Translations under genes and position numbers: made by a program
From: Aliarcobacter thereius LMG 24486
Lineage (GTDB): Bacteria; Campylobacterota; Campylobacteria; Campylobacterales; Arcobacteraceae
Direction of reading: 5' to 3'
DNA: 64,000 nt
Assembly (NCBI RefSeq): GCF_004214815.1
Contig: NZ_CP035926.1
Location: forward strand, 186,001 to 250,000
Part shown: in pieces, positions 1-64,000 of the stretch
How positions within the stretch are numbered: the first letter of the stretch is position 1
How the letters are laid out: each line of letters opens with the position of its first letter
The notes under the pieces: model-generated
Told to the model about the DNA's origin: nothing
Database searches by the model: none
What the model saw: only the letters and a program-made list of their open reading frames with translations

Positions 1-1
1 T

Positions 2-520
2 TTAAAACTATTTCTTGATTTTTATAAAAGTGGTAGTTTGGTTTTTGGTGGTGGACATATTGTTTTGCCATTGTTACAGGATAATTTACAAAATCAAGTT
101 TCAAATGAGACTTTTTTAATATCATATTCTTTAGCTCAAACAGTTCCAGGACCTATGTTTACAATAGCTACATATTTAGGAGCAGATATTTTAAAAGATA
201 ACTCTTTTTTAGGAGCTATTATTGCAACTTTTGGAATTTTTTTAGGAGGTTTTTTACTTATATTATCTTTTTATAAGAGTTATGAAAGTTTATCTCAAAA
301 CAAAATTCTAGCAAAAATTATTATGGCTATAAATGCTTGTGTTGTTGCTCTTTTATTTTCAACTCTTGTAAAAAATATTATCCCAAGTGCAATATTCTCT
401 ATTTACGATATTTTATTATTATTTATTGGATTTATTTTAATTAGATATATGAAAATAAATATATTTTATATTATATTTGGATATATTCTTTTTTTCTTAA
501 TTAAGAACTTTTTTGTATAG
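2..520 (+). CDS. chrA: Chromate transporter ChrA, C-terminal part (5' end outside window)
   Basis: The reading frame is open from base 2, so the gene begins before the window; the first TTG at 38 is internal. The visible residues begin with the CHR-family signature (FYKSGSLVFGGGH, then a proline-leucine stretch) and continue with several hydrophobic membrane segments. ChrA proteins are inner-membrane carriers that export chromate or related oxyanions. About 173 residues are visible, corresponding to the second CHR domain of a two-domain protein or most of a short one-domain form; which of these cannot be told. The family is clear, the substrate is inferred. Confidence 0.85.
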   Translation, partial: LKLFLDFYKSGSLVFGGGHIVLPLLQDNLQNQVSNETFLISYSLAQTVPGPMFTIATYLGADILKDNSFLGAIIATFGIFLGGFLLILSFYKSYESLSQNKILAKIIMAINACVVALLFSTLVKNIIPSAIFSIYDILLLFIGFILIRYMKINIFYIIFGYILFFLIKNFFV

Positions 521-529
521 GAATATAAT

Positions 530-631
530 TTGGTAAAAGAGTTTAATAGATGGGATATTATAGGTACGATTACTATTTTTGTAGGAGTTCTTATAATACT
601 TTTAGGAAATCAAAGAAGTATAGATAGTTAG
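530..631 (+). CDS. Possible 33-residue single-span membrane protein
   Basis: A TTG-initiated frame of 33 codons starts nine bases after the chrA stop, preceded by AGGAA. It encodes a short charged head, one hydrophobic segment (about residues 10-26, rich in Ile/Val/Leu) and a polar tail. It ends five bases before the convergent ankyrin gene. I do not recognise it. It may be a small membrane protein co-transcribed with chrA, or chance open sequence in AT-rich DNA. The ribosome-binding site and tight spacing favour translation, but support is weak. Confidence 0.35.
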   Translation: MVKEFNRWDIIGTITIFVGVLIILLGNQRSIDS

Positions 632-635
632 TATT

Positions 636-2567
636 TTATTTTCTTGAGATATCTATATTAAACTCCACAATCATATTTTGGGCAAGATTGTGTAAAGCTA
701 TCTTTTCTTTTGTATCTTTTGATAAAGAGCTAATGGCTAAAATATTTTTATGAAACTTTTTTAAGAATTCTAATATCTTTATAGATTTTGGATGAGGATT
801 TTCTAGATTTGCATTTAATGAAATTAATTTTAATGCAAGTTCAGCTTTTCCCATAAACAAAGCATAGTTTAATGCACTAACTCCAAAGTTATCAACTTGG
901 TTTATCAAATTATCACTATTTTTTCTTAAAAACTTTATATATTTTACTTTATCTTGTAAAACAGCTGTATGAATAAGAGTTCTTCCTTGATTATCTAAAA
1001 TATCAAAAGAGGCATTTAATTCTACAAATAATTTAATAAATTCATCTTTTTGATGAATTATAGAGTAGCTAAGTGCTGTATATCCATCTTTATCTTTTTC
1101 ATCTATATTTAGACCTATTTTAATAAGGTTTTTAATAGTTTTTATAAGCTTTTCTTGATTTGTACTATTTTTGATAATATCTTGTTTTATTAATCTAAAT
1201 AAAATATTATCTCCATTTTTATCTTTTTTATTTATATCAAGATTAAATGAGATTAAAATTCTAAATATTGAGAAATTAAAATTAAGTAAAGAGCTAAAAA
1301 ATAGAGGTTCATTTTTTGAATTTAGTTCATTTACATCAAGCTTATATTTTTTTATCAATTCTTCTAAAAGCTCTTTATATCTTCTATTTTTTGAAATAAG
1401 TCCTAGTAAATCTTCATGAATAGTTGTTTTATTTTCAATATGTAAAATTATATTGATTAAAAACTCTAAAAGATTTATATTGTCCCTATTTCTATAATCA
1501 ATTTTTGCTCCATTTATATTTAAAAGATCAATAGAATCAAGAGTAGAAAAACCACCTAAAACTAGATAAAAAAGAGGAGTAAATCCAAAACTATTTTGTT
1601 TATTTAGATTCTGTTTTGGAAGATTAAGAATAGCAAAATCAATAAGTTCTTTGTCACTTGTTTTTGCGATTTCAAATATTATTGATTCAGAATTTTTATT
1701 TAAACTCTCTTTATTTATATCTGTTTGAAATAATCTTTTAATCAATTTTCTTTGAGAATCTAGCTTCTTTTTATCTTTTAATTTTAAGAAATATTCACAA
1801 GCAAACATTAAAATATTTTTACCAAAACTATTTTTGCTATCTAAAGAGTGCCCTTTTTCTTCAATCTTTTTTATAAGTTTATAAGCAGCTTCACCTTTAG
1901 TTACCAAAAAAAATAAGAAGTTTTCACCTGATTTATTATTTAATAGTGGATTCGCACCATAATCAATAAGAAGTGAAGCAATAGGATATTTTTCTAAAGA
2001 GTTTTTTAAATGTAAGATTGTATTTGCATCTTTATTTTTATATTCTAAATCAATTTTTTCTAACTTTAAAATCTCTTCAATTAAAACTAAATTCCCAATA
2101 TGAATAGCATCAAAAAGAACATTGTTTCCTTTTAAATCACTATTTTTTATTAGTTCTGTTTTTTTTAAAAGATATCTTGATACTCTTATATTTGAGTTAA
2201 AAACTGATTCTTGAAGAGCAGTTCTTTTATTATTGTTTAGGTGATTAAAGTTTATACCTTTTTTTAATAAAGCATCTAATATTAAATTATCATTTGAGTA
2301 AATAGCATAAAATAGTGCTGTTTCATTTAGAGAATTTGTTATTTCTATATCAATTTTATTTTCTAATAACCATAAAACGCTATTTAACAAGTTTCTTCTG
2401 CAACATGTAATTAAAGCAGGTTCGTCATCTATATATAAACTATTTAAATCCAATTGTGATTTTTTATAAATTTGATCTAAAGAGTTAAAATCATCACTAT
2501 CTTTAAGTAATTTATCAATAATCTTATTTTTAAAACTTCTATCTTTTTCTTGGAAAAATCCAAACAT
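636..2567 (-). CDS. Large ankyrin-repeat protein
   Basis: The 643-residue product is built almost wholly of about 15 ankyrin-type repeats. Recognisable repeat openings such as NETALFYAI, KRTALQESV, DGYTALSYSI, QGRTLIHTAV and FGVSALNYAL are each followed by a helix and a hydrophobic LL/LI block. There is no signal peptide or membrane span, so it is probably cytoplasmic. Ankyrin repeats mediate protein-protein contacts; no enzyme domain is visible. It is divergent from glnB and convergent with chrA. The partner is unknown. ATG start with AAAGG eleven bases upstream. Confidence 0.8.
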   Translation of the reverse strand: MFGFFQEKDRSFKNKIIDKLLKDSDDFNSLDQIYKKSQLDLNSLYIDDEPALITCCRRNLLNSVLWLLENKIDIEITNSLNETALFYAIYSNDNLILDALLKKGINFNHLNNNKRTALQESVFNSNIRVSRYLLKKTELIKNSDLKGNNVLFDAIHIGNLVLIEEILKLEKIDLEYKNKDANTILHLKNSLEKYPIASLLIDYGANPLLNNKSGENFLFFLVTKGEAAYKLIKKIEEKGHSLDSKNSFGKNILMFACEYFLKLKDKKKLDSQRKLIKRLFQTDINKESLNKNSESIIFEIAKTSDKELIDFAILNLPKQNLNKQNSFGFTPLFYLVLGGFSTLDSIDLLNINGAKIDYRNRDNINLLEFLINIILHIENKTTIHEDLLGLISKNRRYKELLEELIKKYKLDVNELNSKNEPLFFSSLLNFNFSIFRILISFNLDINKKDKNGDNILFRLIKQDIIKNSTNQEKLIKTIKNLIKIGLNIDEKDKDGYTALSYSIIHQKDEFIKLFVELNASFDILDNQGRTLIHTAVLQDKVKYIKFLRKNSDNLINQVDNFGVSALNYALFMGKAELALKLISLNANLENPHPKSIKILEFLKKFHKNILAISSLSKDTKEKIALHNLAQNMIVEFNIDISRK

Positions 2568-2640
2568 AATATAACAAACCTTTAAGCTTTTTTAGGGATT
2601 ATAATATAAGTTTAATAATAAGTTGTTAATAACTCAAATT

Positions 2641-4033
<1,393 letters not shown>

Positions 4034-4043
<10 letters not shown>

Positions 4044-4057
4044 ATCTTTACTCCTTT
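4034..4057. terminator. Bidirectional hairpin between pyrC and fliM
   Basis: The arms at 4034-4044 and 4047-4057 are perfect complements (AAAGGAGTAAA and its reverse complement). The pyrC stop at 4041-4043 lies in the left arm, and fliM ends at 4060. Short A/T runs flank both sides, so it can terminate both convergent transcripts. Confidence 0.7.
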
Positions 4058-4059
4058 AA

Positions 4060-5175
4060 TTAAATAATAGGAATTGCTGGACCTTTTCTTTCACTAAGAA
4101 GTCTTTTTATGCTTTCTGCATTCTCTTTTGCTTTTTGCTCTCTCTCTTCTCTCATTAATCTTAATGTTTCAAGAGTTTCTTGTTTCTCTTTGTCTAAGTT
4201 AGATTTTAGTTCAATGGCTTTTCTATTGTCTGTTACACCGCAAGATGCTAAAAATTTTTCTTTTTTATTTACATAAACTATGCTTTCATTTGAAACAGCA
4301 TTTTTATTAAATACAATGATATCACCTTCTTTAAGATTTAAAATCTCTAAAGTACTCATTTCTGTCTCTGCCATAATTGGTTCAATTTTCATTCTAGCAC
4401 CAGAAATTAGAGTTTTAATATCTTGTTTTCTACTTAGTTTTTGATTCTTACCTTCACTAAAAATTTTATCAACAATTTTATTTAGAAGAGGTTCAATATA
4501 AGAAATAGGGTAGCAAATAGATAAAAAACCAGAATCTTCATCAATAGTTATTTCAAAAACAACAAGTAAAACTATATCGTGGTCTGAAACAATTTGAATA
4601 GCATTTGCATTTGTATCACTTGATTCAATCTTGAAGTTTAAACTTGAAACATCACTCCAAGTTTTATATAGGATTTTTATAAACATTCTATAAAAGTGCT
4701 CTAATATTTTTAACTCAATTTCTGTAAGTTCTCTATCAATACTATCCATTGTATTAACGGCACCACTTCCAAGTAAATCAGCAATTACTTTATGTGAAAC
4801 AGTAGGGTTACACTCAATAACTATTCTTCCATCAAGTGGTTTCATAGATAGAGTACTTAAAGATGTAACTTGAGGAATTGATAAAATAAATTCTCCATAA
4901 GTCATCTGTTCAATAGACATAAGTTTAACATCAACCATTTTCCTAAGCATAGAACTAAGGTCATTTGTAAACTCTCTTAGCATTTTATCATGCATCGTTG
5001 TAAGAGCTTTTAATTGATCAAGAGTTACTCTATTTGGTTTTTTGAAATCATAAACTGTATAGTTTTTCTCTTTAGCTGCAAATTTATCAAGAGGATTTGT
5101 ACCATCAATATCATCACCTTGCTCTGCAATATCCAAAAGAGCATCAATCTCATCCTGACTTAAAAATTCTGCCAT
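4060..5175 (-). CDS. fliM: Flagellar motor switch protein FliM
   Basis: FliM sits in the flagellar C-ring, binds phosphorylated CheY and sets rotation direction. The N-terminal CheY-binding motif LSQDEIDALL is at residues 5-14, followed by the CheC-like middle domain and a C-terminal SpoA/FliN-like domain (about 255-330). The last 45 residues are a charged helical extension. At 371 residues it is slightly longer than many FliM proteins because of that tail. It follows flgI with a three-base gap, so the two form a minus-strand pair divergent from the main flagellar run. Confidence 0.95.
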   Translation of the reverse strand: MAEFLSQDEIDALLDIAEQGDDIDGTNPLDKFAAKEKNYTVYDFKKPNRVTLDQLKALTTMHDKMLREFTNDLSSMLRKMVDVKLMSIEQMTYGEFILSIPQVTSLSTLSMKPLDGRIVIECNPTVSHKVIADLLGSGAVNTMDSIDRELTEIELKILEHFYRMFIKILYKTWSDVSSLNFKIESSDTNANAIQIVSDHDIVLLVVFEITIDEDSGFLSICYPISYIEPLLNKIVDKIFSEGKNQKLSRKQDIKTLISGARMKIEPIMAETEMSTLEILNLKEGDIIVFNKNAVSNESIVYVNKKEKFLASCGVTDNRKAIELKSNLDKEKQETLETLRLMREEREQKAKENAESIKRLLSERKGPAIPII

Positions 5176-5178
5176 TTT

Positions 5179-6228
5179 TTAACCCCTTAACTCAATATCA
5201 ACATCAATAGCACCCATTTGTTTAATCATCTTAATAGTATCAATAATTTCACTCATAGGAATTTTCATAACTTTTAGAGATCTTACTAAATCTGATATTG
5301 TAGGATCTTTTTTTGTATTTATCATTGCATTGTCTATATCAACAATAGGTTTATCAGCTATTTTTATACCATCGCCAACATCTACACCTCTGTTTATAGC
5401 TGGATTATTCCAGTTTGTATCATCTAAAGTAGTTTTATCAATTCTTAGTGTAAAACTATTTCTTGAAATTGTAATTGGTGAAATAGTAATATCTCCACCA
5501 GCAATAATAGCCTCTCTATTTACATCAATTATTAATTTCTTTTTAATATTTGTATCAAGTTCAATATTTTCAACCAAAGCAATGAATCTTACTATTGATA
5601 AATCATCAGGTTTGATTACATCAATAGTTCTAGTATCAAGAGCTTTTGCAAGATTTTGTCCAAAATGCTCATTTATTTTTCTTTCAATTAAATCTGCATT
5701 TTTAGCTGAATTTTGAAGCAAACTTAGTTGAATAGATTTTTCATCTTGTAAATCAAATTCAAGCTCACCTTCAACGGTTGCTCCTTCATAGATAAAACCA
5801 GTTGTTTTATTATTTGCATTTGCAACAACACTACCTTGTGCAACAGCATAAACATTACCATCAACACCTTTTAACTGAGTCATTAAAAGTTCTCCATAAT
5901 CTATTGATTTTGCATCACCAATAGTTGAAAGAGTAACTTTTATTTTATCACCTTGCCTAGCAAATGGTGGTAAATCAGCTGTAACCATAACAGCAGCAAT
6001 GTTTTTTGAATTAATTGAACCTTGAGGAATTTTAATATACGAGTTTGTAAGAAGATTTTGTAAGCTTTGCATTGTAAATTTTGATTTATCACCTGTTCCA
6101 GCTAGTCCAACAATAAGACCATAACCAATTAACTGGTTTTCCCTAATTCCAATAATGTTTGAAATATCTTTAATCTTTTGTGAATATAAAGAGCTAAAAA
6201 GTAAAAAAATCAAAGTTAAAATTCTCAA
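5179..6228 (-). CDS. flgI: Flagellar P-ring protein FlgI
   Basis: FlgI forms the periplasmic P-ring around the rod. A signal peptide of about 16 residues (ending SSLYS) precedes the family start IKDISNIIGIRENQLIGYG, and the rest matches FlgI in length (349 residues). It is transcribed away from the acidic-protein/fliQ run and leads into fliM. The L-ring partner flgH lies on the plus strand in the same cluster. Confidence 0.95.
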   Translation of the reverse strand: MRILTLIFLLFSSLYSQKIKDISNIIGIRENQLIGYGLIVGLAGTGDKSKFTMQSLQNLLTNSYIKIPQGSINSKNIAAVMVTADLPPFARQGDKIKVTLSTIGDAKSIDYGELLMTQLKGVDGNVYAVAQGSVVANANNKTTGFIYEGATVEGELEFDLQDEKSIQLSLLQNSAKNADLIERKINEHFGQNLAKALDTRTIDVIKPDDLSIVRFIALVENIELDTNIKKKLIIDVNREAIIAGGDITISPITISRNSFTLRIDKTTLDDTNWNNPAINRGVDVGDGIKIADKPIVDIDNAMINTKKDPTISDLVRSLKVMKIPMSEIIDTIKMIKQMGAIDVDIELRG

Positions 6229-6284
6229 AAAAATCCTTTATAAATTTTGAACATTTATTTTATCAAAAATTTAATAAAAAAAGG

Positions 6285-6290
6285 TATAAT
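6285..6290 (+). promoter_or_regulatory. -10 box for the plus-strand flagellar run
   Basis: A perfect TATAAT follows an AT-rich stretch in the 96-base gap between divergent flgI and the acidic-protein gene, with about 35 bases to the TTG start. No -35 match is evident. I see no sigma-54 (GG/GC) or sigma-28 type sequence here. Confidence 0.5.
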
Positions 6291-6324
6291 CAGATTTATG
6301 AGTTTAAATGATTAGGGAAAAAAT

Positions 6325-7602
6325 TTGAATATTTTTATTTATGGAAAAGACGAATTTAAAAAAGATATTAGAAAAATTCTGAATGATTCAAAAATTGATC
6401 AAAGATTAGATGATGTTTCAATAATGCAAATATCTGATTTAGATGATTTAAAAGAGCAAATAGCTTCAAATCCTGATGATGTTTTTTTAATAGACGATGA
6501 TAAGATTCTTAAAAAATCAAAATTTGCTTTTATAAAACCAAAAGATGCAATAGAAGAAGAATTTTTACTTCAATGTGGAGTTAGTGAATTATCAATTGAC
6601 TCTTTTTCTGAAATTCCTGATTATATAATTAGAAAGCATAAAAGGCTAAATCAAATAAAAGAAGAAAATATTATTGAATCCGTTAGTGAAGAAAATATTG
6701 AAAATATCATTGAAAACGAAGAAACTATTAAAGAAGAGGATTTAGTTTCAAATCCTGATGATATTTTAACGGAAATTGATAATAAAAAAGATATTGAGTT
6801 TGATGAAGATTTTGGATTGAATAATATAGATTTAGATTATGATTCAGAATCAAGCATACAAAAAAGTGATGAAGAGTTAAAACTAGAAGAGGATTTAGAA
6901 AATTCTAAAGAAATAAATACAAATAATAATGATGATTTAAATAGTTTTATAAGCGATGATTTTGATATAGAAGACTTTAAATTTGACGAAAGTGATTTTG
7001 ATTTTAAAGCCGAAGATTTTGATATCTCTTTAGTTAATGATTTATTAGAAGACAATAATACAGAAGATATTGAAAATAAAGAAGCTGATGAAAAGACTTT
7101 GAACAATAAAGAAGAGATAATATTAAAAGTAGATAATGAGATTTCAGAAGATAGTTTTTTGTATGATGATATTGATGAGTTAAATGATTTTAATTTTGTT
7201 AATACAGATAATCAAAAAGATGAAGAAAAAGAGCTTGAAGTCCCTTATTTAGGTGATATAGAAAAGAGTATTGAAGAGAGTTTAGAAGATGAAAGTATTG
7301 AAGAGTTTGTAAACTTAAAAGAGGGTATTAAAATTCAAAAGGAAGATGCTAATATGAATGACTTTTTAAATTTAGATGAAATTAATGAAAATGATATGTT
7401 AGATGCACTTGGACTTGAAAACAGTAGTTCAAATAGTATAGAAAAGAGTGAAATAGAAGAGAATACAAATAATGAAGAGAAAGATATTTCTAATTCAAAT
7501 AGTATAGAATTAAATGCTTCAAATATTGAAGATGTTACAGCACTTTTAACTAAACTTCTAAAAAATAAAAATGTTGAACTTTCAATAAAAATAAAAGAGT
7601 AG
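6325..7602 (+). CDS. Highly acidic protein of the flagellar cluster
   Basis: The 425-residue product has a small N-terminal alpha/beta-like region (about 1-105, starting MNIFIYGKDEFKKD) whose hydrophobic pattern resembles a degenerate receiver fold. A long low-complexity Asp/Glu/Asn-rich middle (about 110-395) follows, then a short amphipathic C-terminus (DVTALLTKLLKN). Short phrases recur, for example SNPDD and SNSIE. The TTG start is preceded by AGGGAAA. It is the first gene before fliQ, one base apart, so a flagellar or motility role is likely, but the function is unknown. Confidence 0.75.
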   Translation: MNIFIYGKDEFKKDIRKILNDSKIDQRLDDVSIMQISDLDDLKEQIASNPDDVFLIDDDKILKKSKFAFIKPKDAIEEEFLLQCGVSELSIDSFSEIPDYIIRKHKRLNQIKEENIIESVSEENIENIIENEETIKEEDLVSNPDDILTEIDNKKDIEFDEDFGLNNIDLDYDSESSIQKSDEELKLEEDLENSKEINTNNNDDLNSFISDDFDIEDFKFDESDFDFKAEDFDISLVNDLLEDNNTEDIENKEADEKTLNNKEEIILKVDNEISEDSFLYDDIDELNDFNFVNTDNQKDEEKELEVPYLGDIEKSIEESLEDESIEEFVNLKEGIKIQKEDANMNDFLNLDEINENDMLDALGLENSSSNSIEKSEIEENTNNEEKDISNSNSIELNASNIEDVTALLTKLLKNKNVELSIKIKE

Positions 7603-7603
7603 T

Positions 7604-7864
7604 ATGGATTTACTATCAATCTCTCAAGATACAGTAAAAATTATACTATTAGTAGGGTTACCAGCACTTCTTGTAAGTATGGTAATTGGATTAATAATAT
7701 CAATATTCTCAGCTGTAACACAAGTAAATGATGCCTCTTTGAGCTTTGTTCCAAAGATGATATTTGTTTCAGCTTTTATTCTATTCTCTTTACCTTGGAT
7801 TGGTGAACAAATAGAGGGCTTTGCAGTTGACTTATGGAATATAATATTGGTTTTTGGGAATTAA
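7604..7864 (+). CDS. fliQ: Flagellar export protein FliQ
   Basis: FliQ is a small inner-membrane subunit of the flagellar type III export gate, assembling with FliP and FliR. The 86 residues contain two membrane helices (about 15-38 and 50-72) and the family pattern GLIISIFSAVTQVNDASLSF. It begins one base after the acidic-protein stop and abuts the FliJ-like gene. fliP and fliR are not in this window. Confidence 0.95.
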   Translation: MDLLSISQDTVKIILLVGLPALLVSMVIGLIISIFSAVTQVNDASLSFVPKMIFVSAFILFSLPWIGEQIEGFAVDLWNIILVFGN

Positions 7865-8269
7865 ATGATAAATAAGCTTTATAATTTAAAAAAAAGTCAA
7901 ACTGAACAAAAACTTATAGAGAAAGCTACTTTAGAACAAGAAATATACGAGATTGATGAAAAGATATATTCATTAACAAAAGAGATAAATACATCAACAG
8001 TTCAGCAACTAGGGTCAATTTCAGATTTTATGATATTAGCTATGCATAAAGATGGATTGAGATTTGAAGTTAATAAGCTATTAAAAAGAAAAGATGATTT
8101 ATTAAAGCAAGTTGAGGTTCTTTTTTTAGAGATTATTGATTTGCAAAAAGAGAGTGAACAGTATAAATATATTTTAGAAGAAGAAAAAGAAGAGTTAAGA
8201 AAAGCTAAACTACATGATGAGATGATTTTAAATGAAGAATTTATACAAAGTAAATATATTAGGAGTTAA
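7865..8269 (+). CDS. FliJ-like coiled-coil flagellar protein
   Basis: The 134-residue, highly charged product is predicted to be almost entirely helical, with heptad-like Leu/Ile spacing, matching the size and style of FliJ, the stalk protein of the export ATPase. It starts immediately after the fliQ stop (TAAATG) and precedes a MotE-like gene, the usual place for a FliJ-type gene in this phylum. Sequence similarity to classic FliJ is low, so the identity rests on context and coiled-coil structure. Confidence 0.55.
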   Translation: MINKLYNLKKSQTEQKLIEKATLEQEIYEIDEKIYSLTKEINTSTVQQLGSISDFMILAMHKDGLRFEVNKLLKRKDDLLKQVEVLFLEIIDLQKESEQYKYILEEEKEELRKAKLHDEMILNEEFIQSKYIRS

Positions 8270-8271
8270 TT

Positions 8272-8757
8272 TTGTTTTTTAGATTTTTAATTTTTATAGT
8301 TTTAATAATCTCTTTAAATGCAGATGAAACAAGTAGTGCTTTAACAAAACAAAAAATGGAAGTATTGCAATTAAAAGAAGATTTAACTCAATTTTATAAT
8401 AAAAAAGAGAAAGAGAATGAAGAGTTTTTAAAATCAATAAAAGAGATTGAAGTAAAAGTAGAAGAAGATAAGAAAAATATTGAAAATCTTATAGCAAAGA
8501 ATGAAGAACTCATAAAAGAGATAAGAAATGAGATTACATTAAAAACAACAAAAATATATGAACAAATGAAACCAAAAATAGCTGCTCAAATATTTGATCA
8601 AATGATTCTTGAAGGTAAAGTTGAAGAAGTTTTCGATATAATAATCAGATTAAAAGAGTCGAATGTTTCTAATATTATGAAGACTTTAAATATAGAAAGT
8701 GCATCAATTTTGACTTTTATGCTTGAAAATTTCAAAAAAGAAGAGAAAAGGGACTAG
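8272..8757 (+). CDS. MotE-like periplasmic coiled-coil protein
   Basis: A signal peptide or anchor (residues 1-17, ending SLNADE) is followed by a long charged coiled coil (about 25-100) and a C-terminal MgtE-N-like helical segment (KIYEQMKPKIAAQIFDQM, about 105-155). This layout is that of MotE, the periplasmic chaperone for the stator protein MotC/MotB in Campylobacterota. The TTG start has AGGAG upstream. It sits directly between the FliJ-like gene and fliL, and FliL also works at the stator. The assignment is by architecture. Confidence 0.65.
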   Translation: MFFRFLIFIVLIISLNADETSSALTKQKMEVLQLKEDLTQFYNKKEKENEEFLKSIKEIEVKVEEDKKNIENLIAKNEELIKEIRNEITLKTTKIYEQMKPKIAAQIFDQMILEGKVEEVFDIIIRLKESNVSNIMKTLNIESASILTFMLENFKKEEKRD

Positions 8758-8760
8758 AAT

Positions 8761-9285
8761 ATGGCAGATGAAAATATTGAATTATCTAAAAAGAGTTCAG
8801 ATGGGAAAGGACTTATTTTATTATTAATAACTTTTGTTATTTTACTTATTGTAGCAGTTGCTGTTGCTACATTTTTTCTATTTAGCAATATGGGAACAAG
8901 TAAAGCAAGTGTAGAAAATGAAACAAAAGTTGAAAATATTACACAATCTTCTGGTTCAGAAGCAAAATTTAAAGCAGAAGTAAATGATTTAGTTTTAAAC
9001 TTGACTGATACAAGAGGTAGAGAAAAGATTTTAAAACTATCTTTTTCTATTAGAAGTTCAGAGGCAACAATTGAAGAGATTGTAACAAATCACTTAGCTG
9101 AAATTACAGATATTGTTATTACACAAGTTAGCTCAAGAAGTTCAGAAGAGCTATTAACTGTTGGTGGTAAAAACATACTAAAAGACGAATTAATTAGTGA
9201 ATTAAATGGTATTATGAATTATGCTAGAAAAACTGGTGGGAATATTGTAAATAACATATTCTTTACAGCATTTGTAATAAAGTAA
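8761..9285 (+). CDS. fliL: Flagellar basal-body protein FliL
   Basis: FliL is a single-pass inner-membrane protein that rings the stator and supports torque. A membrane helix lies at about residues 18-43, followed by a low-complexity linker and the periplasmic FliL domain with the characteristic VNDLVLNLTDTRGREKILKL stretch. Its 174 residues are normal for the family. It follows the MotE-like gene by three bases, so two stator-associated proteins are co-expressed. Confidence 0.93.
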   Translation: MADENIELSKKSSDGKGLILLLITFVILLIVAVAVATFFLFSNMGTSKASVENETKVENITQSSGSEAKFKAEVNDLVLNLTDTRGREKILKLSFSIRSSEATIEEIVTNHLAEITDIVITQVSSRSSEELLTVGGKNILKDELISELNGIMNYARKTGGNIVNNIFFTAFVIK

Positions 9286-9288
9286 AAA

Positions 9289-9723
9289 ATGATAATAGCT
9301 ATTAAAAGAAAGAGAAAAACTAAATTATTAATTAAAAAGATAATATTTTTTGCTCTTTTTTTTGCAATAATTTTTATTGGATATAGCTCTTATGAGAAAT
9401 TTAATTTAAAGCAAGAGCAAATAAGAGTAGAAGCAGAATTAGAGATTGAAAGAAATTTAGAAAAAAAGCAACTAGAGAAAGAGCAATTAGAAATACATAC
9501 AATTATATTAGCAGAAACTCAAAGAGTTGTTGAATTAATAGATCAAAAAAATGTTGAAGATATTAGAATATTTAAAAATAAAGTAGTATATATTTTAAAA
9601 CCAAATACAAATATTAGTGCTATTGAGATTAGATATGGTGCACATGCTTTAGTTAAGAGAAGTTTTAAAGAGATAGTTGTTGTTGTAGATTTAGAAAATA
9701 TATTAAAAGGAAAATTAGAATGA
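9289..9723 (+). CDS. Uncharacterised single-span flagellar-cluster protein
   Basis: The 144-residue product starts with a strongly basic segment (KRKRKTK) and one membrane helix (about 19-36). A charged coiled coil (about 40-80) and a small mixed alpha/beta region up to the C-terminus follow. The positive-inside rule puts the C-terminal part in the periplasm. It lies between fliL and flgH and overlaps the flgH start by four bases, so it is probably a motor or assembly accessory. I do not recognise a family. Confidence 0.7.
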   Translation: MIIAIKRKRKTKLLIKKIIFFALFFAIIFIGYSSYEKFNLKQEQIRVEAELEIERNLEKKQLEKEQLEIHTIILAETQRVVELIDQKNVEDIRIFKNKVVYILKPNTNISAIEIRYGAHALVKRSFKEIVVVVDLENILKGKLE

Positions 9724-10424
9724 AAAGATATCTTCTAGCTTGTATACCTTTTATTTTTGTATCTTGTAGTTCAATGGATAGACCAGAAATAGAATTTACT
9801 AAACCAGAGCATCAAGTAGTAAGAGATGAACCAAAAGTAAAAAGAAATAAAGGTTCTTTATATTCTGTTCAAGGTTCATCTTTATTTGCAGATAAAAAAG
9901 ATTTACAAATTGGTGATATTATTCAAATAAGAATTAGTGAAGGTTTGCAACAAAAAACAGATAATAAAAGAGAACTCACAAGTAATAGACAAAATGAGTT
10001 TGGAGGTGGAATGTTTACATCTGTTGGTGGTAATACTTTAGGTGGAACTATGGGAAGTGCAACAGATAGAATAAATGCAAATCTTGGTGTAAATTTTGGA
10101 ACAAATTCTAGTGATAGCGATAAAGGAAAAGTAAAAACTGAAGTAAAAGAGAATTTTGATACAGATATTTCTGCAATAATAGAAGAAGTTTATCAAAATG
10201 GGAATTATTTTATAAAAGGTACAAAAGAAGTTTTACTTGATGGACAAAAACAAGAGATTATAATTACAGGAATAATTAGACCATATGATATAAGTCCAGA
10301 AAATTCTATTAATTCAGCACAGATAGCAAATTTAAAGCTTCTATATAAGAAAGATGGGGATGAAGCTGATATTTTACAAGCTCCTTGGGGAACAAGATTT
10401 CTTAGATCAATATGGCCATTTTAA
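9720..10424 (+). CDS. flgH: Flagellar L-ring lipoprotein FlgH
   Basis: FlgH is an outer-membrane lipoprotein forming the L-ring bushing. The lipobox ends at Cys16 (FIFVSCSS). The family core appears as SLFADKKDLQIGDIIQIRIS, a glycine-rich loop, and the closing APWGTRFLRSIWPF. The length of 234 residues is usual. It overlaps the preceding gene by four bases and ends the first plus-strand flagellar segment, 51 bases before flgK. Confidence 0.96.
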   Translation: MKRYLLACIPFIFVSCSSMDRPEIEFTKPEHQVVRDEPKVKRNKGSLYSVQGSSLFADKKDLQIGDIIQIRISEGLQQKTDNKRELTSNRQNEFGGGMFTSVGGNTLGGTMGSATDRINANLGVNFGTNSSDSDKGKVKTEVKENFDTDISAIIEEVYQNGNYFIKGTKEVLLDGQKQEIIITGIIRPYDISPENSINSAQIANLKLLYKKDGDEADILQAPWGTRFLRSIWPF

Positions 10425-10447
10425 ACTAATTTTAAGAAATGTGATGC

Positions 10448-10453
10448 AATAAT
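10448..10453 (+). promoter_or_regulatory. Possible extended -10 box before flgK
   Basis: TGC followed by AATAAT lies 22 bases upstream of the flgK ATG in the 51-base flgH-flgK gap, and TTAAGGAA supplies a ribosome-binding site. It is a plausible internal promoter for late flagellar genes, but AATAAT-like strings are common in such AT-rich DNA. Confidence 0.3.
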
Positions 10454-10475
10454 ACTGAAATTTTAAGGAAAAAAT

Positions 10476-12389
10476 ATGTTTTCAACTCTACATACATCTC
10501 AAACTGGATTGAATGCTTCAAGATATGCTATAGATAATGTAAGTAATAATCAAGCAAATAAAAATACTATTGGATATAAAAAAAGAGTAGCAGATTTAAG
10601 TGAAGTTAGATTAAATGGTGTACATATCACAGGGCAAGGTGTTGGTTTTGATGGAATAAGTAGAGTTACATCACAACATATGTATGATAAATTTATGCAA
10701 GAGAGTACAAAATCAAATTATTATAATAAATTATCAAATATGCTTGGTGGTGTTGAAAAAATATTTATTGAAACAGATACAAGTGGTTTTTCAATAAATC
10801 TAAATAGATATTTCCAATCTGTTGAAAATTTAAGAACGAATCCACACTCAGAAGTTTATAGAAATGCAATGCAAACTGAAGGTAAAGTTATTGTAGATGA
10901 TTTACAAAAACTTTATAGCAGTGTTGAAAAACAAGCAGCAATAGAAAAGAATGAATTAAAAACAGATCTAAAAGAGGTAAACTCTATTTTAAAAGAGATA
11001 GCTGATATAAATACAAAGATAGAGAAATATACACCAGCTACAAATGATCTTTTAGATAAAAGAGATCTTCTTGAGTTAGAGTTATCAAAATATGTTGATG
11101 TTGATATAAATAGAGTTCCAGGCTTCTATCAAATTAAAATTGGTGGACAAGTAGCATTAAGTAATAATATCTTTGAAAAAGAGATAGAAATGCAAGATAT
11201 TCATACAAAGCAAGTTGATAAATTTAATAATATTAAGCAAAACCTAGATGGCTCTTCAACTGTATATGATTCATTAAAATATAATGATAATTTTACAGCT
11301 AAAGCTCCTTATGGACCAGATGATATTGTAACTTATACTCTTAATAGTGAGTTTTCAGTTAGTGTAAGAGTTGGAGAAACAATTATGGGAAATTGGGATG
11401 GAGATCCAAATGGTGTCCCAACTGCACAAGTTGTTACAAATGATAATATTACAAGAGCATTGATGTTAAAGATTAATTCAAATGAAGAGATGAGTAAATT
11501 AGTAACTGCATATAATGGTGAATATGTAATTGATGAGAATGGAAAAAGTGTTCCAATGTATCCAAATAATGATAATTATTTAAGAATAGAGTCAAATTTA
11601 GCAGGTATTAATAATGACTTTACTGGAAGAATTAGTGTTGAGAGAAAAACTGGTTCAGATATAAATGGAAGAGAATCAATATATAGAAATGAAACAACAA
11701 GTAAAAATCCAATAAGTGATACAGTTTTAAAAATATATGAAGATGAATTAAGTTTAACAAGTGGAAGTATGAGAGCGCAAGTAGAAAATCTTGCAAGTAG
11801 TAATCCAAATAATAAGTTTCAAAAATATCTTGATCAGTTAGATAGTTTTGCACAAACATTATCAGACACTTATTCTGCTTATATAAGAGTTGGTGCTGAT
11901 GATTACATTTATGGAAAAGAGGCATCAGATGCTTATAATAATCCACCATTCCCACAAAACGGTGGAGATGTTGTAAACTTAAATCTATTTAGTGGAAGTA
12001 GTGTTAAGAATTTAAAATTTAATAAAAATGCTGTAAATGATTTAAATCAGCAGAACTTAGATTATCTTGCAAATTTACAATGGAAGGATAACTTATCATT
12101 TAAAGGACAAGCACAAAATCCAAATGATAAGAATGCAACATCTTTTATGGAGTTTTATAGAAGTTTAAAAGTTGGAGTATCAATTGATAAAGAAGAATCA
12201 GGATATTCATATGAAGTGCAAAATGCGATTTCAGTTAATTTAGGAATGTCTTATAATGAAGTTGTAAAGGTAAATCCTGATGATGAAATGATTGATTTAA
12301 TGAAATTTAAAGCAGCTTTTACAGCAAACTCACAAGTTATAACAGCAGTTGATCAGATGATTCAAACACTTTTAGGTATGAAAAGATAA
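10476..12389 (+). CDS. flgK: Flagellar hook-associated protein 1, FlgK
   Basis: FlgK joins hook to filament. The N-terminal axial-protein helix is clear (MFSTLHTSQTGLNASRYAID, then VSNNQANKNTIGYKK). The C-terminus carries the matching helix ending FTANSQVITAVDQMIQTLLG, and the middle is a variable surface region. At 637 residues it is in the usual range for the phylum. It is followed by fliD after 21 bases, so hook-filament junction and cap proteins are expressed together. Confidence 0.94.
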   Translation: MFSTLHTSQTGLNASRYAIDNVSNNQANKNTIGYKKRVADLSEVRLNGVHITGQGVGFDGISRVTSQHMYDKFMQESTKSNYYNKLSNMLGGVEKIFIETDTSGFSINLNRYFQSVENLRTNPHSEVYRNAMQTEGKVIVDDLQKLYSSVEKQAAIEKNELKTDLKEVNSILKEIADINTKIEKYTPATNDLLDKRDLLELELSKYVDVDINRVPGFYQIKIGGQVALSNNIFEKEIEMQDIHTKQVDKFNNIKQNLDGSSTVYDSLKYNDNFTAKAPYGPDDIVTYTLNSEFSVSVRVGETIMGNWDGDPNGVPTAQVVTNDNITRALMLKINSNEEMSKLVTAYNGEYVIDENGKSVPMYPNNDNYLRIESNLAGINNDFTGRISVERKTGSDINGRESIYRNETTSKNPISDTVLKIYEDELSLTSGSMRAQVENLASSNPNNKFQKYLDQLDSFAQTLSDTYSAYIRVGADDYIYGKEASDAYNNPPFPQNGGDVVNLNLFSGSSVKNLKFNKNAVNDLNQQNLDYLANLQWKDNLSFKGQAQNPNDKNATSFMEFYRSLKVGVSIDKEESGYSYEVQNAISVNLGMSYNEVVKVNPDDEMIDLMKFKAAFTANSQVITAVDQMIQTLLGMKR

Positions 12390-12410
12390 ATTTTAAATAA
12401 GGAGTAAGAT

Positions 12411-13763
12411 ATGGCAGAAGGTATTTTAGGATTAGGTCAAGGACAAGCAGCTGGACTAAATAATGATATGATTGAAAAATTAAAAGCTGTTGACAGAAAA
12501 GCAACTGTTGAACCAATTGAAAAAAAACTAGAAAATTTTGAACCAGAAAGAGAAGCTATTTCAAATATATCAACTAAAGTTGATGATTTTTTAAATGCTT
12601 TAAAAATCTTCTCTTTAAACCAAACAACAGGAGCAAGTGCTTTCCATCAAAAGAATGCAAATGTATATGGTGAAGGTGTTATATTTGATGCTGAAGATGT
12701 AAATTCATTGAAAAATGGTTCTATGAATGTTAAAGTTGAGCAACTTGCTCAAAAAGATGTTTGGCAAAGTGGATTATTTGATGGAACAACTACTACAAAA
12801 AATAGTTTAGTTGATCAAGGTGATTTAACTATAAATGGAACAACAATAAATACAGATGGTAAAACATATAGTGATTTAGTAAAAGAGATAAACAAAATTT
12901 CTGGTGTTGATGCTAGTTTAGTTGAAAATTCAGCTGGAGGATTTAGAATATCAATTAAAAGTAGTGAAACAGGAGAAGCAAATAAAATAAATATGAGTGG
13001 AGCTGCTGCTAATAGCCCATTTAAAGCAGATTCAACTGATGAAGAAACTTTAAAGATATACAATGTACTAAAAGCACAAGATATGGAACTTAGAGCAGAT
13101 GGAGTTAATTATTCATCTAGTTCAAATACTATTACAATTGATGGACTTAAAATAACAGCTACAAAAGAAGGCGGAAATTCAACTATTGAGATTTCAAATT
13201 ATAATACTGATTTACCAAAGCAGATGCAAGAGTTTGCAAATAAATATAATGAGTTTAAATCAGCGATAGAAAATGAACTATATAGTAGTGAATCAAGTGT
13301 TTATGATAAAAGTTCATTAAGAAATATGCTTGAGACTGTAAAGCAAGAACTATTTGGTAGTGGAAATAGTAATAGTTCACTGTTTAGCTTTGGATTTTCA
13401 CTTGATTCAAAAAGTGGAGATCTTTTATTTAATCAAAAAGAGTTTGAAAAAGCAACTAAAGATGGAACAGAAGAGTTAGAAAAGCTTTTCACAGGAGTTC
13501 CAGAACAAAAAGGTGTAGCAACAAGATTGGATGAAGCTATTACTATTAACGGTGTAAAAAAAGGTTTGATTGATTATGAATTAAATATGATGAGTAGAGA
13601 AGAGACACTTAAGAAAGATAAAGAAACAGCTGAAACAGCTTTAGATACTAAATATAGTCTAATGGCACAACAATTTGCTGCTTATGGGGTAATTATAAAT
13701 CAAATGGAAGCATCATTTTCTGGTTTAAAAATGTTAATAATGCAGTCTCAAGCTTCAAAATAG
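12411..13763 (+). CDS. fliD: Flagellar filament cap protein FliD (HAP2)
   Basis: FliD caps the growing filament and folds incoming flagellin. The N-terminal FliD_N coiled-coil region (about 15-115) and the C-terminal FliD_C domain (about 225-435, ending in a helical LMAQQFAAYGVIINQMEASF stretch) are present. At 450 residues it is a compact form. A perfect hairpin follows its stop, so the transcript probably ends or weakens here before fliS. Confidence 0.92.
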   Translation: MAEGILGLGQGQAAGLNNDMIEKLKAVDRKATVEPIEKKLENFEPEREAISNISTKVDDFLNALKIFSLNQTTGASAFHQKNANVYGEGVIFDAEDVNSLKNGSMNVKVEQLAQKDVWQSGLFDGTTTTKNSLVDQGDLTINGTTINTDGKTYSDLVKEINKISGVDASLVENSAGGFRISIKSSETGEANKINMSGAAANSPFKADSTDEETLKIYNVLKAQDMELRADGVNYSSSSNTITIDGLKITATKEGGNSTIEISNYNTDLPKQMQEFANKYNEFKSAIENELYSSESSVYDKSSLRNMLETVKQELFGSGNSNSSLFSFGFSLDSKSGDLLFNQKEFEKATKDGTEELEKLFTGVPEQKGVATRLDEAITINGVKKGLIDYELNMMSREETLKKDKETAETALDTKYSLMAQQFAAYGVIINQMEASFSGLKMLIMQSQASK

Positions 13764-13787
13764 AAGATGTATAATCATCTTCTATTT
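13758..13787 (+). terminator. Hairpin after fliD
   Basis: A perfect 12-bp stem (13758-13769 with 13776-13787) encloses a six-base TATAAT loop and begins in the last fliD codons. There is no long T run beyond the three T residues closing the stem, so it may act as a partial terminator or a 3' stabiliser ahead of fliS. Confidence 0.6.
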
Positions 13788-13796
13788 AAGCAAAGA

Positions 13797-13802
13797 TATA
13801 AT
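13797..13802 (+). promoter_or_regulatory. -10 box for fliS
   Basis: TATAAT lies directly after the fliD hairpin and 36 bases before the fliS ATG, with TTGGAG as the ribosome-binding site. Together with the hairpin this suggests that fliS and the next gene have their own transcript. Confidence 0.45.
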
Positions 13803-13838
13803 ATACTCAAAAAAAATCTTATTTGGAGTTGAAAACTT

Positions 13839-14195
13839 ATGGGGATTGAATTATATAATCAACAAAATGCGATATCAGATGATCCATATGCTTTGGTTCT
13901 TAAGCTTTATGAAGGAATTATAAAATATTTATCTTTTGTAAAGAATGCAATAAATGAAGGTGATGTAGAGAATAAATTTATCTATATCAACAAATCAATA
14001 GCAATTTTTGATGAACTTAGAAATGTATTAGATTTTGATGGTGGAGAAGTTGCATTTTATCTTGATGGCTTATACTTATATCAAATAGAGACTCTATTTA
14101 GTGCAGGAGTTGATGATAATTTAAATAAAATCAATCAAGTTGTAAAAGTTGTACAAGGATTAATAGAGGCATGGAAAGAAGAGACTGGTCTTTAA
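13839..14195 (+). CDS. fliS: Flagellin export chaperone FliS
   Basis: FliS binds the flagellin C-terminus and prevents early polymerisation in the cytoplasm. The N-terminal motif GIELYNQQNAISDDPYALV followed by LKLYEGIIKYL is typical of the family, and the 118-residue all-helical protein has the normal length. A small gene overlaps its last 25 bases. Confidence 0.93.
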   Translation: MGIELYNQQNAISDDPYALVLKLYEGIIKYLSFVKNAINEGDVENKFIYINKSIAIFDELRNVLDFDGGEVAFYLDGLYLYQIETLFSAGVDDNLNKINQVVKVVQGLIEAWKEETGL

Positions 14196-14440
14196 AACTT
14201 CTAAAAGAGTTAAGATATATTGACTCTTTAGATTCTTATGAAAAAGCTGATTCATTGGTTTTATGGTATGAAGAGCATTTTACAAATAATAAAATAGAAG
14301 ATTTGGATTTAGAAGAGTCTGAACTTCTAATATTTGAAGAGCTCTTTTTTATAAATCTTAATTTTCTAAAAGAGCAAAAAGAGATAGCAAGAATTGATTT
14401 ACAAAATTTAAAAAAAGTTAAAAATTTTTTAAAAAACTAA
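14171..14440 (+). CDS. Small acidic helical protein after fliS
   Basis: The 89-residue product is predicted to be mostly helical and acidic, without signal or membrane segments. Its ATG lies inside fliS (25-base overlap), so translation is probably coupled. FliT-type chaperones often follow fliS and share this size and style, but I see no diagnostic FliT motif; that is an inference from position. It converges with tilS, overlapping it by 12 bases. Confidence 0.6.
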   Translation: MERRDWSLKLLKELRYIDSLDSYEKADSLVLWYEEHFTNNKIEDLDLEESELLIFEELFFINLNFLKEQKEIARIDLQNLKKVKNFLKN

Positions 14441-15409
14441 ATCTTCTTTTTTGATACTATTTTTATAAATATAAGCTCTTATGTTTTTTGGGATTTTTTT
14501 AACTCTGCAAAACTCTTTAAAATCTTTATCTAGAGTAATATCTTCTTTTGGAGCTATAAATATATAATTTTCATTTATAGCTACATTTATTTTATGTGAT
14601 AATGTAATCTCTTTTTGTTTTAATATTTCATCTCTTTGTTTTTGACTTATTAAAAAACCTCTTTTTTTTAAAGAAATATCAATAATTTTAAGATTTAAAT
14701 TATCATCATTTAAATTTTCAAATATCTCTAAATCATTAAATATCTTTATAGGAGATAATTTTAAATTCAAAGAATTCATATCTTTTTTTAAAAATTCAAA
14801 ACTATTTTTTACTCCATCAGAAAAATTATTTATAAATTGATCTGAAAACCTATTTCTAAAGTAGTTTCTTCTATATTTTTCATCACTATTTGAACTATCT
14901 ATAAAATATTTAATTTTATTCTTTCTCAAATAGTTTTCAAGTTCATTTCTTGAAATATTTAAAAGAGGTCTAAATATAGAGTATTTTTCTCTTTTATCAA
15001 ACTCTTGCATTCCTAAAAGTTCAAACAGTCCAGCACCTTTACTAAATTGCATTAAAAACCATTCAAAAAGGTCATTTAATTGATGAGCTGTTATTAAAAT
15101 ATCATAAGAGTTCTCTTCTATAATCTTTTCAAAAAAATCATATCTACTATCTCTTGCATTTTTCTCAAAATTAGAATTTGAGTCAAATTTTATATCTTTT
15201 ATATATATCTTTTTATTATATTTTTCTGCTAACTCTTTTGCATATTTTATCTCTTCTTTTGATTGATCTCTTAGATTATAATTAACAATAGCAATATCAA
15301 AAGGAGTATTTGAGTTTAAAAGAAGGAAGAATAAAGCAGAAGAATCAACTCCAGCTGAAAAAGCTAGAAGATTCTTTTTATTGTTTAATTTACTAAAATC
15401 TACAATCAT
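14429..15409 (-). CDS. tilS: tRNA(Ile)-lysidine synthetase TilS
   Basis: TilS converts C34 of the CAU-anticodon isoleucine tRNA to lysidine so that it reads AUA, an important codon in such an AT-rich genome. The PP-loop ATP motif appears as SAGVDS at residues 18-23 (second glycine of the usual SGGxDS replaced by alanine). It is followed by ITAHQLNDLFEWFLMQFSKG, the equivalent of the HHxDDQxET region. At 326 residues it is a short form lacking a large C-terminal domain. It overlaps the rimO stop by four bases. Confidence 0.9.
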   Translation of the reverse strand: MIVDFSKLNNKKNLLAFSAGVDSSALFFLLLNSNTPFDIAIVNYNLRDQSKEEIKYAKELAEKYNKKIYIKDIKFDSNSNFEKNARDSRYDFFEKIIEENSYDILITAHQLNDLFEWFLMQFSKGAGLFELLGMQEFDKREKYSIFRPLLNISRNELENYLRKNKIKYFIDSSNSDEKYRRNYFRNRFSDQFINNFSDGVKNSFEFLKKDMNSLNLKLSPIKIFNDLEIFENLNDDNLNLKIIDISLKKRGFLISQKQRDEILKQKEITLSHKINVAINENYIFIAPKEDITLDKDFKEFCRVKKIPKNIRAYIYKNSIKKEDLVF

Positions 15410-16746
15410 ACTTTTCTAATAATTTTTGCTAAGAGTTTATCTCCTGCAATTTGAGTGGCTTCAACTTCATATATTTCACCATATTTTATCTCTAAATTAT
15501 CTTCATTATCATTTATATATATTTCACCATCAATTTCAGGAGCCCAAAGAGTTTTTCTAGCACTTAAAAGATATTCGTGTTCATCACTCTCTCCATCAAT
15601 ATAAACTTCAAAAGTTTTCCCAATATCATTTTCTAATGATTTTAAAGTTGTTTCATATATTATCTCTCCTAAAATAGAAGCTCTTTCATCTATAAGTTCT
15701 TGATCTATTTTATCTTCTCTAGTTTCTGCATTCGTTCCCTCTTCATCAGAGTATGAAAAAACATTTGCTCTATCAAAACCAAAACTTTCTACATACTTAC
15801 AAAGTTCTTCAAAATCATTTTCATTTTCCCCTGGATGCCCAGCTATAAAAGTTGTTCTTACAAACGAGTTTGGTTTTGATTTCATATAATCTACAAGCTC
15901 TCTTAATTTTTCGCTTCCTTTTCCTCTTTTCATAATTTTTAACATAGATTGAGAAATATGTTGAAGTGGCATATCAAAATAGTTTACAAATACTTTAGAA
16001 TCAGCAATTTTATCAATCAAAGATAGAGTTGTAGTGCTTGGATATAGATATAAAATTCTAGCTGTTTTTACACCTTCAATTTTTTCAACTTCAGATATAA
16101 GTTGTTCTAAACCATCATTTATTCCTAAATCTCTTAAAAATGATGATGAATCTTGAGAGACAAATGAAAAGTCTTTAAATCCTTTTGAGACTAAATTTTT
16201 AACCTCTTTTACCAATGATTGTAGAGTTCTTGAATGAAGCTTTCCTTTAAAAGATGGAATTGCACAAAAAGAACATGCTTGATTACAGCCTTCGCTTAAC
16301 TTTACATAAGCATGATAGTTTGAACCTGTAATAACTCTATCATTATCATCATTTGCAAGAAAAACTTCATTTGAAAATTTAGATCTTTTTTCATTTACAA
16401 GTTTATCAATTTTGTCATAATCACCAACACCTGTAAAAATATCAATCTCTTTTAGCTCTTTTTGTAAATCATCTTTATATCTTTCACTTAAGCATCCAGC
16501 CATAACTAAAACAGACTCTTTTTTTCTATCATTATGAAGATTTAAAGTTGTATTTATACTCTCTTCTTTTGCACTATCAATAAAACCACAAGTATTTACT
16601 ATTATCAAATCAGCTTGTGTTTGATCATCTGTTAATTCATAATCTCTTAATTTTCCTAACATAACTTCACTATCAACTAAGTTTTTTGTACAGCCAAGGC
16701 TTACTAAATGAAGCTTTTTTTTAGGTTTTTCTTCAGTAAATTTCAT
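15406..16746 (-). CDS. rimO: Ribosomal protein S12 methylthiotransferase RimO
   Basis: RimO adds a methylthio group to an aspartate of ribosomal protein S12. The N-terminal UPF0004 domain has cluster cysteines at about 19, 53 and 85. The radical-SAM motif CxxxCxxC is at 154-161 (SEGCNQACSFCAIP), and a TRAM domain occupies the C-terminus (about 375-446). Length and start (ATG at 16746) are normal. It leads into tilS, making a pair for translation quality. Confidence 0.95.
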   Translation of the reverse strand: MKFTEEKPKKKLHLVSLGCTKNLVDSEVMLGKLRDYELTDDQTQADLIIVNTCGFIDSAKEESINTTLNLHNDRKKESVLVMAGCLSERYKDDLQKELKEIDIFTGVGDYDKIDKLVNEKRSKFSNEVFLANDDNDRVITGSNYHAYVKLSEGCNQACSFCAIPSFKGKLHSRTLQSLVKEVKNLVSKGFKDFSFVSQDSSSFLRDLGINDGLEQLISEVEKIEGVKTARILYLYPSTTTLSLIDKIADSKVFVNYFDMPLQHISQSMLKIMKRGKGSEKLRELVDYMKSKPNSFVRTTFIAGHPGENENDFEELCKYVESFGFDRANVFSYSDEEGTNAETREDKIDQELIDERASILGEIIYETTLKSLENDIGKTFEVYIDGESDEHEYLLSARKTLWAPEIDGEIYINDNEDNLEIKYGEIYEVEATQIAGDKLLAKIIRKV

Positions 16747-16863
16747 CTATATATCCATAATTTATTTTTAAAAAGTTTGAGATTTTATCATATAAGAGCA
16801 TTTATACATATTAATAAGCAAATAAGTAGTAATATAAATCTGAAATTTTATATAAGGATTAAA

Positions 16864-17262
16864 ATGTATAAAAGAATATTATTTATACTAACATTTATTT
16901 CAACTCTATTCTTTACAGCTTGTACAAAATCAAATGCTTTGGAAGAAGCAAGTTTTAAAGCTCTTGAATTTAATAGTAAAGAGATTTTGAATAGTCCTAA
17001 AGTTGCAAATATTAGCTTTGGAAAAGATTTAAAAGTCTATGGAAATTTAGGTTGCAATAATTTTTTTGGAACTTATTTAATAGAAAAATCAAATCTTGTA
17101 ATTGGTGAAGTTGGAAGCACTATGATGATGTGTAAAGATATGGAAACAGAAAGAGAGTTTTTAAATGTTTTAGAAAGTGTTAAAACTTATACAATAAAAG
17201 AGAATAATCTAATATTTTTTGATAAAGATAACAAAATTATAGCTAAGTTTGTAAAAGAGTAA
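16864..17262 (+). CDS. META-domain (HslJ-like) lipoprotein
   Basis: The 132-residue protein begins with a lipoprotein signal ending at Cys20 (LFFTAC). A longer frame from 16708 would overlap rimO and bury this signal, and ATAAGGATT precedes the chosen ATG. The mature part holds the META pattern: GCNNFFGTY and a later cysteine in GSTMMMCKDMETEREFLN. HslJ/META proteins are cell-envelope proteins linked to stress or heat resistance in other bacteria; the role here is not known. It converges with panC. Confidence 0.85.
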   Translation: MYKRILFILTFISTLFFTACTKSNALEEASFKALEFNSKEILNSPKVANISFGKDLKVYGNLGCNNFFGTYLIEKSNLVIGEVGSTMMMCKDMETEREFLNVLESVKTYTIKENNLIFFDKDNKIIAKFVKE

Positions 17263-17276
17263 AAATACTCTTTTAC
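17251..17276. terminator. Bidirectional hairpin between META lipoprotein and panC
   Basis: The arms 17251-17261 and 17266-17276 are perfect 11-base complements with a four-A loop. Both stop codons fall within it. The right arm supplies TTTT for the plus-strand transcript. Confidence 0.65.
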
Positions 17277-18091
17277 ATCCAAATATTATCAAGAAGTCTT
17301 ATTTTACCAAATCTTACAACAACTAAAATAATAGTGTTTTTTGGCTCTATTTCTTTTATTTCATTGAAATTATTATCTACAACTTTTACATATTCTACAT
17401 CAAGATTTTCAAGAACTTCATAAATTTTATTAATCACAATTAAAGAATTTCTTTCTCCTTTTGCAATAAGGTTTCCAGCCATGTAAATTGATTTTGATAT
17501 TTTTAGAGCTTCTATTTTTTGATTAGCATCTAAATATACATTTCTTGAACTAAGAGCTAAACCACTATTTTCTCTAATAATAGGACAAGGAACTATATTT
17601 ATATTTAAAAATAGATTTTTTACCATTTGTTGAATCAAAGTTAGTTGCTGAGCATCTTTTTTACCAAAATATGCATTTGTAGGGCTAGTTAGATTGAAAA
17701 GTTTTAAAACAACTTGTAAAACACCATCAAAATGTCCAGGTCTTGTAAAGCCTTCAAGCACATAAGAATTTTGTGGAGCTTTAATCAAAACTTCACTCTT
17801 TTCATACATTGTAGAAACTTCAGGCATAAAAAGAAAGTCTACTTTGCACATTTGACATATTTTTGCATCTGCTTCAGCTTTTCTTGGATATGAACTTAAA
17901 TCTTCATTTGGCAAAAATTGAGTTGGATTTACAAATATTGAAACAATTACAAAATCATTATTTGCTCTTGCTTCTTTTATTAAACTAATATGACCATCAT
18001 GCAAAGCACCCATTGTTGGAACAAAACCAATAGTTCCATTTAACTCTTTTCTAATCTCTTTTAACTCTTCAATAGTTTTTACTATTTTCAA
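17273..18091 (-). CDS. panC: Pantothenate synthetase (pantoate-beta-alanine ligase)
   Basis: PanC makes pantothenate from pantoate and beta-alanine with ATP. The nucleotidyltransferase motif TMGALHDGH is at residues 26-34 and the KMSKS-like region is in SGLALSSRN. The length is 272 residues. The start is TTG, with AAGGA eight bases upstream. It lies 24 bases after the ABC permease on the same strand. panB and panD are not in the window. Confidence 0.96.
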   Translation of the reverse strand: MKIVKTIEELKEIRKELNGTIGFVPTMGALHDGHISLIKEARANNDFVIVSIFVNPTQFLPNEDLSSYPRKAEADAKICQMCKVDFLFMPEVSTMYEKSEVLIKAPQNSYVLEGFTRPGHFDGVLQVVLKLFNLTSPTNAYFGKKDAQQLTLIQQMVKNLFLNINIVPCPIIRENSGLALSSRNVYLDANQKIEALKISKSIYMAGNLIAKGERNSLIVINKIYEVLENLDVEYVKVVDNNFNEIKEIEPKNTIILVVVRFGKIRLLDNIWM

Positions 18092-18115
18092 CTCAATATT
18101 CCTTCTTTATTAAAT

Positions 18116-19075
18116 TTAATTTTCATTATAGTTTGGATTTAGTTTAAGTAAAACTAAATCAGCAATAATATTTCCTACAAGAGTAAGAAATGCCCCAATT
18201 ATAAGTATTCCCATAATTACAGGATAATCATGGCTCAATGCACTTTGGTAAAATAAAAGCCCCATTCCATCTATTGAGAAAATAGTTTCTAATATTACAC
18301 TTCCACCAATAATCCCAGGTAAACTCAAACCCAAAAGTGTGATAATTGGTGGATATAAATTTGGTAGAATATAGTTTTTTAAAACTATTTTACTACTTAA
18401 TCCTCTAGCTTTTACGAAAAATATATAATCACTTTTTAAAATTTCTATTGTTAATGCTCTAACATATAAAGTTAAACTTCCAATTCCTGCAAAAACAATT
18501 ATAAAAATTGGCAGAATCAAATGCCAAATAAAGTCTAAATAGTAAGATAAGCTTCCATCATTTGGAACACTATGAAGACCAGCTATTGGAAGAATTTCAA
18601 AATATATAGAAAAAATTAGAACTAAAATTAATGCTAAATAAAATGATGGCATTGAAAAACTAAGTAGTGATAATTGTTTTACAAATTTATCAAAAAAACT
18701 ATTTTGATTAAGAGCTGCTTTTATACCTAAATATAAACTTATTACAAAAATAAAAAACATTGAAACAGTATTTAAAATAAGTGTAACACTAATTCTAGAT
18801 AAAATCTCATTTTTTACAGCTATTCCACTTGAAAAAGAGATACCAAAATCAAGATTAATAATAGAGAAAAGCCATGAAAAGTATTGTATATGAAGTGCTT
18901 TATCAAGACCATAAATCTCTTTTAAATTATCTATTGCTTCAGGAGTAATATTTGGATTTAACTCTCCACTTGCAAAAAAAGAGTTTGGTGCTAAATTGAT
19001 AGCTATAAATGAAATTAAGCTAATTATAAAAAGCATAACAATAAGGTATAATAATTTCTTAAAAAACAGTTTCAT
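18116..19075 (-). CDS. Peptide/nickel-type ABC transporter permease (DppB/OppB family)
   Basis: The 319-residue inner-membrane protein has an N-terminal helix (about 7-29) and a five-helix BPD_transp_1 core. It carries the family phrases INLAPNSFFASGE and, near the end, VILETIFSIDGMGLLFYQSA. The ATG at 19075 is preferred: a longer frame to 19249 would overlap the divergent acpS, and a TATAAT box lies just upstream. No partner permease, ATPase or binding protein is adjacent, so the substrate cannot be assigned. It may be co-transcribed with panC. Confidence 0.85.
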   Translation of the reverse strand: MKLFFKKLLYLIVMLFIISLISFIAINLAPNSFFASGELNPNITPEAIDNLKEIYGLDKALHIQYFSWLFSIINLDFGISFSSGIAVKNEILSRISVTLILNTVSMFFIFVISLYLGIKAALNQNSFFDKFVKQLSLLSFSMPSFYLALILVLIFSIYFEILPIAGLHSVPNDGSLSYYLDFIWHLILPIFIIVFAGIGSLTLYVRALTIEILKSDYIFFVKARGLSSKIVLKNYILPNLYPPIITLLGLSLPGIIGGSVILETIFSIDGMGLLFYQSALSHDYPVIMGILIIGAFLTLVGNIIADLVLLKLNPNYNEN

Positions 19076-19082
19076 AGCGAAG

Positions 19083-19088
19083 ATTATA
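19083..19088 (-). promoter_or_regulatory. Extended -10 box seven bases before the permease ATG
   Basis: On the minus strand, TGTATAAT (an extended -10) is followed by seven bases and then the ATG at 19075. Transcription from this box would begin at or next to the ATG, leaving no room for a ribosome-binding site, so the message may be leaderless. Confidence 0.45.
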
Positions 19089-19104
19089 CAAAAGATAGGA
19101 TTAA

Positions 19105-19455
19105 ATGATAGGTATAGATATAGTAAATATTGATAGAGTAAAAAAATTAAAAGATAAGTTTGAAGATAAGTTTTATGATAGATTTTTAAGTAGTTCAGAA
19201 AAACTTTTAATACAAAGAGTTGAAACAGCAGCTGGATTTTGGGCAGCAAAAGAAGCAGCTAGTAAAGCAATAGGTACAGGTATTGGAGAAGTTTGTAATT
19301 TTAATGATATAAAAATAAATAAAGATAAAAATAATGCTCCAAAAATCAAGTATAGTAAAGCTTTAAGAAAAAAATTCAATATTAAAAAATCATATCTTAG
19401 TATTACACATGATGGTGGATTTGCTATTGCTGTTGTTGTAAATATTTTTAAATAA
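19105..19455 (+). CDS. acpS: Holo-[acyl-carrier-protein] synthase AcpS
   Basis: AcpS transfers 4'-phosphopantetheine from CoA to acyl carrier protein. The family motifs GIDIVNIDRV (Asp5) and FWAAKEAASKA (Glu50) are intact. The length of 116 residues is usual. AGGATT is five bases before the ATG. It is divergent from the ABC permease, with only 29 bases between the two starts. panC, an early CoA-pathway gene, lies nearby on the other strand. Confidence 0.95.
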   Translation: MIGIDIVNIDRVKKLKDKFEDKFYDRFLSSSEKLLIQRVETAAGFWAAKEAASKAIGTGIGEVCNFNDIKINKDKNNAPKIKYSKALRKKFNIKKSYLSITHDGGFAIAVVVNIFK

Positions 19456-19468
19456 TAAAGGAAAATTT

Positions 19469-20170
19469 ATGATGAATTGTGATGATAAACTAGGAGTTTG
19501 TTCTATAAATAGTGATAAAAATTCAAATATAAAATTTGAATTAGATAAAAAAGATACACTATATTATATCGGTGATCCTATGTGTTCTTGGTGTTATGGA
19601 ATGAGTGATATATTAAAAAATATAGAAAAATATTGCAAAACAAATGATATAAAATTTCAAATTCTGGTAGCTGGATTAAGAGCTGGTGGTGGTGATGTTT
19701 GGAATGATAATTTTAAATCTTTTTTAAAGAATGAGTGGAGTAAAATATCAGAACTTACTAAAAAAGAGTTCTCTTTTTCTATATTGGATTTAGATTTTTT
19801 TAATTATGATACAAGACCAGCTTGTAAAGCTGTATATATAGTAAAATTACTTATAAAAGATAATAGTACAAAAATTCTTGAGTTTTTTTCAGCAATTCAA
19901 AATAAATTTTATGCAAAATCAGAAGATCCTAAAGAGTTGAAGTTTTATGAAGAAATTTGTAAAGAAAATGAAATTGATTTTGATGAATTTACAAATTTAT
20001 TTAATGATAAGAAAATAGAAGATGATTTAGAAAAAGAGTTTTTATTTTCAAGGACTTTTTCATCTTCAATGCCAAGTTTAGTTTTTATTAAGGAAGAGAA
20101 GAAAACTAATATCTCTATTGGATATAGTAAATATGAAGATGTAGTTTCTAAATTGGAAAAAATATTATAA
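19469..20170 (+). CDS. DsbA-family thiol oxidoreductase, cytoplasmic type
   Basis: A thioredoxin-like DsbA/FrnE fold is indicated by DPMCSWCYG, with a CSWC active site at Cys39-Cys42, and a long helical insertion. The closing SSMPSLVFIKEE is consistent with the cis-proline region. There is no signal peptide, so it probably acts in the cytoplasm. Oddly, the first 11 residues hold another cysteine pair (Cys4 and Cys11). The substrate is unknown; it follows acpS by 13 bases. Confidence 0.8.
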   Translation: MMNCDDKLGVCSINSDKNSNIKFELDKKDTLYYIGDPMCSWCYGMSDILKNIEKYCKTNDIKFQILVAGLRAGGGDVWNDNFKSFLKNEWSKISELTKKEFSFSILDLDFFNYDTRPACKAVYIVKLLIKDNSTKILEFFSAIQNKFYAKSEDPKELKFYEEICKENEIDFDEFTNLFNDKKIEDDLEKEFLFSRTFSSSMPSLVFIKEEKKTNISIGYSKYEDVVSKLEKIL

Positions 20171-20195
20171 GATAGGTCTAAATTACCTATCTTAT
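20167..20195. terminator. Bidirectional hairpin between the DsbA-family gene and gltS
   Basis: The 11-bp arms at 20167-20177 and 20185-20195 are perfect complements around a seven-base loop. The stem starts in the last codon of the DsbA-family gene, five bases before the convergent gltS stop side. Confidence 0.65.
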
Positions 20196-20199
20196 TTGA

Positions 20200-21429
20200 T
20201 TAACCTAAAAACTTTAAAATAGTTTGAATAATAGAAGCATTAATTAAATCTACAAAAAATGCTCCACAAAGAGGAACTATTAAAAATGCTTTTGAAGAAG
20301 AACCATAAGTATTTGTAATTGCTTGCATATTTGCAACTGCTGTTGGAGTAGCTCCAAGTCCAAAACCACAATGACCAGCTGCTAAAACACTTGCATCGTA
20401 GTTTTTACCCATAACTCTAAAAGTAATAAAGTAAGCATATAAAACCATAGCAAGAACTTGAGTTAATAAAATAATAGTTAAAGAACCTGCTAAATCTGAT
20501 AATTGCCAAAGCTTTAAAGATAGTAAAGCCATAGCTAAATATAAAGATAAAGCAGCATTTCCAAATACATCAATAGCTCTATCAAAAATCTCAATCTTTA
20601 ATAAATTTTCCAAAATATTTCTTAATAAAACTCCACCACCTAAAGCCCAAACAAATGTAGGAAGTTCAAAAGAAGAGCCTTTTGTAATATTTGTCATAAA
20701 ATCAGCAAATGCTAAACAAGCTGCAAAAAGACCTAAAGTTGTAATAGCACTATTTGTAGTAATTAATCTTACTGCTCTTGGATATTCAAAAGGAACAAAC
20801 TCATCAATAGTTTTTTTATCATCATTCTCTTTATCATTTTCAAAATCTTTTTCTTCTGCTAATTTATGCTTATTAATTAAGAATTTTGCAAGAGGACCAC
20901 CAATAACTCCTCCCATTACAAGACCAAAAGTTGCAGCAGCCATACCTAAAGTTGTTGCACCTTCTATTGCATATTTTGTTTCAAGAATTTCACCCCAAGC
21001 ACCAGCTGTTCCATGACCACCTGTTAAAGTTATAGAACCTGCTATTAAACCAATAAGAGGGTCTATTCCTAAAAGTGTAGCAAGAGATATTCCAATAAAA
21101 TCTTGAATTAAAATGAAAAAAGCAATAACAAATAAGAAAATAACAAGGCTAGAACCACCCTCTTTTAATTTGTAAAAGTTTGCACTTAGACCAATTGAAG
21201 CAAAAAATATCAACATAAAACTAGTTTGTAAATCACTATTTGTTGTTATACTATAACCCCAAAAATTATAAACAATAGTTGTTATAAATGCTGCTACAAG
21301 TCCTCCAGCTACTGGTTCAGGTATATTGTACCTTCTTAAAAAACTTATTCTATTTACTAAAAATTTCCCTAGTAATAGAACTATAACGGCTGCTATTAAA
21401 GTATAATATGCATTAAATGTAAAATTCAT
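20200..21429 (-). CDS. gltS: Sodium/glutamate symporter GltS
   Basis: GltS imports glutamate with sodium. The 409-residue protein has about ten membrane helices in two inverted halves, each with a glycine-rich re-entrant loop (SITLTGGHGTAGAWG in the first, AGHCGFGLGATPTAVANM in the second), which are signatures of the ESS family. It lies 38 bases after ruvX on the same strand. Glutamate is a key carbon and nitrogen source for Arcobacter-type organisms that do not use sugars well (family knowledge). Confidence 0.95.
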   Translation of the reverse strand: MNFTFNAYYTLIAAVIVLLLGKFLVNRISFLRRYNIPEPVAGGLVAAFITTIVYNFWGYSITTNSDLQTSFMLIFFASIGLSANFYKLKEGGSSLVIFLFVIAFFILIQDFIGISLATLLGIDPLIGLIAGSITLTGGHGTAGAWGEILETKYAIEGATTLGMAAATFGLVMGGVIGGPLAKFLINKHKLAEEKDFENDKENDDKKTIDEFVPFEYPRAVRLITTNSAITTLGLFAACLAFADFMTNITKGSSFELPTFVWALGGGVLLRNILENLLKIEIFDRAIDVFGNAALSLYLAMALLSLKLWQLSDLAGSLTIILLTQVLAMVLYAYFITFRVMGKNYDASVLAAGHCGFGLGATPTAVANMQAITNTYGSSSKAFLIVPLCGAFFVDLINASIIQTILKFLG

Positions 21430-21467
21430 ACGATGTTCACCTTCCTAATTTTAAATTTTAATTTATT

Positions 21468-21851
21468 TTATAGTTTTTTTCTTAAATATCTTTCTAAAAT
21501 AATTTTTGCAGCGATAGAATCTATTCTTCCATCCCTTATATGCTTTACTTCACCTTTCATAAGCTCTTTTGCTTCTATTGAACTTAAGTTTTCTTCTTGA
21601 AATTCAAAAGGAATTTTTAAATTAAGAAGATTAGTAAAGTGTTTTATCCTATTTTGCGTATCAATATTTGAACTAGGAAGCCCAATTATTAATTTTTCAA
21701 TTTCCCATTCTTCTAAAAAAGAGTTAACATCTTTAGCAGCTTGATTTCTATTTTTTCTTATAATAGCTGGAAGAGGAGTCACTACATCATTCATTAAACA
21801 TATAGAAACTCCAACTCTTTTTAAACCAATATCTAAAGAAGCTATTTTCAA
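21468..21851 (-). CDS. ruvX: Holliday-junction resolvase-like / pre-16S rRNA nuclease RuvX (YqgF)
   Basis: The RNase H-fold protein of 127 residues has the expected N-terminal DIGLKRVGVS (about 6-15), a central IIGLPS, and a C-terminal RDGRIDSIAAKIIL carrying the last acidic residue. YqgF proteins process the 16S rRNA 5' end in E. coli. It overlaps the MTHFR-family gene by four bases. Confidence 0.93.
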   Translation of the reverse strand: MKIASLDIGLKRVGVSICLMNDVVTPLPAIIRKNRNQAAKDVNSFLEEWEIEKLIIGLPSSNIDTQNRIKHFTNLLNLKIPFEFQEENLSSIEAKELMKGEVKHIRDGRIDSIAAKIILERYLRKKL

Positions 21852-22762
21852 GATAAAAGTTCACTTGCAACATCAAATTTATTATTTGAAGTCATTAGAT
21901 GAATTTTTGGATGAATTTTATTTATCTCTTTAAAAAGATTTTGACTTAATTGCATTCCTACTTTATACTCTTCTTCTTCACTTATAGTATGTGCTTTTTC
22001 TAGTTCATCAATCCACAATTGAGGAACATGAATTCCTGGAACTTGTGCAGATAAGAAAAGAGCAGTTCTAAGCTTCGTAATAGGAAAAAGTCCAAGAATT
22101 AGTTGAGATTTTCTTTTTTCCCCTTCAACATTTTCTTTTGCATTTTCAAAAGATTCTAAAAGTTTTTTAACATTTTCAATATTAAAAACAGGTTGAGTAA
22201 TAACGCCAACAGCACCATTTTGAATCTTTTGATGCATCTTTTTTTCCAATGAGCCAAAATTTTTCGCGTAAGAGTTTACAACAGAAAAAGGAAAAATTTG
22301 CTTAGGTTCAATTTTAAATGGTCTTCCTGATACATCCATTCCATAATTAAAAGATTTAATCATTTTTAGAAGCATTAGTGAATTTGCTTCAAAAACACCT
22401 TTGCTATTTGGTTGATCACTCATATGAGCAGGATCTCCTGTAAGAGCTAAAATAGCTCTAATATCAAAATCATTTGCCCCTAATATATCTGATTGTAAAG
22501 CAATCCTATTTCTATCTCGCATAGTCATTGTTGCAATTACTGGTTTTTTAAACTCAGATTGAAGCTTTAGAGCTGCAAAAAGTGAACTATATTTTAATTT
22601 TGCCAAAGGGTTATCTGTGCAAGTAAAACCATCAACTTTTGAATCAATTTTAAATTTCTTAATTTTTTCAATAATATTGTGCATAGATGGTTCGTGTTGA
22701 GGTGTTGTTTCAAGAGTTAAAAATTTATCTTCTTGAAGTTTTTGAATAAGTATTTCAAACAT
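21848..22762 (-). CDS. Methylenetetrahydrofolate reductase-family protein
   Basis: The 304-residue TIM-barrel protein fits the PF02219 family: an early glutamate in LTLETTPQHEPS, the flavin-site phrase ILALTGDP, and a barrel strand GAVGVITQPVFN. MetF reduces methylene-THF to methyl-THF for methionine synthesis. However, the N-terminal FEFFPP motif of classic MetF is replaced, so it may be a divergent paralogue with a related folate or flavin role. It is co-transcribed with ruvX. Confidence 0.75.
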   Translation of the reverse strand: MFEILIQKLQEDKFLTLETTPQHEPSMHNIIEKIKKFKIDSKVDGFTCTDNPLAKLKYSSLFAALKLQSEFKKPVIATMTMRDRNRIALQSDILGANDFDIRAILALTGDPAHMSDQPNSKGVFEANSLMLLKMIKSFNYGMDVSGRPFKIEPKQIFPFSVVNSYAKNFGSLEKKMHQKIQNGAVGVITQPVFNIENVKKLLESFENAKENVEGEKRKSQLILGLFPITKLRTALFLSAQVPGIHVPQLWIDELEKAHTISEEEEYKVGMQLSQNLFKEINKIHPKIHLMTSNNKFDVASELLS

Positions 22763-22805
22763 AAAAAATATTCCTTTTTGAACTATTTAGTTAAATTTAG
22801 TTATT

Positions 22806-22811
22806 ATTATA
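22806..22811 (-). promoter_or_regulatory. -10 box for the MTHFR-family gene and ruvX
   Basis: On the minus strand a TATAAT box lies 43 bases upstream of the ATG at 22762, with AAAAAGGA as the ribosome-binding site. The divergent gene serB shares this 78-base gap. Confidence 0.45.
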
Positions 22812-22840
22812 CCTTTTATATTTAAAATTTTAGGATATTT

Positions 22841-23467
22841 ATGAAATTAGCAGTATTTGATTTTGACTCAACACTTATGGATGGAGAGACAATAGATATT
22901 TTAGCAGAAGAGTTTGGACTAGGGGATAAAGTTAAACAAATAACTGAAGAAGCTATGAGTGGAAGACTTGATTTTTTTGAATCATTAATTCAAAGAGTTG
23001 CTTTATTAAAAGGGATGGAACACAAAAAAGTTGTTGATATTTGTGCAAATTTACCTTTAATGAATGGAGCTTATGAGGTAGTTAGTGAACTAAAAAATAT
23101 GAACTATAAAGTGGTTTGCTTTAGTGGTGGCTTTAGAGTTGGTACATCTCCTGCTAAAGATAAATTAGGACTTGATGCTGATTTCTCAAATATTCTACAT
23201 GAAAAAGATGGAGTTTTAACAGGGCTTGTTGGTGGAGATATGATGTTTTCACACTCAAAAGGAGATATGATAAGAAGATTACAAAAACTTTTAAATGTTA
23301 CAAAAAGTAATACTTTAGTTTGTGGAGATGGGGCAAATGATTTATCAATGTTCTATGAAGCTGATACAAGAGTTGCATTTTGTGCAAAAGAAGTTTTAAA
23401 AAAAGAAGCTAATATCATAATAGATACAAAAGACTTAAGAAAAATTTTAGAACATATAAAGGCTTAA
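22841..23467 (+). CDS. serB: Phosphoserine phosphatase SerB
   Basis: SerB hydrolyses phosphoserine to serine. HAD motif I is FDFDSTLMDGE (Asp7 nucleophile, Asp9), motif II is CFSGGF near residue 90, and motif III/IV is VCGDGANDLSM near 160. The 208 residues form the catalytic core without an ACT domain. It is followed two bases later by tal, a pairing also known in Campylobacter. serA is at the other end of the window. Confidence 0.95.
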   Translation: MKLAVFDFDSTLMDGETIDILAEEFGLGDKVKQITEEAMSGRLDFFESLIQRVALLKGMEHKKVVDICANLPLMNGAYEVVSELKNMNYKVVCFSGGFRVGTSPAKDKLGLDADFSNILHEKDGVLTGLVGGDMMFSHSKGDMIRRLQKLLNVTKSNTLVCGDGANDLSMFYEADTRVAFCAKEVLKKEANIIIDTKDLRKILEHIKA

Positions 23468-23469
23468 TT

Positions 23470-24462
23470 ATGAAACAATTTGAGGATATAAACTATTCAA
23501 TTTGGTGTGATTTTATTGAAAGAGATTTTTTAGAAAATAGATTTCAAGAGATAATAAATGATGAAATAATTAAAGGTGCTACTTCAAATCCAGCTATTTT
23601 TGAATCATCAATTACATCTTCAGGAGCATATGAACAACAACTTTTAATACTTCAAGCAAATGATAATAAAGCTATTTACGAAGAACTAGCATTTACAGAT
23701 ATTAAAAGAGCAGCAGAAATTTTAGAACCACTTTACTCAAATAATAGTGATAATGGATTTATATCTATTGAAGTTGATCCACTTTTATGTGATGATGCAG
23801 AAGCAACAATTTCTGAGGGATTAAGAATCTCAAAATATCTAAATGCAGATAATGTAATGATTAAAATTCCAGCAACACAAGCTGGTTATATAGCTATGAA
23901 AGAACTTACAAGTAAAGGAATACATGTAAATGCAACACTTATTTTTTCAGTTGAACAAGCAATTGAGTGTGCAAAAGCTTTAGATGAAGGTATAAAAGCA
24001 TCAAATAAAAATATAAAAGCTGTTGTTTCTGTATTTGTATCAAGATTTGATAGAGCTATTGATAGTGATTTAATCTTAAAAGGTTTAACTCCTTCAAAAT
24101 TAGGGATAATAAATGCTACAAAATGTTATCACGAGATTGAGAAATTTGGAAATAAAAATATAAGAACTCTTTTTGCAAGTACAGGTGTAAAAGGAAATGG
24201 ATTAAGTCCAACTTATTATATAGATAATTTAATTTATCCAAATAGTATAAATACAGCTCCTCTTTCAACTATTGAAGAGTGGATAAAAGATGGTAAGAAA
24301 GAAGCCTGTGAGATTTTAAGTGAAGCAAAATGTGATGAATATTTTGAAGAGCTATCAAAAGAGGGATTTAATGTAGATGAAATATCTAAAAAACTTCTAG
24401 AAGATGGTTTAGAATCTTTCAAAGTTTCATTTAAAGAGCTTTTAGAAAAAGTAAAAAATTAA
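23470..24462 (+). CDS. tal: Transaldolase
   Basis: Transaldolase moves a three-carbon unit in the non-oxidative pentose phosphate pathway, supplying erythrose-4-phosphate. The Schiff-base lysine lies in NVMIKIPATQAGY (Lys132), and the GATSNPAIFESSI start of the barrel (about 36-48) is typical. Its 330 residues match the bacterial monofunctional form. The downstream aroF uses erythrose-4-phosphate, so the neighbours are metabolically linked. Confidence 0.95.
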   Translation: MKQFEDINYSIWCDFIERDFLENRFQEIINDEIIKGATSNPAIFESSITSSGAYEQQLLILQANDNKAIYEELAFTDIKRAAEILEPLYSNNSDNGFISIEVDPLLCDDAEATISEGLRISKYLNADNVMIKIPATQAGYIAMKELTSKGIHVNATLIFSVEQAIECAKALDEGIKASNKNIKAVVSVFVSRFDRAIDSDLILKGLTPSKLGIINATKCYHEIEKFGNKNIRTLFASTGVKGNGLSPTYYIDNLIYPNSINTAPLSTIEEWIKDGKKEACEILSEAKCDEYFEELSKEGFNVDEISKKLLEDGLESFKVSFKELLEKVKN

Positions 24463-24477
24463 TTCAAAGTTAAGATA

Positions 24478-24500
24478 TATTGGATAAAATTTTTCCAATA
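24478..24500 (+). terminator. Weak hairpin between tal and aroF
   Basis: A seven-base stem (24478-24484 with 24494-24500) with a nine-base loop lies in the 62-base gap, followed by AT-rich sequence. It could attenuate read-through into aroF. The stem is short and may be chance. Confidence 0.3.
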
Positions 24501-24524
24501 ATAATATAAAATAAGGGTAGAAAA

Positions 24525-25877
24525 ATGAAAAACTGGAATCCTCATTCATGGAGAAATTTTCCAATAAAGCAACAACCGACTTATAATGATTTAAATATTT
24601 TAAAAGCTGTTGAAAAAGAGATTGCATCTTATCCACCTTTAATTTTTGCAGGAGAAGCACTAAACCTTAAAAAACAACTTGCAAATGTTGTAAACAAAGA
24701 AGCATTTTTACTTCAAGGTGGAGATTGTGCTGAGTCATTTAATGTATTTAATGCTACAAATATTAAAGATTTATTTAAAGTTATGATGCAAATGGCAGTT
24801 GTTCTTACATTTTCAGGTGGTTGTCCTGTTGTAAAAGTTGGTCGTGTTGCTGGGCAATTTGCTAAACCAAGAAGTTCAGATTTTGAAGAGATAAATGGAA
24901 TAAGTTTCCCTTCTTATAGAGGAGATATTATAAATGATATTGATTTTACAAAAGAAGCAAGAGAACCAAATGCTAAAAAACTTTTAAAAGCATATAATCA
25001 AAGTGCTGCTACAATGAACCTTTTAAGAGCTTTTGCAAGAGGTGGAATGGCTGATTTAAATCAAGTACATATTTGGAATTTAGATTTTGTTAAAGATAAT
25101 ACTTTAGGAACAAAATATGAGGAGATTGCAGATAAAATTAGTGAGAGTTTAGCATTTATGAAAGCATGTGGGATAACAAGTGAAAATACTCCACAACTAA
25201 ATCAAACTACACTTTTTACATCTCATGAAGCACTTTTGCTAAATTATGAAGAAGCACTTACAAGAAGAGATTCAATCACAGGAGATTGGTTTAACTGTTC
25301 TGCACATATGCTATGGATTGGAGATAGAACAAGAGATTTAGATGGTGCACACTTAGAGTATTTTAGAGGAATTAAAAATCCTATTGGTTGTAAAGTTGGA
25401 CCATCTATGAAAGAAGATGAATTATTAAGATTAATTGATGCACTAAATCCAGAAAATGAAGCTGGAAGATTAAACTTAATTGTAAGAATGGGAAATGAAA
25501 AAATTGCAGAGCATTTTCCAAAACTTCTTGCAAGAGTTGAAAAAGAGGGCAAAAAAGTATTATGGTCAAGTGATCCAATGCACGGAAATACTATAAAAGC
25601 TGAAAATGGATATAAAACAAGGGATTTTGAATCTATTTTAGGAGAAGTTAAACAGTTTTTCCAAATACATAAAGCTCAAGGATCTTATGCTGGTGGAATT
25701 CATCTTGAAATGACTGGACAAAATGTAACTGAATGTACAGGAAGTAGATCTTCAGCTATTACTCAAAGTGATTTAGCAAGTAGATATCATACTCAATGTG
25801 ATCCAAGACTAAATGCTGATCAAGCATTAGAACTATCATTTATGATAGCAGAAACTTTAAAAGAAGCTAGAAAATAA
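24525..25877 (+). CDS. aroF: Class II DAHP synthase
   Basis: It condenses phosphoenolpyruvate and erythrose-4-phosphate to DAHP, the first shikimate step. The start [16 protein letters not shown] and the later [25 protein letters not shown] and [15 protein letters not shown] are characteristic of the plant-like class II (AroA-II) family, as is the length of 450 residues. Metal-binding Cys, His and Glu residues are present in those motifs. Confidence 0.96.
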
Positions 25878-25882
25878 GTAAA

Positions 25883-25914
25883 TATAAGAAGATTTATATA
25901 AAAATCTTCTTATA
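25883..25914. terminator. Bidirectional hairpin between aroF and the ArsC-like gene
   Basis: A perfect 13-bp stem (25883-25895 with 25902-25914) with a six-base loop starts five bases after the aroF stop and covers the last codons of the convergent ArsC-like gene. Confidence 0.65.
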
Positions 25915-26235
25915 CTCATCTTCATCCCAAGCAACGATAAGTTTATCTTCAAACTCAATAACAGGTCTTTTGAAAAGCATGGGTTCTTTGCAAAGCCATT
26001 CATATTTTCCATTTTCATCAAGATTCAACTCTTTTAAGTTTAGAGTTTTATATTTTGTACCTTTGTTATTAAAAAGTAAATTTATATCAGCTTTTTTTGT
26101 CCACTCTTTTACTTTTGAAGCATCAGGTGTCTCTTTTTTAAAGTCAAAGAAATCAACTTCTATATTGTTATCTTTAAAAAACTTTAGAGCATTTCTTACA
26201 CTTCCACAAGTTTTAATACCGTAAACTTTTATCAT
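25894..26235 (-). CDS. ArsC/Spx-family thioredoxin-fold protein (YffB-like)
   Basis: The 113-residue protein has the single active cysteine of the family in YGIKTCGSVR (Cys10), a central DFKKETPD, and the RPVIEFEDKLIVAWDE tail. It lacks the flanking features that would mark true arsenate reductase, and there are no ars genes nearby; a YffB/Spx-like glutathione-dependent reductase is likelier. It follows gatC by three bases. Confidence 0.85.
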   Translation of the reverse strand: MIKVYGIKTCGSVRNALKFFKDNNIEVDFFDFKKETPDASKVKEWTKKADINLLFNNKGTKYKTLNLKELNLDENGKYEWLCKEPMLFKRPVIEFEDKLIVAWDEDEYKKIFI

Positions 26236-26238
26236 TTC

Positions 26239-26538
26239 TTACTCAATAATCTTTGGAACTACAAAGTGATTATCTTCACTTTTTGGAGCATTTCTTAAGA
26301 TACTATCAGATATCTCTTTACTTGAAATAGAGATATCATCTCTTAATAAAGTTCCACCAGAAATAGGATTTACATATGCTTCAACTTTTGAAACATCAAC
26401 TTCATTTAAATTATTTATAAACTCAAGCATTTGAGAAATATCTTTTTTTATTTTATCTTTGTTTTCATCTTCTATTTTTAAACTTGATAATTTTTCAAGT
26501 TTTGCTATTAAGTTATCATCTACAACTATATTTGACAT
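26239..26538 (-). CDS. gatC: Asp/Glu-tRNA amidotransferase subunit C
   Basis: GatC stabilises the GatAB amidotransferase that converts misacylated Glu-tRNA(Gln) and Asp-tRNA(Asn). The 99-residue helical protein shows the family start LIAKLEKLSSLKIED and the later LREDxI-like LLRDDI. gatA and gatB are elsewhere. It lies between tgt and the ArsC-like gene on one strand. Confidence 0.93.
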   Translation of the reverse strand: MSNIVVDDNLIAKLEKLSSLKIEDENKDKIKKDISQMLEFINNLNEVDVSKVEAYVNPISGGTLLRDDISISSKEISDSILRNAPKSEDNHFVVPKIIE

Positions 26539-26581
26539 ACAATTCCTTTATTTTTAAAAATTTATTCTATCAAAAAAAAGT

Positions 26582-27739
<1,158 letters not shown>

Positions 27740-27771
27740 CTATCTAAAATCTACTATTAAACTTTTTAAGA

Positions 27772-27777
27772 TATAAT
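27772..27777 (+). promoter_or_regulatory. -10 box seven bases before the RCK_C-protein ATG
   Basis: TATAAT is followed by TTTGCCT and then ATG at 27785, with no purine-rich ribosome-binding site. This is the same TATAAT-N7-ATG geometry as at the ABC permease, compatible with a leaderless message. Confidence 0.45.
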
Positions 27778-27784
27778 TTTGCCT

Positions 27785-29221
27785 ATGAAAAAAATATTAA
27801 TAATACTAGATGGGATTGTTGCAAAGAAGTTATTACACAGAATTGTAGAGTCAAATACGGGCGATAATAGTTACGATGTAATCTATACAAATGATGTGAT
27901 TTTACCTCTTACTAAACCTAGCAATTTTACTTTTTATAAATTTGATCCAACATCAAATTCAAAATTATCTATGGTTTTAGATAAAGATGTTCATAGTGAA
28001 GTTTTAATGGCATTGAATTCAAAAGATGAGATGCTAAGTACAATTAAAATTATTAGAGAATATAAGAAAAATCTTCAAATCACTATTTTGGATTATTGGG
28101 GAATAAGTATAAAAGATCCTATGGTAAATGTCTATAAAGGAATAGATGTTTTAGCAAATGGAATGGTTGAAAGACTTCCAAATGTACCAGTTTTAGCACA
28201 GAATATTGGACTAAAACAAGGTGAGATTATGGAGATTAAAATTCCATTTGGAAGCTCTTATGCTTATAAATCTGTTGCAACTTTAGAGCATAAAGATTGG
28301 AGAATCTTTGGTATTTATAGAAATCAAAAACTATTAGAACTAAGAAGAAGTTTAGTAATAAAACCAAATGATATTATTTTAGTTATTGGAAAACCTAGTG
28401 TTTTGATGAATATTTACAATGTTATAGGAAAGACTCAAGGTCAGTTTCCTATGCCATTTGGAAGCAATATATATTTATATTTAGATCTATATTTAGAGTG
28501 TGAAGATAGTTTAAAGCTTCTTATAGATGGTACAAAATATCTAAATGAAAAACTTAAAAATTCACTTTTAATAGTAAGAATTACAAGACCAACAACACCA
28601 AGTATAATGACATTTATAAAAGAAAATTTAGAAGAGTCAAGATCAATTATTATTCATATTGATTACGCAAATAGAGGATTTAAAGAGTTATATAAAGAGG
28701 ATAATAGAAGATATAATATAGGTCTTCTAACTCCCTGTTTATCAATGTTTAAAAATAAAAATTCTTTATCTGATATTTTTGAGACAAATACACCTATTTA
28801 TAAAGTAGGATTAGAAAATTTAAGAGCTGCAAAAAATATTGCTGTTGTTTTAAATGATTATTCTTCATATGAACAAATTGCACCAATTGTATTTGATTTG
28901 GCAAGTCAATTAAAATTAAAATCAAAAGTTTTTAATCATGATCCAATAGGAGAAAAAGATAATCAAGATGAGCTTTTAAATAATTATGAAAATATTGCAA
29001 AAGTATTTAATGAAAAAGTTGAAATAATAAGTGGAGATAGTAATCCAATTAGAGAGCTAAGAAAACAAGAGTATATATTGCAAGTTCTTCCTTTAAAAGA
29101 GAAGATGTTTAGAAAAAGAAGTTTCTTTAAATTCATATATACAAATAGTGATTTAGTTGCATTTGATATGCAAAAATTTAATCAAATTCTAATACCAATA
29201 GCACAAGAGGAAAAAAATTGA
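27785..29221 (+). CDS. COG3400-type protein with RCK_C (TrkA_C) domain
   Basis: The 478-residue protein has a Rossmann-like N-terminal region (MKKILIILDG, without an intact GxGxxG). A clear TrkA_C/RCK_C domain follows at about 145-225 (GEIMEIKIPFGSSYAYKSVA, then IKPNDIILVIGKP), and about 240 further residues resemble a USP-like region. It has no membrane helices. RCK_C domains bind small ligands and gate potassium channels or transporters; no channel gene is adjacent. A TTG two codons upstream would place the start inside the -10 box. It overlaps murC. Confidence 0.75.
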   Translation: MKKILIILDGIVAKKLLHRIVESNTGDNSYDVIYTNDVILPLTKPSNFTFYKFDPTSNSKLSMVLDKDVHSEVLMALNSKDEMLSTIKIIREYKKNLQITILDYWGISIKDPMVNVYKGIDVLANGMVERLPNVPVLAQNIGLKQGEIMEIKIPFGSSYAYKSVATLEHKDWRIFGIYRNQKLLELRRSLVIKPNDIILVIGKPSVLMNIYNVIGKTQGQFPMPFGSNIYLYLDLYLECEDSLKLLIDGTKYLNEKLKNSLLIVRITRPTTPSIMTFIKENLEESRSIIIHIDYANRGFKELYKEDNRRYNIGLLTPCLSMFKNKNSLSDIFETNTPIYKVGLENLRAAKNIAVVLNDYSSYEQIAPIVFDLASQLKLKSKVFNHDPIGEKDNQDELLNNYENIAKVFNEKVEIISGDSNPIRELRKQEYILQVLPLKEKMFRKRSFFKFIYTNSDLVAFDMQKFNQILIPIAQEEKN

Positions 29222-30522
29222 GAGTTCATTTTATAGGAATAGGTGGAATAGGTCTATCAGCATTAGCTAGACTTTTAAATTTTGATGGGCACGAAGTAAG
29301 TGGTTCTGATATGAAAAGTTCACCTATTACAAAAGAGTTGATAAATGAAGGCATAAAGGTCTCTTGTCCACAAGAATCAAAAAATATTAGTAATGATTTA
29401 GATTTGGTTATATATTCAGCAGCTGTTACAGATGAAAATCCTGAATTAATAGAAGCTAGATTAAAACAGATAAGAACATTGAGTAGAAAAGAGGCTTTAC
29501 CAATAGTTTTAGGTGATAAAAAGAACTATTGTGTTGCAGGTGCTCATGGAAAATCTACAACAACAGCTATTTTGGCAACAATTCTAGAAAGTAGTGCATT
29601 AATTGGTGCAATTTCAAAAGATTTTGGATCAAATTTTAGATATGTAAATGATGTTGTGGCATTTGAAGCAGATGAATCAGATGCATCTTTTTTATTATCA
29701 AATCCATATTGTGCAATAGTTACAAATGCAGAACCTGAGCATATGGAGTATTATGCTTATGATTATGATAAATTTTATGGAGCATATGAAAAATTTATTT
29801 CTATGGCAAAAAAAAGAGTTGTAAATGCAGAAGATAAAGATATAAAAAAATTAAAAATAGAAGATGCAACATATTTGTATCCATCAAAAGATATTAAAAA
29901 TCTTTGTTACACGATAAAAGATGGGCAACCTTGTACTAAATTTACTTTAAAAGAGTATGGAGAGTTTGAAGTTTGGGGCTTTGGTTTTCATATTGCATTA
30001 AATAGTTCTTTAGCAATATTAGCTGCTTTAAATGAACTTGATATAGAAACAATTAGAAAAAATATTCTAAATTATAAAGGAATAAAAAAGAGATTTGATA
30101 TTGTTCAATCAAATGATAAATTTGTTGTAATTGATGATTATGCACATCATCCAACAGAGATTGAAGCAACTATGAAATCTGTTGAACTTTATGATAATCT
30201 AACAAATTTTAATAATAGAATAGTTCTTTGGCAACCACATAAATATAGTAGAACAAGTGATAATCTTGAAGGTTTTAAAAAATCTTTTAAAAGATGCGAT
30301 GAGCTTATTATTCTTCCAATCTGGACAGTCGCTGGTGAAAAGAAAATCGATATAAATTTTGAAAAAGAATTTGCTTCATATAATCCAATTTTTGCAGATA
30401 GAGTTGTTGCTTATGAAGGCAAAATAGAACTTATAAAAGATGATAAAATAATAAAAACTTATGATGAGGGGATATTTTTAGGTGTGGGAGCTGGAGATAT
30501 TACTTATCAATTAAGATACTAA
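29218..30522 (+). CDS. murC: UDP-N-acetylmuramate-L-alanine ligase MurC
   Basis: MurC adds the first amino acid of the peptidoglycan stem peptide. The N-terminal dinucleotide-like HFIGIGGIGLSALA is followed by the ATP loop GAHGKSTTTA at 108-117 and the substrate region DDYAHHPTEI. Its 434 residues fit the family's shorter end. The TTG start overlaps the stop of the RCK_C gene (TTGA), indicating coupled translation. Confidence 0.95.
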   Translation: MRVHFIGIGGIGLSALARLLNFDGHEVSGSDMKSSPITKELINEGIKVSCPQESKNISNDLDLVIYSAAVTDENPELIEARLKQIRTLSRKEALPIVLGDKKNYCVAGAHGKSTTTAILATILESSALIGAISKDFGSNFRYVNDVVAFEADESDASFLLSNPYCAIVTNAEPEHMEYYAYDYDKFYGAYEKFISMAKKRVVNAEDKDIKKLKIEDATYLYPSKDIKNLCYTIKDGQPCTKFTLKEYGEFEVWGFGFHIALNSSLAILAALNELDIETIRKNILNYKGIKKRFDIVQSNDKFVVIDDYAHHPTEIEATMKSVELYDNLTNFNNRIVLWQPHKYSRTSDNLEGFKKSFKRCDELIILPIWTVAGEKKIDINFEKEFASYNPIFADRVVAYEGKIELIKDDKIIKTYDEGIFLGVGAGDITYQLRY

Positions 30523-30540
30523 AGAGTTTAGCTCTTTAGT
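30518..30540. terminator. Bidirectional hairpin between murC and the LysR gene
   Basis: A perfect nine-base stem (30518-30526 with 30532-30540) overlaps the murC stop and is followed by TTT. The convergent LysR gene ends six bases later. Confidence 0.6.
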
Positions 30541-30545
30541 TTTAG

Positions 30546-31445
30546 CTATTGTTTAACTTTTAATAAATAATCAACAACATTTTCTATAAAAGCATCACTT
30601 TTCCTATCTTTTCTATATGCAATATATAATTTTCTTAGCATTTTGTGGTTTCCAATTCTTGATTCAAAAAGTGCACCTGATTTTAGTAAAGATTCAATAG
30701 CATTTCTTGAAACAACAGAAACGGTTGGAGTTTCATCTTTATTTGAGTGTAAAACAGTTTGAACAATTGTTGTTGCACTTGTAACTTCACTTGTTACATT
30801 AAAAGTATCACAATCAGGATAATTTGCTTTTTCAAGATTCTCTTTAAAAATCAATCTTGTGCTAGATTCAGGATTTCTACAAAGCCATTTATAAGAGATT
30901 AGATCTTCAGCTTTTGCTTTAAGAGGAAGTTTTTGATTTGAAAAAATTACAATTTCATCTTCCATCCACTCTCTATAAATAATATCATCATTTTGGATAA
31001 GATTCTCAACAAGTGCAATATCAATCTTTTTATCCAATAAATCTTCTATTGCTTCGTGAGAAACTGAAACATTTATAGATACATCATTTTGGATATTTTC
31101 TTTTAGATTATTTAAAAATCTAGGAAGAATATAGTTTCCAATGATAAAACTAGCACCAAAAATAAAAGTTGTATTTTTATTCATAATTTTTAAAATATCT
31201 TTTTCAGCACTACTTACACATTTTTCAATTTTTAGAGCAATAGAGTGAAGAATTTGACCCTCTTTTGTAAGTTTTATACCATTTTTCTTTCTATCAACTA
31301 TTTGAACATCTAAATAATCTTCAATAAATTTCATCTGTTGAGTAACAGCTGGTTGTGAAATCCCTAATTTAGCTGATGCTTTTGAAAATGATTTCTCCCT
31401 TACAACAGTTAAGAAAGTCTCTAATTTAGCAAAATCTCTAAGCAT
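30546..31445 (-). CDS. LysR-family transcriptional regulator
   Basis: The N-terminal winged helix-turn-helix is clear (FSKASAKLGISQPAVTQQMK, about residues 20-39), followed by a periplasmic-binding-protein-like effector domain. GGAG upstream fits the ATG at 31445; the frame could open at a TTG four codons earlier, but that TTG forms part of the ribosome-binding site. It is divergent from uvrD across a 118-base gap holding a palindrome. The target is unknown. 299 residues, normal for the family. Confidence 0.92.
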   Translation of the reverse strand: MLRDFAKLETFLTVVREKSFSKASAKLGISQPAVTQQMKFIEDYLDVQIVDRKKNGIKLTKEGQILHSIALKIEKCVSSAEKDILKIMNKNTTFIFGASFIIGNYILPRFLNNLKENIQNDVSINVSVSHEAIEDLLDKKIDIALVENLIQNDDIIYREWMEDEIVIFSNQKLPLKAKAEDLISYKWLCRNPESSTRLIFKENLEKANYPDCDTFNVTSEVTSATTIVQTVLHSNKDETPTVSVVSRNAIESLLKSGALFESRIGNHKMLRKLYIAYRKDRKSDAFIENVVDYLLKVKQ

Positions 31446-31508
31446 TTTTTTCTCCAAAAATAATTTATGATAATAATAACATTTATTTATATATAAAATA
31501 ATTAAGAG

Positions 31509-31526
31509 ATATAAATTAATTTATAT
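31509..31526. promoter_or_regulatory. 18-bp perfect palindrome between the LysR gene and uvrD
   Basis: The sequence is a perfect AT-only inverted repeat, centred between bases 31517 and 31518, in the divergent gap and about ten bases before the uvrD -10 box. LysR proteins often bind such dyads near their own gene. In DNA this AT-rich, chance palindromes occur, so it is only a candidate operator. Confidence 0.35.
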
Positions 31527-31535
31527 AACTTATGC

Positions 31536-31541
31536 TATAAT
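31536..31541 (+). promoter_or_regulatory. Extended -10 box for uvrD-truB-ispE-smpB
   Basis: TATGCTATAAT contains TG one base before TATAAT, giving an extended -10. It sits 22 bases upstream of the uvrD ATG, with TTGGAGAA as the ribosome-binding site. Confidence 0.55.
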
Positions 31542-31563
31542 CTTAACTTATTGGAGAAAAAAG

Positions 31564-33618
31564 ATGTCAGAAAATTTATTAATATCATTAAATGAATCAC
31601 AGAAAATTGCAGCTCAACATATAGATGGACCACTTTTAATTCTTGCAGGTGCAGGAAGTGGAAAAACAAAAACTATTACAACAAGATTAGCATTTTTAAT
31701 CTCTATTGGAATAGATCCAAAATCTATATTAACTCTAACATTTACAAATAAAGCAGCGAATGAGATGAGAGATAGAGCTTTTGCAAATCTTGATACATCT
31801 AAATTAAATACTCCACCACTTTTATGTACATTCCATAAATTTGGACTACTTTTTTTGAAATTTCATATAAATGAATTAAATAGAAAAAATAATTTCATAA
31901 TCATTGATACAGATGATAAAAGAAGAGTTTTAAAATCTATAAACAAAGATATTCCATCTGCACTATTAGGAAGTGAAATATCAAAATATAAAAACTCAAT
32001 TCAAACACCAAGTGAAGTAAAAGCACAAGCTCAAGGTAGATTATATACAGAGATCGCAGATATTTATGAAAAATATGAGGAGCATCTTTTAAAAAATAAT
32101 CTTGTAGATTTTGATGATTTACTTTTATTGCCTTATAAAATATTAAAAGATAATCCTAAAATAGCAGAAAATACAAGTAATAAATATCAATATATAATGG
32201 TAGATGAGTATCAAGATACAAATGAGTTGCAATATAGACTTCTAAGATTACTTTGTACAAATCACAACAATCTTTGTGTTGTTGGAGATGATGACCAATC
32301 AATTTATGGTTGGAGAGGTGCAACTATTAAAAATATTCTTAACTTTACAGAGCATTTTTCTAATACAATAGTTGTAAAACTTGAAGAGAATTATAGATCA
32401 ACAGATACTATTTTGTTTCATTCAAATGCTTTAATTGAACACAATCGAGATAGACTAGGTAAAAAACTAATAGGAACAAAAAATAAAGGTAATTCAATAA
32501 AAGTTTATGAATCTCAAGATGAAAATGAAGAGACAAGAAAAATAATTGAAGATATTAAAAAGCTTATTTTAGAAGGAGAGAGTCCAAATCATATTGCAAT
32601 ATTATTTAGAGTAAATGCTCTTTCAAGGTCACTAGAAGAAGGCTTCAATAAAGCAGGTTTAAATTATAAACTTGTTGGTGGAATGAAGTTCTATGAAAGA
32701 ACAGAGATAAAAGATTTAATAGCTTATTTTAGAATTCTTACAAATTTAAGTGATAATTTTTCTGTAAAAAGAGTAATTAATAAACCAAAAAGAGGAATAG
32801 GTGCTACAACAATAGATAAACTTGAAACAAAGGCTGAAGAGTTAGATATATCTATTTTTGAAATGATACAAAAATTAAATTCAGATGAATTAAGTTTAGT
32901 AGTTGGTAAAAAGAATGCAAGAACAATAAAAGTTTTCGAAGCCTCAATATTAGATTTAAGAGAGCTTATAAATGAATCAAAGATGAGGTTTCTTGATAGT
33001 TTTGAAGAGACTTTTGATTATAGAGCATCTTATGATAATTTACCAGATGGATTTGAAAGACAAGCAAATATAGATGAGTTTTATGGATATATAAGAGATT
33101 TCTTTATTCAAAATCCATATTTGGATTTAAAAGATTTTCTAAATGAAATTGCTTTAGAGAGTCAAAATGAAGAGTACATAAATGAAGCTGTTTCTATGAT
33201 GAGTATTCATGCTTCAAAAGGTTTAGAATTTAAACATCTATTTATAATTGGGCTTGAAGAAGGATTTTTCCCAATAATTGGAGATGGAACAGACTTAGAA
33301 GAAGAGAGAAGATTAGGCTATGTTGCATTTACACGAGCTATGGATAATCTTACTTTATCTTTTGTTCATTCAAGATTTTATAAAGGGAAAAGAGCTCAAC
33401 TAAATAAGAGTAGATTTTTGGTTGAGAGTGGATTGATAAAAGGAAGTTTAGTGATAGAAAGAACTTCTGGATTTAAAAAAGGTGATATGGTGAATCATAA
33501 GATTTTTGGACAAGGAAGAGTTGAAAAATCTGTAAATGCTGGTAAAGATTATAAATTAACAATAAACTTTGGTGGACAAAAAAGAGATATTTTATCATCA
33601 TTTGTAGAGAAAAATTAA
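31564..33618 (+). CDS. uvrD: UvrD/PcrA-type DNA helicase
   Basis: This superfamily 1A 3'-5' helicase of 684 residues has Walker A LAGAGSGKT (27-35), motif II VDEYQDTNELQ, motif III GDDDQSIYGWRGA, and late motifs SIHASKGLEF and LAYVAFTRA-like GYVAFTRAMDNL. The C-terminal KKGDMVNHKIFGQGRVE is the Tudor-like tail by which PcrA/UvrD contact RNA polymerase. It acts in repair and in clearing stalled complexes. It heads a four-gene run. Confidence 0.94.
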   Translation: MSENLLISLNESQKIAAQHIDGPLLILAGAGSGKTKTITTRLAFLISIGIDPKSILTLTFTNKAANEMRDRAFANLDTSKLNTPPLLCTFHKFGLLFLKFHINELNRKNNFIIIDTDDKRRVLKSINKDIPSALLGSEISKYKNSIQTPSEVKAQAQGRLYTEIADIYEKYEEHLLKNNLVDFDDLLLLPYKILKDNPKIAENTSNKYQYIMVDEYQDTNELQYRLLRLLCTNHNNLCVVGDDDQSIYGWRGATIKNILNFTEHFSNTIVVKLEENYRSTDTILFHSNALIEHNRDRLGKKLIGTKNKGNSIKVYESQDENEETRKIIEDIKKLILEGESPNHIAILFRVNALSRSLEEGFNKAGLNYKLVGGMKFYERTEIKDLIAYFRILTNLSDNFSVKRVINKPKRGIGATTIDKLETKAEELDISIFEMIQKLNSDELSLVVGKKNARTIKVFEASILDLRELINESKMRFLDSFEETFDYRASYDNLPDGFERQANIDEFYGYIRDFFIQNPYLDLKDFLNEIALESQNEEYINEAVSMMSIHASKGLEFKHLFIIGLEEGFFPIIGDGTDLEEERRLGYVAFTRAMDNLTLSFVHSRFYKGKRAQLNKSRFLVESGLIKGSLVIERTSGFKKGDMVNHKIFGQGRVEKSVNAGKDYKLTINFGGQKRDILSSFVEKN

Positions 33619-33627
33619 GGTTTAGAT

Positions 33628-34494
33628 TTGCAAAAAAGAGTTTATGAAAAATATGAATTAAATAAGTTATTTGTAGTAAATAAACCAATATTTATTAGTT
33701 CTAATTTTTATTTAAATAAATTTAAAAGATTATATAAAAATAAGAAAGCAGGTTTTAGTGGAACTTTAGATCCATTTGCAAAAGGTTGTTTGATAGTAGC
33801 ATTTGGACAATATGCTAAGCTTTTTAAATATTTTAGAAAAACTCCAAAAAGATATAGAGCTGTAATTTGGCTTGGAGTTAGCTCAGAATCTTTTGATATA
33901 GAAAGAGTTTATGATATAAAATTAGAGGAAAAGCTAGAACAAAGTTTTATAGAAGAACAATTAAATAATCTTGTAGGAGATTTAGAATATATTCCCCCAA
34001 AGTTTTCAGCAAAAAGAGTAAATGGATTAAAAGCTTATGAATTAGCAAGAGACGGTATAGACTTTGAATTAGAAAAATCCATAATGAAAGTTTTTGATAT
34101 CAAGTTTTTAAAATATAATCATCCTTTTATAAGCTTTGAAGCAAGTGTTAGTGAAGGTTCATATATAAGATCTTTAGCTCAGATATTTTTAGAAAAGATT
34201 AAACTTACAGGAACTTTATCATATTTAGAAAGATTAAGTGAAGGTGAGTTTAAATTCCAAAATCACAAAGAGTTAAATCCTCTTGATTTTTTAGATTTAG
34301 AAAAGAATATTTATACAGGTACAAAAGAGTGGCTAGATGTAGGAAGAAAGATATCTATTGATTATATTGAAAATAAAAAAGATGGAAAATATATAATAGA
34401 ATTAGATGATTTTTTCTCTATTATTGAGATTAATAGTAGAGATGTAAAATATCTTTTAAATAAAATACCAAAACAAAAGGTGAACAATGACTAG
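33628..34494 (+). CDS. truB: tRNA pseudouridine-55 synthase TruB
   Basis: TruB makes pseudouridine 55 in the T-loop of tRNAs. The catalytic aspartate is in FSGTLDPFAKGCL (Asp48), and PPKFSAKRVNGLKAYELAR and the SYIRSLA motif follow. The length is 288 residues. The TTG start lies nine bases after uvrD. It overlaps ispE by eight bases; in Campylobacter and Helicobacter csrA sits between truB and ispE, and it is missing here. Confidence 0.94.
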   Translation: MQKRVYEKYELNKLFVVNKPIFISSNFYLNKFKRLYKNKKAGFSGTLDPFAKGCLIVAFGQYAKLFKYFRKTPKRYRAVIWLGVSSESFDIERVYDIKLEEKLEQSFIEEQLNNLVGDLEYIPPKFSAKRVNGLKAYELARDGIDFELEKSIMKVFDIKFLKYNHPFISFEASVSEGSYIRSLAQIFLEKIKLTGTLSYLERLSEGEFKFQNHKELNPLDFLDLEKNIYTGTKEWLDVGRKISIDYIENKKDGKYIIELDDFFSIIEINSRDVKYLLNKIPKQKVNND

Positions 34495-35254
34495 GAAATC
34501 ATATGCAAAAGTTAATATATTTCTTAAAATTGTTGGTAAAAAAGATTCTTATCATCAAATTGCTTCAAGATTTGTGTTAGTAAAAAATCTTTTTGATGAG
34601 ATTAGTTTTTTAAAAAAAGAAGTAGATAGCTTTACATTGGAAGGAAATTTTTCTTGCTCCTTAGAAAAGAATACAATTTATAAAGCTTATAAAGAGTTAG
34701 AAAAATATAAAAATGTAAAAGAGTTTTTTAGAAAGCATATTGTAAAAATAGAAAAAAATATACCAGAATTTGCAGGATTAGGTGGTGGAAGTTCAAATTG
34801 TGCATGTTTTTTAAATATGGTAAATGAAGTTTGTAAGTTAAATTTAGAAAAAGAAGAACTTGCAAAAATAGCTTTAAAAATTGGTGCTGATGTTCCATTT
34901 TTTGTTTATGAATATAATAGTGCAAATGTAAGTGGAATTGGAGAAATAGTTGAAAACTTTATTGAAGATAGTTTAGATATTGAAGTTATAACTCCAAGAA
35001 TTGCTTGTGATACAGGGCTTATTTATAAAACTTTTAGGGCTTATTTTTATAAAGAACTAGATAAAGTTAAGGCTAAAGAGCTTTTTGGTACAAATTCAAA
35101 AGATATATTAAAACAATATAATATTGAAGATGCAAATGATTTATATCTTCCAGCTTCTTTCTTAAATCAAGATTTGAAGAACTTTGCAAAAAAAGATTGG
35201 TTTTTTAGTGGAAGTGGAAGTTCATTCTTTAGGATAAATAGTGGCAAAAATTAA
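34487..35254 (+). CDS. ispE: 4-diphosphocytidyl-2-C-methyl-D-erythritol kinase IspE
   Basis: IspE is a GHMP kinase of the MEP isoprenoid pathway. The start [15 protein letters not shown] and the ATP loop [12 protein letters not shown] (about 93-104) are diagnostic, and the late GSGSSFF is the third GHMP motif. It has 255 residues. It overlaps truB at its start and smpB at its end (14 bases). ispH, another gene of the pathway, ends at the window edge. Confidence 0.94.
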
Positions 35255-35714
35255 AGAAAAAAAGAATTTATTGTTTAGAAATAAAAAAGCTTATTTTGAT
35301 TTTACAATACTTGATACAGTTGAAGCTGGAATTATGCTTGAAGGAAGTGAAGTAAAAGCTATTAGAGAAGGAAGAGTAAATTTAAAAGATTCTTTCGTAA
35401 GAATAATAAAGAATGAAGTATATTTATTAAACTCTCATATATCACATTTAAGTACAGCTCATGTAACTTATAGACCAGACGAAAGAAGAGCAAGAAAATT
35501 ACTTTTACATAGAAAACAAATTAATAAAATGTATGAAAAAGTAACAAAAGATGGAATAACATTAGTTTGTACAAAACTATATTTTAATAGTAAAAATATG
35601 ATTAAAGTAGAAGTTGCTACTGCTCAAGGTAAAAAGCTTCACGATAAAAGAGAATCTTTAAAAGAAAAAACTTTAAAAAGAGAGACTCAAATAGCATTAA
35701 AATCTTATAAATAA
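35241..35714 (+). CDS. smpB: SsrA-binding protein SmpB
   Basis: SmpB carries tmRNA to stalled ribosomes for trans-translation. The 157 residues have the family stretches [38 protein letters not shown] and the basic C-terminal helix [17 protein letters not shown]. The GTG start lies inside the end of ispE. The tmRNA gene itself is not in this window. Confidence 0.96.
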
Positions 35715-35729
35715 GATAATATTTATCTT
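35713..35729 (+). terminator. Short hairpin after smpB
   Basis: AAGATAA and TTATCTT pair around a three-base loop directly at the smpB stop, followed by TATT. The stem is short and AT-only, so it is a weak terminator candidate ahead of the cbb3 promoter region. Confidence 0.4.
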
Positions 35730-35866
35730 TATTAAATGCTACTTAATTGCTTCAAATCGTTAATTAATTGTTAATTTTTTTGTTCCTTTTAAGTTTCTCT
35801 TAGATAATATTTTGACTAATGAGTGACATATTGTGACTTGTATATAAATTTTGTAGGAGGAAATTG
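35730..35866 (+). promoter_or_regulatory. Upstream region of ccoNOQP with three phased TGAC repeats
   Basis: This 137-base gap has no gene. TGAC occurs at 35813, 35824 and 35834, i.e. 11 and 10 bases apart, on the same face of the helix; the last two extend to GTGAC. A possible -10 (TATATA/TATAAA, 35841-35848) follows directly, then AGGAGG at 35855-35860. An alternative -10 is GATAAT at 35803-35808. The layout resembles a direct-repeat site for an OmpR-type response regulator overlapping the -35 position. The regulator is unknown. Confidence 0.45.
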
Positions 35867-37336
35867 ATGCAAAACAGTGCACATATTGAGTATGACTACT
35901 CTGTTGCTAAGTATTTTACATTTGCGACAATCTTGTTTGGTATCATTGGTATGACAGTTGGTGTTGTACTTGCTTTTCAATTAGCTTTTCCAGAGCTAAA
36001 CTATTTAGCAGGAGAGTATGGTACATTTGGTAGATTAAGACCATTACATACAAATGGAGTTGCATTTGGATTTACACTAAGTGGTATCTTTGCTGGATGG
36101 TACTACATCTCTCAAAGAGTTTTAAAAGTATCATTAAAAGAGTCACCTTTTTTAATGTTTATTGCAAAACTACACTTTTGGTTATATTTCATAACAATTC
36201 TTTTAGCTGTTGTTACACTATTCATGGGTATTACAACTTCAAAAGAGTATGCTGAATTAGAGTGGCCTTTAGATATTTTAGTTGTTATTTGGTGGGTTTT
36301 ATGGGGTATTTCTATTTTCGGAATAATTGGAATTAGAAGAGAAAGAACTTTATATATTTCTATTTGGTATTTTATAGGTACATTTATTGCAATTGCAATG
36401 TTATATCTATTTAACAATATGGAAGTTCCAACTTATTTTGCTTCAGGTGGTTATGGTTCATGGATTCACTCTGTATCTATGTATTCAGGTACAAATGATG
36501 CTATTGTTCAGTGGTGGTATGGGCACAATGCTGTTGCATTCGTATTTACTACTCCGATTATTGCATTAATTTATTATTTCTTACCAAAAGAATCAGGACA
36601 AAATATTTATTCTTATAAATTATCAATCTTAGCATTCTGGGGATTACTATTTGTATATTTATGGGCTGGTGGACACCACCTTATTTATTCAACTGTTCCA
36701 GATTGGATGCAAACTATGGGTTCTGTAATGTCAGTTGTATTAATTTTACCATCATGGGGATCTGCTATTAATATGCTTTTAACTATGAAAGGTGAGTGGA
36801 ATCAGTTACAATCTAATACTGTAATTAAATTTATGATATTAGCATCAACATTCTATATGTTAACAACTCTTGAAGGACCAATTCAGTCAATTAAATCTGT
36901 TAATGCTATTGCACACTTTACTGATTGGATTCCAGGACACGTACATGATGCTGTTTTAGGTTGGTTAGTGTTTATGGTTATGGCAGCATTATTTCATATG
37001 GTTCCAAGAATGTATAAAAGAGAGTTATACTCTAAATCATTAATGGAAACACAATTTTGGTTACAAACTGTTGGTATCATCCTTTACTTTACATCTATGT
37101 GGATTGCAGGTATTACTCAAGGTATGATGTGGAGAGCTTATGATGAGTATGGTTCATTAGTTTATTCATTTATTGATACAGTTACAGTTTTACATCCATA
37201 CTATACAATTAGAGCGGTTGGTGGGTTAATGTACTTAATTGGATTCTTTATGTTCGCATACAATATCTATAAAACAATTAGATGTGGTAGAATTTTAGAT
37301 AAAGAACCAGCAAATGCAACTCCAGTAGCTGCTTAA
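35867..37336 (+). CDS. ccoN: cbb3-type cytochrome c oxidase subunit I, CcoN
   Basis: CcoN is the catalytic subunit of the high-affinity, proton-pumping terminal oxidase, with low-spin heme b and a heme b3-CuB centre. The 489 residues hold about 12 membrane helices. Conserved histidine regions include LRPLHTNGVAFGF, WWYGHNAVAFVFT, WAGGHHLIY and GHVHDAVLGW. The ATG at 35867 is six bases from AGGAGG; the TTG just before it is not needed. It is the first gene of a microaerobic respiration operon. Confidence 0.97.
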   Translation: MQNSAHIEYDYSVAKYFTFATILFGIIGMTVGVVLAFQLAFPELNYLAGEYGTFGRLRPLHTNGVAFGFTLSGIFAGWYYISQRVLKVSLKESPFLMFIAKLHFWLYFITILLAVVTLFMGITTSKEYAELEWPLDILVVIWWVLWGISIFGIIGIRRERTLYISIWYFIGTFIAIAMLYLFNNMEVPTYFASGGYGSWIHSVSMYSGTNDAIVQWWYGHNAVAFVFTTPIIALIYYFLPKESGQNIYSYKLSILAFWGLLFVYLWAGGHHLIYSTVPDWMQTMGSVMSVVLILPSWGSAINMLLTMKGEWNQLQSNTVIKFMILASTFYMLTTLEGPIQSIKSVNAIAHFTDWIPGHVHDAVLGWLVFMVMAALFHMVPRMYKRELYSKSLMETQFWLQTVGIILYFTSMWIAGITQGMMWRAYDEYGSLVYSFIDTVTVLHPYYTIRAVGGLMYLIGFFMFAYNIYKTIRCGRILDKEPANATPVAA

Positions 37337-37351
37337 GAGAAAGGAGAAAAA

Positions 37352-38017
37352 ATGTTTCATTGGTTAGAACAAAGACCGTTTTTCTTTGCGGTAATGGTAT
37401 TTATATTTGTTGCATTTGCAGGAATTATCGAGGCAATTCCTGATTTTGCAAAGCAAAGTCGTCCAACAGTTGGGACTAAACCTTATTCAGTTTTAGAGCT
37501 TGCAGGTAGACATGTATATATAAAAGATTCATGTAATGCTTGTCACTCACAGTTAATTAGACCATTCAAAGCTGAAACTGATAGATATGGTATGTATTCT
37601 TTATCTGGAGAATATGCTTATGATAGACCATTCTTATGGGGATCAAAAAGAACAGGACCAGATTTAATGAGAGTAGGAAACTATAGAACAACTGACTGGC
37701 ATGAAAACCATATGTGGGAACCTAAAGCAGTTGTACCTGGAAGTATTATGCCAGCGTATAGACACCATTTTAGTAATATTGCAGATTTAGAAACTGCATA
37801 TGCGGAAGCTGTTACAATTAAAAAAGTATTTAATACACCTTATGATCAAGAAGGTATGCCAACTCTTGGAACTTGGGAAGAAGCAAAAGCTAATATGTTA
37901 GCTGAAGCTCAAGAGATTGCAAGTGGTATGAAAAATGAAAATGTAAAACAAGCTGTTGCAAATGGTGAGATTCCTGAAATTGTTGCATTAATTGCATATT
38001 TAAATTCTTTAAAATAG
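37352..38017 (+). CDS. ccoO: cbb3 oxidase monoheme subunit CcoO
   Basis: CcoO is a membrane-anchored cytochrome c passing electrons to CcoN. An N-terminal membrane helix (about 10-28) is followed by the heme site CNACH at 61-65 and a methionine ligand region near VVPGSIMPAYRH. The 221 residues are standard. It is preceded by AAGGAG and placed 15 bases after ccoN. Confidence 0.97.
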   Translation: MFHWLEQRPFFFAVMVFIFVAFAGIIEAIPDFAKQSRPTVGTKPYSVLELAGRHVYIKDSCNACHSQLIRPFKAETDRYGMYSLSGEYAYDRPFLWGSKRTGPDLMRVGNYRTTDWHENHMWEPKAVVPGSIMPAYRHHFSNIADLETAYAEAVTIKKVFNTPYDQEGMPTLGTWEEAKANMLAEAQEIASGMKNENVKQAVANGEIPEIVALIAYLNSLK

Positions 38018-38026
38018 AGGTTTATT

Positions 38027-38251
38027 ATGGAATATGAAACACTAATAACGATTCAAGGATATGCTAAATTCTTTTTGGTTTTGATTGTATTTATTCTTTT
38101 TTACTCTTATGCATATTCAATATACAAAAGGGATAGAAAAGGAGAGAGAGATTTTGAAAAGTATTCTAAGCTTGTACACGATGATTCTAGTGTTTCAGAA
38201 CCTCTTGAAAAAAGAGAAAAAGAAAAAGATATAGGTAATAAGGAGAAATAA
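38027..38251 (+). CDS. ccoQ: cbb3 oxidase subunit CcoQ
   Basis: The 74-residue single-span protein has a membrane helix at about 13-32 (KFFLVLIVFILFYSYAYSIY) followed by a charged cytoplasmic tail. This is the usual CcoQ form, thought to stabilise the oxidase complex. Its position between ccoO and ccoP confirms the call. Confidence 0.9.
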   Translation: MEYETLITIQGYAKFFLVLIVFILFYSYAYSIYKRDRKGERDFEKYSKLVHDDSSVSEPLEKREKEKDIGNKEK

Positions 38252-38252
38252 C

Positions 38253-39146
38253 ATGAAATCTATGGTTATAGGTGGAATAATTCTTATCATCGCATTAATG
38301 GCAGGAACTTACTTTGTTGCAGGTGATGCTTTTGATACAGGTGATTATATTAATACATTAACATTTTTAGGGGCAGCTGCTATTATTACAATTAGTACTT
38401 TTGTAGTTCTAAAATATGTTAATCAAATGAAAAGTGATAAAGCAAGTGGTGAGCTAGCTGATGAAAACTGGGATGGAATTGGGGAATATAAAAATCCTAT
38501 TCCAGTTGGTTGGGGAATAGCTTATATTGGTGTAATTATTTGGATGTTTTGGTATTTACTTTTTGGTTATCCGACAAATGGATTTTCACAAATTGGTCAA
38601 TGGAATGAAGAAACAATTGATTATAACGCTAAATTTGAACAAAAATGGCTAAATGCAGATGAATCAACTTTAAATGCAATGGGACAATCACTATTCTTAG
38701 TACAGTGTGCTCCTTGTCATGGTGTTGATGCAGAAGGTATTGATGGAAAAGCTCAGAACTTAACAAAAAGAATGAGTAAAGAACAAGTTGAATATACAAT
38801 TAGAAATGGTTCTAATCATTTAGTTAGTGCTTATCCAGGTGGAATGCCTCCAATGATGTTACAAGATGATAAAGAAATTTCTGAAGTATCAACTTATGTA
38901 GCAAATGGGCTTAAAGGTAATCAACCAGATGCTTATGCAACTTGTGCTGCTTGTCACGGAGATAATGGGGAAGGTATGCCTTTTGTTGGACCAAACATTA
39001 AAACTTATGATAATGATGTAGTTCTTGCAGTATTAAAAGATGGTAAAAAAGGGCTTATAGGACATATGCCAAGCTTTAATGAGAGATTAAACGAGACTCA
39101 AGAAAAAGCTTTAGCTTCATTTATTAGAAGTATAGGAGAAGAATAA
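38253..39146 (+). CDS. ccoP: cbb3 oxidase diheme subunit CcoP
   Basis: CcoP receives electrons from soluble cytochrome c. Two membrane helices (about 5-22 and 86-105, with a further hydrophobic stretch at 35-52) precede two cytochrome c domains with heme motifs CAPCHG (152-157) and CAACHG (231-236). The methionine ligands are in the GGMPPMM and GHMPSF regions. The 297 residues are normal. Its stop overlaps the next start by one base. Confidence 0.97.
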   Translation: MKSMVIGGIILIIALMAGTYFVAGDAFDTGDYINTLTFLGAAAIITISTFVVLKYVNQMKSDKASGELADENWDGIGEYKNPIPVGWGIAYIGVIIWMFWYLLFGYPTNGFSQIGQWNEETIDYNAKFEQKWLNADESTLNAMGQSLFLVQCAPCHGVDAEGIDGKAQNLTKRMSKEQVEYTIRNGSNHLVSAYPGGMPPMMLQDDKEISEVSTYVANGLKGNQPDAYATCAACHGDNGEGMPFVGPNIKTYDNDVVLAVLKDGKKGLIGHMPSFNERLNETQEKALASFIRSIGEE

Positions 39147-39391
39147 TGTCAAATAATACACAAATGAATGAAAATGAAAGAGGAATCTTTAAATTACATG
39201 GAATTACTGGTATGTTAATAGCAGTTGTACTACTTTTAACTATTCTTGTAGTTTTAGTATTTAATGGAATTTTAGTTCAACAAAGAGAAGCTACAAATGC
39301 TTACTCTATTAATCAAGATATAAATGCTATAAAAGCAAATAGCAAAGAAAATTATAAACATTACCAAATTGGTAATTCAACTAAGGAGTAG
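39146..39391 (+). CDS. DUF4006-type small membrane protein
   Basis: The 81-residue protein has one membrane helix (about 23-44) with a short head (GIFKLHGITGMLIAV) and a polar tail. This is a conserved gene directly after ccoP in Campylobacterota, known as the DUF4006 family. It is co-translated with ccoP (ATG overlaps the TAA by one base). A role as oxidase subunit or assembly helper is likely but unproven. Confidence 0.8.
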   Translation: MSNNTQMNENERGIFKLHGITGMLIAVVLLLTILVVLVFNGILVQQREATNAYSINQDINAIKANSKENYKHYQIGNSTKE

Positions 39392-39394
39392 AAT

Positions 39395-39487
39395 ATGGAT
39401 AAAATAATTACTATTTTACTAGTAGCTTCAGCTCTTCTAACAATCTATCTTTCATATTTTGATTCAACAAAAGTGTTTGTTGGTTAA
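39395..39487 (+). CDS. 30-residue single-span membrane peptide in the cbb3 operon
   Basis: An ATG with AAGGAG eight bases upstream opens a 30-codon frame: MDKIITILLVASALLTIYLS followed by YFDSTKVFVG. It is one hydrophobic helix with a short polar tail. It sits three bases after the DUF4006 stop and directly abuts the next start, so it is embedded in the operon. By size and topology it resembles CcoM, the tiny extra subunit of Pseudomonas stutzeri cbb3 oxidase; homology is not shown. Confidence 0.7.
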   Translation: MDKIITILLVASALLTIYLSYFDSTKVFVG

Positions 39488-40117
39488 ATGAAAAATATAA
39501 AAAATTTAAAAGTAGGGGTGATTTTTTCACTTCTACTTTTTTTATACACAAATAGCTTTGCTCAAAACTATATAATTAATGATGGAAATTTAATAGATAT
39601 AAGAGCCAAAGATAAGATAATAGAAATAGGTAATGAAGTAAAAAATAGATTAGGTATAAATATTTATGTTTATACAACATCAAACTTAGGTCTTGAAAAG
39701 AATATAAGTACAAAAGATAAAATTGAATATATTAAAATTCATGAAGAAAATATAATTAAAAATATTGAATCTCCTTATGTGTTAATGACTCTATCTTTAG
39801 AAGAGACACATGTAAATTTATATACAAGTGAAGAATTAAAAAAAATAATAGATAAAAATGATATACTAGATGATTATGTTGTGCCACTTTTAGCTTCAAA
39901 AGATAAAAATAGTACAGCGTCAAAAGTTAGTGCTGCTATACTAAATGGGTATGCAGCAATTGCAGATAAATTAGCAGAACAAAAAAATATTGAACTTGAA
40001 AGTAGTATTGGAAATCAAGGAAGAGTAGCTAGTACTATTTGGAGAGTTTTAATCTATTTTGTATTGCTTACTGCACTTTTTGCATATGTTTATGCAGTAT
40101 TAAGAAAGAGAAAATAA
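39488..40117 (+). CDS. TPM-domain-like membrane protein in the cbb3 operon
   Basis: The 209-residue protein has a signal peptide (about 1-25, ending NSFAQ), a periplasmic domain and a C-terminal membrane helix (about 184-203) with a basic RKRK end. The periplasmic part has the pattern of TPM (TLP18.3/Psb32-like) domains: an early LIDIRAKDKI, IYVYTTSNLG, and VLMTLSLEETHVNLYTSEEL. Its place after ccoP and before FixH suggests a role in oxidase assembly or quality control. The family call is tentative. Confidence 0.6.
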   Translation: MKNIKNLKVGVIFSLLLFLYTNSFAQNYIINDGNLIDIRAKDKIIEIGNEVKNRLGINIYVYTTSNLGLEKNISTKDKIEYIKIHEENIIKNIESPYVLMTLSLEETHVNLYTSEELKKIIDKNDILDDYVVPLLASKDKNSTASKVSAAILNGYAAIADKLAEQKNIELESSIGNQGRVASTIWRVLIYFVLLTALFAYVYAVLRKRK

Positions 40118-40118
40118 T

Positions 40119-40679
40119 ATGAAAGAAAGAAACTATTGGCCACTATTTTTTATAGCGATATTTGCCTTTACTGTTTATATGATTATTTGGACAATAATAC
40201 AAGCTATGAATGCACCAGTTATTGAAGATAGAAGCTTTATGCAAAAATATCAATATGTTGATGAAAATTATAATGATATAATGAATGCAAATATTGATTT
40301 CTTAGAGAAATATAAACTAGAACTAAATTTAAATGGAAAGATTTTTCCTCTTACAACAGAAGATATAAAATTTGGACAAAGAGTTATAGAAAAATATTCT
40401 CAACATAAAGATAATTTAAAAATAGGAGAAAATAGTATTCTTTTAACAGTTACGGAGATTAATACTCAAAAGACTATTCCTATTAATTTTGATATTCTTA
40501 TTACAAAAACTATGACAAATGAGAATGATATTGATTTAAATTCTAAAGAATTTAAAGAAGATAATGGAGTTTATAGTTCAAATTTTATTATTTCTGAAAA
40601 AACAAACTGGATAATAACAGGAAAGATAAAAACAGAGGACAAAGAAGGTTATATTTTTATAAAGACAAATGCAAGATAA
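40119..40679 (+). CDS. FixH-family protein
   Basis: The 186-residue protein has a single N-terminal membrane helix (about 7-29) and a periplasmic beta-rich domain. FixH proteins are tied to cbb3 oxidase biogenesis, probably copper or heme handling with the CcoI-type ATPase, and the operon position fits. It overlaps the addB start by 11 bases. ccoG, ccoI and ccoS are not in this window. Confidence 0.75.
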   Translation: MKERNYWPLFFIAIFAFTVYMIIWTIIQAMNAPVIEDRSFMQKYQYVDENYNDIMNANIDFLEKYKLELNLNGKIFPLTTEDIKFGQRVIEKYSQHKDNLKIGENSILLTVTEINTQKTIPINFDILITKTMTNENDIDLNSKEFKEDNGVYSSNFIISEKTNWIITGKIKTEDKEGYIFIKTNAR

Positions 40680-43014
40680 AAAAACACTATATGTCTTCCC
40701 TACAAGTAGATCTATAAGAGAGTTTATTTATGGTTTTAAAAACCAAAACACTCTCTTAGCATCTACAATAACTATTGATGAATTTCTAAAAAAATCTATA
40801 AGTATAAATGATTTCTCATATGAAACAAAAGAGCAAAGAGTAATAATATTAAATGAAGCTATAAAAGATATTGAACTTTCCAAATTGGGATTAAGTAAAA
40901 GCTTTGCTCAATTTTTAAAACAATATGATTATATTTATAGATTCTTTTTAGAATTAAGCAGTGAAGAAAAAGAGATAAAAGATATTTCAAGTGTTGATAC
41001 ATATCTATTTTATGAAGAACATTTAAAGATATTAGAAGAGATTTTAACAAAGTATAAAAAATTGTTAAAAGATAATAAGTTAGTAAATAAAATAAATTTT
41101 GATGAGTTTTTTGATATAAATATGAGTTTTATCAATAGGTTTGATAAAATTGAGATTAAATTTGAAGGATATTTTACTCAACAAGAGTTTAATATTATAA
41201 ATAAAATATCAGAAAATATTCCACTTTTTATTAATTTTCATAAAAATAAATATAATACAAAATCATTAAAAATCTTTAAAAACATATATCAAGAATTTAA
41301 AGATGGATATAATTATAAAATTAATTTGAGCTCAAAGCAAATCTTAAAAGAAGAGCTAGATTCTAAAATAAAACCAAAAATAGAGATAAAAGGTTTTTCA
41401 AATAGATTAAATCAAATTCCTTATATAAAATCCACAATTGTAAAGCTTGTAAATAGTGGAGTAGAAGCTTCAAAGATTGTATTAGTTTTACCAAATGAGA
41501 ACTTTGTAAAAAGTTTAGAGTTAAATGATGATGAAGAGTATTTTAACTTTGCAATGGGGAAAGATATTCTAAATACAAATATATACCAAAAAGTTTATGC
41601 AATATTTAATTATATATTAGAAGAAAATGATGAAAATATAGAATTTTTAAGTTTCTTAAAACTTGATAGGATATTTGTAAATAATAATATAAAATCAATC
41701 TGGAATAATATTTTAACAAAAGATAATTTTGATACTATAAGTGAGTTTATTAAAAAAGATGAAATAAATAAAGAATTAATTCAAAAATATGATGAATTAG
41801 TATATTCATTAAACTCTATATTTTTCTCAACTATAAATACATTGAGAGTAAAAGATGCTTTTAAAATATTTTTGCAAAATTTAGTAACTATTAAATTAGA
41901 TGATGTAAATTCAGGAAAAATCACTGTAATGGGAGTTTTAGAAACAAGGTTAATAGAGTTTGATGCTGTTATTATATGTGATTTTAATGAAGAATTTGTA
42001 CCAAAAATATCTACAAAAGATAAGTTTTTATCAACAAAAATCAAAAAACTAGCTGATTTACCTACAAAGAAAGATAGAGAAAATTTACAAAAATACTACT
42101 ATAAAAGATTAATAGATAATTCAAAACAGTGTTTTATTTCATATTTTAATGGAAAAGATAGTTCAGTTTCAAGATTTGCATATGAATTATTTTCATATAA
42201 AGAAGAGAAGTTTTTTGATGAAGAGTATAAAGATATTTTATATAAAAGTAATAAATTAGAGTATATTGATGAGAAAATAGAGTTAAAATTAGATCTAAAG
42301 CAGTTTATTTGGTCAGCAAGTGCATTAAAAACTTTTTTAGATTGTAAAAGAAAATGGTATTTAAACTATATATTAAAATTAAAAGAGCATACAATTTCAA
42401 ATATGCCAAAGAGTTTTGAGTTAGGAAATATTATTCATACAATTTTAGAAAATTACTATAAGAGTGATATAAGCAATATTGATGAGCTTTTTGAAAATTA
42501 TAGAGCAAAAAACCCATTTTTAACACTTGAGCTTGAGATTTATAAAACAAAAATAAAAAGATTTATACAAGAAGATAAAGAGAGATTAAAAAGTAGATCT
42601 ATTTTAGCTTTAGAGAGAAAGTTTGATATAGAGTTTAATAACTTTAAACTTCAAGGAATAATAGATAGAATTGATAAATATGAAGATAATTATGAATTGA
42701 TTGATTATAAAACATCAAGAAATTTGAGTGTTGATACTATGAAAAACTATGATAAGAGTAAAGATTTTCAAATGTCTTTTTACTATTTAGCTGTAAGAGA
42801 ACTATATAAAACAGAAAAAATAAAAGCTTATTTCTATGATATTTTTAATAATACTTTTGTTGAAGAAGAAGTGCTTTTAGAAAAAACTGATATATTAAAA
42901 ACTATTTTAGATGAGTTAAAAGAGTTAAGTAAAGAGAAAATAGATTTTTCTAAAACCAATGATAAAAATTCTTGTGAATATTGCTCATATAAAACTATTT
43001 GTAATAGAAATTAG
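40669..43014 (+). CDS. addB: AddB-like PD-(D/E)XK nuclease/helicase subunit
   Basis: The AddAB complex resects double-strand ends for recombination. This 781-residue protein has a C-terminal nuclease (LQGIIDRIDKYED then YELIDYKTSR, about 665-690). It also has four cysteines typical of the AddB iron-sulfur staple: one in FLDCKRKWYLN near 560 and three in CEYCSYKTIC at the end. The N-terminal region is helicase-like without a Walker A motif. In Campylobacter addB also follows the cco tail genes but is then followed by addA, which is not adjacent here. Confidence 0.82.
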   Translation: MQDKKTLYVFPTSRSIREFIYGFKNQNTLLASTITIDEFLKKSISINDFSYETKEQRVIILNEAIKDIELSKLGLSKSFAQFLKQYDYIYRFFLELSSEEKEIKDISSVDTYLFYEEHLKILEEILTKYKKLLKDNKLVNKINFDEFFDINMSFINRFDKIEIKFEGYFTQQEFNIINKISENIPLFINFHKNKYNTKSLKIFKNIYQEFKDGYNYKINLSSKQILKEELDSKIKPKIEIKGFSNRLNQIPYIKSTIVKLVNSGVEASKIVLVLPNENFVKSLELNDDEEYFNFAMGKDILNTNIYQKVYAIFNYILEENDENIEFLSFLKLDRIFVNNNIKSIWNNILTKDNFDTISEFIKKDEINKELIQKYDELVYSLNSIFFSTINTLRVKDAFKIFLQNLVTIKLDDVNSGKITVMGVLETRLIEFDAVIICDFNEEFVPKISTKDKFLSTKIKKLADLPTKKDRENLQKYYYKRLIDNSKQCFISYFNGKDSSVSRFAYELFSYKEEKFFDEEYKDILYKSNKLEYIDEKIELKLDLKQFIWSASALKTFLDCKRKWYLNYILKLKEHTISNMPKSFELGNIIHTILENYYKSDISNIDELFENYRAKNPFLTLELEIYKTKIKRFIQEDKERLKSRSILALERKFDIEFNNFKLQGIIDRIDKYEDNYELIDYKTSRNLSVDTMKNYDKSKDFQMSFYYLAVRELYKTEKIKAYFYDIFNNTFVEEEVLLEKTDILKTILDELKELSKEKIDFSKTNDKNSCEYCSYKTICNRN

Positions 43015-43060
43015 TAGATTTTATTTTGACATATAGTTTATAAAATAGTTAAGGATATAT

Positions 43061-43819
43061 ATGAATAAAGTTTCAGATTTTTTAAGTATAAATATTTCTG
43101 CTTTTAAACTAAAAAGAGTTTTAACTATATTTTTATTACTAATTTTAGTTCCAATTTTCTTCTATTTAATAGATTTTAAATACTCTACAAATATTAATGA
43201 ATATCTTAATATATATTATCTTCTTTTTATAACAAATATAGCAAGTGTTCCTTTTGTATTGATTAGCTCATTGATATTTACAATAATATTACTTTTTATT
43301 TACAAAAGTAATATAAGAAATATGATTGCTTTAGCAATATTTGTAAATTTGATAGTTTTTAGCTCTCAAGGTATTGTTTTTTTCACAAAGCTTATAGTTA
43401 AAGAACCTAGACCTTATGTTGAAATTTTAGTTGAGAATAACTATTTAAAAAGTAGTGAAGAATTTTATATATTAGATAAAAATAAAAGAGTTGAATTAAT
43501 TGATAATATGAATTTAGAAGCTATAAATATCTCATCTTGGCAAAAAGAACATTTTAAAAATGAAGTTGGATACTCTTTTCCTTCAGGACATACAGTTTTT
43601 ATGGCAACTTGGATAATTTTACTTTTCTGCTTTTTATTGGAAAAAAGAAAATATTTTCTTGTTTCTTTTATCTATTTATTAGCTTTTAGTGTAGAACTTA
43701 GTAGATTACTACTTGGAATGCATTTTTGGCAAGATATATTTGCTTCTATTTGTATATCTCTTTTCACAGTTCTATTTTATGTACTTATAATAAAGTTTAG
43801 AATCTTAAAATCATTTTAA
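43061..43819 (+). CDS. PAP2-family membrane phosphatase
   Basis: The 252-residue protein has about six membrane helices and the three type 2 phosphatidic-acid phosphatase motifs: KLIVKEPRP, then YSFPSGHTVF, then SRLLLGMHFWQD. Such enzymes dephosphorylate lipid phosphates (phosphatidate, undecaprenyl pyrophosphate, lipid A) on the outer face of the inner membrane. The substrate cannot be told. AAGGA precedes the ATG. Its 3' end overlaps the convergent GNAT gene by 23 bases. Confidence 0.9.
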   Translation: MNKVSDFLSINISAFKLKRVLTIFLLLILVPIFFYLIDFKYSTNINEYLNIYYLLFITNIASVPFVLISSLIFTIILLFIYKSNIRNMIALAIFVNLIVFSSQGIVFFTKLIVKEPRPYVEILVENNYLKSSEEFYILDKNKRVELIDNMNLEAINISSWQKEHFKNEVGYSFPSGHTVFMATWIILLFCFLLEKRKYFLVSFIYLLAFSVELSRLLLGMHFWQDIFASICISLFTVLFYVLIIKFRILKSF

Positions 43820-44225
43820 AAGCATCTTCACTATCTAAGTAGTATTTTTTTAGAATTTTGATTACTTTAAAGCCTAGTTTTATATAAATACTTTTTGCTC
43901 TTTCATTTGAAACTCTTACTTCTAAGCTTAGATTTTTATTATTTTTCTTTGCAAGTTCTATTGAATAATTAAGTAAATTTGTTGCTAAACCTTTATTTGA
44001 ATGTTCTTTTGATACAGCTAATGAATATAGTCGTATTGTATTTTTATAATTAAAAAACATAAGATATGCACAAATTTCTTTTTCTTCTTCTATTAATATG
44101 ATTTGCTTCTTTTTTGTATGATATTTAAAGTTAGCAAGACTCAAAGGCGAATCAAATTTAGTAAATACTTCATTCTCAATAGAAAATAACTTATCTAAAT
44201 CTTCTAAATTGGCATATCTTAACAT
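43797..44225 (-). CDS. rimI: GNAT N-acetyltransferase, RimI-like
   Basis: The 142-residue GNAT protein has the acetyl-CoA loop SNKGLATNLL (about 76-85) and the RimI-like LEVRVSNERAKSIYIKLGF strand-helix (about 100-119). RimI acetylates the N-terminus of ribosomal protein S18, but the family is broad, so the substrate is provisional. It follows the DUF2156 gene by five bases. Confidence 0.75.
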   Translation of the reverse strand: MLRYANLEDLDKLFSIENEVFTKFDSPLSLANFKYHTKKKQIILIEEEKEICAYLMFFNYKNTIRLYSLAVSKEHSNKGLATNLLNYSIELAKKNNKNLSLEVRVSNERAKSIYIKLGFKVIKILKKYYLDSEDAFKMILRF

Positions 44226-44230
44226 ATAAA

Positions 44231-45211
44231 TTACTTTTGATAAATTGTATATTTTGGTACAAGTTTATCAGGTCTATATGACATTTTTACTTTTTTTAAG
44301 TTTTCAAATCCCATATCATCACCAACATTTATATAAGAGCTATTAAACTCATCTTTTAGATATTTAGAAAACTCTCTAAAAATAAATTGAGCACAACCTA
44401 AAACTTCAAAGTCTGTTTTCTCAATAATCACGCTTGAAGTGTGATCATTTATCTTTTCTCCAACAGTAAATCCTTTTAATTCATCATCAATAAAGATAAC
44501 AATACCTACAATATCAAGCTTATCATATTCATTTAAAATCTTTTTTATAGCAAATCTTTCAAAATAAATACCATCCATAAATATTTCAACTTCTTCTTTT
44601 GGCATATACTTTGTTCTATCGCTAACCCATTTATTAAAAAGATTCATAATTAAAGAAGAGTGAATAGATGTATCTAAAACCTCAATTCTGAAATTTGGAT
44701 AAGCTTTTTTAAATCTATTTATCTCATTTCTTTTTGATTTATAAGCATCACCTTTTAACTCAATTAAATCATCAATTTTATATATATAATCCACAAGCTT
44801 TTTTTCAATTAGAAAATCTTCTAAAGCTTCAAAAATAAGTGTTCCTTCTTCAAGATGATTTACAAATCCTTCAAGCATCTCTTCATGCACATACTCAATT
44901 TTTGAGTAAAACTTATTACTATTATTTTCATTCATTATTTCAAAGCATTTAAAAATTGCTTTGTGAACATTCTCTTTTTTACCTAAAGGAGGTAAAAGCA
45001 TAGATAGTTCTCCACCACTTAAAACAAAAAAGCAGAAAGTATCTTCAATGATACTATAAAAACCACTTACAGAACTAAGCCAAATATAATTTTGTGCAAA
45101 AGTATAATCACTTAAATCTACATTTATCTCTCTTAAATACTTTTTCATTTGCTCTTTTGCTTTAATATCAAATTGCAAAAGTGATATATTGTTTATTGTC
45201 AAAGTTGACAA
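44231..45211 (-). CDS. DUF2156-domain protein
   Basis: The 326-residue soluble protein matches the DUF2156/LPG-synthase C-terminal fold, a double GNAT-like domain. Visible features are ENTFCF-like IEDTFCFFVL, YKSKRNEINRFKKAYPNF (about 156-173) and a late INVGDDMGFENLKKVKMSYR. In MprF this domain uses aminoacyl-tRNA to modify lipids, but there is no membrane domain here, so the function is unknown. The TTG start is supported by AAGGAG seven bases upstream. Confidence 0.8.
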   Translation of the reverse strand: MSTLTINNISLLQFDIKAKEQMKKYLREINVDLSDYTFAQNYIWLSSVSGFYSIIEDTFCFFVLSGGELSMLLPPLGKKENVHKAIFKCFEIMNENNSNKFYSKIEYVHEEMLEGFVNHLEEGTLIFEALEDFLIEKKLVDYIYKIDDLIELKGDAYKSKRNEINRFKKAYPNFRIEVLDTSIHSSLIMNLFNKWVSDRTKYMPKEEVEIFMDGIYFERFAIKKILNEYDKLDIVGIVIFIDDELKGFTVGEKINDHTSSVIIEKTDFEVLGCAQFIFREFSKYLKDEFNSSYINVGDDMGFENLKKVKMSYRPDKLVPKYTIYQK

Positions 45212-45293
45212 GATTGAACTCCTTGAATATTTTGCGAATTATACTACTATTTTTGATTTTTGCAGTTGATAAAATAAGAAAAAATGATTTTTG

Positions 45294-45322
45294 TATAAAG
45301 TGCTATTTCTAGGCACTTTATA
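45294..45322 (-). terminator. Hairpin after the beta-barrel gene
   Basis: Perfect ten-base arms (45294-45303 and 45313-45322, TATAAAGTGC and its complement) enclose a nine-base loop, 24 bases past the outer-membrane protein stop on the minus strand. T-rich sequence follows on that strand after a short A run. The rest of the 135-base gap (45212-45346) holds only the ribosome-binding site of the DUF2156 gene. Confidence 0.6.
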
Positions 45323-45346
45323 AAGATAATATTATAAGAAATATTA

Positions 45347-45937
45347 TTAGAATTTTAGGTTTAGACCAATATATGGTTTAATACTATTTTGTGAAGTTTC
45401 AAATTCATAAGTATATAAAGCATCATGAAATTTTTCCCATTCTTTATAATTATAATCCAAGCCTACAAATAAAGTTAATTTATCAGTTGTTTTTACATCA
45501 ATACCTGCACCTAAAGTTAACGAAAGCGCAGAAATATCTTTATTAGCAGTTATTTGATTATTTAATTTCATATTTGCAATCCCAATACCTAATTTCACAA
45601 AAGGATATAAATTGTTTGCAATTTTATCTTTTTTTATCCATTCTAAACCAAATTCATTTTGAACTTGATTTTCTGTTACAAGTTTTAAATCTTCATTGCT
45701 AAATTTTGTACGTTCATAATAAACTTGTAGATAATAATTATCGCTTAAATCAAGACCTAAAACAGCTTTTACAGCATCTCCAGAATCAGAAAAGTTATCT
45801 TTATCTCCATAATGATCTTCAATCCCAAAATGAGATAAATCAACACCATATTGTAAACCTAAATAAACATTATTATCTGCATATAAACTAGAAGATAATA
45901 ATGTTGCACATATAAAACTAATAATCTTTTTTTTCAT
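45347..45937 (-). CDS. Outer-membrane beta-barrel protein
   Basis: The 196-residue protein has a signal peptide (about 1-20, ending SSSLYA) and alternating aromatic/hydrophobic strands typical of an eight-strand OmpW/Opa-like barrel. The final strand KPYIGLNLKF ends in phenylalanine, the usual Bam recognition end. AGGGG precedes the ATG. The ligand or role is unknown. It follows prfB and has its own terminator. Confidence 0.8.
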   Translation of the reverse strand: MKKKIISFICATLLSSSLYADNNVYLGLQYGVDLSHFGIEDHYGDKDNFSDSGDAVKAVLGLDLSDNYYLQVYYERTKFSNEDLKLVTENQVQNEFGLEWIKKDKIANNLYPFVKLGIGIANMKLNNQITANKDISALSLTLGAGIDVKTTDKLTLFVGLDYNYKEWEKFHDALYTYEFETSQNSIKPYIGLNLKF

Positions 45938-46000
45938 CTTTTCCCCTGTAAAATAATAAAAAAGATAATAACTAAAGAGTAATAAAAATTACATAAAATA

Positions 46001-47098
46001 TTATTCTATATTTGTAGCTATTAAAACATCTTCCATCATTTTTGTAATATCTCCATCCAAAATTGCATCTACATTTGAATATCCAATGTTACTTCTACTA
46101 TCTTTTACTTGTTGATATGGTTGTAAAACATAAGAACGAATTTGATGTCCCCAACCATTTTCACTCTTATCTCCACTATTTTTACTATCCCTTTGTTTTT
46201 CAAGTTCAAGTTCATATAGTTTTGATTTTAGCATTTTGAATGCACTATCTTTATTTTTATGTTGAGATCTATCATTTTGACACTGAACAACAATTCCACT
46301 TGGAATATGAGTTATTCTTATAGCACTCTCTGTTTTATTTACGTGTTGTCCACCAGCACCACTTGCTCTATATGTATCAATTCTAATATCTTTATCTTCT
46401 ATTACAATATCAATATTATCATCAATTTCAGGACTCACCATAACAGAAGTAAAAGATGTATGTCTTTTTGCATTTGAATCAAATGGAGAGATTCTTACAA
46501 GTCTGTGAATACCATTTTCAGTTTTTAAATAACCATAGGCATTTTCGCCTCTTATTATAAAACTCACATCTTTTATCCCAGCTTCATCTCCAGCTTGATA
46601 ATCTAGTACTTCAACTTTAAAATCATTTCTTTCAGCCCATCTTAAATACATTCTATACAAAATACTAGCCCAATCTTGAGACTCTGTTCCACCAGCTCCT
46701 GGATGAATTGTAACAATTGCATTTGAAGCATCATCAGGATTTGAAAGCATTACAGATATTTCAGTTGATTTGATTAAATCCTCTAAATCTTCTGCTTCTT
46801 CATATAATAGTTCAAAAGTGTCATCATCTTTTTCACTTGTTGCAAGTTCATAAAGTTCATTTGTACCATTTAATGATTCAAATGCTTTATTAAATTTATT
46901 TAATTTACCTAAAATTCTATTTTTCTCAATACCTATTTTTGTTGCATTTTCAACATCATTCCAAAAGTCTTGATTGGATTCTAGTTCTATAATTTCATCC
47001 AATCTTTTTTTCAGTTCTTTTGGTTTCAAAATACCTTCAATATTTTTTAATTTTGTGTTTAATAGTTTTAAAAGTTCTGAGTATTCGTAAGCATCCAT
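46001..47098 (-). CDS. prfB: Peptide chain release factor 2 (no programmed frameshift)
   Basis: RF2 terminates at UGA and UAA. The codon-recognition tripeptide is present as SPF in [12 protein letters not shown] (about 198), and the catalytic GGQ in GAGGQHVN (about 236). The 365 residues read in one frame from ATG; there is no internal UGA near codon 25 as in the autoregulated E. coli gene. It follows the cytochrome c gene by 32 bases. Confidence 0.96.
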
Positions 47099-47130
47099 TT
47101 GCTTTTTTTCCTTATTTATAAATTAATTTA

Positions 47131-47712
47131 TTATTTTAAACTATCTAAATATTTCTTTATATCTTTTATTAAACTATCATTTAGATGATTTATATGTATA
47201 GGTGCAAAAACTGAGTTTGCTTTATCATTAGTTCCTAAAATATAATCTTTGAAGCCTTCAATCATTTTATCTTCACTTAAGATATTTAATTTTGAACCAC
47301 CTTTAGATATTTCACCTTTTTCTCCATGACAATTCTTACATTGAGCTATATATAGTTTTTTTGCTTTTTCAAAAGATTCTTGCTCTTTTTCTATTTTCTT
47401 TTTATCTTCTTGTTCTTTTGTTGTTGCTAAAATTGTGGCTTCTAACTCTGATTGAGATATTTTGTTATTGTTTTCTTTATTGTCTTTTTTTAATACATAT
47501 ATAAAATTAGAGCCAGAAATCTTTATATCTGAAACACTCCAACCACCCTTTTTCATATCATTTAGTGAGTATTTACCAGCACACTCTCCACCATCTAAAG
47601 GAGTTGATTCTATTGTTGTAAGAGATTTATGATTCTCTTTAAAACACATTGTTGTATTTGCAAATAAATAAGTATTTAGCAATAAAATTGAGCTTAATAA
47701 GATTTTTTTCAA
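47131..47712 (-). CDS. Periplasmic c-type cytochrome with N-terminal extra domain
   Basis: The signal peptide (about 1-18, ending LFAN) is followed by a domain with two cysteines (about 20-72), a charged coiled segment, and one heme site CKNCHG at 125-130. No methionine appears after the heme site where the sixth ligand usually lies; the matching stretch FAPIHINHL has histidines instead. The TTG at 47712 has AAAGGAAA upstream; a longer frame to 47745 would run into folB. Electron-transfer partner unknown. Confidence 0.82.
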   Translation of the reverse strand: MKKILLSSILLLNTYLFANTTMCFKENHKSLTTIESTPLDGGECAGKYSLNDMKKGGWSVSDIKISGSNFIYVLKKDNKENNNKISQSELEATILATTKEQEDKKKIEKEQESFEKAKKLYIAQCKNCHGEKGEISKGGSKLNILSEDKMIEGFKDYILGTNDKANSVFAPIHINHLNDSLIKDIKKYLDSLK

Positions 47713-47725
47713 GTTTTTTCCTTTG

Positions 47726-48037
47726 TTATAAAGATAAAGATACAATACAATCTTTTAAAATATCTGGTTTTGATATTTTAAGTTTTAGGTTTTTTATACT
47801 ATATTTTTCATAAAGTAAAGAGCTAATATCTTTTATTGCATCTTCAAGAAGATAATATTTTTTATTTTTCATAGTAGTTTTTATGAGTTTAGAAACTTCA
47901 GCATAATTTATAAACTCATCATTCCTAAAATCATACTCAAAGCTTAAATCTACAACGACTTTTTGTTTTTTTTCTCTTTCAAAATCCAAAATACCAATTA
48001 TGGATTTGAAAGTAAGTTTTTTTATAGAGATTTTCAT
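47726..48037 (-). CDS. folB: Dihydroneopterin aldolase FolB
   Basis: FolB converts dihydroneopterin to hydroxymethyl-dihydropterin in folate synthesis. The 103-residue protein shows the family start KKLTFKSIIGILDFEREKKQ and YYLLEDAIKDIS with the conserved glutamate. It is a slightly short form. It overlaps plsY by four bases. Confidence 0.85.
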   Translation of the reverse strand: MKISIKKLTFKSIIGILDFEREKKQKVVVDLSFEYDFRNDEFINYAEVSKLIKTTMKNKKYYLLEDAIKDISSLLYEKYSIKNLKLKISKPDILKDCIVSLSL

Positions 48038-48657
48038 ACTACTTTTTTTTCTTGACCTTTAAGAAGTCTTACAATATTTGGAATATGTTTATAAAAAACT
48101 ATAAAAGCGATTAAGTACATAGGAACATTTGAACCTATATTTAATCCATCATATATAAAATTTGCACTTATAAGAAGAGCAATTAAGGCTATTAATGAAG
48201 ATAAAGAAGAGATTTTTAAAACTTTTGCACAAATAGCCCAAACAATTGCAGCAATTATTGTTGAAATTGGAATTAAAACAATATATGCACCAAGTCCAGT
48301 TGCAACACCTTTCCCACCTTCAAGACCAAGAAAAATCGAGTAGCAGTGACCTAAAACACCTAAAACAGCAATCATCCAAAGTGTTTCATTACTTAAGTCA
48401 AATGCCATTGCAATAAGTAAAATAAAAGTTACTTTTATAGCATCCAAAATAACTGTTGCAAGACCAAGTTTCTTTGCAAGTTTTGGGTCTTTCTCTTTTA
48501 CAACTCTTAAAACATTTGTAGCTCCAATACTTTTGCTACCACTTTGTTTTATATCAACACCTGCAAAAACTTTCGCTAAAATTAATCCAAAAGGAACTGA
48601 ACCTAGAAGATATGCAAGAATATAAAAAATTATATTTTGATTTGTTAAAAAATCCAT
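48034..48657 (-). CDS. plsY: Glycerol-3-phosphate acyltransferase PlsY
   Basis: PlsY transfers acyl groups from acyl-phosphate to glycerol-3-phosphate, the first phospholipid step. The 207-residue membrane protein has the three motifs GSVPFGLILAKV, GSKSIGATNVLRV and GLEGGKGVATGLGAY. ATG at 48657 is better spaced from AAAGG than the TTG one codon earlier. It leads into folB. Confidence 0.94.
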   Translation of the reverse strand: MDFLTNQNIIFYILAYLLGSVPFGLILAKVFAGVDIKQSGSKSIGATNVLRVVKEKDPKLAKKLGLATVILDAIKVTFILLIAMAFDLSNETLWMIAVLGVLGHCYSIFLGLEGGKGVATGLGAYIVLIPISTIIAAIVWAICAKVLKISSLSSLIALIALLISANFIYDGLNIGSNVPMYLIAFIVFYKHIPNIVRLLKGQEKKVV

Positions 48658-48690
48658 CAAATACCTTTTCTATTTTTTAAATTAAATGTG

Positions 48691-48696
48691 ATTATA
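48691..48696 (-). promoter_or_regulatory. -10 box for plsY-folB
   Basis: On the minus strand TATAAT lies 33 bases upstream of the plsY ATG, in the 90-base divergent gap shared with nadA. Confidence 0.45.
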
Positions 48697-48709
48697 ACTA
48701 AAATTTTGA

Positions 48710-48715
48710 TATATT
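48710..48715 (+). promoter_or_regulatory. Extended -10 box for nadA
   Basis: TTGATATATT gives a TG-N-TATATT extended -10. Transcription would begin near 48722, downstream of the ATT/ATG-like codons at the far end of the open frame, which supports the TTG at 48748 (with GAGG at 48735) as the true nadA start. Confidence 0.45.
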
Positions 48716-48747
48716 CTCACTTAATAAAAATTTATGAGGTAATATTA

Positions 48748-49737
48748 TTGAATTACAAAGAAGAGATTATAAAACTAAAAAGTGAACTCGATGTTGTTTT
48801 AGTAGCTCATCATTACCAAAGAGATGAAGTATATGATTTAGCTGATATCAAAGGTGATAGCCTTGAACTTGCTAGAAAAGTAATTGAGTGTGATAATAAA
48901 TTTGTTGTTTTTTGTGGTGTAGGATTTATGGGAGAAAGTGCAAAAATTCTAAACCCTGCAAAAAGAATTTTAATGCCAAGAATTGCATGTTGTGCAATGG
49001 CTAGAATGATTGATGAAGGCTATTTTGAAGAGAATTTAAAAAAGATAAATGAAGCTGGAATCAAAAATGAAGATATATTGCCAATAACTTATATAAACTC
49101 AAGTGCAAGAGTAAAAGCCAGAGTTGGAATGATGGGTGGAGTTGTATGTACATCGTCAAATGCTTATAAAATAATTAAAAAAGGTTTAGAAAGCGGGAAA
49201 AAAATATTTTTTGTTCCAGATAGATGTTTAGGACAAAATTTTGCAAAATCTTTAAATTTAAAGTCTGCTGTTGTTGGAGATGGAAGTGATTTAAATGAAG
49301 CTGATATTATTTGCTATAACGGATTTTGTAGTGTGCACCAACAGTTTAATATTGATGATATTGATTTTTATAGAGAAAAATATCCAGGAATTTTGGTAGC
49401 TGTTCATCCTGAATGTGATCCAAAAGTTTGTGATAAAGCTGATTTTGTAGGTTCAACTTCTGAACTTATTAAATATATAAAAGAGTTACCAGTTGAGCAA
49501 AAAGTTGTTGTTGGGACAGAGTTTAATATGGTAAATAGGTTAAGAGATAAAAATACTTATATTTTAAGTTCTACAAAACCAGAGTGTCCTACTATGAATG
49601 AGACAACTTTAGAGCATGTTTATATGACTTTAAAGTCAATAAAAGATGATAAAATTAGTGCATTAAATGAAATTAATGTAGATGAAGAAACAGTAAAATG
49701 GGCAAAAATAGCACTTCAAAGGATGTTTGAAATATGA
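48748..49737 (+). CDS. nadA: Quinolinate synthase NadA
   Basis: NadA makes quinolinate from iminoaspartate and dihydroxyacetone phosphate with a 4Fe-4S cluster. The opening VLVAHHYQRDEVYDLADIKG and the cysteine-bearing segments RIACCAMA, DRCLGQNF and HPECDPKVCD are typical. The TTG start gives 329 residues, usual for the family; a frame opening at 48688 would add 20 atypical residues upstream of the promoter. It overlaps nadC by four bases. Confidence 0.94.
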   Translation: MNYKEEIIKLKSELDVVLVAHHYQRDEVYDLADIKGDSLELARKVIECDNKFVVFCGVGFMGESAKILNPAKRILMPRIACCAMARMIDEGYFEENLKKINEAGIKNEDILPITYINSSARVKARVGMMGGVVCTSSNAYKIIKKGLESGKKIFFVPDRCLGQNFAKSLNLKSAVVGDGSDLNEADIICYNGFCSVHQQFNIDDIDFYREKYPGILVAVHPECDPKVCDKADFVGSTSELIKYIKELPVEQKVVVGTEFNMVNRLRDKNTYILSSTKPECPTMNETTLEHVYMTLKSIKDDKISALNEINVDEETVKWAKIALQRMFEI

Positions 49738-50555
49738 TACATATAAAAAAATTTGTTAAATATGCGATAAATGAAGATAATGGAAGGGGGGATCTTTTTT
49801 ATGATATCGCACCTGAAGGTAAATTTACTTCAAGAATTATTTCAAAAAGTGATGGTGTTTTAGCTGGAGTTAAATATGCTGAGATTTTGGCTCAAACAGA
49901 AAAAATAAAAATTGAATTCTTAAAAAAAGATGGTGAAAGAATTTATAAAGGCGATGTTCTTGCAACTTTAGAGGGAAGAGCATCAAAACTACTTTCAAGC
50001 GAAAGAACTTTTTTAAATATGCTTCAACATGCAAGTGGAATTGCAACAATGGCTAGTAGGTTTGCAAAAAAACTTGAAAACTATAATGTTGTTTTACTTG
50101 ATACTAGAAAAACAAGACCACATTTAAGAGATTTTGAAAAATATGCTAGTAGAATTGGTGGAGCTATAAATCACAGATTAGGTCTAGATGATTGTTTAAT
50201 GCTAAAAGATACTCACTTAAGAACAATAGTAGATTTAAAAGAGTTTATAAAAAAAGCTAGAAAAAGAATATCTTGGGTTACAAAAATTGAAATCGAGTGT
50301 GAAACTTTTGAACAAGTTGAAAAAGCAATGGAAGCTGGAGCTGATATTATTATGTGTGATAATATGGATTATGTAGGGATAAGAGAAGTTGTAGCATATA
50401 GAAATGAGAAATATCCACATATTTTGTTAGAAGCTAGTGGAAATATAAATCTTGATACGATACAAGAGTATGCTAGTACAGGAGTAGATGCTGTTAGTAG
50501 TGGAAGTATAATTCATCAAGCAACTTGGCTCGATTTTTCTATGAGAGTTGATTGA
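49734..50555 (+). CDS. nadC: Nicotinate-nucleotide pyrophosphorylase NadC
   Basis: NadC joins quinolinate and PRPP to give nicotinate mononucleotide, the step after NadA. Motifs include EDNGRGDLFYD near the N-terminus, LLDTRKTRPHLRDFEKYA and GGAINHRLGLDDCLMLKD, and the barrel end SSGSIIHQA. It has 273 residues. Translation is coupled to nadA. Confidence 0.96.
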   Translation: MIHIKKFVKYAINEDNGRGDLFYDIAPEGKFTSRIISKSDGVLAGVKYAEILAQTEKIKIEFLKKDGERIYKGDVLATLEGRASKLLSSERTFLNMLQHASGIATMASRFAKKLENYNVVLLDTRKTRPHLRDFEKYASRIGGAINHRLGLDDCLMLKDTHLRTIVDLKEFIKKARKRISWVTKIEIECETFEQVEKAMEAGADIIMCDNMDYVGIREVVAYRNEKYPHILLEASGNINLDTIQEYASTGVDAVSSGSIIHQATWLDFSMRVD

Positions 50556-50562
50556 TTAAAAT

Positions 50563-51549
50563 ATGATAAGTGATTTTACTCTAAAAAACCAAGTTGATAC
50601 AAATAAATTTTTAGAGGCTTTGGAACTAATAAAAAAAAGTAGATATATTTTATTAATAACTCATGTAAATCCAGATCCAGATTCTATTGGATCTGCATTA
50701 GCAATATCTAATCTTCTTTTTGAAAATAAAATTAAACATAAAGTTTATAATATTAGTTCAGACTTACCACAAAGTTTAGATTTTTTAAATAGATTTGAGA
50801 AGATGACAAATGTTTTACCAGCTTTTTTTGATTTAGCAATAAGTTTTGATTGTGGAACATATAAAAGATTAGGGTTTGAACTTGATAAGAGTATTCCTCT
50901 TATAAATTTTGATCATCATGCATCAAATGAAAATTTTGGGGATGTAAATATAGTTGATCCATATAAAAGTAGTACAGCTGAACTTGTATTTGATTTTTTT
51001 AAATATAATGGATTAAATATATCAAAAAATAGTGCAGAAGCCCTATATGTTGGGATTTATGATGATACATTGGCTTTTTCACTTCCAAGATGTGATCAAG
51101 AAACATTTAAAAAGATAAATTTTTTAGTTGAAAGTGGAGCAAATCCTTCATATATTACAAATAAACTTTTAAGAAGAGATTCTTTGGCAAAATATAGAAT
51201 CATTCCAAAAGTTCTTGATAGTTTATCTTTATATAATGAAGGTAAAATAGCTTCAATTATTGCTATAAAAGAGTGGTTTGAACAAACAGGAGCACATGCT
51301 AGAGATTGTGAAGATGCACTTGATATGATTATGAGTATTGGTGTTGTTGAAATTGCATTTTTCATAAGATATATAAATGATAAATGCAGAATTTCCTTAA
51401 GATCAAAAGGAAAAATTAATGTATCAAAAATAGCTTCAATCTTTGATGGTGGTGGACATTTTAATGCTGCTGGATGTACTATTGAAACAAATGATGTGGA
51501 AGAAGCTAAAAATCTATTATTAAAGGAAATTAAAAAATATTATGCGTAA
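50563..51549 (+). CDS. DHH-family phosphoesterase (NrnA-like)
   Basis: The 328-residue protein has the N-terminal DHH domain (THVNPDPDSIGSALA, about 34-48, and FDHHASNENFGDV near 115) and a C-terminal DHHA1 domain with FDGGGHFNAAG. NrnA enzymes degrade nanoRNA and pAp; others cleave cyclic dinucleotides. Which applies here is open. It sits between nadC and the M23 gene, overlapping the latter by eight bases. Confidence 0.88.
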   Translation: MISDFTLKNQVDTNKFLEALELIKKSRYILLITHVNPDPDSIGSALAISNLLFENKIKHKVYNISSDLPQSLDFLNRFEKMTNVLPAFFDLAISFDCGTYKRLGFELDKSIPLINFDHHASNENFGDVNIVDPYKSSTAELVFDFFKYNGLNISKNSAEALYVGIYDDTLAFSLPRCDQETFKKINFLVESGANPSYITNKLLRRDSLAKYRIIPKVLDSLSLYNEGKIASIIAIKEWFEQTGAHARDCEDALDMIMSIGVVEIAFFIRYINDKCRISLRSKGKINVSKIASIFDGGGHFNAAGCTIETNDVEEAKNLLLKEIKKYYA

Positions 51550-52924
51550 AAAAAGTTATTTAAAATATATTATTACAATTATTTTGTTTTTGTTTATGGC
51601 TATTGGAATCTATGTATTCTTTTTTGGAAAAAGTAAACCAGAAATCTATTTTCAACAAGAAGAACAAGAGTCAAAAATATATTGGAATTTAAAAAAAGAG
51701 CTTACAGTTGATATTGTTAGTAGTAGAAAAATTGCAAGTTTTGAAGCAAATTTAAATATAAAAGAGAGTGGTGAAAAAATATCACTTGATAGTAAATTAT
51801 TAAATGAAGATTCAATATCAGGAATTTATACATATTTAATTTTTCCAGCAAAAGGAAATAAACAAAATATAAAAACAGCAGAACTTCAAATTGAAGTACA
51901 AGATGATAATAAAATTAATCATCTTTTAAATGAAAAATCTATGAAAAGTATAGATATCGTTATTGATAAAGTAGCACCAAAGGTTGAAATACTTTCAAAC
52001 TCTTATTCAATAAAACAAGGTGGTAGTGCTATTTTAGTTGTAAAAGTAGAAGATGAAAACTTAAAAGATTACTTTGTTACATTCAATGATGAGGTTGTTT
52101 TTGAGCTTTTTCCTTTTGAAAAAGAGGGATATTTTGTATCAATAGTGACTTGGCCAATTGATATAAAAGATTTTAAAGGAATAAATATAGATAGTATTGA
52201 TAAAGCAGGAAATAAGACAATACAACGGGTTCCATTTTATATTCAATCTTTTAATGAAAAAATTGATAAATTAAAAATAAGTGATAATTTTATTCATAGT
52301 GTTTCAAAAAATGTTTTAGAGATGAGCAATTTGGATATTCCATCAACTCCTGAAGAAATTTTTATAAAAACGAATAGTGAATTAAGAAATATAAATTTAA
52401 AAACTATTAGAAATGTTGTGATTGAAAACTTTAATAATTCTCAAAATGAATTTGATATAAAACCATTTATTAGAATGAAAGGTGCGAAAACTTTTGCAAG
52501 ATTTGGAGAGAGAAGACATTATTATTATAATGATGTAAAAATAGATGAAGCTTGGCACTTAGGAATGGATTGGGCAAGTATAAAACATGCAAATATTTAT
52601 GTTTCAAATAAAGGAAAGGTTATTTTTAAAGATTATTTGGGAATTTATGGAGAAAGTATAGTTATAGATCATGGTTTAGGATTAGCATCTTTATATGCGC
52701 ATACAAGTAGTCAAAATGTATCTTTAGGAGATATTGTTGAAGCTGGAACACATATTGCAAATACTGGTTCAACAGGAGCAGTTTTTGGAGATCATTTACA
52801 TTTTGGAATATTAATTCAAGGAATTGAAGCAAATCCAAATGAGTGGTTAGATGCAAAGTGGATTGATGAAAATATAATAAATATAATATATAATGCTAAA
52901 GAGAAAATAAAAGGTGCAAAATGA
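51542..52924 (+). CDS. M23-family (LytM) peptidoglycan endopeptidase
   Basis: An N-terminal membrane anchor (about 7-27) is followed by a long beta-rich region and a C-terminal M23 domain with zinc ligands in HLGMDWAS (about 339) and HLHFG (about 419). This is the layout of Campylobacterota cell-shape endopeptidases such as Pgp3/Csd-type proteins, which trim peptide crosslinks. It is encoded just before lpxC, an order conserved in Campylobacter. It has 460 residues. Confidence 0.88.
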   Translation: MRKKSYLKYIITIILFLFMAIGIYVFFFGKSKPEIYFQQEEQESKIYWNLKKELTVDIVSSRKIASFEANLNIKESGEKISLDSKLLNEDSISGIYTYLIFPAKGNKQNIKTAELQIEVQDDNKINHLLNEKSMKSIDIVIDKVAPKVEILSNSYSIKQGGSAILVVKVEDENLKDYFVTFNDEVVFELFPFEKEGYFVSIVTWPIDIKDFKGINIDSIDKAGNKTIQRVPFYIQSFNEKIDKLKISDNFIHSVSKNVLEMSNLDIPSTPEEIFIKTNSELRNINLKTIRNVVIENFNNSQNEFDIKPFIRMKGAKTFARFGERRHYYYNDVKIDEAWHLGMDWASIKHANIYVSNKGKVIFKDYLGIYGESIVIDHGLGLASLYAHTSSQNVSLGDIVEAGTHIANTGSTGAVFGDHLHFGILIQGIEANPNEWLDAKWIDENIINIIYNAKEKIKGAK

Positions 52925-53826
52925 AACAAAGAACATTAGGAAAAAGTGTTGAAATAGTTGGAATAGGACTTCATAAAGGCGTACCTGTAAAAATGAGGTT
53001 AGAGCCACTACCAGAAGATAGTGGGATTATAATTTATAGAAGTGATGCAGGAGTTACAATACCTTTAAAAAAAGAGTTTGTTGTAGATACAAAAATGGCA
53101 ACAGTTTTAGGAAAAGATGGAGTTATAGTTTCAACTATTGAACATCTTTTATCTGCTATTTATGCATATGGAATTGATAATTTAAGAATTGTATTAGATA
53201 ATGATGAAATACCAATTCTAGATGGAAGTGCTGCTGGTTATTGTATGTTGATTGAAGAAGCAAATGTAATAGAACAAGATAAACCAAAAAAAGCTATAAA
53301 AATTAAAAAAGAGGTAGTTGTAACAACTGAAGATGGGAAAAGAGTATCTCTAAAACCATCAAATAAAATCGTATATGATTTTGAAATAAAATTTAACCAT
53401 CCAGCAATTGGAGAGCAAAAATTTCATTTTGATTACTCAATAGAAGAATACAAAGATAGTATTAGCAAAGCCAGAACTTTTGGTTTTTTACATGAAGTTC
53501 AATACTTAAGAAGTATTGGTTTAGCACTTGGTGGTTCAATGGAAAATGCTATTGTTTTAGATGAAACAAAGATTTTAAATCCTGAAGGTTTAAGATATGA
53601 TGATGAATTTGTAAGACATAAAATTCTTGATGCAATTGGAGATATGGCTCTTTTAGAGTATACAATGATTGGTGAATATGAGGCTGTTGCAGGAAGTCAT
53701 CATTTAAATCATCTTTTGACAAAAAAACTTTATGAAGATCCAGAAAATTATGAAATAATTGATCTAGAAGAGGCAAAAGAAGAAGCAAATACATTTGAAC
53801 TTGCGTATTCAAAACAGATGAGCTAA
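52921..53826 (+). CDS. lpxC: UDP-3-O-acyl-N-acetylglucosamine deacetylase LpxC
   Basis: LpxC is the committed zinc enzyme of lipid A synthesis. Diagnostic parts are GIGLHKGVPVKMRL near the start, STIEHLLSAIYAYGIDN with a zinc histidine (about 75-91), ILDGSAAGY, and HKILDAIGDMALLE. The late GSHHLNHLL holds the general-acid histidine. Its 301 residues are normal. It overlaps the M23 stop by four bases. Confidence 0.96.
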   Translation: MKQRTLGKSVEIVGIGLHKGVPVKMRLEPLPEDSGIIIYRSDAGVTIPLKKEFVVDTKMATVLGKDGVIVSTIEHLLSAIYAYGIDNLRIVLDNDEIPILDGSAAGYCMLIEEANVIEQDKPKKAIKIKKEVVVTTEDGKRVSLKPSNKIVYDFEIKFNHPAIGEQKFHFDYSIEEYKDSISKARTFGFLHEVQYLRSIGLALGGSMENAIVLDETKILNPEGLRYDDEFVRHKILDAIGDMALLEYTMIGEYEAVAGSHHLNHLLTKKLYEDPENYEIIDLEEAKEEANTFELAYSKQMS

Positions 53827-53831
53827 ATATT

Positions 53832-54284
53832 TTGATTGAAATTTTAGTAATAACAATATCTAATCCTCTTTTAGTAGGTATCTATAAAGATAAAGAGTTG
53901 GTAAAAGAGTACCAAATAGATGGTTTGACTTCTGAGGTTTTACCTATATTTTTTAAAAATATTTTAGAAGAGTATGATATAAAAAGAGTAAGTTATGTTA
54001 ATACACCTGGTTCATTTATGTCTATAAAAATAGCTTATATATTTCTAAAAACAATATGTATGATTAAAAATATTGAATTTTTGGCTATTGATGGATTTAA
54101 ATTTAATGAAAATTCTCCAATAAAAGCACTTGGTAAAAAGTACTTTATAAATACAAAAGATGGACTTAAAGTAGATTTTTTAGAAAAAGGTTGTAGAATC
54201 TCGGATTTTAAATTATTAAAGAATCTTAAAGATATAGATTTTTCAGAAGATACTTTACCAATATATAATTTACCAGCAGTATAA
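53832..54284 (+). CDS. tsaB: Short TsaB-like t6A biosynthesis protein
   Basis: TsaB partners TsaD and TsaE in making t6A37 of tRNAs. The 150-residue product shows the N-terminal TsaB lobe pattern ([16 protein letters not shown], then [22 protein letters not shown]), but the second half of the usual 220-240-residue protein is missing. A short TsaB between lpxC and thrB is also found in Campylobacter, which supports the call. The start is TTG. Confidence 0.7.
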
Positions 54285-54295
54285 AAGGAGAATAT

Positions 54296-55177
54296 TTGAG
54301 AGTAAGCGTTCCAGCAACTAGCGCAAATTTAGGGCCAGGATTTGATTGTTTAGGTTTAGCATTGAATTTAAAAAATCAAGTAATAATAAGACCATCAAAA
54401 TTTCATAGTGTATCATTAAAAGGAGAGGGTTCAAATAATCCTGTATTAAAAGACAATAATATGTTTGTATCAATTTTTAATGATTTTTACAATAATTTAA
54501 CACAAAAAAGAAGATTTTTTAGATTTGAATTTTTTAATGAAATTCCATTATCAAGAGGCTTAGGTAGTTCATCAGCAGTTATTGTTTCAGCAATTGCAAG
54601 TGCTTATGCAATAGAAGGAATTAAATTAGAAAAAGAGAAAATTTTGAATTTGGCTTTAGCTTATGAAAATCATCCAGATAATATAACACCAGCTGTTATG
54701 GGTGGTTTTAATGTAGCAACAGTTCAAGAAAATGAAGTTAAATTTATAAATAAATCAATGCCAAGAGGCTTAAAAGCAGTTGTTGTTATACCAAATAGAT
54801 CAATTTCAACTCAATTGTCACGAAAAGCATTACCTTTTAAATATTCAAAAGAAGATGCCGTATTTAATCTATCTTACTCATCTTTATTAACAGCTGCATT
54901 TATGAGTGAAAACTGGGATATGTTAAAACATGCTTCACAAGATATGTTTCACCAAAAATATAGAATGAAATTAATGCCAGAACTTTTTGAAGTTCAAAAA
55001 ACAGCTTTACAAAAAGGTGCTTTGATGAGCACATTATCTGGCTCTGGTTCTACAATGTTAAATTTATGTTCAAATGAAGATAGTGTTGCTTTGGCAGAAA
55101 GATTGAAAGAAAAGTTCCCTCATTTTAGGGTATTGTGCTTGGATTTTGATAATTCTGGTGTAAAAGTAGAATTATAA
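54296..55177 (+). CDS. thrB: Homoserine kinase ThrB
   Basis: ThrB phosphorylates homoserine on the way to threonine. It is a GHMP kinase with the start [20 protein letters not shown] and ATP loop [20 protein letters not shown] (about 85-104), and [13 protein letters not shown] near the end. The length is 293 residues. The TTG start is preceded by AAAGGAG. Confidence 0.95.
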
Positions 55178-55202
55178 AAATTAAATTTTAAGAAAAACTG
55201 GA

Positions 55203-55208
55203 TATAAT
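55203..55208 (+). promoter_or_regulatory. TATAAT immediately upstream of ylxR
   Basis: A perfect TATAAT ends three bases before the TTG start of ylxR. A start site about seven bases downstream would fall inside the second codon, so either this is not an active promoter or it serves infB and later genes. No strong ribosome-binding site for ylxR is seen. Confidence 0.3.
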
Positions 55209-55210
55209 AT

Positions 55211-55486
55211 TTGGCTAATTCAAAAAAAATCTTAAGAACTTGTGTTTTTTGTAGAGAAAAACTTGAGCAAAAAGAGCTCTTGAGATTTATATATCAAAAT
55301 GAAAGATTGTCATTTTATAACAATCTTGGCAGAAGCTTTTATCTATGCAGAATATGTATTTTAAAGCTAAAAGAAGAGCTTACTGTAAAAGATAGTAAGA
55401 GAATAGAAAAAGTACTTCAAAAAGAGTGCAAAAGTAAACAAAACCATGTTAATCAACTTAAGGAGATTTTATTAGATGTCAGATAA
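55211..55486 (+). CDS. ylxR: YlxR-family RNA-binding protein (DUF448)
   Basis: The 91-residue protein has the family motif RTCVFCREKLEQKELLRF (about 9-26) and a second cysteine pair in YLCRICILKLK. YlxR (also called RnpM) is reported to interact with RNase P in Gram-positive bacteria, and its gene commonly precedes infB. TTG is the only in-frame start between the upstream stop and the motif. It overlaps infB by 11 bases. Confidence 0.88.
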   Translation: MANSKKILRTCVFCREKLEQKELLRFIYQNERLSFYNNLGRSFYLCRICILKLKEELTVKDSKRIEKVLQKECKSKQNHVNQLKEILLDVR

Positions 55487-58067
55487 AGTAAAAGTGTTTG
55501 AGATTGCAGAAGAAGCAGGTTCAAATAGTGCTGAAATAATGCAAAAAGCAAAAGAATTAGGAATAGAACTAAAAACAGCACAAGCGAGTGTATCATTTGA
55601 AGATGCAGAAGAAATTATGCAATATATTCTTACTGGAAAAAGTAAAAGAATAAAAGAAGAGATTGTTACACCTAAAAAAGTAAAAAAAGAAGAGCCAAAA
55701 ATTGAGAATAAAGTTGAGGCTAAAAAAGAAGAAATAGCAAAAGAAGAAATTAAAAAAGAGATCAAAGAATCAAAAACTAATATAAATAATGAGCAAGATA
55801 ATATTGTTAAAGTTATGCCAAAAAGAAAAGGTTTAGTTATTATCAAGAAAAGAAGAGATAGTGAATTAGATAGTAAAACAGTTGAAAAAGATTTAACAGT
55901 TAATAAAAAAATTCAAAAACCTTTAAGTGAAATTTTCAATGATGATAAGATTGGTCAAGATAGAATAGTAAAAGTTGATAGACAAGTAGCAAATCAACAA
56001 GCAAAAATTAAAAAAGATAGAAAAAAGACTCCAATAAAAGCTCAAGAACATGGTAAAAAAATTGAAGTACTAAAAGAAAATAATGAGTTTAGAAGTAGTG
56101 ATGATTCTTTATTAGGTGAAGAAGTTGTGCTTTTTGATATGGATTTATCTGATACATATAAGGTTTTTGATGAGCCAAAGCCTGTAAATACTACAAATCA
56201 TTCAAGAAGTTCAAAACCAGCAGCATTTGGAAATGCACCAACTGGTCTTCAAAGAGGAAAGAGAAAGAAAAGAGTTGTAAGAACTCAAGAGAAAGCAGAA
56301 GTTACATCGGTTGTTATTCCAGAAGATATAAGAGTTTATGAGTTTGCAGAAGCTTGTCAAAAAACACCAGCAGAAGTTATCAAAGTTCTATTTAGTTTAG
56401 GAATGATGGTTACAAAAAATGATTTTTTAAAGCAAGATGAGTTAGAAATTCTTGGTGAAGAGTTTGGAATTGAAGTAACTGTTAAGGATGCTTTAGAAGA
56501 TGTAAATTATGAAGAGAGTTATGATGAAGAGATTGATACAAGTTCATTTGTAACAAGACCTCCAGTTGTAACAATAATGGGTCACGTTGATCATGGTAAA
56601 ACTTCACTTTTAGATAAAATAAGAAGCTCAAAAATTGCATCAGGTGAAGCAGGTGGAATCACACAACACATTGCATCTTATACAATTACAAAAAATGGGC
56701 AAAAAATTACATTTGTAGATACACCAGGTCACGAAGCATTCTCATCTATGAGAACAAGAGGTGCAAATGTAACAGATATTATAATCATAGTTGTTGCAGC
56801 TGATGATGGAGTGAAAACACAAACTGAAGAGGTTATTTCACATGCAAAAGCTAGTGGTTGCCCAATTATTGTTGCTATGAATAAAATGGATAAAGAAACA
56901 GCAAATCCTGATATGGTAAAAGCTCAAATGGCTGAAAAAGGTATGACACCAGTTGATTGGGGTGGAGATATTGAATTTATTGGAGTTTCTGCTAGAACAG
57001 GAGATGGAATAGATGATTTATTAGAAAATATACTTCTTCAAGCAGAAATTTTAGAACTTAAAGCTGACCCTGATGCAAAAGCAAAAGCGACAGTTATAGA
57101 ATCAAGTTTAGAAAAAGGAAGAGGTCCTGTTGCAAATATTATTGTTCAAAATGGTATTTTAAGAATAGGGGATAATATTGTTTGTGATACAACATTTGGA
57201 AGAGTAAAAGCTATTACAAATGATGTTGGAGAGAGTGTAAAAGAGTTAGGACTTAGTGAAACAGGTACTATCTTAGGATTACACGAAGTTCCAAGTACAG
57301 GTTCAAGTATGGTAGCTATGGATAGTGAAAAAGAAGTTCGTGATATTGCTACAACAAGAGCTGAACATTCAAGATTAAAAGAGTTATCTAAATCTACAAA
57401 AGTTTCACTTGAAGAGATGAGTGGTCTTATAGCAGAAGGTAGAATAAAACAGCTTCCAGTAATTATAAAAGCTGATGTTGGTGGAACCCTTGAAGCTATT
57501 AAAGGTTCTTTAGAAAAAATAGCAAATGATGAAGTAAAAGTAAAAGTAGTTCATTCAGCAGTTGGTGGAATTACAGAATCAGATATTGTTTTAGCAAGTG
57601 CTAGTGAAGGTTGTATAATTTTAGGATTTAATGTAAGACCAACAGGAGCTGTTAAAGCTAAAGCAAAAACAGATGGTGTTGAAATTAAAACATACTCAAT
57701 AATTTATGATCTACTTGATGATGTTAAAGATGCATTATCAGGAATGATGACAGCTGTTATTAGAGAAGAGAATACTGGACAAGCAGAAGTTAGAGATACA
57801 TTTGTTGTACCAAAAATTGGAACAGTTGCTGGATGTTTGGTTACAGATGGAAAAGTAATTAGAGGTGGACATGCAAGAATCATTAGAGATGGTGTTGTAA
57901 CATATACTGGAAAAATATCATCATTAAAAAGATTTAAAGATGATGCTAAAGAAGTTGCAAATGGTTATGAATGTGGAATTATGTTTGAAAAATTCAATGA
58001 TATAAAAGTTGGAGATTTTATTGAAACATTTATTCAAATAGAAGAAAAAGTTTCAATAGAGGATTAA
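55476..58067 (+). CDS. infB: Translation initiation factor IF-2
   Basis: IF-2 places initiator tRNA on the ribosome. A long Lys/Glu-rich N-terminal region (about 55-270) is followed by the GTPase domain with GHVDHGKT at 369-376, DTPGHEAF and NKMD, then domains II-IV ending with the initiator-tRNA-binding beta barrel. A second IF2_N-like helix lies at about 285-320. It has 863 residues. AAGGAG is upstream, inside ylxR. Confidence 0.97.
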   Translation: MSDKVKVFEIAEEAGSNSAEIMQKAKELGIELKTAQASVSFEDAEEIMQYILTGKSKRIKEEIVTPKKVKKEEPKIENKVEAKKEEIAKEEIKKEIKESKTNINNEQDNIVKVMPKRKGLVIIKKRRDSELDSKTVEKDLTVNKKIQKPLSEIFNDDKIGQDRIVKVDRQVANQQAKIKKDRKKTPIKAQEHGKKIEVLKENNEFRSSDDSLLGEEVVLFDMDLSDTYKVFDEPKPVNTTNHSRSSKPAAFGNAPTGLQRGKRKKRVVRTQEKAEVTSVVIPEDIRVYEFAEACQKTPAEVIKVLFSLGMMVTKNDFLKQDELEILGEEFGIEVTVKDALEDVNYEESYDEEIDTSSFVTRPPVVTIMGHVDHGKTSLLDKIRSSKIASGEAGGITQHIASYTITKNGQKITFVDTPGHEAFSSMRTRGANVTDIIIIVVAADDGVKTQTEEVISHAKASGCPIIVAMNKMDKETANPDMVKAQMAEKGMTPVDWGGDIEFIGVSARTGDGIDDLLENILLQAEILELKADPDAKAKATVIESSLEKGRGPVANIIVQNGILRIGDNIVCDTTFGRVKAITNDVGESVKELGLSETGTILGLHEVPSTGSSMVAMDSEKEVRDIATTRAEHSRLKELSKSTKVSLEEMSGLIAEGRIKQLPVIIKADVGGTLEAIKGSLEKIANDEVKVKVVHSAVGGITESDIVLASASEGCIILGFNVRPTGAVKAKAKTDGVEIKTYSIIYDLLDDVKDALSGMMTAVIREENTGQAEVRDTFVVPKIGTVAGCLVTDGKVIRGGHARIIRDGVVTYTGKISSLKRFKDDAKEVANGYECGIMFEKFNDIKVGDFIETFIQIEEKVSIED

Positions 58068-58444
58068 TGAAAAGTATAAATCTTCAAAGAACTGAATCTC
58101 TTTTGATGGAGCTAATACCACAAGCTCTATCTTCTTTAAATAATGCAAGTATTAACTCTTTGGCAATTACAGGTGTTAATTGTAAAAAAGGTAAATATGA
58201 TGCTACTGTTTATTTTGATGGAAGTGATTTTGATAATAAAGAGATAAAAGAGATTATAAGCTCTTTAAATAAAGCAAATGGAAGAATAAAAAGTGAAGTT
58301 TTATCTGCTACTGGATGGTATAAATGTCCAAATTTTAAATTTGAAGTTGATACATCTCTTGAAAAATCTAAACAAATTGAAGATCTATTTGCAAAAATAA
58401 AAAAAAATAAAAAAGATACTACAATTGAAAGTGATGAAGAATGA
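58067..58444 (+). CDS. rbfA: Ribosome-binding factor A
   Basis: RbfA binds the immature 30S subunit near the 16S 5' end. The 125-residue protein has the RbfA KH-like pattern with a charged C-terminal tail. Gene order infB-rbfA-rimP and one-base overlap with infB make the call firm although the sequence is divergent. Confidence 0.88.
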   Translation: MKSINLQRTESLLMELIPQALSSLNNASINSLAITGVNCKKGKYDATVYFDGSDFDNKEIKEIISSLNKANGRIKSEVLSATGWYKCPNFKFEVDTSLEKSKQIEDLFAKIKKNKKDTTIESDEE

Positions 58445-58872
58445 ATTTAGAAGAACAAATTAAAGTAATAGTTGAAAATAGTGGTTTAAAGCTTTATGAT
58501 ATTGTAAAACTAAAAGAGAATAATAAGGATATTTTTAGAGTAGTTGTAAGTTCTAAAGATGGTGTAAATTTGGATAAATGTGCAGAAATTTCAAGGCTTA
58601 TCTCACCTTTACTTGATGTTGAAGATCCAATATATGGGAAATATTTTTTAGAAGTTAGCTCTCCTGGAATTGAAAGAAAATTAAGAAAAACTGAGCATTT
58701 TATAGCAAGTATTGGTGAACTTGTAAGAGTAAAAACAAATGGACTTGCAGTTTATGAAGGTGAATTAGTAGAAGCAAATGAAGATAAAATTTCTATAAAA
58801 TTTGAAGATGATGAGATAGAAATTTTTGAATATAGTGATATTTTAAGCGCTTCGACTTACTATAAGTGGTAA
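58441..58872 (+). CDS. rimP: Ribosome maturation factor RimP
   Basis: RimP assists 30S maturation. The 143 residues contain the typical KLYDIVKLKENN, CAEISRLISPLLDVEDPI and YFLEVSSPGIERKLR (about 73-87). It overlaps rbfA by four bases. Confidence 0.94.
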   Translation: MNLEEQIKVIVENSGLKLYDIVKLKENNKDIFRVVVSSKDGVNLDKCAEISRLISPLLDVEDPIYGKYFLEVSSPGIERKLRKTEHFIASIGELVRVKTNGLAVYEGELVEANEDKISIKFEDDEIEIFEYSDILSASTYYKW

Positions 58873-58881
58873 AAAACCAAG

Positions 58882-59895
58882 ATGAAAATTGATGACAATT
58901 TCTTTATGAAATTAGCCATTGATGAGGCTTGGAAATATCAACTTTTAACTTATCCAAATCCAGCTGTGGGAGCTGTAATTGTAAAAAATGGGCAGATATT
59001 AGCTATTGAAGCTCATAAAGAAGCTGGAACACCACATGCTGAGATAAATGCACTTAAAACAGCTTTTCTTACAGAAGATAAAAACTCCTTATTAAAAACT
59101 TTAACAAATAGTAGTGAAATACATGATTTTTTGATTAAAAATCATAATGGATTCTTTTATGATTGTGAAATATATACAACACTTGAACCCTGTAATCATA
59201 TAGGTAAAACACCATCTTGTGCAAACTTACTATCTATTTTGAAATTAAAAAGAGTAATTATTGGTTCTTACGATACAAATAAAGTTGCAAGTTGTGGAAT
59301 AAGAACATTAGAAGATGCAAATATAAAAGTAAGCACAAAAGTTTTAGAAAAAGAGTGTGATAATATTTTAATTCCATTTAAAGCTTGGCAGAATAAAACT
59401 TGTATATTTTTTAAAATGGCACAAACACTAAATGGAATGATTGATGGTGCCGTTTCTAGCCAAAGAGCAAAGTTATATGTTCATATGTTAAGAGATAAGA
59501 TTGATTTGCTTATGATAGGTGGAAATAGTGTTAGAATTGATAAACCAATACTTGATTCAAGATATGTAAGAGGAAAAAATCCTGATATTATGATATATAG
59601 TAAAACTAAGGATTTTAATCAAAATATAGCTTTGTTTAAAGTTCCAAATAGAAAAGTAATAATTAGTGAAGATCTGTTTAAATTACTTGATTATAAGTTT
59701 GTAATGGTTGAGGGTGTTTATAAGCTTTTAGATATTTTAAAAGATAAAATAGATTTCTTAGTTCTTATAGTTTCTCCAAAAATAAGAGCTGGAACAAATA
59801 CTACAAATAATTTAAATATAGATTATGAAATACTCCATGAAAATTATTTAGGAGATGAAAAGATAGTTTTTCTTAAAAAAAGAATTAATATATAA
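58882..59895 (+). CDS. ribD: Riboflavin biosynthesis deaminase/reductase RibD
   Basis: RibD carries out the deaminase and reductase steps of riboflavin synthesis. The deaminase half has PHAEINAL (His52, Glu54) and LEPCNHIGKTPSC (Cys104, Cys113) as zinc site; the reductase half starts near 165. At 337 residues it is slightly short. It is the last gene of the long plus-strand run and converges with efp. Confidence 0.92.
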   Translation: MKIDDNFFMKLAIDEAWKYQLLTYPNPAVGAVIVKNGQILAIEAHKEAGTPHAEINALKTAFLTEDKNSLLKTLTNSSEIHDFLIKNHNGFFYDCEIYTTLEPCNHIGKTPSCANLLSILKLKRVIIGSYDTNKVASCGIRTLEDANIKVSTKVLEKECDNILIPFKAWQNKTCIFFKMAQTLNGMIDGAVSSQRAKLYVHMLRDKIDLLMIGGNSVRIDKPILDSRYVRGKNPDIMIYSKTKDFNQNIALFKVPNRKVIISEDLFKLLDYKFVMVEGVYKLLDILKDKIDFLVLIVSPKIRAGTNTTNNLNIDYEILHENYLGDEKIVFLKKRINI

Positions 59896-59924
59896 AAAAG
59901 GCTTAAAGAGTAAAACTTTAAGCC
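59892..59924 (-). terminator. Intrinsic terminator of efp (between efp and ribD)
   Basis: Perfect nine-base arms GGCTTAAAG/CTTTAAGCC (59900-59908 and 59916-59924) enclose a seven-base loop. On the minus strand the stem is followed by six T residues, a classic rho-independent terminator for the rpsA/serA/efp direction. It may also stop ribD transcripts. Confidence 0.8.
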
Positions 59925-59950
59925 ATATTAGAAAAAGTCAAAAAATTAAT

Positions 59951-60514
59951 TTATTTAACTTTTTCTAGGTATTCACCTGTTCTTGTATCAACTTTTATAA
60001 CTTCACCTTCTAATATATGAAAAGGAATTTGTACAACAGCACCTGATTCTAAAGTAGCAGGTTTTCTTCCACCTTGAGAATCACCTTTAAAGTTTGGTGG
60101 AGTATCTACAATTTTAAGCTCAACAACCATTGGTGGTTCAACAGTGATTGCTTTTCCATTGAAATACATCATATCAACTTGCATTCCATCAATAATCCAA
60201 TCTTTAGCTTCACCAACTTGTTCGTAAGTTAAACCTTCTTGTTCATAAGTTGCAACATCCATAAATTGTAAAAGTTCACCATCGTCATATAAAAACTGCA
60301 TTTGTTTTTGTTGTAAATCGGGAGTTTCACATTTATCACCAGCATGAAAAGTTTTCTCTATTGTTTTTCCATTTATAAAAGATTTTATTTTTGCTCTAAC
60401 AAAAGCTGCACCTTTTCCTGGTTTTACATGTTGGTATTCAACAATTTTATATGGTATACCTTCAACTTGTATTTTAAGACCTTTTTTTAATTCGCTCATT
60501 CCTATACTTGCCAT
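59951..60514 (-). CDS. efp: Elongation factor P
   Basis: EF-P rescues ribosomes stalled on polyproline. The 187-residue, three-domain protein carries lysine at position 34 in [14 protein letters not shown], the residue that receives beta-lysine in EpmA/EpmB organisms. No modification gene is in the window. It lies nine bases after serA on the same strand. Confidence 0.96.
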
Positions 60515-60523
60515 TTTCTCTCC

Positions 60524-62110
60524 TTAAATTTCTGCATAAGCAACAGCTATACTAGCCTCAAGATTATCTAAATCTTCGATAACCTTTGAATTTGCTTTTT
60601 CATCAATTAAAATAACTGCTAATGCATGATCATTTTTACCTCTACTTAATCTAAAGTCAGAGATATTTATATTGTTTTTAGCTAATATAGAACCAACTTG
60701 TCCTACAACACCTGGAATATCTTTGTTTTTCATAATAATCATTTTACCTTTTGGTTCAATGTCTAAAACAAAATCATCTAGTTTAACAACTCTTTGAATA
60801 TTATCTTCAAAAACTGTACCAGAGATAGATTTTACACCATTTGCTGTTGTAATTTTTATTGTAACTCTATTTTTATATCCACTATTATTTGTAATAGTTT
60901 TTGTACTTAAATCTATACCTTTTTCATTTGCTATGAAGTTTGCGTTAACATAGTTTACACTAAGACCTGTACTAACACTTAAAACTCCAACACTAGCAAA
61001 AGTTTGTAAAGAATCAACATATTCACTTAAATCACCTTCAGCACTAACTTCAACTGCTCTAATTTGACTTTTACTAATTTGAGCAAGTAGAAATGCCATT
61101 TTTTGTGTAAGTTCAATATATGGTTTTACAAATGCAGGTATTTTACTCTCATCAATTGGAAGATTTAAAGCATTTGGATAAGATATTCCTCTTGCACTCT
61201 CAATTGCATTATTTGCACTTTGAATAGAAATTTCTCTTTGAGATTCTTTTGTATTTGCACCAAGATGTGCTGTAACAGTAACATTTGGTAAATCTAAAAG
61301 TGGATGAGAAGTTGCTGGTTCTTTTTTGAATACATCTATTCCAGCCATTGCAATTTTCCCAGATTTTAGGTTTTCTACAAGAGCTTCTTCATTATATAAT
61401 CCACCTCTTGCACAATTTATTAATACAACTCCATCTTTCATCTTTTTAATTTCATCAAAACTAATCATATCAATAGTTTCTTTGTTTTTTGGCGTGTGGA
61501 TTGTAATAATATCACAAGCTAAAATATCTTCAAAGTTTGTTGTATATTTAATTCCTAAATCAGTTGCTTTTGTACTTGAAATATAAGGGTCATATGTAAT
61601 AACATCCATTTCAAAAGCTTTGGCTCTTAATGCAACTCTATGTCCAATATTTCCAAAACCAATTACACCTAGTTTTTTACCATAAAGTTCATTTCCATAC
61701 CAATCTTCTCTTTTCCAAACTCTCTCTTCTTTTAGTTGATTGTGTGCATATGGAAATTTTCTAAGGCAAGATAACATATGAGCCATAGTAAGTTCAACAG
61801 CAGCAATAGTATTTGCTGTTGGTACGTTCATTGCTATAATTCCTCTTTTGCTACAACCATCTATGTCAACATTATCATAACCAACACCAGCTCTGATAAT
61901 TGCTTTTAAATTTGTTGCTGCATTTAAGAATTTTTCATCAACATCAGTTGAAGATCTTGTTATTGCTACATCAGCATTTTTTATAATATCTAATAATTTT
62001 ACTTTATCAATATCTGCAGCATAAACATAGTTTATATCTTCAGTGTTTTGTAAAATATTTAATCCTGCATCATGGATATGGTCACAAACTACAATTGTAT
62101 ATTTACTCAT
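60524..62110 (-). CDS. serA: D-3-phosphoglycerate dehydrogenase
   Basis: SerA oxidises 3-phosphoglycerate to start serine synthesis. The NAD loop is in LGVIGFGNIGHRVALRA (about 146), the catalytic histidine in VTAHLGANTKES, followed by an intervening domain and a C-terminal ACT domain (KDIPGVVGQVGSILAKN, about 456-472), the serine-feedback site. The 528 residues are the long bacterial form. serB is in the same window, the aminotransferase is not. Confidence 0.96.
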   Translation of the reverse strand: MSKYTIVVCDHIHDAGLNILQNTEDINYVYAADIDKVKLLDIIKNADVAITRSSTDVDEKFLNAATNLKAIIRAGVGYDNVDIDGCSKRGIIAMNVPTANTIAAVELTMAHMLSCLRKFPYAHNQLKEERVWKREDWYGNELYGKKLGVIGFGNIGHRVALRAKAFEMDVITYDPYISSTKATDLGIKYTTNFEDILACDIITIHTPKNKETIDMISFDEIKKMKDGVVLINCARGGLYNEEALVENLKSGKIAMAGIDVFKKEPATSHPLLDLPNVTVTAHLGANTKESQREISIQSANNAIESARGISYPNALNLPIDESKIPAFVKPYIELTQKMAFLLAQISKSQIRAVEVSAEGDLSEYVDSLQTFASVGVLSVSTGLSVNYVNANFIANEKGIDLSTKTITNNSGYKNRVTIKITTANGVKSISGTVFEDNIQRVVKLDDFVLDIEPKGKMIIMKNKDIPGVVGQVGSILAKNNINISDFRLSRGKNDHALAVILIDEKANSKVIEDLDNLEASIAVAYAEI

Positions 62111-62122
62111 TTTAAAAAATTC

Positions 62123-63778
62123 CTACTTTTTGAATTGATCTTTTATAGCATCACCTAAAGTCATAGATATATCATCATTAACAGATTTTAACATCTCTCT
62201 TTCTTGTTGTTGTTCTAATCTTTTAATAGATAATCTAACTCTATTTCTTTTTGTATCAATATTTATAACAACAGCTTCAAGTTCATCACCAATTTTTACT
62301 TCTTCAGCATTTAATGGACCGAAATCTTCTGTTCTAATAAGACCATCAAGATTATTTTCAAGTTTAATAAATACACCGAAATCTTTTTTATCTTTTACAT
62401 TTCCTTTCACTATATCACCTAGTTTATAATTGTCTTGAAATTTCTTTGCAGGAGATTCAGCTATTTCTTTAATTGAAAGTGAAATGTTTTCTTTCTCTTT
62501 ATCAATTTTAATAATTTTAACTTCTACTTCATCACCTTTTTTGAAGATATTTTTACATTTTGTATTTGTTTCCCAAGAAGCTTCTTCATTGTGTAAAAGA
62601 CCATCAACATCACCTAAAGTAATAAATGCACCAAATTCAGTTAATGTAGAGATTTTACCTTTTAAAATATCTCCAACTTTATTTGTTTTTACAAATTTAT
62701 TAAATGGTTTTTCTTGAAGATTTTTTAATGAAACTCTTAATCTTTTTTTATCAATATCAAGTTCAATAACTTCAACATTTATTTCATCACCAATAGTTAA
62801 ACTCTCTTTTGGGTTTTTAATATTTTTATTCCATGAAAGTTCAGAAATATGTAAAAGTCCTTCAATATCATTTCCTAAATCAACAAAAGCTCCATAAGAT
62901 TCAAAATTAGAAACAGTTACTGTAATTGTATCTCCAACTTCTAATTTATCTTTAATCTCTTCCCAAGGATTAGATAAAGCAGCTTTAATAGATAAGCTTA
63001 AGTGTTGTTTTGTTTTATCATAAGATAAAACTACAACAGAAACAGTGTCTCCTTCATTGTAGTAGTTTGCAGGATTTACAGGACCTTTATAAGAGATTTC
63101 ATTGTAGTTTACAAGTCCATCAACTCCACCTAAATCAACAAACATACCATAAGAAGTGATTTTTTTAACAACTCCATTTACAGGTTCATTGTTCTCTAAA
63201 ATTTTAGCAACTTTATCATCTTTTAATGATTTGTTCTCTTCAATTAATTTTTTTCTAGAGATAATAATTGAACCTTGGTTTTTATTTACTTTTATTACTT
63301 TAGCTTTTACACTTTTTCCAAGTGCACCAATAGTTTTCATAAAAGATTGAGCTAATGGCATAAAGTATTCACAACCATTTTCATCTTCAACTGTGAAACC
63401 ACCTCTTTGTTTAACAGCTACAACTTTTCCTTCAACAATAATATCTTCAAAATTTTCACCATGAGTTGCTATAAAATCATTAAATTTAGCTCTTTGTAAA
63501 ACTTTTTTATGAGAGATATTAGGTCTTTCACCTCTATTTCCCATAAGCATAACAGAGATTGTATCTCCTACTTTATATTTTACTTCACCATTCTCTTTAA
63601 TTTCATCTAAAGATAAAAGACCTTCTATCTTTTGACCAACATCAACTAAAACTCTATCATCATTTATTTCAACAATTATACCATCAACTACAGAGTTATT
63701 CTCTGCTTGTTCAAAAGACTCGTTTAATAATTGTTCAAAATCAAAGTCTTCACCTAAATCTATATCTTCCATATGCAT
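62123..63778 (-). CDS. rpsA: Ribosomal protein S1
   Basis: S1 binds mRNA on the 30S subunit. The 551-residue acidic protein has six S1 RNA-binding domains, each recognisable by phrases such as YGMFVDLGGVDGLV, YGAFVDLGNDIEGLLHISE, FGAFITLGDVDGLLH and FGVFIKLENNLDGLI. The first ATG is six bases from AGAAGG and is preferred to the one two codons later. The order ispH-rpsA-serA is conserved in Campylobacter. Confidence 0.96.
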   Translation of the reverse strand: MHMEDIDLGEDFDFEQLLNESFEQAENNSVVDGIIVEINDDRVLVDVGQKIEGLLSLDEIKENGEVKYKVGDTISVMLMGNRGERPNISHKKVLQRAKFNDFIATHGENFEDIIVEGKVVAVKQRGGFTVEDENGCEYFMPLAQSFMKTIGALGKSVKAKVIKVNKNQGSIIISRKKLIEENKSLKDDKVAKILENNEPVNGVVKKITSYGMFVDLGGVDGLVNYNEISYKGPVNPANYYNEGDTVSVVVLSYDKTKQHLSLSIKAALSNPWEEIKDKLEVGDTITVTVSNFESYGAFVDLGNDIEGLLHISELSWNKNIKNPKESLTIGDEINVEVIELDIDKKRLRVSLKNLQEKPFNKFVKTNKVGDILKGKISTLTEFGAFITLGDVDGLLHNEEASWETNTKCKNIFKKGDEVEVKIIKIDKEKENISLSIKEIAESPAKKFQDNYKLGDIVKGNVKDKKDFGVFIKLENNLDGLIRTEDFGPLNAEEVKIGDELEAVVINIDTKRNRVRLSIKRLEQQQEREMLKSVNDDISMTLGDAIKDQFKK

Positions 63779-63818
63779 ATTGTACCTTCTTGTTTACCAG
63801 TTTTTTTAAAATAGGAAG

Positions 63819-63824
63819 ATTATA
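63819..63824 (-). promoter_or_regulatory. -10 box for rpsA
   Basis: On the minus strand TGTATAAT (extended -10) lies 40 bases upstream of the rpsA ATG, in the 69-base gap after ispH. Confidence 0.5.
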
Positions 63825-63847
63825 CAGAAAAATGACTTAATTTATAT

Positions 63848-64000
63848 CTATAAACTTTTAATTTTGTCTATAACTTTTTGAATAACCCAATCAGGAGTGC
63901 TTGCACCAGCAGTTATACCGCAAAACTCTTTTTCTTTGAACCACTCTTTTTTTAATTCATTTTCATTTTCAATCAAATAAGAATCTTTACAGTTTTCTAA
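63848..64000 (-). CDS. ispH: HMB-PP reductase IspH, C-terminal end (5' part outside window)
   Basis: The last 50 residues of the frame are visible. They contain SYLIENENEL, a cysteine, and the closing GITAGASTPDWVIQ, diagnostic of IspH (LytB), the 4Fe-4S enzyme that finishes the MEP isoprenoid pathway. The frame stays open to the window edge at base 64000. Confidence 0.93.
   Translation of the reverse strand, partial: LENCKDSYLIENENELKKEWFKEKEFCGITAGASTPDWVIQKVIDKIKSL

Follow-up and report, generated by a model that had tools for sequence, protein, structure and literature searches.

The window analyzed here, a stretch of 64,000 nucleotides from Aliarcobacter thereius LMG 24486, harbors a cbb3-type oxidase operon whose genes all lie on the forward strand in the order ccoNOQP, ccoX, an ORF encoding 30 residues, ccoZ and ccoH. 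The gene for the catalytic subunit, ccoN (35867-37336), was recognized by TIGR00780 (E 9.9e-208) and ccoO (37352-38017) by PF02433 (E 9.5e-83) and TIGR00781. These are followed by ccoQ (38027-38251), with matches to PF05545 (E 9.5e-7) and, below the cut-off, to TIGR02736 (E 2.1e-14), and by ccoP (38253-39146), which carries the Pfam FixP_N domain and two cytochrome c stretches and matched TIGR00782 at E 1.2e-34, likewise below the cut-off. The DUF4006 gene ccoX (39146-39391) was detected with PF13179 (E 2.1e-27) and by phmmer against CcoX of Campylobacter jejuni (4.7e-13). For the two genes that close the operon, the Pfam matches were below the cut-off, namely TPM (E 0.0059) for ccoZ (39488-40117) and FixH (E 0.017) for the FixH-like ccoH (40119-40679), and phmmer related them to C. 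jejuni CcoZ (6.7e-16) and CcoH (1.9e-7), the phmmer E-values for all three proteins being derived from a small ORF database.

The short ORF between ccoX and ccoZ starts with the ATG at 39395 and ends with the TAA at 39485-39487, giving the 30-residue product MDKIITILLVASALLTIYLSYFDSTKVFVG. A Shine-Dalgarno motif, AAGGAG (39383-39388), is located inside the 3' end of ccoX on the same strand, spaced 6 nt from the ATG. With ccoX ending at 39391 and the following gene beginning at 39488, the base immediately after the stop codon, the strong ribosome-binding site and the exact fit between two genes described in a first-pass annotation of this DNA were both borne out. The best 19-residue Kyte-Doolittle mean of the peptide is 2.21 versus 2.28 for the C. 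jejuni protein CcoY discussed below, and from this hydropathy alone a single membrane helix is predicted. A search of 60 genomes (the own genome and 59 relatives) matched the peptide in all 36 other genomes of its family, hereafter f1, with E-values of at most 7.6e-5; outside f1, one of 23 genomes produced a match, a weak one (E 0.256). With E up to 1 allowed, Pfam returned no family for it, and the single NCBIfam match was a chance one (E 0.033), scoring 14.2 bits where the cut-off is 152. Identity with CcoQ/FixQ was considered and rejected, as the peptide has no FixQ profile match and the operon possesses its own ccoQ at 38027-38251.

The coding nature of the ORF was examined on 30 loci of family f1, consisting of the own locus and 29 others and comprising 27 distinct DNA sequences. 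Each of the 30 conserves the ATG start, the TAA stop and the Shine-Dalgarno motif. The reading frame is open in all 27 distinct sequences, while each of the two other frames is open in one, and pN/pS amounts to 0.41 in this frame versus 0.88 and 1.56 in the others; the pooled dN/dS over 310 pairs with unsaturated synonymous sites is 0.32. Gene order is equally constant, with ccoX as the 5' neighbor in 30/30 loci (26 assigned by motif and four by eye) and a gene of at least 150 aa directly on the 3' side in all of them. These observations confirmed, at the level of sequence, that 39395-39487 is a conserved protein-coding gene for a single-helix peptide of 30 residues. The earlier proposal of a protein-coding membrane peptide in the cbb3 operon of Campylobacterota thus held, on the conserved frame, the dN/dS, the hydropathy and the gene order, and so did the conservation in related genomes on which it was to be judged. 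The stop codon of the ORF abuts the ATG of ccoZ, and no base separates the stop from the next ATG in 23 of the 30 loci, an arrangement that would suit an inert peptide whose ORF serves as a leader or for translational coupling to the next gene. The purifying selection on its amino acids (dN/dS 0.32) argues against such a role, which we regard as highly improbable also on the evidence of other families given below.

A counterpart of this gene is known in C. jejuni, in which three genes, ccoX (DUF4006), ccoY and ccoZ (TPM domain), lie between ccoP and ccoH (PMC8267372). CcoY (Cj1485), named in 2021, is a single-helix protein of 33 residues. Oxidase activity was abolished when ccoX or ccoH was deleted and lowered when ccoY or ccoZ was, and the role of CcoY is listed by the authors as an open question (PMC8267372). 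The lowered activity of the ccoY mutant was seen although the cassette drives the downstream genes (PMC8267372), which also speaks against an inert leader ORF. As our reference we used the C. jejuni locus containing the sole exact match of one published primer among 49 genomes of one genus. Four of the seven primer strings tried match this locus exactly. Exact matches were not obtained for a pair of screening primers and for a string that includes part of a tail, and the reference genome may thus be somewhat different from that of strain NCTC 11168; the CcoY it encodes has 33 aa, as published.

Taken as a single sequence, the 30-residue peptide reached a best phmmer E-value of 0.0025 to other CcoY ORFs and produced no match to CcoY of C. 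jejuni. Profile comparison by hhalign, for which single-pair E-values are rough, yielded 82% (E 1e-5) between the f1 peptide set and Campylobacter CcoY, 96.6% (E 5.2e-10) between the f1 set and CcoY of other families, and 99.4% (E 6.6e-22) between Campylobacter and other-family CcoY, versus 2% for a control against CcoX. A profile built from CcoY of other families, without any f1 member, was additionally run against 41 whole genomes in six frames and, with E 1e-3 as the threshold, matched 24 of them. Within the A. thereius genome (1,915,080 bases in one contig) it produced a single match, the ORF at 39395-39487 (E 1.3e-4), which spans positions 4-22 of the 33 profile positions and excludes the tail; two of the three f1 genomes were found, one (G024) being missed at E 1e-3. 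The peptide and C. jejuni CcoY have in common the place between ccoX and ccoZ, the size (30 vs 33 aa), the single central helix, the profile similarity and the terminal Gly, whereas their direct identity is low. In most other families the short C-terminal tail reads W-x-V-x-T-P-N-H-L-F-V-G and in f1 F-D-x-x-K-V-F-V-G; Y and F-D-x-x-K stand here in place of the Trp and T-x-N-H-L. The conservation of a C-terminal motif across families likewise disfavors a mere leader ORF.

Given this profile similarity and synteny, with the direct single-sequence comparison not significant, the peptide is very probably the CcoY orthologue of A. thereius. By its sequence it is a divergent CcoY, a new member of a known protein type, and an identity is thereby given to a very small gene that has no credible match in Pfam or NCBIfam. 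The first-pass annotation had supposed an unrecognised subunit; this does not stand, its orthologue having been named in 2021 and its deletion found important for oxidase activity (PMC8267372). In the open-licence PMC literature on CcoY/Cj1485c, CcoX/CcoZ/CcoH and the cbb3 structure of Arcobacter or Campylobacterota, that paper was the only one judged relevant to CcoY, though others may exist, and nothing useful on Helicobacter pylori counterparts was met there. The name cj1485c occurs also in PMC7099621.

The likeness to CcoM of Pseudomonas stutzeri, also put forward in the first reading of the locus, was upheld in part. CcoM is a single-helix cbb3 subunit of 36 residues (PMC10433244), on which the stability of the complex is said to depend (PMC8267372). 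Top-down MALDI mass spectrometry has revealed a new small cbb3 subunit in P. stutzeri (PMC9264385). The two peptides agree in approximate length (36 and 30 aa), in having one helix and in hydropathy, but no sequence relationship between them is detectable: hhalign of the CcoY profiles against CcoM (5djq chain N) gave 0.3% and 0.1% with one column aligned, and a PDB search with the CcoY profile, allowing E up to 10, drew no match, even though 5djq_N is among the chains there. Membership of the peptide in the CcoM family is therefore a reading to which we attach almost no credence. In P. stutzeri, ccoM is not known to be part of the ccoNOQP operon. Other small single-helix proteins encoded beside an oxidase, like CcoY, are CydX of Escherichia coli and CioY of C. 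jejuni, the latter a protein of 34 aa that binds CioA (PMC11955535); these belong to the bd-type/CioAB oxidases, unlike CcoY, which belongs to a haem-copper cbb3 enzyme.

Within the order, CcoX was present in 167 of 199 genomes, and in nearly all loci examined CcoY adjoins it. A CcoY ORF directly follows CcoX in 29 of 30 loci read (27 by pattern, L044 and L047 separately), and in the thirtieth, L054 (G096), one gene stands between the two. From a motif, we take this gene (L054/L184) to be ccoG-like; the same insertion occurs in G053 (L183) and G070 (L185), also of family f18, so that Y-Z-H is separable from NOQP-X. Among 80 named loci, one of which ends too early, the 79 of sufficient length comprise 74 having an ORF with the expected end, four (L114, L130, L148 and L165) in which the last residue or more differs, and one (L120) in which X and Z are present and no Y ORF was seen. 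We also inspected 21 genomes, namely 20 listed ones among the 32 that lack CcoX and one without CcoY, and found ccoN over the cut-off in two; in both, the gene runs towards a contig end and the remaining DNA is too short for O, Q, P and X. In the same set, a ccoN fragment located at a contig end was found in one further genome, and three genomes have weak matches only. CcoX, and CcoY with it, thus goes with ccoN as far as examined.

A class-wide search used a profile that includes the window's own peptide and is hence circular for f1; it matched 316 of 397 genomes at E up to 1. Above 1e-3 there were 42 listed matches, leaving 274. Families f13 or f15 account for 34 of these 42 weak matches and for 19 of the 20 misses listed, and 61 further genomes had no match. 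Family f13 includes 60 genomes with CcoX, from which 30 loci were taken and CcoX was located in 28. All 28 display an adjoining ORF that is 34-52 aa long and contains a single hydrophobic stretch, the three longest stemming from early alternative starts, and in profile comparisons these ORFs resemble CcoY moderately (80% and 63%). The idea that f13 has no CcoY was consequently dropped, given a single-helix ORF at the CcoY place in 28/28 loci. The f13 ORF (L217-L246) is strongly diverged, with F-I-P-x-M-x-L-x-V replacing T-P-N-H-L-F-V-G, and is missed by the CcoY profile. Together, these results extend CcoY from C. jejuni to most of the examined families of an order of microaerophiles.

Reading by eye revealed a second cbb3 operon in two genomes of the window's genus, each with its own CcoX and CcoY. 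The order is N-O-P-X-Y, without Q, in G029 (L207, 1456-6456) and N-O-Q-P-X-Y in G022 (L208, 1397-6622, reverse strand of L208). Within the 7 kb read, Y is followed by neither Z nor H in either operon; the next gene after Y is the same unrelated gene in both, which we presume to resemble a nitrite/sulfite reductase. This co-duplication of X and Y, observed in two genomes of one genus, bears on two alternatives. A leader ORF is again disfavored, ccoY being kept in two operons in which no ccoZ follows. Moreover, a factor common to both enzymes would need no copy of its own, which favors a small bound subunit.

The other alternative is that CcoY acts transiently, as an assembly factor in biogenesis or supercomplex formation together with CcoX, CcoZ and CcoH, and is not a bound subunit. 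Its gene is encoded among X, Z and H, and the fold of CcoZ is suggestive in the same direction. The AlphaFold model of CcoZ (pLDDT 87.7) retrieved the TPM domain 2kw7 in a fold search (Z 15.3, rmsd 2.8, 132 aligned), as well as the mycobacterial III2-IV2 supercomplex subunits 8hcr_J, 6hwh_O, 8ovc_V and 6adq_J (Z 11.1-11.5, rmsd 2.5-2.7, 108-112 aligned), and Psb32, an assembly factor of photosystem II, shares the TPM fold too. This result agrees with published modelling of CcoZ (PMC8267372), while the PDB sequence search with the CcoZ profile returned two chance matches only; a common fold predicted from a model is by itself no proof of CcoZ function. Mass spectrometry of the C. jejuni supercomplex listed CcoN, O, P, H, Z and X, and neither CcoY nor CcoQ (PMC8267372). 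A missing CcoY would suit an assembly factor, but since CcoQ is likewise absent from the list, this absence does not decide the subunit question. Set against these points is the persistence of Y beside X in the two second operons that lack Z and H after it, a shared factor needing no second copy. A transient assembly role appears possible to us, if rather doubtful.

The bound-subunit reading, which we infer from gene content, predicts that CcoY goes with the oxidase core and not with CcoZ and CcoH. The peptide would insert into the membrane as one helix, probably with its N-terminus inside, followed by the short conserved C-terminal tail. In the other families all flanking K/R residues are on the N side, and 77 of the 81 distinct sequences have more of them there than on the C side; the N flank holds even more D/E (93) than K/R (79). 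Family f13 is richer in K/R on the N side in 26 of 28 sequences, and in f1 the flanking K/R are tied in 24/24. This topology is weakly supported, and an N-terminus inside is no more than likely for CcoY. The helix would pack next to CcoN/CcoP/CcoX as a small bound subunit, with a stabilising effect on the enzyme like that of CcoM and CydX on other oxidases. Taken as a whole, the statement that the peptide is the CcoY orthologue and that its one helix packs beside CcoN, CcoP and CcoX as a stabilising bound subunit is the explanation that we incline to as the probable one, with reservations. A broader version holds that CcoY may be a bound cbb3 subunit throughout Campylobacterales, of an origin independent of CcoM, kept upon operon duplication even without CcoQ, CcoZ and CcoH, and recognised mainly by its position in far-drifted families; to this we would assign an even chance.

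The reference locus also permitted a closer view of the published C. jejuni deletions. On this locus (L179, G267), the ccoY ATG at 1497-1499 overlaps the end of ccoX, and for the cj1486c (ccoX) deletion the primer of the downstream arm begins at 1501, the stretch concerned being 1280-1500 on the reverse strand of L179. With this primer start, the construct as read from the primers loses the start codon of ccoY together with ccoX, and the absence of activity in the ccoX mutant may accordingly be a joint effect of X and Y. The cassette promoter drives the downstream genes, and no ccoX complementation is mentioned in the available excerpts (PMC8267372). We therefore raise a caution on the construction of the published ccoX mutant; the published ccoY deletion itself is exact.
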